This document shows, one piece after another, positions 1 to 23,616 of a stretch of DNA of 23,616 bases; the stretch's first letter is position 1, and each line of letters starts with the position of its first letter. Below the pieces are notes generated by a model, which ran no database searches, was not told the origin of the DNA, and saw nothing but the letters and a program-made list of their open reading frames with translations. The translations under genes and the position numbers were made by a program. Origin of the DNA: a virus; IMG/VR virus record IMGVR_UViG_3300021368_000509, positions 1 to 23,616 of that record; one strand, written 5' to 3'.

Positions 1-157
1 CGTCGGTAGGATCGAAGCCCATAGCCTCAGCTCGTTGCATACGAGAGGCTGTGTCCATAGGAAGGTCACCAGAAGCAATACGCTCGGCCACCTGCTCTGG
101 ATAGCCAGTAGCGATCAATTCATCAAGAATACCGCGTAAGCGTGCGCCTATTGCCAT
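1..157 (-). CDS. N-terminus of a phage protein, possibly ADP-ribosyltransferase-like (partial)
   Basis: Open frame of 52 codons running off the left edge from an ATG at 157. A strong Shine-Dalgarno GGAGG sits four bases upstream. The visible peptide contains RIASGDLPMDTASRMQRAEA and then MGFDPTD. From memory, this kind of segment precedes a YHGT motif in phage polyvalent-protein or toxin-type ADP-ribosyltransferase domains; the catalytic part would lie outside the window. The gene starts 30 bp after the terminase large subunit stop, so it is probably cotranscribed with it. In some phages such proteins are injected or act on host proteins, but nothing in the visible part proves an enzymatic role. 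The reading frame and start are secure; the family assignment is tentative. Confidence 0.6.
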   Translation of the reverse strand, partial: MAIGARLRGILDELIATGYPEQVAERIASGDLPMDTASRMQRAEAMGFDPTD

Positions 158-187
158 GAAGCCTCCAGTGTGAAGCTCCCAATTATA

Positions 188-1474
188 TCAGACAATGCCC
201 TTTAGGTTACGTCGTATAGGCTCGCCCCAGTCTGAGGTCTTCCTGTACCCGATGGCAAGGTATCTAAAAGCGTCTGCGCAGTGTGATGTCCAGTCGTGTA
301 ACGGCCTCTCAGCCCAAACCTGCATGGTCTCGTTGTACTGCCGCCGGTACTGCCTGAGACAGTCGATGCCCTTCTCACACTTGTCCTTGTCGAAGTAACA
401 AAGATCGAGCATAGACCTCACGGCTTGGATGCCGTCGTCTACATTTAACTGAGGCGCAATCTGCACCGGGGTCACCCGAAGGTTATCCAGCACCTCTAGT
501 CTTGACCGGCCACTGCCAAGCTCTCGAACACGGACGTCATGAGGCAGGATGTGCTGCTCGTAGATGTAGCCCTTCTCTTGTAACACCCGGGCGTAGTGGT
601 CTAACCCGACCCCGGCGTTCTCGTAGTAATCGATCAACCGAACCTCTGGGCCTACGAACTGCGCAAACCAAATAGCCGTGGAATCACCTACACCTAAGTC
701 CCAAGCCGTCACCACGCCCACAGAGCGCTCGTAGGGGACACGATCTATCCGACCCTCGTGTAAGGCGTTAGCCATCTCTCGCGTGTAGTAGGCGCCCTCT
801 GAGAAGATCCTGAAGTCACCTTCCCATATATGCTCATAAACGTCGGGGCGCTTCTTAAAGTCTTCCTGTCGCTCTTGTTCAAGGACATCAGGGAACCACG
901 GGTTGTCACGCCAGTTCATCTCGACGATCTTGCACTGGTCTGGCTCATTTACCCGGAATCGATGGTGAGTAGCTGAGTGCTTAGACTCTGGGTTCCACGT
1001 TACCCATATCTCGGAGTCGTCCTCTCGTACTGTAGGGATGAGTTTCTGCCACGCGGTCTCAGTAACAGTCTCTGCCTCGTCCACCCAACACAGAATTATT
1101 CTTGCCTTAGACTTAATGCTGTCGAGGTTCCTGCGAAGGCCAGAGAAGACATAGGTAATCCTGCCATCTCTAGATCGGATGTACTTCTCACCTATCTCGT
1201 AGTAGTTATCGAGGCAGTCTACTGAGCGTATAGCAGACTTGACCTCTTCCATTGAGGACTCGTCTAACGAGTTGAGGTGTTCACGAGCACATAGGATCTG
1301 GCCCTGCTTCCCGGCAACACCCCAACGCATTCCCCATACCGCGGTCATCAATGCGAATGAGCGAGTCTTTGCAGAACCCCGGCCACCGTAGGAGCAACGA
1401 TACCTAGCTTCCCCGGTAAATAGGTCAGCTAGTTTCGGAGGTAGTTCAATCGAGACCTTTTGCGACAAGCTCAA
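188..1474 (-). CDS. terL: Terminase large subunit (DNA-packaging ATPase/nuclease)
   Basis: A 428-residue packaging motor. The N-terminal ATPase has a Walker A YGGRGSAKT (about 29-37) and a Walker B IILCWVDEAE (126-135). A coupling-type segment WVTWNP lies at 157-162. The C-terminal RNase H-like nuclease carries AWDLGVGDST (D259) and probably D313 (LPHD) and D401 (HCADAFRY) as metal ligands. Length and motif order fit the PBSX/Terminase_3-like family. The start is a TTG at 1474, because a stop codon lies directly upstream in frame. A second TTG at 1468 has better spacing to the GGTGA sequence, so the exact start is uncertain by two codons. The gene overlaps the preceding small-terminase candidate by 29 bp, which suggests translational coupling. 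The protein would dock on the P22-like portal encoded at 14818-16911 and cut concatemeric DNA. Confidence 0.96.
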   Translation of the reverse strand: MSLSQKVSIELPPKLADLFTGEARYRCSYGGRGSAKTRSFALMTAVWGMRWGVAGKQGQILCAREHLNSLDESSMEEVKSAIRSVDCLDNYYEIGEKYIRSRDGRITYVFSGLRRNLDSIKSKARIILCWVDEAETVTETAWQKLIPTVREDDSEIWVTWNPESKHSATHHRFRVNEPDQCKIVEMNWRDNPWFPDVLEQERQEDFKKRPDVYEHIWEGDFRIFSEGAYYTREMANALHEGRIDRVPYERSVGVVTAWDLGVGDSTAIWFAQFVGPEVRLIDYYENAGVGLDHYARVLQEKGYIYEQHILPHDVRVRELGSGRSRLEVLDNLRVTPVQIAPQLNVDDGIQAVRSMLDLCYFDKDKCEKGIDCLRQYRRQYNETMQVWAERPLHDWTSHCADAFRYLAIGYRKTSDWGEPIRRNLKGIV

Positions 1475-1754
1475 TCACCATAGGTGGAGTCATGGAACCA
1501 TCGCTACTCGTGAGATCGGCATCAACGGCTTTTAAGTCAGGCAATAGCTTTGCCAGCATCTTCAGGCGTAGTTCTGCCTGCGTTTTCTTCTGCTGCACCT
1601 TCACAGCGAAGTGCTGGTCGTTCTCAGGGTCAAGCTCGCCGATTTCATCAATCAAATCAAAGATATACTCGGCCTTACCCCTAATACTTAACGCGCGCCT
1701 GTTTTCCTCGTCCTTAACAGCGCGAATCTTGTGCCTTCTTGTCGTTGCCACCAT
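1446..1754 (-). CDS. Putative terminase small subunit
   Basis: A 102-residue protein encoded immediately upstream of and overlapping terL, the normal place for the DNA-recognition subunit of the packaging complex. The N-terminus is basic (TTRRHKIRAVK). The middle is predicted largely helical, with QQKKTQAELRLKMLAKLLPDL able to form an amphipathic or coiled segment at about residues 54-75. I see no clear helix-turn-helix and do not recognise the family by sequence, so the call rests on position, size and helical character. GAGGA five bases before the ATG acts as ribosome-binding site and lies inside the end of the preceding gene, whose TGA abuts this ATG. It could instead be an unrelated small protein, with terS elsewhere. 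Confidence 0.55.
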   Translation of the reverse strand: MVATTRRHKIRAVKDEENRRALSIRGKAEYIFDLIDEIGELDPENDQHFAVKVQQKKTQAELRLKMLAKLLPDLKAVDADLTSSDGSMTPPMVIELVAKGLD

Positions 1755-1961
1755 TCATTCCTCGTCTGGGTGCGGTATTGAGTCAGCCCAGTACAGCCCC
1801 ATGCTGTGTCCTGCCCGGATCTCACCGTCCATAATGTCATTAGTAGTCAGAGGCCAAGACTCGACGGTCATATCGTCGAATGCGACCAGCACGGTTTTCT
1901 CTTCCTGCGGCATATTCCCTATCTCGATAGGGTGCCACTCGATGTTAACCACTTGCAGCAT
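1755..1961 (-). CDS. Small conserved phage protein, DUF551-like
   Basis: A 68-residue protein. The opening EWHPIEIGNMPQEEKTVLVA and the late aromatic segment GLYWADSIPHPDEE resemble the pattern of DUF551-type phage proteins (W-P-I, then P-x-x-x-x-V-L-V, then a C-terminal W-x-x-x-x-P-x-P). These have no known activity. The ATG is preceded by GAGGCGGGGG. The stop codon abuts the start of the putative small terminase gene. It is the last small gene before the packaging genes. The DUF551 resemblance is from memory of the pattern, not an alignment. Confidence 0.7.
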   Translation of the reverse strand: MLQVVNIEWHPIEIGNMPQEEKTVLVAFDDMTVESWPLTTNDIMDGEIRAGHSMGLYWADSIPHPDEE

Positions 1962-2000
1962 AGCCCCCGCCTCACTGCTAATGACCCCTATATTGTAGGT

Positions 2001-2189
2001 TTATTGGTCTGACTTCTCAACATATTGCGGGTTAGGGCTAAATATGGACTCTCCATAAAGATCATACTGGCGTAGATAGCGCCGCATGGTTGAGTAGTGG
2101 ATGTTAAAGGCTTGTGATAGCGACCAAGTATCAACGCCCTTCTCATGCAGTTTTTTGGCTTCTGCAAGCTCTTTCGGTGTTAGCTTCAT
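2001..2189 (-). CDS. Small helix-turn-helix DNA-binding protein
   Basis: A 62-residue protein that is almost entirely one HTH domain. Residues 4-45 read as helix (KELAEAKKLHEKG), turn-helix (TWSLSQAFNIHYSTMRRYL) and a short tail. This is the arrangement of homeodomain-like/resolvase-type HTH units (Hin or HTH_23/29 class). It probably binds DNA as a transcription factor or packaging accessory. The ATG at 2189 is chosen over upstream non-ATG starts because TGGGGGGACA directly precedes it and the domain begins there. The gene overlaps the upstream zinc-knuckle gene by 47 bp in another frame, large for this genome, so the end of the upstream gene or this start may need revision. Confidence 0.7.
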   Translation of the reverse strand: MKLTPKELAEAKKLHEKGVDTWSLSQAFNIHYSTMRRYLRQYDLYGESIFSPNPQYVEKSDQ

Positions 2190-2373
2190 TGTCCCCCCAG
2201 TGAAGCGGCGATTTAAGATTGTCAGAGTGGCGGTGGTAGAAAAGCGCCGTAGATTTGCAGGCTGCACAACTAAAACTCGATTCGATCATCTCTGAGTTTT
2301 CCATTTCGTCGTGCACAACTTCATCGCCACCCCAAATCATTTCAAAACCACATACGTAGCAGTTAGCCGGCAT
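2143..2373 (-). CDS. Small zinc-binding protein of unknown function
   Basis: A 76-residue protein with two CxxC knuckles: CYVC (C5, C8) and CAAC (C36, C39). Between them are a W-G-G turn and an acidic loop, consistent with a single zinc ribbon. Phages often carry small proteins of this layout (C-x-x-C-G-x-x-M-I-W-G-G-D); their role is not known to me. The start is the ATG at 2373, preceded by AGGAG with five-base spacing, rather than a codon six residues upstream. The C-terminal part after residue about 48 is polar and not obviously folded, and it overlaps the next gene. Confidence 0.7.
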   Translation of the reverse strand: MPANCYVCGFEMIWGGDEVVHDEMENSEMIESSFSCAACKSTALFYHRHSDNLKSPLHWGDNEANTERACRSQKTA

Positions 2374-2387
2374 ATGAACTCCTGTTT

Positions 2388-2642
2388 TCACTTAATGCCT
2401 TCGCGCTCTTTCTCGTAAGCGTTGATAAGACCTCGCAGGTAATCAACATCAGCGCCATGCTGGCGGAGATTTTCTATCGAGCACATAAACACAAACAGCC
2501 ACGCGAACTTTTCTGTATCACTGCCGCGCTCTGTAAACATCTCAACACTAGCGTGGACGTCCTGCTTTAAGTGGTCAATGGCCTCTACAAACGCCATGTC
2601 TGTCTTCGTGGGTTGGAAATTGCCTTGTACTACTTCTCCCAT
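2388..2642 (-). CDS. Hypothetical protein
   Basis: An 84-residue, mostly helical protein that I do not recognise. It has a charged first half (QDVHASVEMFTERGSDTEK), an aromatic/hydrophobic helix (FAWLFVFMCSIENL, about residues 46-59) too short and interrupted to be a confident membrane segment, and a charged C-terminus. The ribosome-binding site GAGGAGGTG is among the best in the window. The gene overlaps the 3' end of the preceding HTH gene by 13 bp. The excellent SD and tight packing support it as a real gene. Confidence 0.7.
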   Translation of the reverse strand: MGEVVQGNFQPTKTDMAFVEAIDHLKQDVHASVEMFTERGSDTEKFAWLFVFMCSIENLRQHGADVDYLRGLINAYEKEREGIK

Positions 2643-2821
2643 GATCGCACCTCCTCGGGTAGTTGATCGAGGTAACCCTTAAGTATGGGGTTACTTTTTA
2701 GTTTCTTAATGCCACGTTGCGCGTGCCGTTGTGCTTGCTGCCGAGATATACCTAATCGTTTGCCGATCTCGGTGTAGCTCATGACGGCGCCGCCTTGTAA
2801 GTTTTCTACTTTATTGGTCAT
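2630..2821 (-). CDS. Small helix-turn-helix protein (sigma region 4-like)
   Basis: A 63-residue protein whose core MSYTEIGKRLGISRQQAQRH and the following basic helix (RGIKKLKS) match the HTH of sigma-70 region 4-like and related phage regulators. It is too short to be a whole sigma factor, so a small transcriptional regulator is more likely. The start is uncertain. An ATG at 2848 overlaps the mom stop but has no SD, the ATG at 2821 follows the mom stop by 16 bp, and an ATG at 2782 has a weak AAGGCGG. I annotate 2821 as a compromise. It lies directly downstream of the Mom-like gene and is presumably cotranscribed with it. Confidence 0.65.
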   Translation of the reverse strand: MTNKVENLQGGAVMSYTEIGKRLGISRQQAQRHAQRGIKKLKSNPILKGYLDQLPEEVRSWEK

Positions 2822-2837
2822 GGTCTGCTCGCTGCCC

Positions 2838-3488
2838 TTAAAACTCATAAATGAAAATGTGTTTTGGCGCACGCTCCTCATACTGGGCTAAGCCAGAATC
2901 CAGAGCGTCTTTGATCTCTTGTGCAAACGGTTTCAGCCTGCCCTTATAAGTCGTCCTTATTGTCTTGTCGTGATATGACTGCCCGTTGTACTGAATGACC
3001 TTGCTTTTAGCGGTCATCCCTGCGTAAGAAAAATTGCTGGCCTTGTAGATAGTCCCTGAATGACCGTAATGGGCATCAGCATAACTGACGATTGTTTTCA
3101 CATTGGTATGCTTTTTGAGCCATCGCAATGATCGACCAACAAAAAAAGATTCAGAGTTTCTTGGGGCGTCATCAATGCAAGCTAAACGCCTAAGCTCTAA
3201 CACGTCTTCCTCTTTATCGGCGTACTTCTTCCAAGCATTGGCCATTCCGAGACCGCCGTAAACCATGCCACCGAGCAGTTGATTGTGCCCAAGCAGTCGG
3301 AAGCAATGCGAAACGCGGAGGCCATTAACGCTTCCTGAATAGTGCCATGCTTCGATTAAGCGCTTCACCGAATCAAGATCGCAGTGTTCAACCTTGAAGC
3401 CTCTAACCTTTGCATGAGAAAGATTAGTTTGATCACTGCTTAACAATTCAATTTGAGACATTACAAAAAAGGCCGCTTGTGCAGCCAT
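2838..3488 (-). CDS. mom: Mom-like DNA adenine modification protein
   Basis: A 216-residue protein resembling phage Mu Mom, a GNAT-fold enzyme that converts adenine to N6-carbamoylmethyladenine and so protects phage DNA from many restriction enzymes. Family-like signatures are HYSG (49-52), ELRRL (98-102), NSESFFVGRSLRWLKK (111-126), VSYAD (134-138) and GHSGTIYKASNFSYAG (142-157). Biochemistry is known only for close Mu homologues, so the exact modification is inferred. The ATG at 3488 is five bases after the preceding stop and lacks an SD, so translation is probably coupled. Alternatives are TTG 3506 and ATG 3461. The chosen ATG is fused to a terminator-like hairpin (3471-3486), which may control expression. 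I saw no Com-like zinc activator directly upstream, unlike Mu. Confidence 0.85.
   Translation of the reverse strand: MAAQAAFFVMSQIELLSSDQTNLSHAKVRGFKVEHCDLDSVKRLIEAWHYSGSVNGLRVSHCFRLLGHNQLLGGMVYGGLGMANAWKKYADKEEDVLELRRLACIDDAPRNSESFFVGRSLRWLKKHTNVKTIVSYADAHYGHSGTIYKASNFSYAGMTAKSKVIQYNGQSYHDKTIRTTYKGRLKPFAQEIKDALDSGLAQYEERAPKHIFIYEF
3465..3486 (-). terminator. Terminator-like hairpin overlapping the mom start
   Basis: On the minus strand GGCTGC, loop ACAA and GCGGCC form a six-pair stem with one G-U pair, followed directly by six T (3470-3465). The shape is that of an intrinsic terminator or attenuator. The first stem base is the G of the mom ATG at 3488. The element therefore either attenuates mom mRNA or is an ancestral terminator later incorporated into the coding sequence as AAQAAFF. 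A six-pair stem is short, so termination would probably be partial. Confidence 0.45.
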
Positions 3489-3495
3489 CTGATTA

Positions 3496-3726
3496 TTAAG
3501 TTTCAACTGTCAGTTGAGTTTCGATCCAGACTCTAGCGCCGCACGACAATGGCTTGTCTGGTGAGTACACCACCCGAGCAACTTCGTTGCCGTCGTGGTC
3601 TTTTATGATGGCGTTGCTCGTGTAGCGATTAGTTTTGTAATCCTTCACGGTGATCGCCGGCTCCCGGGTGCCGTGTTTTAAGTTTGCTCGGATCTTGTGC
3701 TGATTAACGTGAACAATCGTTTTCAT
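3496..3726 (-). CDS. Conserved small phage protein next to mom
   Basis: A 76-residue protein of unknown function. It is basic at the start (MKTIVHVNQHKIRANLKHGT) and predicted to be mostly beta, ending VVYSPDKPLSCGARVWIETQ. I recall proteins with the same N-terminal HVNQH and C-terminal PDKPLSCGARVWIET pattern in other tailed phages, sometimes beside mom-like genes, but no function is known to me. It overlaps the upstream gene by 4 bp (ATGA) and ends eight bases before the mom start, so translation of mom may depend on it. Confidence 0.75.
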   Translation of the reverse strand: MKTIVHVNQHKIRANLKHGTREPAITVKDYKTNRYTSNAIIKDHDGNEVARVVYSPDKPLSCGARVWIETQLTVET

Positions 3727-4103
3727 CGAACAAACTCATAACAACCGCTAGCGAGAGTCACACTGCGTTTCTTGGTGTACTTCTCGAAAACATCGCTGAT
3801 GATTGTGTCCATCTTAGCGTTTACCGTCTCGGCGACCGTATCCCAATCAATGCGCTGGTTGTGCGCCCGGTTGCCGTCGCGATTGTTAAAGGAATCAAGT
3901 ATTGCCCATGCCTCTGGAAACATTCGACTGATCTCGCGACCGTAGCACGCGCCACCTGTCTCAAAAACATCTTCATAACAATCCATCGCCTTGGCAAACT
4001 TTGTTAAATGATTGTCTTTGCGATATGTCGCATTTAATCGCCTCGTAAGAAAATCCGATTTAAGTTGCTCGTTGCCGTTGCCTTCTGTGTATGCTCCACG
4101 CAT
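3723..4103 (-). CDS. Hypothetical protein
   Basis: A 126-residue soluble, mainly helical protein with a mixed-charge N-terminus (KSDFLTRRLNATYRKDNHLTK). I do not recognise the family. It has a short Cys-Tyr-Gly-Arg segment (GACYGREISRMFPEAWAILD) and no membrane segment. The ATG at 4103 follows the leader TAAGGGAGAAAACACA, a Shine-Dalgarno type shared with several other genes in this window. The ATGA overlap with the next gene places it in the mom transcription unit. Confidence 0.75.
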   Translation of the reverse strand: MRGAYTEGNGNEQLKSDFLTRRLNATYRKDNHLTKFAKAMDCYEDVFETGGACYGREISRMFPEAWAILDSFNNRDGNRAHNQRIDWDTVAETVNAKMDTIISDVFEKYTKKRSVTLASGCYEFVR

Positions 4104-4118
4104 TGTGTTTTCTCCCTT

Positions 4119-4140
4119 AGTAAAGGCCGCTTATGCGGCC
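4119..4140 (-). terminator. Weak terminator-like hairpin
   Basis: On the minus strand GGCCGC, loop ATAA and GCGGCC form a perfect six-pair stem followed by TTTACT. The TAA stop of the gene at 4131-4358 lies in the loop. The T-run is short and the next gene's Shine-Dalgarno follows at once, so this is at most an attenuator. It closely resembles the hairpin at the mom start. Confidence 0.4.
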
Positions 4141-4358
4141 ACACCATAAATTGCTTTATACACTGCCTCGGTTAATGGCAGTCCAGAGTCAAGCACAGCG
4201 CGCTTGTCGTCGCTCATGCTGCCTTCTTTCATTATCACCTCGTCAAAGTTAGGGAACGTAGCAGCGTCTTCGGCATTAAGCGCAACGATAAATTCGATCT
4301 CCCAGCCGCCTTCGCCGGTAACTGGGTGTTTAGTGTAGATTTCGTAAATGTTGAACAT
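4131..4358 (-). CDS. Hypothetical protein, first gene of the mom unit
   Basis: A 75-residue protein that I do not recognise, beginning MFNIYEIYTKHPVTGEGGWE. The length, the early strand-like segments and the acidic middle (FNFDEVIM-type) are compatible with a small alpha/beta protein. The ATG at 4358 is preferred over one seven codons upstream because AAAGGGAG precedes it with normal spacing. That Shine-Dalgarno lies in the loop of a small hairpin (4361-4378). A candidate promoter with a 17-bp dyad (4403-4431) lies just upstream, making this the first gene of a small-gene operon that includes mom. Confidence 0.7.
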   Translation of the reverse strand: MFNIYEIYTKHPVTGEGGWEIEFIVALNAEDAATFPNFDEVIMKEGSMSDDKRAVLDSGLPLTEAVYKAIYGVAA

Positions 4359-4360
4359 TG

Positions 4361-4378
4361 TGTCTCTCCCTTTAGACA
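4361..4378 (-). promoter_or_regulatory. Ribosome-binding site displayed in a hairpin loop
   Basis: On the minus strand TGTCT and AGACA form a five-pair stem around the loop AAAGGGAG, which contains the Shine-Dalgarno of the gene starting at 4358. This leaves the SD exposed. The dyad GTCGGG/CCCGAC at 4380-4396 lies just upstream, at the predicted 5' end of the transcript. Confidence 0.4.
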
Positions 4379-4379
4379 A

Positions 4380-4396
4380 GTCGGGACATCCCCGAC
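4380..4396 (-). other. Hairpin at the predicted 5' end of the mom-unit mRNA
   Basis: GTCGGG and CCCGAC form a perfect six-pair stem with a five-base loop. From the promoter at 4403-4431, transcription would start at about 4396, so the RNA would begin with this hairpin. Such 5'-terminal hairpins are known to protect bacterial mRNAs. No T-run follows it, so it is not a terminator. Confidence 0.4.
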
Positions 4397-4402
4397 ACAG
4401 TT

Positions 4403-4431
4403 AAGATAACAACATCTGTTATGTTGCGCAA
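4403..4431 (-). promoter_or_regulatory. Candidate promoter with internal 17-bp operator (mom unit)
   Basis: On the minus strand TTGCGC (4431-4426), a 17-bp spacer and TATCTT (4408-4403) form a modest sigma70-like promoter. Within it lies the dyad ATAACAGATGTTGTTAT (4422-4406, minus-strand reading), with perfect six-base arms and a five-base centre. It ends three bases into the -10. An AT-rich stretch (about 4443-4461) lies upstream. The hexamers are weak on their own; the dyad, shared with two other promoters here, is the stronger evidence. The 148-bp gap 4359-4506 contains no other recognisable gene. Confidence 0.55.
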
Positions 4432-4506
4432 GGGGTTTACAGGGTTTTTATTAAAATTTAGGGGGCAGTAGTCTGGGGTGGCTCACCCTGCGGGTTCCCG
4501 GTTCAG

Positions 4507-4701
4507 CTATTGGGCGGGAAAGTGTTTAGCCAGTTCAAGCGCTCGCTGATTCTCTAGCTTGCTCACAGCACAGAGATCGAGATACTCAGACTCGGTGAGT
4601 CCTTTCAGTCGCCCAACAAGAACACAGACTTTCTCTAGGTTCTCGATGTGCTTGTAGCCGTTGCGAGTACAGAACATGGCACGCTTCACTGTCGTACACA
4701 T
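4507..4701 (-). CDS. Hypothetical protein with its own promoter
   Basis: A 64-residue protein starting MCTTVKRAMFCTRNGYKHIE. I do not recognise it. It has four cysteines, not in a clear zinc pattern, and two helical segments (ENLEKVCVLVGRLKG and ESEYLDLCAVSKLENQRALE). The ATG at 4701 is chosen because GGAGG precedes it with ideal spacing and a perfect TATAAT lies at 4732-4727. A longer reading up to 4824 would run through that promoter. It stands alone between the recombination block and the mom unit, so a regulatory or host-takeover role is possible but unproven. Confidence 0.65.
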   Translation of the reverse strand: MCTTVKRAMFCTRNGYKHIENLEKVCVLVGRLKGLTESEYLDLCAVSKLENQRALELAKHFPAQ

Positions 4702-4726
4702 AGTCACCTCCAAAATAGGCTTGACC

Positions 4727-4748
4727 ATTATACTACATATCGTGTTAT
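4727..4748 (-). promoter_or_regulatory. Candidate promoter -10 with 17-bp operator
   Basis: On the minus strand a perfect TATAAT (4732-4727) is preceded by the dyad-like ATAACACGATATGTAGT (4748-4732). One arm matches ATAACA exactly; the other has four of six matches. No good -35 hexamer is visible at 16-18 bp (GATAAC at 17 bp is poor), so an activator or extended contacts may be needed. The start of transcription would be near 4720, giving a 19-base leader to the ATG at 4701. Confidence 0.55.
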
Positions 4749-4816
4749 AGTTATCGAACGGTTCTAATTCCTGTTGGTACCGAGGCGCGGGGTGTGCTAC
4801 CACCCCGTTAGCCGTC

Positions 4817-5230
4817 TCACACACCCGCCAGACGCCGCTCTTGCTCCTTTATTCTTCTTTTGTACTCAGCAATCAGCTCCAGCAACTCGGTGTCAGTAAA
4901 TTTGCGCGGCTGATGCTTTGAGGCAACCAACTCCTTCATGGCATCCAAGCCGTAGGTGTCAATCATGAAAACCGAGTAGCTATCAATGTTACCGTTCTTA
5001 TGGTTGTTGCAGCCTTTGCATTGAGGGTGGATATTTTCTTCCACTAACAGCGTGGCGTTATGTCTTCGGCTGACAAAGTGACCGCCGTCCATATATTTAT
5101 AAAGATCCACCTTGCCGCACGTAACACACTGGCACATACCGTTGTCGTCTGCGTACTTCATGCGCACCAGCTTCTGCAAGAGCGTTGCGGCCTCTTGTTT
5201 TAACTTACCTACGGTTTTCGGCTTCGGCAT
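4817..5230 (-). CDS. ninG: NinG/Rap-like recombination nuclease
   Basis: A 137-residue protein of the lambda NinG (Rap) family, structure-specific endonucleases that act on recombination intermediates such as D-loops and Holliday junctions in phage Red-type recombination. Visible signatures are a zinc knuckle MCQCVTCGK (C33, C35, C38), DGGHFVSRRHNATLLVEENI (48-67, with H51) and HPQCKGCNNHKNG (C71, C74), the HNH-like metal site of the family. It is shorter than lambda NinG (about 200 residues) but retains the core. It is the last gene of the recombination block and overlaps the zinc-ribbon gene by 26 bp. Its substrate may be made by the annealing protein encoded at 9293-9949. Confidence 0.85.
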   Translation of the reverse strand: MPKPKTVGKLKQEAATLLQKLVRMKYADDNGMCQCVTCGKVDLYKYMDGGHFVSRRHNATLLVEENIHPQCKGCNNHKNGNIDSYSVFMIDTYGLDAMKELVASKHQPRKFTDTELLELIAEYKRRIKEQERRLAGV

Positions 5231-5387
5231 CGTCTTTGGTAAATCTTCTTTCTCTCAGTATCGCCTTGTCGTAGTGTCCACACTGACAGCTCCAACCGCG
5301 TAGCTTGTTCAGCTCAAACTCAGGCGCCATCAACCGCCCGCATTTAATGCAAGGGCGCTTCGTAATCGATGGCCTTGCCATGCTCAT
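5205..5387 (-). CDS. Small zinc-ribbon protein
   Basis: A 60-residue basic protein with a CxxC (C13, C16, in RPCIKCGRLM) and a CxC (C34, C36, in GWSCQCGHYD), the layout of a compact zinc ribbon, followed by a charged tail (LRERRFTKDDAEAENRR). The function is unknown; nucleic-acid binding is plausible from the fold class and charge. The ATG at 5387 is preferred because AGAGGA lies five bases before it. An upstream ATG (5402) and a downstream one (5381) lack this. Both ends overlap neighbours (43 and 26 bp), indicating a tightly coupled recombination operon. Confidence 0.7.
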   Translation of the reverse strand: MSMARPSITKRPCIKCGRLMAPEFELNKLRGWSCQCGHYDKAILRERRFTKDDAEAENRR

Positions 5388-5610
5388 CAAAGTCCTCTGC
5401 ATCGCTTACAAGGGCTGTCAGCCACATTTCAGAAAATGCATCGACATCCATCTCTATTGTAATCGATCCGATAAATGGCTCGATAAAGACGTCAGTCCAC
5501 TCGTTGTTTTGTTTGTTACTAATGGCGCCACCGATCTGCTCTACTAAAAATACTGCTGAACCGCCGCCGGGTACTGGTGCTCGCATCATAGGTATCATCG
5601 CCATCCTCAT
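5344..5610 (-). CDS. Hypothetical protein
   Basis: An 88-residue protein that I do not recognise. The start MRMAMIPMMRAPVPGGG is Met/Pro/Gly-rich; the rest is acidic and strand-forming (WTDVFIEPFIGSITIEMDVD). It overlaps the metallophosphoesterase stop by ATGA, so translation is probably coupled. Several in-frame ATGs near the start leave the first residues uncertain. Position within the recombination block is the only hint of role. Confidence 0.6.
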   Translation of the reverse strand: MRMAMIPMMRAPVPGGGSAVFLVEQIGGAISNKQNNEWTDVFIEPFIGSITIEMDVDAFSEMWLTALVSDAEDFDEHGKAIDYEAPLH

Positions 5611-6824
5611 TCTGTAATCATCTTATAGGAAATCGTATTATACGCCACCTGACCGTACGCTTTGTGGTACGTGATGACATTTGCCTCTCGGCCACTGAGC
5701 CAGCCGCCCCGGCTACTATAAGCATCGGCACTGGCTAACGTCCGGTGTTGCTCAACGACCATAAGGTTTGTCTCTTTCTTATCAATTGAGTGATAGTGAC
5801 CCATGTGAGCGTAGGCGTATTCTGTCCTACCAAACACCTCCCGGTACTTAGCAGCAAACACCGTATCAACATTAGCTACCTTGCGTTTATGGCCGTGATG
5901 GAAAAACAGCGCCGTCTTACCAAACTCATAGCAGTAGTAAGTGTCTGCCGTGTTATCGATGAAGACCCGGGGTTCGTTTTCGTATAACGCCGTTAACAGC
6001 TCGCGCATCCAAATAGCAGAAAATGGATCGTGGTTAGCGTCACACCACTTCACATGGACGTGCTTGTGCTTTTCCAGCAGCATCTTAATAATCTTTCGAG
6101 TCACCCGGATCGTGGCCCGGACGATCTTAAAATTACGGGAGTCACTATCTAAAAGATGCTTGGACGATTGTGTGAGCGGCTCGTAGTCATAGTGAGCAAA
6201 GTCACCTAGCTGGGCATACACTGCGGTATCGGCATCAGGGCTTATCCGTATTGCTTCGGCAAACCAGTTAGTTAGTGTCTCCTCAGCGATCTTGAGATCC
6301 CAGTCACCGTTGCCTGTCTGACCAGAGGCATCGACCTCATCTTTGTCAGCCAGCATCCCCATGTGATAGTCGGTAACCACAAAACAGTTAAGCAGGTGGT
6401 CTGCGTTTACCTCGGGAGCAGGGACAGGAGCCTCTGGCTCTATCTCTTCAGACATTGCCTGCACAATCTCGCGCATCATCTCGATTTGTTGGTTAGCGTC
6501 AGCCCGGGTCTTTACCCACGTCATGATGGGCTTGTTATCGGCATCGTAGAGAATGGAGTGACCGCGGGTGACCTCGCCTTCAGGGATCACGTTTAGCCTG
6601 TCGTGACGCGGGGAGAAGCCCTGCAATGCGCTTTTTCTTAAAACGCCTTTCAAGCGATCTCTGACAGCCTTGCGGTCAATGTTGAGCTTTTCGGCTATCT
6701 GATGAACGGTCATCTTATCCACCCAACACAGCTCAATGGCCTCTTTCTGCTTTTCAGTCAGCGTGACCTTTTCTAGTATTTGCCGCGCCTCTTCTTCTGT
6801 GAATGCTCTTGCGACATTGCCCAT
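5607..6824 (-). CDS. Calcineurin-like metallophosphoesterase with N-terminal HTH
   Basis: A 405-residue protein. Residues 20-60 form an HTH (TLTEKQKEAIEL...MTVHQIAEKLNIDRKAVRDRL), a DNA-binding module like those of sigma region 4 or LuxR type. Residues 145-405 form a two-metal phosphoesterase: D-x-H (D152, H154), GD (207-208), N-H-D (264-266), H-H-G-H (309-312) and G-H-x-H (342-345). The usual GNHE/D is here ANHD. The SbcD/Mre11-type fold, the attached HTH and the neighbourhood suggest a DNA nuclease or DNA-end processing enzyme, but phosphodiesterase activity on other substrates is possible. The ATG at 6824 is read from an SD placed in a hairpin loop (6823-6842). Confidence 0.85.
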   Translation of the reverse strand: MGNVARAFTEEEARQILEKVTLTEKQKEAIELCWVDKMTVHQIAEKLNIDRKAVRDRLKGVLRKSALQGFSPRHDRLNVIPEGEVTRGHSILYDADNKPIMTWVKTRADANQQIEMMREIVQAMSEEIEPEAPVPAPEVNADHLLNCFVVTDYHMGMLADKDEVDASGQTGNGDWDLKIAEETLTNWFAEAIRISPDADTAVYAQLGDFAHYDYEPLTQSSKHLLDSDSRNFKIVRATIRVTRKIIKMLLEKHKHVHVKWCDANHDPFSAIWMRELLTALYENEPRVFIDNTADTYYCYEFGKTALFFHHGHKRKVANVDTVFAAKYREVFGRTEYAYAHMGHYHSIDKKETNLMVVEQHRTLASADAYSSRGGWLSGREANVITYHKAYGQVAYNTISYKMITE

Positions 6825-6842
6825 AATTCCCCCCAGAATTAT
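6823..6842 (-). promoter_or_regulatory. Hairpin with the Shine-Dalgarno in its loop
   Basis: On the minus strand ATAATTC and GAATTAT pair perfectly (seven pairs) around the loop TGGGGG. The G-run is the ribosome-binding site of the metallophosphoesterase gene. The last two stem bases are the A and T of its ATG. The element fills the gap after the preceding TAG. It could modulate initiation, for example by presenting the SD while hiding part of the start codon. Confidence 0.45.
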
Positions 6843-7229
6843 CTACTCCCGTCCGAACCTCACGTCTATGTCACGAGTCTCGGCAAGGTGTTTTGCAATG
6901 ACTCGATACACGTCATCAACGTCGTGCATCTTTAGCTGCGTTACTGATTTTTTATCGAACATGGCCTTTTGCACAGGACGCCATATAATCTCTTTAACAA
7001 GGATTCCTGTTGGCTCTATAGGAAGGGTTACCACTTGTTGCATATCGTGCCCAGAGGCCGCTAAAGCGCGTGCTATGTCATCACAATAAGCGTGTATTGC
7101 CTTCATCTGCTGTGACGTTAGCTTCGGCTCTAGAATCTCGTAGACCTTGCCTGAGTCTCTATGCTCCATGATGTAGTTACAGAACTGCTCGGCTTGGAAT
7201 TTGTTAGTGACTGTCCAGCGCTGTGACAT
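6843..7229 (-). CDS. Conserved phage protein, NinB-like candidate
   Basis: A 128-residue protein. The segment LTSQQMKAIHAYCDDIARAL (38-57) and the C-terminal part with VKEIIWRPVQKAMFDKKSVT, followed by VDDVYRVIAKHLAE, resemble a widespread phage family encoded near recombination genes (N-x-A-L-H-x-Y then W-R-P-V-Q-K-A-M). Its relation to lambda NinB, a single-strand DNA-binding recombination protein, is suggested by the Q-x-x-A-I-H motif but is not established here. The ATG at 7229 lies inside the end of the nuclease gene (26-bp overlap), with a GGGAGGG upstream. A role in phage recombination is inferred mainly from context. Confidence 0.7.
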   Translation of the reverse strand: MSQRWTVTNKFQAEQFCNYIMEHRDSGKVYEILEPKLTSQQMKAIHAYCDDIARALAASGHDMQQVVTLPIEPTGILVKEIIWRPVQKAMFDKKSVTQLKMHDVDDVYRVIAKHLAETRDIDVRFGRE

Positions 7230-7701
7230 TCTTCAAGCCCTCCCATAAAGCGTCCATCGGCGCCATACGCGCGTACTCAAGCTTGCCAGCATCTGCTCTC
7301 TCGATAAAAAGACCTGTGTCTTGCCCTTTATAAACTACCCGGGCTTTATCCCAAAAATGCGATTTCCACATCCACCCCATAAACGACACGTCATCGTTTG
7401 TCACAGAGGCAAACACATAACCCTGAACCCTGTAATCTTTCTGATCTAGAGTGACGTGACCCTCTTGCGTTGAACAAGGTGGTACGTTGCGCTTCTTAGC
7501 CTTGACGTCAATGGTTACGTCTTTCTTACCGTTAACGACAAAATCATAATGGCCTTTCAATGGCCCAACGTAAGAGAATGGAATGTTTCTGGCTAACAGC
7601 TCGTGCGCGAATGCCGCTTCTGCCTGCCATCCTGCAATCTGCCCGGAGCCGTCTGGCTTAATGGTCATCGCGTTATACGGCTTTCCTGTGTATATGCTCA
7701 C
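7204..7701 (-). CDS. PD-(D/E)XK nuclease-like protein
   Basis: A 165-residue protein starting at GTG 7701, which overlaps the previous stop as GTGA and has GGAGG eight bases upstream. A longer reading to 7815 would overlap the previous gene by 118 bp and is rejected. The core fits a PD-(D/E)XK nuclease: E28 in GWQAEAAFAHEL, D53 in GHYDFVVNG, and D65-x-K67 in TIDVKAKKRN, then the strand YVFASV. D-x-K replaces the commoner E-x-K. It resembles phage Holliday-junction or exonuclease-like members, but the substrate cannot be told. The setting between replication-like and recombination genes fits DNA processing. Confidence 0.7.
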   Translation of the reverse strand: MSIYTGKPYNAMTIKPDGSGQIAGWQAEAAFAHELLARNIPFSYVGPLKGHYDFVVNGKKDVTIDVKAKKRNVPPCSTQEGHVTLDQKDYRVQGYVFASVTNDDVSFMGWMWKSHFWDKARVVYKGQDTGLFIERADAGKLEYARMAPMDALWEGLKNVTALDSH

Positions 7702-8087
7702 GCCTCGACCCTCCGGCCATCCAGCGTCATATACTGACCATACTGCGCGAGGCATCGCTGACGAAACGCCTCTGATTCCATGAAGTCGTGGGTCAAACAG
7801 TCCACCGATGTCCAAGCCTTCAGCCCGATTTTACCACGATCCTGTGTTTGAAGTATCTGAGCAGCGAACGGAGATATACCGCGCTCTTCTTTGCTTGCCT
7901 TGTTAAGCCACGCTGTTACAAAGCGCTTGATGCCCTTCCTAGTCTTACGCTTGCTGGCATTAGCATCAGACCATGCGGCCATTGCTAACAGCTCTCGGTG
8001 TACGTCTAAGTCGGGGTAGCTCTGTTGAAGGTAGACAGCGTATTCATCGTCCACCTCGAAGTATGTACCGTCATTAAGAATTATCAT
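7698..8087 (-). CDS. Replication-organiser-like protein
   Basis: A 129-residue protein. Residues 25-62 (YPDLDVHRELLAMAAWSDAN and the following KRKTRKGIKRFVTAWLNKA) match a module I know from the C-terminal part of phage replication-initiation or replisome-organiser proteins (W-x-x-A-N-x-x-K-R-K-T-x-x-G-x-x-R-F-x-x-x-W-L). The N-terminal origin-binding domain of such proteins is absent, so this may be a stand-alone helicase-loader-like or DNA-binding piece. The ATG at 8087 lies within the end of the 57-residue gene upstream (14-bp overlap). The role is an inference from that motif and its place in the early block. Confidence 0.65.
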   Translation of the reverse strand: MIILNDGTYFEVDDEYAVYLQQSYPDLDVHRELLAMAAWSDANASKRKTRKGIKRFVTAWLNKASKEERGISPFAAQILQTQDRGKIGLKAWTSVDCLTHDFMESEAFRQRCLAQYGQYMTLDGRRVEA

Positions 8088-8247
8088 TTAGGTACTTCCT
8101 CAGTTTTTTCCATTTTAGATTCGACTCTAAAACAGCAACCACGATATACGGTTCATTAGGCCACCAAAGTCTGAGTTGCTCTGCTTCTGCAACACAATCA
8201 TATTGCTTAACAATTTCTTTGGTTTCAGCATTAATTATTAAATACAT
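8074..8247 (-). CDS. Small hypothetical protein (57 residues)
   Basis: A 57-residue reading frame from an ATG at 8247. The start reads MYLIINAETKEIVKQYDCVA, the middle AEQLRLWWPNEPYIVVAVLE, and the end is basic (KWKKLRKYLNDNS). Its beta-strand and helix pattern looks like a real small protein. It overlaps the next gene by 14 bp, as neighbours here usually do. The ribosome-binding site is AAGGGAAAG, somewhat far from the ATG. It is the first gene after the 340-bp structured noncoding gap. I do not recognise a family. Confidence 0.65.
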   Translation of the reverse strand: MYLIINAETKEIVKQYDCVAEAEQLRLWWPNEPYIVVAVLESNLKWKKLRKYLNDNS

Positions 8248-8447
8248 ATCCACACTTTCCCTTTTGATGTCCTAACGGACAACAATCCATAAGTTAATAA
8301 TGACGAGCGTTGATTACTGTATCGAATCTTGACATCTATCCGCTTGATCTGCTCTCGACCAGCGGGGCGCATCATAGAGAGGGTCAACTCCGTCTCCGAG
8401 GTTCTTAGGTTCCCCGGCCTAACGCCCAGTAATTTCTGACAAAAGAG

Positions 8448-8520
8448 GAAGACAAGGGTAGTACGAAGACGTACAGGGGTGTCCCATAACGTACACTAGG
8501 TGTATACTACCCAAGTCTTC
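8448..8520. ncRNA. Branched RNA fold, candidate regulatory RNA element
   Basis: Plus-strand reading: GAAGAC (8448-8453), AA, GGGTAGTA (8456-8463) pair with TACTACCC (8505-8512), AA, GTCTTC (8515-8520). This makes a 14-pair stem with one symmetrical AA/AA internal loop. The 41-base interior can fold into GGG-TGT-CCC (8477-8485) and TACAC-TAG-GTGTA (8492-8504), and has a direct repeat ACGTACA (8469 and 8489). Either strand could form the fold. It is not a tRNA: there is no T-loop consensus and no seven-pair acceptor. Paired plus-strand terminator downstream favours a plus-strand RNA, whereas the surrounding genes favour a processing or attenuation element in the minus-strand mRNA. Confidence 0.5.
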
Positions 8521-8566
8521 TCTCATAGCCGAGGTCAAGACTACCACTAAACACCGTTACGGTCAT
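8507..8566 (-). CDS. Possible 19-residue leader peptide
   Basis: A very short ORF, MTVTVFSGSLDLGYERRLG, with the leader TAAGGGAGAAACCACT before its ATG. This matches the Shine-Dalgarno leaders of genes starting at 10535 and 4103. Its ATG lies in the hairpin 8543-8572 and its last codons and TAG enter the arm of the 8448-8520 fold. That geometry is reminiscent of translation-coupled attenuation. There is no independent evidence of translation, and a 19-codon frame can occur by chance. Confidence 0.3.
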   Translation of the reverse strand: MTVTVFSGSLDLGYERRLG

Positions 8567-8572
8567 AGTGGT
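8543..8572. other. Two-part hairpin
   Basis: Plus-strand reading: ACCACTA (8543-8549) pairs with TAGTGGT (8566-8572), and inside it ACCG (8553-8556) pairs with CGGT (8560-8563) around a TTA loop. The small asymmetrical internal loop is AAC opposite CA. It lies between the branched fold and the plus-strand terminator, as if part of one transcript. On the minus strand it covers the start codon of the possible leader peptide. Confidence 0.5.
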
Positions 8573-8581
8573 TTCTCCCTT

Positions 8582-8608
8582 AGCCCCTCAATCGAGGGGC
8601 TTTTTATT
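8582..8608 (+). terminator. Plus-strand intrinsic terminator
   Basis: AGCCCCTC, loop AATC and GAGGGGCT form a perfect eight-pair stem followed by TTTTTATT on the plus strand. On the minus strand the hairpin is followed by AAGGGAG instead of T, so it would not terminate the genes. The stem contains the last codons and TGA of the minus-strand HTH gene at 8588-8794. It therefore implies a plus-strand transcript from the noncoding gap, or protection of the early genes from antisense transcription. No good plus-strand promoter was found upstream. Confidence 0.65.
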
Positions 8609-8794
8609 GAGCAAGTGATAAGTAGCGTACCGCTTGCCATCTCTCACAGTGACCTCAGTATGGATCTGATGACCCTGCATCCTGAGATCATTAATCCTAG
8701 CCGCCAACCGAAAGCAGCCGTAGTTATTCAACGCCTCCATCGCCGTCAGAGGCGCCTTCGACAAGTGGTTTAAGATTTGAATTGTCTGACTCAT
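8588..8794 (-). CDS. Small helix-turn-helix protein (HTH_39-like)
   Basis: A 68-residue winged-HTH-like protein: MSQTIQILNHLSKAPLTAME, then ALNNYGCFRLAARINDLRMQ, then GHQIHTEVTVRDGKRYATYHL. The order of helix, recognition helix and beta-wing, with the C-x-R-L-A-A-R-I-x-D-L-R motif, matches a short HTH family common in phages (Pfam HTH_39 as I remember it). It probably binds DNA as a regulator. GGGAG precedes the ATG at 8794. It overlaps the Cro/XRE gene by 71 bp, the largest overlap in the window, and its stop lies in the plus-strand terminator hairpin. Confidence 0.75.
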   Translation of the reverse strand: MSQTIQILNHLSKAPLTAMEALNNYGCFRLAARINDLRMQGHQIHTEVTVRDGKRYATYHLLNKKPLD

Positions 8795-9011
8795 TTTTAC
8801 TCTCCCAAGTTAAAAAGTCGTGCAATGAAAGGCCGAAGTAATCGGCCAGTTTGATCGCGCGGGTCAGCGACATATCATCGCTGTTCTTCCAGCGGTAAAC
8901 AGTCATAGGCGTTACCTCTAGCTTTTTAGCCATAGCGGTGCCTGCCGGGTCACCGCATAGATCAAGTAAGGCCGTCAAACTAAAGCCCGGACTGTTAAGG
9001 TTCTGGTTCAT
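8724..9011 (-). CDS. Cro/XRE-like transcriptional regulator
   Basis: A 95-residue protein with a lambda-repressor-like HTH at about residues 13-62: TALLDLCGDPAGTAMAKKLE, then VTPMTVYRWKNSDDMSLTRA, then IKLADYFGLSLHDFL. It has no cleavable LexA/CI-type C-terminal domain, only an acidic tail, so it resembles a Cro-type or small repressor. The ATG at 9011 is chosen for its GGAGA SD; a GTG at 9023 is the alternative. It is the best candidate in the window to bind the four 17-bp dyads at 10575-10610, 4406-4422 and 4732-4748, since 17-bp dyads are typical for lambdoid regulators. That link is inference. Confidence 0.75.
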   Translation of the reverse strand: MNQNLNSPGFSLTALLDLCGDPAGTAMAKKLEVTPMTVYRWKNSDDMSLTRAIKLADYFGLSLHDFLTWESKNESDNSNLKPLVEGASDGDGGVE

Positions 9012-9023
9012 CTCAATCTCCAC

Positions 9024-9293
9024 CTAGAACGGTATGTCAGTATCAAAGCCTTCATCTGGCTTAGGCGCCAAAGCTTGACGCGCCTGCTGCATACCCTTTG
9101 CGTGAACCTCTTGCTTGAGCTTTGTGCTCAATCGCATATAGGTGTTGCCATTCTTATCCTTAGCTAACCAAGCGTTCAGCCAGTGATCCTCGCCATTCAC
9201 ATTGGTGTAGCTGCCGGTGTAGTCGGCATCGGTGTCTTTTTCTTTGCGCTCATTCTTGAATAGAACGCCGCGGTTTGTGTTGTCATACTCCAT
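9024..9293 (-). CDS. SSB-like accessory protein with acidic C-terminal tip
   Basis: An 89-residue protein starting MEYDNTNRGVLFKNERKEKD, with a beta-rich middle (DYTGSYTNVNGEDHWLNAWL, then YMRLSTKLK) and ending FDTDIPF. The last residues are close to the DDDIPF tip of bacterial single-stranded DNA-binding proteins, which recruits partner proteins. I recall similar short phage proteins encoded next to single-strand annealing proteins; they lack a full OB fold. Acting beside the ERF-like recombinase in replication or repair is therefore likely. AGGAG precedes the ATG, and the gene overlaps the recombinase stop by one base (TAATG). Confidence 0.7.
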   Translation of the reverse strand: MEYDNTNRGVLFKNERKEKDTDADYTGSYTNVNGEDHWLNAWLAKDKNGNTYMRLSTKLKQEVHAKGMQQARQALAPKPDEGFDTDIPF

Positions 9294-9949
9294 TACGCTT
9301 CTCCTAATATCAGTTTGCGTGCTTCGTTAAACTCGTTTGATTTAAGGTCTTTACGCTCTGCTGTCGTAAAGATCCCGCCTTTACTTGGCGCCAGCCACAA
9401 CGCTTTCTTATCGTCGTTAGTGATCTCGCCCCATGCCTCTGCTACGGCCTCCCAGCTCTGCAAGGCCAGATGTTCCTTGATGAAGTAGACCGATGCATAG
9501 TTACGCTGAAGTGCATCGTTGTGCGCCTCTAGACTTTGGTTTGCTTCAATTGCGTTCTTAGCCGCCTTGTGGGCTAGTTCAGTTTCTTCAATCAGAATTT
9601 TTTGAGAATTCTGTTGAGTCAAAGCATTAATCAACTCATCAGCAGACGCGATTTCTGTTCCCGCCAAACTAGAAGAGAAGAACGCTAAAGCGCGGCCAAC
9701 AGCGCTAGTCTCTGCATTCTCAAGCGCTGACGTTTTATTGATCTTGCTCGCCGCTCTAACTTCTTCAGCGTGTCCTGTTGATATAACTACGCCACCGATT
9801 GCTATCGTGGCCTTCATAATGACTAGCACGTCATTGGCCTCAATCAGCTCTGTTTGAATGGTGTAGTCTGGATGTGCCGCCCTAAACTCTGCGACTCGAA
9901 GTGCCACGGTCTTATATTCTTTACCGTGGATTTTTACTTTACCTGTCAT
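9293..9949 (-). CDS. ERF/Rad52-like single-strand annealing protein
   Basis: A 218-residue protein. The N-terminal half holds a core seen in phage annealing recombinases: GKEYKTVALRVAEFRAAHPD (10-29), the strand-rich DVLVIMKATIAIGGVVISTG, and ENAETSAVGRALAFFSSSLA (about 77-96), the E-x-A-E-T-x-A-v-G-R-A-L motif of the ERF/Rad52-like families. The C-terminal half is helical and charged, probably for oligomerisation or partners. Such proteins pair complementary single strands during phage recombination and concatemer formation. Placement next to an SSB-tipped protein and upstream of NinG and two other nuclease-like genes supports this. The exact subfamily (ERF, Sak or Sak3) cannot be fixed by eye. 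Confidence 0.8.
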   Translation of the reverse strand: MTGKVKIHGKEYKTVALRVAEFRAAHPDYTIQTELIEANDVLVIMKATIAIGGVVISTGHAEEVRAASKINKTSALENAETSAVGRALAFFSSSLAGTEIASADELINALTQQNSQKILIEETELAHKAAKNAIEANQSLEAHNDALQRNYASVYFIKEHLALQSWEAVAEAWGEITNDDKKALWLAPSKGGIFTTAERKDLKSNEFNEARKLILGEA

Positions 9950-9951
9950 AG

Positions 9952-10203
9952 CTAAGCTCCCTTTGCCATTTGCTCATAGGTCACGTCCTCGTAACCTTGT
10001 TGTGGAGCCGCAGAGGCCGCGTACTCCATCTGTGCAAGCTCATAACCACGAGCAAAGCCCTGCGCATAGGCATCGCTTGTGCGTGGCTCAAGCTCCATAT
10101 AGCGACCGTGGTAGCCACACTCAAAACCACGCCGGTACTCTTTCTTTAGGTAACGAACAAGATCCTTCCAGCCTTCTTCCATCACGTCATCGTAGTTACT
10201 CAT
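9952..10203 (-). CDS. Hypothetical protein
   Basis: An 83-residue acidic and aromatic protein. Its middle has a repeated G-x-x-x-G-Y/F pattern (RRGFECGYHGRYMELE and YAQGFARGYELAQMEYA), suggesting two short helices packed through glycines. I do not recognise the family. GGGGG precedes the ATG at 10203. It is the second gene of the early operon, directly upstream of the annealing protein. Confidence 0.7.
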   Translation of the reverse strand: MSNYDDVMEEGWKDLVRYLKKEYRRGFECGYHGRYMELEPRTSDAYAQGFARGYELAQMEYAASAAPQQGYEDVTYEQMAKGA

Positions 10204-10214
10204 TATCAGACCCC

Positions 10215-10535
10215 CTAAACTAGTGGATTAAAGTAAACGCCGACCGCTTCCGCGATGGCTTCTTGGATGCAAGTTCTGGCGTCATGCCAGTAAGCAGCGC
10301 GCAACTTCTTGATGAACGGATCATCTGGCCGGTTGTCACTAAACAACGAGTAGATCCACTCAGCCGAGTTGTTGTCATACTGATGCATGGCCTCAGACAA
10401 TAACTCGTGTGACCACCTATCAAAGTCAATAAGTAAATCAGCCTGCATATCAAGCGGTAAGGTTTCCAGCGCATCGAAGTCACCATCTATCAATTCATAG
10501 ACCTCGTGAGCCGTGCTTATATTTAGTCTTTCCAT
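10215..10535 (-). CDS. First gene of the early operon, unknown function
   Basis: A 106-residue acidic helical protein (MERLNISTAHEVYELIDGDF...PLDMQADLLIDFDRWSHELL). I do not recognise it. Its size, acidity and first-gene position would suit an early host-takeover or regulatory protein, but no motif shows this. The ATG at 10535 has AAGGGAG with seven-base spacing. That SD is one arm of a hairpin (10545-10570) whose other arm lies mostly upstream of the predicted transcription start. The promoter at 10572-10600 and two operators sit just upstream. Confidence 0.75.
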   Translation of the reverse strand: MERLNISTAHEVYELIDGDFDALETLPLDMQADLLIDFDRWSHELLSEAMHQYDNNSAEWIYSLFSDNRPDDPFIKKLRAAYWHDARTCIQEAIAEAVGVYFNPLV

Positions 10536-10544
10536 TGGTTTTCT

Positions 10545-10570
10545 CCCTTAGTGCTTTATTGCACAAGGGA
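10545..10570 (-). promoter_or_regulatory. Hairpin covering the first early ribosome-binding site
   Basis: On the minus strand CCCTT (10569-10565) and GTGC (10564-10561) pair with GCAC (10554-10551) and AAGGG (10549-10545), with a single bulged T and the loop AATAAA. AAGGG is the Shine-Dalgarno of the gene at 10535. Transcripts from the promoter at 10572-10600 would start at about 10565 and lose most of the CCCTT arm. Transcripts reading through from the lysis genes would contain the whole hairpin. Confidence 0.55.
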
Positions 10571-10571
10571 A

Positions 10572-10600
10572 ATTACAACATACTCTGTTATTTATAACAA
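10572..10600 (-). promoter_or_regulatory. Early promoter
   Basis: On the minus strand TTGTTA (10600-10595), a 17-bp spacer and TGTAAT (10577-10572) give four of six and five of six matches to the sigma70 consensus. It faces the early operon beginning at 10535. Both hexamers are overlapped by 17-bp dyads, which argues for repression of this promoter. Predicted start of transcription is near 10565. Confidence 0.65.
10575..10591. promoter_or_regulatory. Operator-like 17-bp dyad, proximal
   Basis: ATAACAGAGTATGTTGT on the minus strand, with six-base arms around a five-base centre and one arm mismatch. It fills the promoter spacer and enters the -10. Its edge lies two bases from the distal dyad, giving a centre-to-centre distance of 19 bp, so two dimers could sit side by side. 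Confidence 0.6.
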
Positions 10601-10610
10601 CTGTTGTTAT
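10594..10610. promoter_or_regulatory. Operator-like 17-bp dyad, distal
   Basis: ATAACAACAGTTGTTAT on the minus strand: perfect ATAACA/TGTTAT arms with a five-base centre. It overlaps the -35 hexamer of the early promoter. The arms are identical to the dyad at 4406-4422. It ends five bases before the stop codon of the endolysin gene. Confidence 0.65.
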
Positions 10611-10614
10611 GTAG

Positions 10615-10974
10615 TTAGTACGACCAGACGGTCGGGGAAGGGTGCTTAGTAGAACTATCGAGGTGGATGAATCGGCCAGAGCCTTTTTGGTTAACGCCGA
10701 TTCTTTTAATGCCATGCGCCATTGCTATTGCTATAAGCTCGTAGGCGTCTTCGTATGACACAGCAACGTCCACGGCTACCCCTAAGCTATGAGTGCCGGG
10801 CATTGGCTTCTTGGCTTCTATGGGGTGGCTAGGACAGCGATACCCGCTACTAATAAACATAGGCTTACCAAAGGCAACCCGTATTTGATTAAGCGTGTCG
10901 CGGAAATCCTCATCAAAGGCTAGCTCATCACAGCCGCACTGACAGCGTAGCTCATCGTCGGAGAAGTAATTCAT
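10615..10974 (-). CDS. Peptidase M15-type endolysin
   Basis: A 119-residue zinc peptidase of the M15 (D-Ala-D-Ala/L-Ala-D-Glu type) class, expected to cut peptidoglycan cross-links at lysis. Key features are SSGYRC (42-47), H62 and D69 in THSLGVAVDV (the S-x-H-x-x-G-x-A-x-D zinc motif) and H104 in RFIHLD. The N-terminus has FSDDELRCQCGC, usual for the phage M15_3 subfamily. The ATG at 10974 is taken because homologues begin at this Met-x-Y-F-S segment; an earlier start at 11010 adds a stretch from the lipoprotein frame. It has no signal peptide, so it needs the holin for release. It is the last gene of the lysis cassette. Confidence 0.9.
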   Translation of the reverse strand: MNYFSDDELRCQCGCDELAFDEDFRDTLNQIRVAFGKPMFISSGYRCPSHPIEAKKPMPGTHSLGVAVDVAVSYEDAYELIAIAMAHGIKRIGVNQKGSGRFIHLDSSTKHPSPTVWSY

Positions 10975-11155
10975 TGGTTTCCATCCACTGGGTACAAACA
11001 ACCTCAACATCCAAGACGTTGTGGCAGATTATATTGCCGTATAAGGGTGTGCATTTTTCTCGTTCTAATGGGATGGACTTGTAGTCAAGGCAGATCCGCG
11101 TCTCTTCAGTCGTTGTACAGCCAGTAAGTAATAGACCTACCAGCAGGAACCTCAT
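10952..11155 (-). CDS. Small lysis-cassette lipoprotein, possible outer spanin
   Basis: A 67-residue protein with a signal peptide and lipobox MRFLLVGLLLTGC (cysteine 13), so the mature protein of about 55 residues should be lipid-anchored, probably in the outer membrane. Four more cysteines (in ICLDY, EKCTP, IICHN and VVCTQ) suggest disulfides in the periplasm. Its place between holin and endolysin and its lipoprotein nature fit an Rz1-like outer spanin, although the proline-rich composition of Rz1 is missing. I recall similar short C-L-D-Y lipoproteins in other phages. It overlaps the holin by ATGA and the endolysin by 23 bp. Confidence 0.75.
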   Translation of the reverse strand: MRFLLVGLLLTGCTTTEETRICLDYKSIPLEREKCTPLYGNIICHNVLDVEVVCTQWMETNELLLRR

Positions 11156-11547
11156 GACCGAGCCACGCCTTTCGTTTTCTCCCAGCTTCTTAGACCACCA
11201 AGACCCAACATCCCAAGAAGCACAGGCATCATTTCACTAAGATCCAGAGCTGGAATAACGATAGCAGAACCACTAACGACGAGTACAAAATTAGCCACAG
11301 GAATAAAGATATAATTACTAGCGAGACCAAGGCAGCAAACCCAGCCCACGCTAGGTCGCCAGCCGCTGATAAAAATTGACTGATGCCCGGCTTCTTTCTG
11401 GTTAACTGCAATCTGAGCTTTAGCGATTTCATGCGACTGCCTCTCTGCTAAGGTGGCGATCTCATGGGCGAGACGGTTACGCTCATCCGCATCAGGGATG
11501 ACCTTGTCTAACAGTGTAGATACAGGCGCTATCAGTTGTTCAATCAT
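11152..11547 (-). CDS. Holin (GTA-type, 3 TM family)
   Basis: A 131-residue protein of the three-transmembrane holin family first named for gene-transfer agents (PF11351, from memory). The soluble helical N-terminus (to about residue 52, rich in A/E/R) leads to the hallmark SGWRPSVGWVCCLGLASNYI (61-80). Hydrophobic segments follow at about 81-100 and 105-119, then a short basic tail. It would form membrane lesions that release the endolysin encoded two genes downstream. It overlaps both neighbours by 4 bp (ATGA), which makes translational coupling across the cassette likely. Confidence 0.85.
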   Translation of the reverse strand: MIEQLIAPVSTLLDKVIPDADERNRLAHEIATLAERQSHEIAKAQIAVNQKEAGHQSIFISGWRPSVGWVCCLGLASNYIFIPVANFVLVVSGSAIVIPALDLSEMMPVLLGMLGLGGLRSWEKTKGVARS

Positions 11548-11894
11548 TCTGGCTCCTGAGCATACAATGACTCCATTGTGCCAATGCGAATGGTTAAGTC
11601 ATGTACGTCTTTCTGTATCGCTCTGAGATCTTGCATATCCATCTGAACGCCTTCGATCATCATGTCTTGCCGGGCGTCATCAGGTAATGAGCCAAGCTCA
11701 CCGCGAGGCCACAAGATGCGAAACTCAGTGTTTCGCTCGATCTCCATCTGAGACTTATCTAGCAGGTGCTCTAGCTTGTTCAATCGTTCTTGAATGCCAA
11801 AGTAAGCCATCGTAGCAATAGACGTAGCCATTACCATCGCAATCAAATTACGAATCGGTATTGTTACGTCAGTGCTTTCGTTGACTTGCACCAT
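11544..11894 (-). CDS. Membrane-anchored coiled-coil protein, possible inner spanin
   Basis: A 116-residue protein with one transmembrane helix near the N-terminus (about 15-34, RNLIAMVMATSIATMAYFGI), followed by a coiled-coil (QERLNKLEHLLDKSQMEIER), a conserved-looking TEFRILWPRGELGSLP segment and another coiled stretch to the end. The predicted topology, short cytoplasmic end and long periplasmic coil, is that of an Rz-type inner spanin. I have also seen proteins with the N-T-E-F-R-x-x-W-P-R-G-E motif beside phage holins without a proven role. It starts on the TAATG overlap with the upstream gene. Confidence 0.6.
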   Translation of the reverse strand: MVQVNESTDVTIPIRNLIAMVMATSIATMAYFGIQERLNKLEHLLDKSQMEIERNTEFRILWPRGELGSLPDDARQDMMIEGVQMDMQDLRAIQKDVHDLTIRIGTMESLYAQEPE

Positions 11895-12169
11895 TAGCCA
11901 CGATATCCATACATAACAAGGCCAACAATCGAGCTAATTAAAATCCAAACAAAACGCTCGGCAACCTTCACGGACTGAGAGTTATACCCAACGATCCCTT
12001 TTACCTTGTCAAGGTCTGTCTCCTGCTCGTCCAAACGATACTCAAGTCGATCAATGCGAGCCGCACCCGCCGTTAGCTTTTCGTCAACTCTAGCAATTAA
12101 AGTCATTGCTTCGGCCAACTTATCCAGCTTGGTTTCAATCCTGTTGAGACGTACCGCCTGCTCGTCCAT
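11894..12169 (-). CDS. Coiled-coil protein with C-terminal membrane helix (XhlA-like)
   Basis: A 91-residue protein: long heptad-like helix through about residue 60 (RLNRIETKLDKLAEAMTLIA, then RIDRLEYRLDEQETDLDKVK) and one C-terminal transmembrane helix (about 73-88, FVWILISSIVGLVMYG). This layout matches XhlA/hemolysin-type lysis accessory proteins and some pinholin partners. It is the first clear gene of the lysis cassette and may regulate or assist the 3-TM holin. The start ATG at 12169 lies two bases after the preceding stop, with GGGTG upstream. Confidence 0.65.
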   Translation of the reverse strand: MDEQAVRLNRIETKLDKLAEAMTLIARVDEKLTAGAARIDRLEYRLDEQETDLDKVKGIVGYNSQSVKVAERFVWILISSIVGLVMYGYRG

Positions 12170-12171
12170 GA

Positions 12172-12459
12172 CTACACCCGTCCACCAACTATTCGGAAAT
12201 TTTTAAAATCCGGGTCGTTTACCTTGCGGATCAGCATACGCTTTCGACCCTCAGAGTCTTGCCAATCTATGTTTTCCTCTTTCATCCACTGCGCGATCAA
12301 ATGATCGGGGATAGAGGCCACACACCAAGACTCAGGAAGCTTGCCGGCGCCCATCGATCTGAGCATGGCCGTGCGGTCTAAGCACGGGGTGTTGTCATAC
12401 TCTTTCTCAATAACAAAAGTGCCGTCGTGGTTGTTGTGAAACTTCTCTTTAATCTTCAC
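12172..12459 (-). CDS. Conserved phage protein downstream of the coat gene
   Basis: A 95-residue protein beginning KIKEKFHNNHDGTFVIEKEY and ending FKNFRIVGGRV. I recognise the general pattern (N-x-H-D-G-T-F, V-A-S-I-P, then N-D-P and a final G-R-V) from proteins encoded just after coat genes in other phages, but know no function. A head-completion role is possible from position. The start is a GTG at 12459 with AAGGTGG upstream; an ATG-initiated longer form to 12516 would run through the neighbouring gene and is less likely. It overlaps the previous gene by 11 bp. Confidence 0.75.
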   Translation of the reverse strand: MKIKEKFHNNHDGTFVIEKEYDNTPCLDRTAMLRSMGAGKLPESWCVASIPDHLIAQWMKEENIDWQDSEGRKRMLIRKVNDPDFKNFRIVGGRV

Positions 12460-12628
12460 TTTCAACCACCTTCTTCTTGCGAGGTGCGCGCTTTGGCTTC
12501 GGTGGCTCTGCAACAAACTCTACACGAGTACCGTGCGGGATGGCCTGCTCGTCTGTTATATCAAGCAAGTCACCGCGGATGTATTTCTTACCGTCAATGA
12601 ACAAGCTGCTAACTACTACCTTGTACAT
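12449..12628 (-). CDS. Small hypothetical protein (59 residues)
   Basis: A 59-residue protein with start MYKVVVSSLFIDGKKYIRGD, middle LLDITDEQAIPHGTRVEFVA, and a proline/lysine-rich basic tail (PPKPKRAPRKKK). The first 40 residues look like a small beta-barrel or SH3-like unit. The tail could bind DNA or an acidic partner such as the scaffold. AGGAG precedes the ATG with five-base spacing. It lies between the coat-gene terminator and the next conserved gene. I do not recognise the family; the strong SD and neat overlap make it a real gene. Confidence 0.75.
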   Translation of the reverse strand: MYKVVVSSLFIDGKKYIRGDLLDITDEQAIPHGTRVEFVAEPPKPKRAPRKKKVVESED

Positions 12629-12639
12629 ACTAACTCCTG

Positions 12640-12661
12640 AAAAAAGGGGGCCGAAGCCCCC
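12640..12661 (-). terminator. Strong intrinsic terminator after the coat gene
   Basis: On the minus strand GGGGGC, loop TTCG and GCCCCC are followed by six T. C(UUCG)G is the classic extra-stable RNA tetraloop. It starts 11 bases after the coat stop codon, so it should end or strongly reduce the virion transcript and protect coat mRNA from 3' decay. Lysis genes downstream have no obvious promoter of their own and probably depend on read-through. Confidence 0.9.
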
Positions 12662-12672
12662 AGAGCGTTATC

Positions 12673-13620
12673 TTAAGAAGTGGTCAAGTCAGCAACCATG
12701 CCTGAAGCTGCTTCGTTCTTACAAACAAGAGTCAGCTCAGTAGTTACCTGACGAGTAGTCGCGTCACCAGTCTTAGCAAGTGCTACGTTCTTGGTAGGAC
12801 GTAGAACGCCAACCGCCCACATGTCATCCTGCATGATGAACACGTCACGTGAACGGTTCTCACGAGATGGGATGAACTCGACAGTGCCCCAAGGAGTAAC
12901 GTAGACGTCAGTCATGTTTACAACACGACCATCTTCGCCGTTCACTGTTGCGCGCTGGTTGTTGTTACCAACAAAACCAAGCGCCTTGTTCATCTGGAAC
13001 GCTGACAGGTAGACAGAGTCAGGGTTGCCGCCTTGCTCCCAGATTGACTGCATGACGTCGTCAAACAGAGTCTGAGTAAAGGCGCGCTGAGTACCATCTG
13101 TACGAGCGTCAGAGCCGTCACCAGTCGCATCAGAACCAGAAGTGCCTGATGAGGTGTTGCTAGTCAGCCAAGTAGGCGCACCAGCCAGCTCACGAGCTGT
13201 GGTTGAGTTACCAGCTACACGCGCGTTGTTGTCGAAAAGAGCCTTCTCGATATCCAGCTTCTGCTCCTTGGCTACCTTCAAAGTCTGGTAGGCCATCTCC
13301 GCAGCACGACCTGCCTTGTTCAGACCCTCGTCTGTGTCAGGAATAACAACAGCGTTCTTGAAGATCTGAGTGTAGTTACCGCGGCGAGTAGTCGCAGTGC
13401 GCGCCTCACCAGTGGTCTCGTCACCTTCAATGTGCGCGTTGGCTGCTGAAGAGCGAAGCGCGTCTGTCTGCCACTCGTGCAGAGTGTTGGTTGCTTTTGC
13501 CTTGCCACACTTAGAGTAGAAAGGGGTTTCTTCGGGAGATACGTCGTAGATGACGTCCTCAAGTGACTCACGGATGCCGTTAGCGTCGTAAGAGTCAAAG
13601 GTGTTTGACTTCTGTGCCAT
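12673..13620 (-). CDS. Major capsid protein (SU10/DUF5309 type)
   Basis: A 315-residue coat protein. The start AQKSNTFDSYDANGIRESLE, followed by DVIYDVSPEETPFYSKCGK, is typical of the SU10-like MCP family (DUF5309, HK97 fold). So are TNTLHEWQTDALRSSAANAH, the stretch around residue 85 (NYTQIFKNAVVIPDT) and the late R-P-T-K-N-V-A-L-A segment. About 155-175 is a Gly/Ser/Thr-rich loop. It assembles with the acidic scaffold encoded just upstream and the P22-like portal. It lies six bases after the scaffold stop, has good codon spacing and is followed by a strong terminator, as expected for the most abundant protein. Confidence 0.93.
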   Translation of the reverse strand: MAQKSNTFDSYDANGIRESLEDVIYDVSPEETPFYSKCGKAKATNTLHEWQTDALRSSAANAHIEGDETTGEARTATTRRGNYTQIFKNAVVIPDTDEGLNKAGRAAEMAYQTLKVAKEQKLDIEKALFDNNARVAGNSTTARELAGAPTWLTSNTSSGTSGSDATGDGSDARTDGTQRAFTQTLFDDVMQSIWEQGGNPDSVYLSAFQMNKALGFVGNNNQRATVNGEDGRVVNMTDVYVTPWGTVEFIPSRENRSRDVFIMQDDMWAVGVLRPTKNVALAKTGDATTRQVTTELTLVCKNEAASGMVADLTTS

Positions 13621-13625
13621 GTTAA

Positions 13626-14579
13626 TTACCTCTCATTAAGGATTAAGCTCATCGCATCTTGGATGCTTCCTGAGCGTTTAAGTTTCGATCTAGCTTGTCT
13701 TTGAGAGTTTTGGTTTGACGCTGTCTTCTTAGCACCCGGTTTAACAGTACGCTTAGGTTTAGCCTTGGCTTTCTTGATCGCCTGTTCCTTGCCGCCTTGT
13801 GCCGCCCTAAACTGGATGGCATCGTGCAGTACCCGGAGTACACGGTGATCAGTCACTGCCGCGATCTCTTGCGGGTCGAACCCGTAGACCTCTTGGCTTA
13901 CCGATAGCATATTGTTGCGAAGGTTAGTGGCCTTCTCGGGATCTGCGAAGTCAGGAATAACCTGCCTCAACGTCTCCATTTCTCTCTGTAAATAAGCGTT
14001 TCTAGCCTGCTGCTCTGCTTCAGAGTTGCCTGCTAGCGCCTGCTGAATCTCAGCTATTTTCTGCTGATATTCATTAGCCGCCACATCGTACTTGGCCTTT
14101 TCTGCTGAGTACCGGAACGGGTCAGTCTCAGCCAATTCTACGTTTGGCGGTACAGGGGCTGACGGTATTTGCATATTCTGCACTTGGGCAAAAATAGCTT
14201 TCGCTTGCTCGCGCTCATTCAGGAAATCACCGGCAATCTGCTCAAACTGCTTTCGCATCTCGGCAACCTGCTGCATTCCCTGCTGGACATATTGCTGACC
14301 GCTGTATCCTCGCTTGAGATCCTCTAGGGTGACCCGTTGCTCTATGCCGTCTACCTTGACGGAAAAAGTCTCGGGTTCCTCAGAATCGGCTTCTTCCTCA
14401 GCGTCCTCTTCGTAGTCCTCTACCTCGTCATCCTGCTCTGGCTCTTCAGCCTCTTGATCTTCTTCCTCAAAGTCCTCTTCGACCTCTACGGCCTCTTCAG
14501 GTTGCTCTTCGGGTTGTATCAATTGGCCTATAGCCGATTCGATGCTGCCATCGAATGTCACTTCATCAGTCGTTTCCAC
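13626..14579 (-). CDS. Capsid scaffolding protein
   Basis: A 317-residue protein with the composition of a phage scaffold. It has a very acidic Glu/Asp/Pro-rich N-terminus (about 23-70), a short folded part (SVKVDGIEQRVTLEDLKRGY, about 73-92) and long coiled-coil helices (about 93-240). The basic Lys/Arg-rich tail (about 262-305) is the usual coat-binding end. It has no protease motif. Position directly upstream of the coat gene fits. The start is GTG at 14579, preceded by GAGGA; it overlaps the upstream gene by 22 bp. It should guide procapsid assembly and then leave. Confidence 0.88.
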   Translation of the reverse strand: METTDEVTFDGSIESAIGQLIQPEEQPEEAVEVEEDFEEEDQEAEEPEQDDEVEDYEEDAEEEADSEEPETFSVKVDGIEQRVTLEDLKRGYSGQQYVQQGMQQVAEMRKQFEQIAGDFLNEREQAKAIFAQVQNMQIPSAPVPPNVELAETDPFRYSAEKAKYDVAANEYQQKIAEIQQALAGNSEAEQQARNAYLQREMETLRQVIPDFADPEKATNLRNNMLSVSQEVYGFDPQEIAAVTDHRVLRVLHDAIQFRAAQGGKEQAIKKAKAKPKRTVKPGAKKTASNQNSQRQARSKLKRSGSIQDAMSLILNER

Positions 14580-14821
14580 GGTGCTGATCCTCGCTGTTGC
14601 TGTTTGTCGAACATCGCCTCATCCGTAAGAATGACTGCCATGCGATCCTCGATCTTCGCTAACGCCCTCACTATGTGATGAGCCTCTTCCCGGTCTTCAT
14701 ACGAAGAGTGCGGGTTTAAGAAGACGTTGGCTGCGTCCTCTCTAATCTCTGTCAGTATCACGTTGAAAGCCTCGTCTTGCTTGAGTCTCTTAACGTGTGC
14801 CGCTCGATCCTTTATGTTCAA
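14558..14821 (-). CDS. Small head-region protein of unknown function
   Basis: An 87-residue helical protein between portal and scaffold, starting at TTG 14821 overlapping the portal TGA (TTGA). It reads KDRAAHVKRLKQDEAFNVIL, TEIREDAANVFLNPHSSYED, then REEAHHIVRALAKIEDRM. Proteins of this size and helical hairpin pattern occupy this slot in several short-tailed phages; their role is unknown to me. The basic C-terminus might contact the very acidic scaffold. There is no ATG in the frame until far downstream, so TTG is the only sensible start, although its SD is weak. Confidence 0.7.
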   Translation of the reverse strand: MNIKDRAAHVKRLKQDEAFNVILTEIREDAANVFLNPHSSYEDREEAHHIVRALAKIEDRMAVILTDEAMFDKQQQRGSAPWKRLMK

Positions 14822-16911
14822 AACGTGCTACCGACCGCGGCCTGAGCTGGCTGTGCTTGTGGGTAACGTGGCTCGTTCTGCAATTGCTTAATCCTCTCTA
14901 CATCGACCGCAGTACCATACTTACCTATGATCTCCGCGGCAGAAATCAAGAGGTCTTGATCCATCTCGTCTCGCTTACGGTCATCCTCAGCGATAGCCTT
15001 CTGAGCTTCTAGTTGCAATTTTAACTGATCCGTTTGCATCTTGGCCTGAGCCTTAATCTGCTCTGCCTGCAAGTAGGCCGCATTTGGATCTTGTTGTTGC
15101 TGACCCTGTTGTGCTTGCTGTTGCATCATCATCTGCTGTTCAAGCTGTGGGTTCATCGGCATAAAGTAGCGGTCAGAGTTTCTAACTCCGTTGATTGCCA
15201 AGATGTCAGACAAGGTGTTTCTGATGTTAGTCAAAGTCACCATGCCGTTACCCGGGCCATACGTCTGGAATATCTGTATCTGCGTTTGTAGCGTCTGATT
15301 TAAGACCGCAATCTTTTGATCTTCGCGCCCGGTTCCCAGACCTACGTTAATGGATACATCCATTGTGGAATTCCATGACCGCGGATCAACAGGGGTGTAA
15401 CCTTGACCTTGGAAGCGCATCATCTGCTCTTCATCAACATTCTGCACCATACACTGAAGCATGAGCTTGAACATCTGGCGCATACCGCCTTCCGCAAGGT
15501 TGCGAGCCATGACCTCTATCTGTGCCGCCTGAGCCTGCACAGTGGCCTGTACGGCAGTTGCGGTAGTGGCCTGTAGGCTGTCAGGGGATAGCCCTGTAGA
15601 CGCCTTGGTGACGCCCGTCTTGTCTTCTACCTGCTGGTCAAAGTATTGCAGAGCAGAAAGCGTCTGACCCGCTACAAAAGGCACCGACTGAGCTTGTACG
15701 GCGCCGGCCTGCTTCACCCGGATAACACCGCCAATCTCGTTGTTTAGAATGTCATCGACATTAACCGCACCGTCTACAATCTCAATTCTGGGGTTGTTTG
15801 TTAGTGCGACATTATCGAGAACACCGCGGAGCATCGCAGTGGCAGCGTCTTGATCATTCAAAATAAGATCAGCAACTGACCGGCCATAAAACGTGTGCGG
15901 CTCTGGATCAACCTCAAACACCGCAAAGGGCAGGTGAGAGCATGGCTCGTAATCCAAAAGCTTGTACTGGTTACCGCCCATTAGAATCTTGTGCATTTGA
16001 GCAACGCCAGTACCGCTGACGTCAATCTTCATGTACGCCTCAGTTACAGCCACAAGCCTCATAGAGGGGTCTTTAATGTCCTCTTCTGAGTAGTCAGACT
16101 CATACCCTCGGCGCTCGTACTCTTCGACCTCAGAGAAGGTGTCAGAGTGCTCTAAACCGCCTAGATCCTTGACGTCTTCGTAGTCATAACCCATAGCCAC
16201 GAGATCGCCAACACGCATCTCGGTACGATGAGCAACACAGTAATAGTCATCGATAGAACGCGAGTTGCGATCAATGAAAAACTCTTCCGGTGGCACGCTT
16301 TCAATACACATCTTGCCGCGCTCGACAGTGCGAGCCAGCTTAAGGTCATGACGGGGCGCCTCCATCTCCATGCCGAACTCATCAAGCTCCATGACCATCT
16401 TAGTAGTGTGCTTGATAACCTCAACGTCATCCTCATTAACGAGAAGCGTGAACTCCATATCGTTAAGATCTTGGAAGTCATAAACCTCTTGCTCTTGGTA
16501 AGTGTCCCAGTAAACCTTGACGACACCGACCTTCTTGACCAACGCATCGTGGAACGCATCATTTAGCACCCTGTAGCCGTTTAGCTCGTTAAACTGGTAG
16601 TGCATATACTTTGTGGCCTGCTCGGCCATGACGACGTCTTCTGTTCCACGTGGAACGTACTCAACAGGCTTGTCAGTGTTTAGAAAGACCCGCATAAGAG
16701 ACGGCTTGATAGCCCGGATGGTATCCCGAACCTTCGTAGCGACTACCTTAGATCGACCGTCTTCCTCACCGATATCGACCTCGCCATCGAAGTATCTCTG
16801 AGCCTTAATGCGGTCTTCGGCTATTTCAGACTCGCAGAAATCAACAGCGTCACTAACAGCGTCTCGGACAATGCCTTCAATCTCTAGGTCTGTCATTGGT
16901 TTAAGGCTCAT
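14818..16911 (-). CDS. Portal protein (P22 type)
   Basis: A 697-residue portal, close to the size of P22 gp1 (about 725). Typical are the start LEIEGIVRDAVSDAVDFCES, KAQRYFDGEVDIGEEDGRSK, VVATKVRDTIRAIKPSLMRV and the YHG/MHYQFNELNGY-like segment near residue 105. The ring domain has YEPCSHLPFAVFEVDPEPHT. A Gln-rich region (about 590-625) and a coiled-coil stretch (about 625-660) form the C-terminal barrel part. The dodecamer would be the DNA channel and binding site for terminase and tail factors. It starts with an ATGA overlap after the 651-residue protein. A parS-like sequence lies inside it at 16642-16657. Confidence 0.93.
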   Translation of the reverse strand: MSLKPMTDLEIEGIVRDAVSDAVDFCESEIAEDRIKAQRYFDGEVDIGEEDGRSKVVATKVRDTIRAIKPSLMRVFLNTDKPVEYVPRGTEDVVMAEQATKYMHYQFNELNGYRVLNDAFHDALVKKVGVVKVYWDTYQEQEVYDFQDLNDMEFTLLVNEDDVEVIKHTTKMVMELDEFGMEMEAPRHDLKLARTVERGKMCIESVPPEEFFIDRNSRSIDDYYCVAHRTEMRVGDLVAMGYDYEDVKDLGGLEHSDTFSEVEEYERRGYESDYSEEDIKDPSMRLVAVTEAYMKIDVSGTGVAQMHKILMGGNQYKLLDYEPCSHLPFAVFEVDPEPHTFYGRSVADLILNDQDAATAMLRGVLDNVALTNNPRIEIVDGAVNVDDILNNEIGGVIRVKQAGAVQAQSVPFVAGQTLSALQYFDQQVEDKTGVTKASTGLSPDSLQATTATAVQATVQAQAAQIEVMARNLAEGGMRQMFKLMLQCMVQNVDEEQMMRFQGQGYTPVDPRSWNSTMDVSINVGLGTGREDQKIAVLNQTLQTQIQIFQTYGPGNGMVTLTNIRNTLSDILAINGVRNSDRYFMPMNPQLEQQMMMQQQAQQGQQQQDPNAAYLQAEQIKAQAKMQTDQLKLQLEAQKAIAEDDRKRDEMDQDLLISAAEIIGKYGTAVDVERIKQLQNEPRYPQAQPAQAAVGSTF
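16642..16657. promoter_or_regulatory. parS-like ParB-binding sequence
   Basis: TGTTCCACGTGGAACG matches the chromosomal parS consensus TGTT-N-CACGTG-N-AACA at 13 of 14 fixed positions; the central 14 bases are a perfect palindrome. It encodes part of YVPRGTE in the portal gene, so coding explains some but not all of it. Whether a host ParB binds here is unknown. Confidence 0.35.
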
Positions 16912-18863
16912 TGCTGCCCTCCGAAGTTAAGTAAACCGCCTGTAGGCCGGCCAATTTCTGGCGCTATCTGCTGTACTGCGGCACCCCGGCCTGCATATCC
17001 GAGCGCATTCAAAACCATAGCCGTTCTGTCGTATAGCTTACCGAGCGCGTCCCTGTCTGTTAGCGCTCTGCGCACTAACTCTGGGTCTTCAGACATAAGG
17101 ACATTAACGACTCTCATGCGCTCTGCGTCACTTAACTGTGGCGTAGCTTGTGCGATCATTCTGCCAACTTGTTGCGTCATCGCAAAAATATCGCCTTGCG
17201 ACATACGCAAGATATCTTCTGCTGACGTGCGTGATCCTATTTGAGCCTCTGCCGCCTGCTGTGGCGCTGTTTGGCTGCCAAACAATACTTGTTGCTCCGT
17301 CTCTTTTGCTCGACCAGCAATCTCTAAGCGGCGCGCTACGTCTTCAACTTGGTCTTCTGGGAATACTGCACGCAAAATAGCGCCTTCTTGTCTGTCAGGG
17401 TCTGCAAGCCTACCCATGAGTTGCGGAGACCTGCGGAGCCTATTGTTGATTGCTGCCATAACGCCAGCTCGGTAAGCCTCTGCCGCCTCAGGTGAAGATT
17501 CTTGTAGTCGGCTAAATAAAATTTCTACCTCGTCAGCGTCTTGACTCAACGCCCTTCTGCCCTCCTCAAACTGATCCCTTACAAGACGACGTGTTCTTGC
17601 TAGGTTGCGAACCTGCTCAAGACCAGTGTAGCTTTCGTCTAGTTGGGCTTTTAAAGAGCTTTCTGCTGTTGCAAATCCCTCCGCGCGCGTGCCTTTACCT
17701 GCCTGATAGAGACCACTAGCCTCGTCTCGCAAAGCCCTGCGAATGATTTCAGCGTCTTCTAGCGTAGGCATTCTAGTAAGAACAATTGCCCCGGCCTCGT
17801 CCTCTCTAAACAGCGGCACAAGCTTATCGCTTTCTGCGTAAATCTGTTGAACCTCAGACCTAGCAGGCCCGAAGCGTTGTAGTATGCCTTGCAGGTTTTC
17901 TGCTATCTCTGGAGTCACCTCTGGCACCGTGTCGAATGCCGCACGGTATCCCTCACGCTCTAAATCGAGCAACTCGTCATCAGATGCCTGCATAGCACGC
18001 ATAACATTCCGGTCGGTGATTCGCGGAGTTAATCCAGCTTGTAAGCCAGCAACAGCAGTCTCTCGCGTCTCCGCGGCACGCTGCGGCAGTCTCTCAGTGA
18101 TTTCAGCACCTGCCTCTCCAAGCTGTGACTTGTAGGCTCTAATAGTAGCCATCAGAGTGCGGTTTTCTGACATAAGGCGACCTTCCATAAGGTCAGCTAC
18201 TATTTCATCTGTGCTTTTGCCTGTTGCATCAGCAAGTCTCTGCAACTCCGCTTGCACTCGTGTTGCCGGCCTTTCTCCTAGCGCACGAGAAGCAAACAGC
18301 TTGAAGCCTTCACCAGCTTTCCCAAGGGCTCCACTTACGACCGCACCAGTTATTGCGCCACCCGGCACGTCTTGCAACCTTCTCAATCCTTCTCGCTCGC
18401 TGTACCCTGCCGCAGCAAGACCGCCCTCACCAGCACCAATTGCTGCCATCCTTGTTGCGCTTGGAGCCATACGGGCTCCTGTCGCACCCGCACTTGCGAC
18501 GAATCCAGAACCCATAGTTAGAATTCCGGGAATAATTGCGCCTGCTAACTCCGCGCTAATCGCGGCGCCGGGATATTCCTTTTGGTAGTCAGCAAGTTTT
18601 TGTCGAAGCTCATCACGTATTTCGGTGTAGCCTCTGTCGTCTTTCCTCAGTCCAACGGCATTTAGTGCAGCTGTGGCCGCGGCCTCAATTTCTTCACCAA
18701 AACCAAACGTCAGCCCCTGAGCAAACGAACGAGCTTTTTGTGTTTCAACGGGCGCAACAGGCTGCACAGGAAACTTTTTAGCAAAATATCCTTGGATTTG
18801 CTCTTCAGTTGTTCCCTCTGGGAATTGATATTCACCGCCGTCAGGCCCGTATCTGATGATCAT
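16908..18863 (-). CDS. Putative internal/ejection virion protein
   Basis: A 651-residue protein. The N-terminus (PDGGEYQFPEGTTEEQIQGY) is a short motif common at the start of large phage internal or tail-ejected proteins. Next comes an Ala/Gly-rich, membrane-active looking region (about 85-190, with AISAELAGAIIPGILTMGSG and GSGFVASAGATG). The rest is long helices with many Arg/Glu. Large helical proteins with a Gly/Ala-rich hydrophobic region between tail genes and portal usually form the DNA-ejection channel (P22 gp7/gp16/gp20-like). There is no lysozyme or peptidase motif. It overlaps the previous stop by one base and the portal by four. Confidence 0.65.
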   Translation of the reverse strand: MIIRYGPDGGEYQFPEGTTEEQIQGYFAKKFPVQPVAPVETQKARSFAQGLTFGFGEEIEAAATAALNAVGLRKDDRGYTEIRDELRQKLADYQKEYPGAAISAELAGAIIPGILTMGSGFVASAGATGARMAPSATRMAAIGAGEGGLAAAGYSEREGLRRLQDVPGGAITGAVVSGALGKAGEGFKLFASRALGERPATRVQAELQRLADATGKSTDEIVADLMEGRLMSENRTLMATIRAYKSQLGEAGAEITERLPQRAAETRETAVAGLQAGLTPRITDRNVMRAMQASDDELLDLEREGYRAAFDTVPEVTPEIAENLQGILQRFGPARSEVQQIYAESDKLVPLFREDEAGAIVLTRMPTLEDAEIIRRALRDEASGLYQAGKGTRAEGFATAESSLKAQLDESYTGLEQVRNLARTRRLVRDQFEEGRRALSQDADEVEILFSRLQESSPEAAEAYRAGVMAAINNRLRRSPQLMGRLADPDRQEGAILRAVFPEDQVEDVARRLEIAGRAKETEQQVLFGSQTAPQQAAEAQIGSRTSAEDILRMSQGDIFAMTQQVGRMIAQATPQLSDAERMRVVNVLMSEDPELVRRALTDRDALGKLYDRTAMVLNALGYAGRGAAVQQIAPEIGRPTGGLLNFGGQQ

Positions 18864-20011
18864 TACAAATCCTCTGGTCTGACTACTGTTACTTTAGCAG
18901 GCTCGACGCCACCCTTAATTTCATACCGCTGGATGAAATCGCTGTATTTGACTTTACCGGCGCTCAATTCACGCGCTTTTTTCATCAACTCGTCGCGCAG
19001 TATTTGTTGCACTCGTATTTTGTTTTCTAAAAGTTCGCGCAACTCTGGCCCCGGCAGACTCAAGTCGATAGTGCTAGATAGAGCAAGCTTTAATTCTGAC
19101 TCACTCAAGGCGCCGAAGGTGGCGCTTTGAATTAGGTCAATACCCATCTCAGTAGCCGCTTGACGCAACTCTGTAGTCGCTCGGTTAAATGATGGCAATA
19201 AATTAGCCACAACTCCTGATTCGGCGCCTTCACCGAGAGCGCTGAGTGCTCTTGTAAGAGTGTCTATTGTGCCGGTAGCTCTTTCAGCAGCGACAAACGC
19301 ATCTTGGCCGGCTTGCATTGCGCGCTCTAAATCTGCTCTTTCAAGCTCTGTTAAAGTTTCTCGTTCCAAAATTTGCGCTGGCGTTTCCCCAATCGCATCT
19401 TTGATATCTACGCGGGTGTATTTGCCAGTGTTAGGGTCATATTGCACGCCAAACATTTGACCTGTTTGCGGATCAATTTGTGGTGCAAAACCTTTGGTGG
19501 CAAAGGTGTCTTTAGCTGTAAACAGTTGCGACAGAACCTCGGTAGCCATGCTTGGGTTAGCTTCAATTAAGTTAGCTAAATTATCGCGCCCTATAGTGCG
19601 CAAATACTGAGCGGTCATGTTTGCCTGCCGAACGGCCTGATTTTCTTGCTGTGCAACCTGACGTGATGTTTGTATATCTCGTGCTCGCTGTAACTGCCCC
19701 TGAATGAGCTGCTGGTTGGGATTAACAGTCATTGACTGAAGACCTGCGGCTAATCGAGCACGTGCCGCTGGGTCTTGCATAACGTCTAGTGCTCGACGTC
19801 CTAGCTGTGACAAACCGCTTAGAAACGGGTTAGGTGGCCGAGAGCCGGGTGCAGGCCCGACAGCTTGAGCAGGTTGCATGGCTTGCTGGCGAGCAACTCG
19901 GAACCTTTCTTGAGTCGCTAGAGCCTCTGGAGTCCTTGATCGTCGCAACAACTCCATTTGCGCAATCATCTTGCGCTCTTCTTGTTCCATCCTTAGCTGT
20001 TCAGGTGTCAT
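18863..20011 (-). CDS. Putative internal virion or ejection protein
   Basis: A 382-residue helical protein rich in Gln, Arg and Leu, starting PEQLRMEQEERKMIAQMELL. It has a Pro/Gly linker (AVGPAPGSRPPNPFLSGLS, about 50-68), long helices, a beta-like section near 185-215 (IDPQTGQMFGVQYDPNTGKY) and coiled-coil to about 360. I do not recognise a family. Position just before the large putative ejection protein suggests a partner in the same virion complex. ATG at 20011 overlaps the preceding TGA by four bases, and its stop overlaps the next ATG by one. Confidence 0.65.
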   Translation of the reverse strand: MTPEQLRMEQEERKMIAQMELLRRSRTPEALATQERFRVARQQAMQPAQAVGPAPGSRPPNPFLSGLSQLGRRALDVMQDPAARARLAAGLQSMTVNPNQQLIQGQLQRARDIQTSRQVAQQENQAVRQANMTAQYLRTIGRDNLANLIEANPSMATEVLSQLFTAKDTFATKGFAPQIDPQTGQMFGVQYDPNTGKYTRVDIKDAIGETPAQILERETLTELERADLERAMQAGQDAFVAAERATGTIDTLTRALSALGEGAESGVVANLLPSFNRATTELRQAATEMGIDLIQSATFGALSESELKLALSSTIDLSLPGPELRELLENKIRVQQILRDELMKKARELSAGKVKYSDFIQRYEIKGGVEPAKVTVVRPEDL

Positions 20012-20331
20012 CCGATTACTCCCGCAGTTGCGAGTCGCTCTAGCAAGCCCATGAACTTTTCGATGCCCGTTTTGTCATCTTCACCAGCGCCACCGTAATT
20101 CATACCGCCACCTTGACCTGCCTGCATTTGCGGGGCAAGTATCATGCCTAGCAGACCACCACCGCGTTGAATTGGCATCATTTGCATATTCATTGGTTGC
20201 GCGCCATATGCCGCAGCATTTTGGCCCACCTTTCCCAGCATCATGAGGCGCTTTTTATCTTCCTCGCTCAGCTTGTCGAAAAAACTTAAACCTCCGCCTT
20301 GTGGCGCCGGACTTGACCCAGTATCAACCAT
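20008..20331 (-). CDS. Hypothetical virion-region protein
   Basis: A 107-residue protein from an ATG at 20331, which follows the previous stop by 13 bases and has GAGGGG upstream. A longer reading to 20577 lies inside the upstream gene and is rejected. The order is a charged helix (FFDKLSEEDKKRLMMLGKVG), a Met/Gln/Gly-rich flexible middle (AYGAQPMNMQMMPIQRGGG) and a final helix (KFMGLLERLATAGVIG) of amphipathic type. It is low-complexity and unrecognised. Genes of this kind between tail and ejection proteins are probably virion components. Confidence 0.6.
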   Translation of the reverse strand: MVDTGSSPAPQGGGLSFFDKLSEEDKKRLMMLGKVGQNAAAYGAQPMNMQMMPIQRGGGLLGMILAPQMQAGQGGGMNYGGAGEDDKTGIEKFMGLLERLATAGVIG

Positions 20332-20344
20332 AATTACTACCCCT

Positions 20345-21124
20345 CTATCCGCCGAACAACGATAGGTAATCAAACAGCCCGGGCTGACGGCTAGTCGTCT
20401 GAGTCTGTGGTACAGGCGCCGCACCCAGCGCAGACGCCAAAAAGCCAAGAGATCGCTCAGGGAATGACGTGTAACCTTGGAACTGCTCACGCGCTCTGTC
20501 GAAGATCTGCTGGTTAAGCATCTGTTGCAAAGCGCCCTGCTGTGCAAGGTCTTGCTGTAGCGTGCGACCCATGCCAAACGATTGCTGTGCCAAGCCGCCT
20601 AACTGACCTGCCGCGGCCAGTCGTTGACCGGCTCCCGCGAGACCTGCTTGTTGGTTAGCTAGTGCCGCTTGCATTTGGCGACCAATATCCTGACCAGCCA
20701 TCTGCTGTGCTTGTTGAAAGCCTCCTAATCGAAGGTTTGCCGCAGTACGAGCCGCCTGTTGCATGGCCGCTTCGTTAGCCTGAGATTCTAGAATCGCTGA
20801 CCGAGAGCCACCAAAAGCGCCAGCTCTTTGAGCTTGAGAGGCTAATTGATTGGCTTGCATCTGCCGAGCCTGCTCTATATCACTTAGCGATTGCTGAACT
20901 ACAGTTTGCTCAAAAGGATTGAAGTAGGCGCTTAAATCAGTACCAGCGATCTGTCCTGCTTGCACTTGCTGAGGCTGGTAACCCATACCCGCGGCTGTGC
21001 CCATCATTGCCGCTGTCTGGCCTTGCTGTGCCTGTTGGAATACGTTTGGCCCAGTTGCCGCGCCTGCTGGAGCCGCGCCTGTTGCTGGTACTGCCGTGCC
21101 ACCACCTGCTGCTGGAGCTGCCAT
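20345..21124 (-). CDS. Ala/Gln-rich structural protein
   Basis: A 259-residue low-complexity helical protein. After an Ala/Gly/Pro N-terminus it has SAYFNPFEQTVVQQSLSDIE (65-84), QANQLASQAQRAGAFGGSRS (90-109) and repeated A-G-Q blocks. The N-P-x-x-Q-x-V-V then G-A-F-G-G-S-R pattern recurs in a phage family encoded beside the 156-residue partner upstream (D/E-V-A-A-F-T-P-M-Q). I think these are virion proteins, perhaps part of the tail hub or ejected complex, but function is unknown. AGGGGG-like SD precedes the ATG at 21124. Confidence 0.65.
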   Translation of the reverse strand: MAAPAAGGGTAVPATGAAPAGAATGPNVFQQAQQGQTAAMMGTAAGMGYQPQQVQAGQIAGTDLSAYFNPFEQTVVQQSLSDIEQARQMQANQLASQAQRAGAFGGSRSAILESQANEAAMQQAARTAANLRLGGFQQAQQMAGQDIGRQMQAALANQQAGLAGAGQRLAAAGQLGGLAQQSFGMGRTLQQDLAQQGALQQMLNQQIFDRAREQFQGYTSFPERSLGFLASALGAAPVPQTQTTSRQPGLFDYLSLFGG

Positions 21125-21126
21125 GA

Positions 21127-21597
21127 TTAATAACCCCCGCTGTATGGGTTGTTAGGGTAGCCGCCCGGAGGCAATGCGCCGGCAGGTGGCCCTGATGGTT
21201 GGGTTGTCTGACCTAGAAGCCCCGATGTGTTAGGGCCAATAAAGAGGTTTTGGAACGCTTGAGACTGCGCCGGTTGTTGAGATGCAAGATCAGCCAACGC
21301 TTGTTGGAATAATCCACTAGACCCGTAGCCTTGGATACCGCCAAAGTCTTGCGCCTGTGGCATACCCGCTGTTACGTCCATCTGCGGTGCTAGACCAAAC
21401 ATCGCAGCGGCATCTGCTGTGGATTGCATGGCCTGAGTTTGCATCGGCGTAAAGGCCGCAACCTCGGGGCCGTAGTAAGGCATATAACCAACCTTAGCAA
21501 GTTGCTCGGCACGCTGTAGATTGCGCCGAGCTGGGCCTTCAATAAACTCTGGTATCTCGACCTGCGTTGTCTGACTACCGCCTTTTCCACCTGACAT
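21127..21597 (-). CDS. Gly/Gln-rich structural protein, partner of the next gene
   Basis: A 156-residue protein: a Gly-rich start, a helix (PEFIEGPARRNLQRAEQLAK) and PYYGPEVAAFTPMQTQAMQS (39-58), a segment I recall from phage proteins encoded next to the GAFGGSR-type protein. A disordered Gln/Ala/Gly/Pro tail follows. The two genes are separated by only two bases. Probably a virion or assembly component; I know no proven function. Confidence 0.65.
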   Translation of the reverse strand: MSGGKGGSQTTQVEIPEFIEGPARRNLQRAEQLAKVGYMPYYGPEVAAFTPMQTQAMQSTADAAAMFGLAPQMDVTAGMPQAQDFGGIQGYGSSGLFQQALADLASQQPAQSQAFQNLFIGPNTSGLLGQTTQPSGPPAGALPPGGYPNNPYSGGY

Positions 21598-21598
21598 A

Positions 21599-21967
21599 TT
21601 AGATATCCTTTCCTAAAACCGTGAAGGTCTCTTCGTAACCTTTGTCTTTTAAAACCCGCTTCCAGCCTCTACGACCGGCGATGCTCATCCCTGTACAGCC
21701 GTTCATTTTGGCAAACTCCACCGCGGAGCTGTCCATATCCAAAATTTGATCCATCTCGCCGCCCGCTAGAAAAATATGTAACACCTTCTTCTGCGGGTAC
21801 TTGATGATTTCAGTAACCGCGCATCCACGTGGCGCCGGCCAGAACTGCATTTTTCCCTCAACTACTGACTGCACTACGTCACTTAACGTGTGCGTGCCAC
21901 CGGCTCTTTCTATAGCAGCCTCTAGCCACGGCTTGCATCGAAGCATTTCCTCAACAATAGTCGTCAA
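21599..21967 (-). CDS. Conserved phage protein, possibly GNAT-like
   Basis: A 122-residue protein with a helical first part (EEMLRCKPWLEAAIERAGGT) and a core VTEIIKYPQKKVLHIFLAGG (51-70), followed by DMDSSAVEFAKMNGCTGMSI and AGRRGWKRVLK. I recall this strand, helix and G-R-R-G-W pattern from a phage family of virion-gene neighbours that resembles acetyltransferase folds; no substrate is known. The start is TTG at 21967, because AGGTGA stands five bases before it. An ATG at 21946 is possible but has its SD too close. Confidence 0.65.
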   Translation of the reverse strand: MTTIVEEMLRCKPWLEAAIERAGGTHTLSDVVQSVVEGKMQFWPAPRGCAVTEIIKYPQKKVLHIFLAGGEMDQILDMDSSAVEFAKMNGCTGMSIAGRRGWKRVLKDKGYEETFTVLGKDI

Positions 21968-21972
21968 TTATA

Positions 21973-22626
21973 TCACCTAAACACTCTAATTATCGTCAGA
22001 GTCGTCGCAGGCGCTGCAGGCTCGTCAGATATACCACTAGCCGCAAAAGCCTTCAGAGAGCCGCTGGTGCTGTCACAGGCCGTAGCGACCTCTAAGTAGT
22101 CATTCGCATTAGCGTGCAAAATCACCGCCCGGCTAACTACCGTTGTCTCTGCATTGCCGTGTAACGCCGCCCTAATCGTACTTCCGGTGAGGTTTGTGCC
22201 ATTCATCTTAGGCCAGAAAGCAAACTCAACCGTGCTTGCCGAGCTTGAGTAAATCTGCGCCGAAAAGCTAACAAGGTAGTACCCGGCCTCACTAAAAGTA
22301 ATTTGCGAGCCACTAACAGGTAAACCAGCGTTATTGCTGTCAGCCGTGTAACTTAATGTATACGTCGTATTAGCTGCCGCGTAAGCGTAGTCAGAGGTAA
22401 TAATAAAATCGCCGTGCCCATCAGCTAAGACAATCTGCTTGAACTCACCACCAACAGATACCACCGGATACCCGTTGACGTTGTCATAAAGCAAGATACC
22501 GTCTTCGCTTGCGCTGTCTGCGGTTTGCTTAAAAACAAGCTTTGACCGCACCCTGTTTAAATACTCGACAAGGCGTTCGCCCCAGCTCTTCCACTCAGGG
22601 CCAAGAGGCGGCGGCGCTAAGCTCAC
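21973..22626 (-). CDS. Tail/adaptor protein with TNF-like jelly-roll domain
   Basis: A 217-residue protein. The helical N-terminus (GPEWKSWGERLVEYLNRVRS) looks like a docking segment. The C-terminal 130 residues alternate strands in a C1q/TNF-like jelly roll (TYTLSYTADSNNAGLPVSGS, then ITFSEAGYYLVSFSAQIYSS), with the hallmark G-x-Y-x-x-S/F strand. Such domains end fibres or spikes and bind surfaces, usually as trimers. The short length argues for a small receptor-binding or adaptor protein, not a complete long fibre. The start is GTG at 22626, overlapping the gp10-like stop (GTGA). Confidence 0.7.
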   Translation of the reverse strand: MSLAPPPLGPEWKSWGERLVEYLNRVRSKLVFKQTADSASEDGILLYDNVNGYPVVSVGGEFKQIVLADGHGDFIITSDYAYAAANTTYTLSYTADSNNAGLPVSGSQITFSEAGYYLVSFSAQIYSSSASTVEFAFWPKMNGTNLTGSTIRAALHGNAETTVVSRAVILHANANDYLEVATACDSTSGSLKAFAASGISDEPAAPATTLTIIRVFR

Positions 22627-23616
22627 CGATTACCTCCGGGGATCACATTTAATCTAGGAACGCCAAACCGCCAGTTGTTGTATTCCGTACCGTTAACCCT
22701 TAAACGTAACTGCCGGCCTGAGAATCGAGCGCTAATCGGGTTAGACATCGTGTAAGGGCCGTGCGTGCTTTCTGTGTCATTCGGATAAAAGCGAGTTTTG
22801 AAGGTCAGCGTTGCTTCTCCCTGCGTTTTTTCGTCCGGGATGATTTCGTTTACTTTCACGACCGACGACCCAAAAAGAATAGGGCCAGACTCTGCGTGCG
22901 GTGCCACGTCATCGTGTGAGTAGCCCGTTTCGTGATTGTAAAACTTGCCGGTAGAGTCAAACATAATTGGATTTCTAAACACGCCCGCGTCAAAACCAGT
23001 GGTGCGGTCTAATTGCCCAATGTTCCAGTAATTCTCTTTGTAGTTGTAAATCACGTATCGGTCGTTTTCGTTAGACGTACCTGAAGGGTAGAACCACCAC
23101 GCCTCACCAAACTGCGAGTTGTTCATGGCAAACACTTTAGACCGCTGCGCCGTGTTGATGTCATTGAACACGTAATCAAGCACGTCACACTGCATTTCCT
23201 GCACCGACGAGCCGTTGAACATAAAGAACCCTTTTGACCCCATCCAAAACGCGCCTTCCATGTTAGGGACGCACGCATGACGCGATATCGCACCGCATGA
23301 TGTGCCTACGCGCTCAAACTGAAATACAAGTTGCGGTCCGATATAAGACGCCGTGTGAGCATCGGTCGTGGTTAGGATTAACGTCTTGCCACGCAATCGA
23401 TGACCGCTAAGAATCTCGCCGTTTGTGGACAGCTCAAAATCACCGGCTTCATTAGTCGCCGCGGGAGTCCATGATGTGTTGTCCTCTTTGTCACACCACT
23501 GAACTTTCCGCGGATTGCCACCTGCCCCCAAAGCGAACAAAAACCGTTCTCCAGTAACAACCAAACTCAAATTAGATGTCGGGGCATTACTAATGACAGC
23601 CGCAGGCGTTGCAGCG
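22623..23616 (-). CDS. Packaged DNA stabilisation protein, P22 gp10-like (partial)
   Basis: The C-terminal 330 codons of a larger gene; the frame is open to the right edge without a stop, so the TTG at 23570 is not the true start. The family signature VVTGERFLFALGAGGNPRKV (preceded by ISNAPTSN), the stretch DNTSWTPAATNEAGDFEL and HACVPNMEGAFWMGSKGFF match phage stabilisation proteins (P22 tail accessory gp10, about 470 residues). These sit below the portal, close the head after packaging and carry the tail needle. The repeated strand motifs (F-M-F-N-G-S-S, Y-N-Y-K-E-N-Y-W) fit its beta-propeller. About one third of the gene is outside the window. Confidence 0.9.
   Translation of the reverse strand, partial: AATPAAVISNAPTSNLSLVVTGERFLFALGAGGNPRKVQWCDKEDNTSWTPAATNEAGDFELSTNGEILSGHRLRGKTLILTTTDAHTASYIGPQLVFQFERVGTSCGAISRHACVPNMEGAFWMGSKGFFMFNGSSVQEMQCDVLDYVFNDINTAQRSKVFAMNNSQFGEAWWFYPSGTSNENDRYVIYNYKENYWNIGQLDRTTGFDAGVFRNPIMFDSTGKFYNHETGYSHDDVAPHAESGPILFGSSVVKVNEIIPDEKTQGEATLTFKTRFYPNDTESTHGPYTMSNPISARFSGRQLRLRVNGTEYNNWRFGVPRLNVIPGGNR

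Follow-up and report, generated by a model that had tools for sequence, protein, structure and literature searches.

Compact multi-hairpin antisense RNAs that face the structured leader of a replication gene are known from plasmids, with the countertranscripts of ColE1 (RNA I/RNA II), pT181 and pIP501 as examples. In phages, structured RNA is found in the leaders of early operons, as in the put and nut antitermination RNAs of HK022 and lambda, and GOLLD, ROOL and OLE are further structured noncoding RNAs linked to bacteria or phages. OOP of phage lambda is a 77 nt RNA that acts in cis on cII, with decay of the cII mRNA by RNase III (PMC12197685).

Here, we analyzed a window of 23,616 nt, the whole stretch of a 23.6 kb record of an uncultured virus, and describe a noncoding gap that, in the reading we consider reasonably probable, encodes an OOP-like countertranscript sRNA next to a structured 5′ leader and thereby controls an early operon. 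The likeness to the lambda OOP/pO region is seen in arrangement rather than in sequence: a short, terminator-ended RNA would lie opposite early genes, perhaps between the gene of a DNA-binding regulator and a putative replication gene. At the level of sequence, the predicted RNA has its own conserved −10 box and terminator on the opposite strand; a winged-HTH (wHTH) gene lies upstream and, with one small gene in between in the window, a replisome-organizer-like gene downstream. Unlike OOP, the predicted sRNA overlaps the upstream gene by only ~20 nt, within its terminator, and in one relative (L080) a further gene intervenes; phased repeats and a structured neighboring RNA are additional here. 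The plasmid systems resemble the locus in that a multi-hairpin antisense sRNA would face a structured leader, but we found no − strand promoter, including near the sRNA 3′ end, and neither primer nor attenuator is part of the picture drawn here. Compared with put and nut, to which it is likened by description only, the RNA core is larger and abuts a ribosome-binding site, and compared with GOLLD, ROOL and OLE it is short (~147 nt) and without an Rfam match.

Genomic setting and relatives

The genes of the window lie on the − strand, and the portal protein is distantly related to those of podoviruses, with the best match, at 47% identity, in Octadecabacter Antarctic DB virus 2. The gap (8254–8587), initially annotated as 340 bp, measures 334 bp and is the largest of the window (Table 1). 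The 59-aa gene at its downstream border separates the leader from the replisome-organizer-like gene, a point against the proposed reading. The product of the latter gene is similar over 74 aa (35%, E 6e-9) to a portion of a phage replisome organizer. Farther upstream lie an HTH gene, an SSB-like gene and a gene at 9293–9949 with PHROG relatives of no named function. No tRNA or tmRNA was detected in the window by ARAGORN. Elsewhere in the window, 5607–6824 encodes a DNA repair exonuclease-like protein (phrog_704) with an N-terminal sigma70 region 4-like HTH (Pfam 1.4e-8).

A search of IMG/VR with the neighboring gene 9293–9949 returned 80 loci, about 50 of which have the gap, and a conserved 24-base pattern retrieved 84 stretches. 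Flanks matching 8240–8447 are 80–93% identical in many relatives, dozens of uncultured viruses share the predicted sRNA and the core, and four longer relatives carry one copy of the core each.

Table 1 Features of the locus (window positions unless a relative is named)
Feature	Position	Strand	Remarks
Replisome-organizer-like gene	7698–8087	−	Next after 59-aa gene
59-aa gene	8074–8253	−	Downstream border of gap
Ribosome-binding site and start region of downstream gene	8247–8265	−	Adjoined by core/leader
Small hairpin ahead of ribosome-binding site	8268–8281	−	Relatives have a substituted stem; loops GNNA or CUUG on −
Conserved structured RNA core	8294–8440	− (probable)	Multi-helix domain, probably part of leader
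Core helices	8312–8319/8427–8434, 8340–8349/8357–8365, 8366–8369/8423–8426, 8396–8401/8412–8417	−	Within core; strand probable
Left arm of stem	8448–8463		Complementarity kept in 36 unique versions despite differing sequence
10-bp phased repeats GTAC, GTAC, GTCC, GTAC, GTG	8461, 8471, 8481, 8491, 8500 (8461–8502)		Between arms
Predicted −10 box TATACT of sRNA promoter	8503–8508	+	T1, A2, A4, T6 invariant in 50 unique relatives
Right arm of stem	8505–8520		Overlaps −10 box and initial 6 nt of predicted sRNA
Predicted small RNA	8515–8607	+	~92 nt, three hairpins; relatives compared
sRNA hairpin 1	8515–8541 (8515–8519 with 8537–8541)	+	Pairing kept in almost all of 13 unique helix versions
sRNA hairpin 2	8543–8572 (8543–8549 with 8566–8572)	+	Predicted in most relatives
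C-rich motif CTCCCTT	8575–8581	+	Complementary to Shine-Dalgarno-like AAGGGAG; an unpaired C-rich motif is predicted in most sRNAs
Intrinsic terminator of sRNA	8582–8606	+	Against gene direction; overlaps wHTH gene stop codon
wHTH gene	8588–8794	−	PF14090; upstream border of gap
Second core	L072:6100–6750, L080:6250–6900, L077:6100–6700		Same slot

A predicted small RNA opposite the early genes

Comparison of relatives gives good support to an sRNA gene at this locus. In 50 unique relatives, TATAMT or TACAAT always stands 6 nt ahead of a purine followed by TCTT, an invariance that is partly built in because these sequences were picked by the pattern TATAMT/TACAAT-N6-RTCTT; in a separate check, none of the core-bearing members with a complete region failed it. 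A convincing −35 box was not seen in most members. At the other end, a terminator-like hairpin with a T run is present on the + strand in 72 of 74 extracted relatives, although the genes are on the − strand. The two exceptions are L066, whose hairpin lacks a good T run, and a case in which the scan chose the wrong hairpin, the real terminator being visible by eye in the fold (L099).

Since a joint alignment of type I and type II sRNAs misplaced hairpin 1, hairpins were counted sequence by sequence. Among the 13 unique helices of hairpin 1, G-T outnumbers A-C by 10 to 1, which argues for a + strand RNA. The C-rich motif is predicted to be unpaired in 15/25 type I and 11/12 type II non-redundant sRNAs and could pair with Shine-Dalgarno sequences. 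The phage small RNA proposed in the initial annotation for the 73-base fold at 8448–8520 is thus retained for the locus but not for these coordinates, as the predicted sRNA runs from 8515 to ~8607 and shares only the final six bases with the fold.

A structured core that probably belongs to a − strand leader

On the other side of the fold, the four core helices (8312–8434) covary: 10/26 pairs are altered on both sides and 96.6% of cells are paired, compared with 31–47% in slid controls. A shuffle control gave 0/500, a count that ignores relatedness and hence provides no probability. In the reverse-complement alignment 97.1% of cells pair, and three of the four helices reach 99–100%. The strand was judged from non-Watson-Crick changes. 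By parsimony, gains of A-C exceed those of G-T by 10 to 3 when read on the + strand (~13 events), and an A-C excess on + means G-U pairs on −. For most members with non-Watson-Crick pairs the − model scores ~1–3 bits above the + model; in two (L013 and L024) the + model scores higher. Strand calls by fold energy were dropped because base composition alone yields a similar difference, and those by unpaired base composition because the + strand sRNA has the same bias. Also dropped was a pseudoknot between the loop of helix 8396–8417 and 8418–8422, of which the loop varies while the partner is fixed.

A distance of 63–69 nt separates the start region from one core anchor in ~70 distinct type I leaders (start calling was rough for type II), and the first genes after these leaders fall into ~10 unrelated clusters, the commonest being replisome-organizer-like. 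A fixed distance to the start of otherwise unrelated genes is more readily explained by a − strand leader than by a + strand RNA, and the core probably lies on the − strand as such a leader.

The main competing explanation is a stand-alone + strand ncRNA of ~320 nt, consisting of the core, the variable stem and the three 3′ hairpins down to the terminator. The terminator is indeed on +, the changes in the variable stem favor + slightly (G-T 52, A-C 36) and the core covaries whichever strand is read; but the non-Watson-Crick changes in the core favor −, conservation ends at the start codon of the − strand gene at a fixed distance, no conserved + promoter was seen ahead of the core, there is a good −10 box mid-way, and cores and 3′ modules swap (L080), so that we consider one long RNA unlikely.

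The variable fold between the two elements

The fold that drew attention to the gap is present where the initial annotation placed it, with GAAGAC-AA-GGGTAGTA ... TACTACCC-AA-GTCTTC at 8448–8463/8505–8520 forming a 14-pair stem with an AA/AA loop, and it surpasses shuffled sequences on both strands: −26.9 kcal/mol on + (z −3.1, 1/200 shuffles equally good) and −30.4 kcal/mol on − (z −4.7, 0/200). The two small inner hairpins are part of it but vary among relatives. Elsewhere in the clade other sequences replace 8448–8520, yet the arms are complementary again in each unique version, and conservation extends to this complementarity, to the −10 box and to the RNA domains on either side. That the fold arose by chance and has no function would agree with its unconserved primary sequence but is very improbable given arms that stay complementary through many replacements between strongly conserved flanks.

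The direct repeat (8455–8474/8475–8494) belongs to the 10-bp phased array. In 29 unique long-type relatives, autocorrelation of the sequence before the −10 box gave z=26 at lag 10, z=18 at lag 20 and z=11 at lag 30; the period is much weaker in short-type relatives. Phasing with the helical turn points to binding by a protein. It would also be expected if 8448–8520 acted chiefly as DNA, with an inverted repeat around an iteron-like or operator array and possibly as a replication origin, to which the replisome-organizer-like gene downstream and the stem without clear strand bias could likewise be referred. We regard this as improbable, because the weak period of the short-type relatives does not fit, the covarying core and the terminator are left unexplained, and GC skew is not reversed at the gap; an origin judged by GC skew was dropped for want of a signal. 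Of the replication signal suggested earlier, only the proximity to the replisome-organizer-like gene stands.

The fold is real, though not a free-standing RNA, and in the best reading corresponds to the promoter and repeat region of the predicted sRNA. Its stem, in which the start region of the sRNA pairs with the upstream arm, may represent an alternative fold. The RNase III site that had been considered is possible between the sRNA and the − strand mRNA.

Exchangeable modules and distribution

In L070, L072, L077, L080 and others (~30 distinct sequences), the slot is taken by a second, unrelated structured core, with compensatory helices of its own (GTTGCC/GGCAAC versus GGTGAC/GTCACC; CTAG/CTAG versus AGAG/CTCT). 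Because L080 combines this second core with a type I sRNA, the parts are evidently exchanged as modules.

As initially presumed, no known family was recognized: the window and five relatives had no match above the gathering threshold among the 4227 models of Rfam release 15, and nothing convincing appeared at E<=10 within 8200–8700, where mir-71 and other matches (E 2–7) were attributed to chance. By blastn, no cultured phage in INPHARED had the gap, the matches to it being terminator hairpins. One scan of 84,980 bacterial and archaeal genomes for the exact pattern of the type I core gave a single chance match, 23 bases in an Ignavibacteriales MAG (L169) with no core. A weak core match in L073 lies inside coding-like sequence and was also taken as chance.

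Proposed mode of action

From these sequence features we infer transcription of two RNA elements placed back to back within the gap. A sigma70-type promoter on the + strand, opposed to all genes, would drive the sRNA up to its terminator, with the phased repeats upstream as likely operator or activator sites. The early-gene mRNA on the − strand would carry the structured leader (8440 to 8294), then the small hairpin and the ribosome-binding site, and the gene that follows is often replisome-organizer-like. Since the sRNA would be complementary to this mRNA immediately upstream of the leader, it most likely dampens the operon in an OOP-like manner, through pairing (with RNase III cleavage or altered leader folding) and promoter interference. 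Pairing of the C-rich motif to a ribosome-binding site is a further conceivable mode, the OOP-like countertranscript being favored. More tentatively, the locus may be a cassette of an uncultured clade, in which interchangeable leader cores (at least two, unrelated) at the start codons of many unrelated genes are combined with a dedicated countertranscript sRNA that an operator with 10-bp phasing would control.

From a common viral clade, the locus would contribute one sRNA module and two or more structured RNA cores that Rfam lacks and that were not found in cultured phages. Swapped cores and downstream genes offer a way to study RNA control of early and replication genes beyond E. coli models, and covariation models and exact boundaries make the locus directly testable.

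Several variants were noticed besides. In L024 (6673–6857), the hairpin matching 8396–8417 has a big apical insertion, with 55 nt compared with 18 in the model. In L006, at about 6397–6554, an unrelated or inverted-looking segment replaces the otherwise conserved CATAGAGAGGGTCAAC. L173, a type II member, has an extra inverted-repeat stretch between the core and the −10 box. Finally, the position after the leader (8247–8253 in the window), where genes of ~10 unrelated families follow in relatives, looks like a site where small genes are inserted or exchanged as cassettes.
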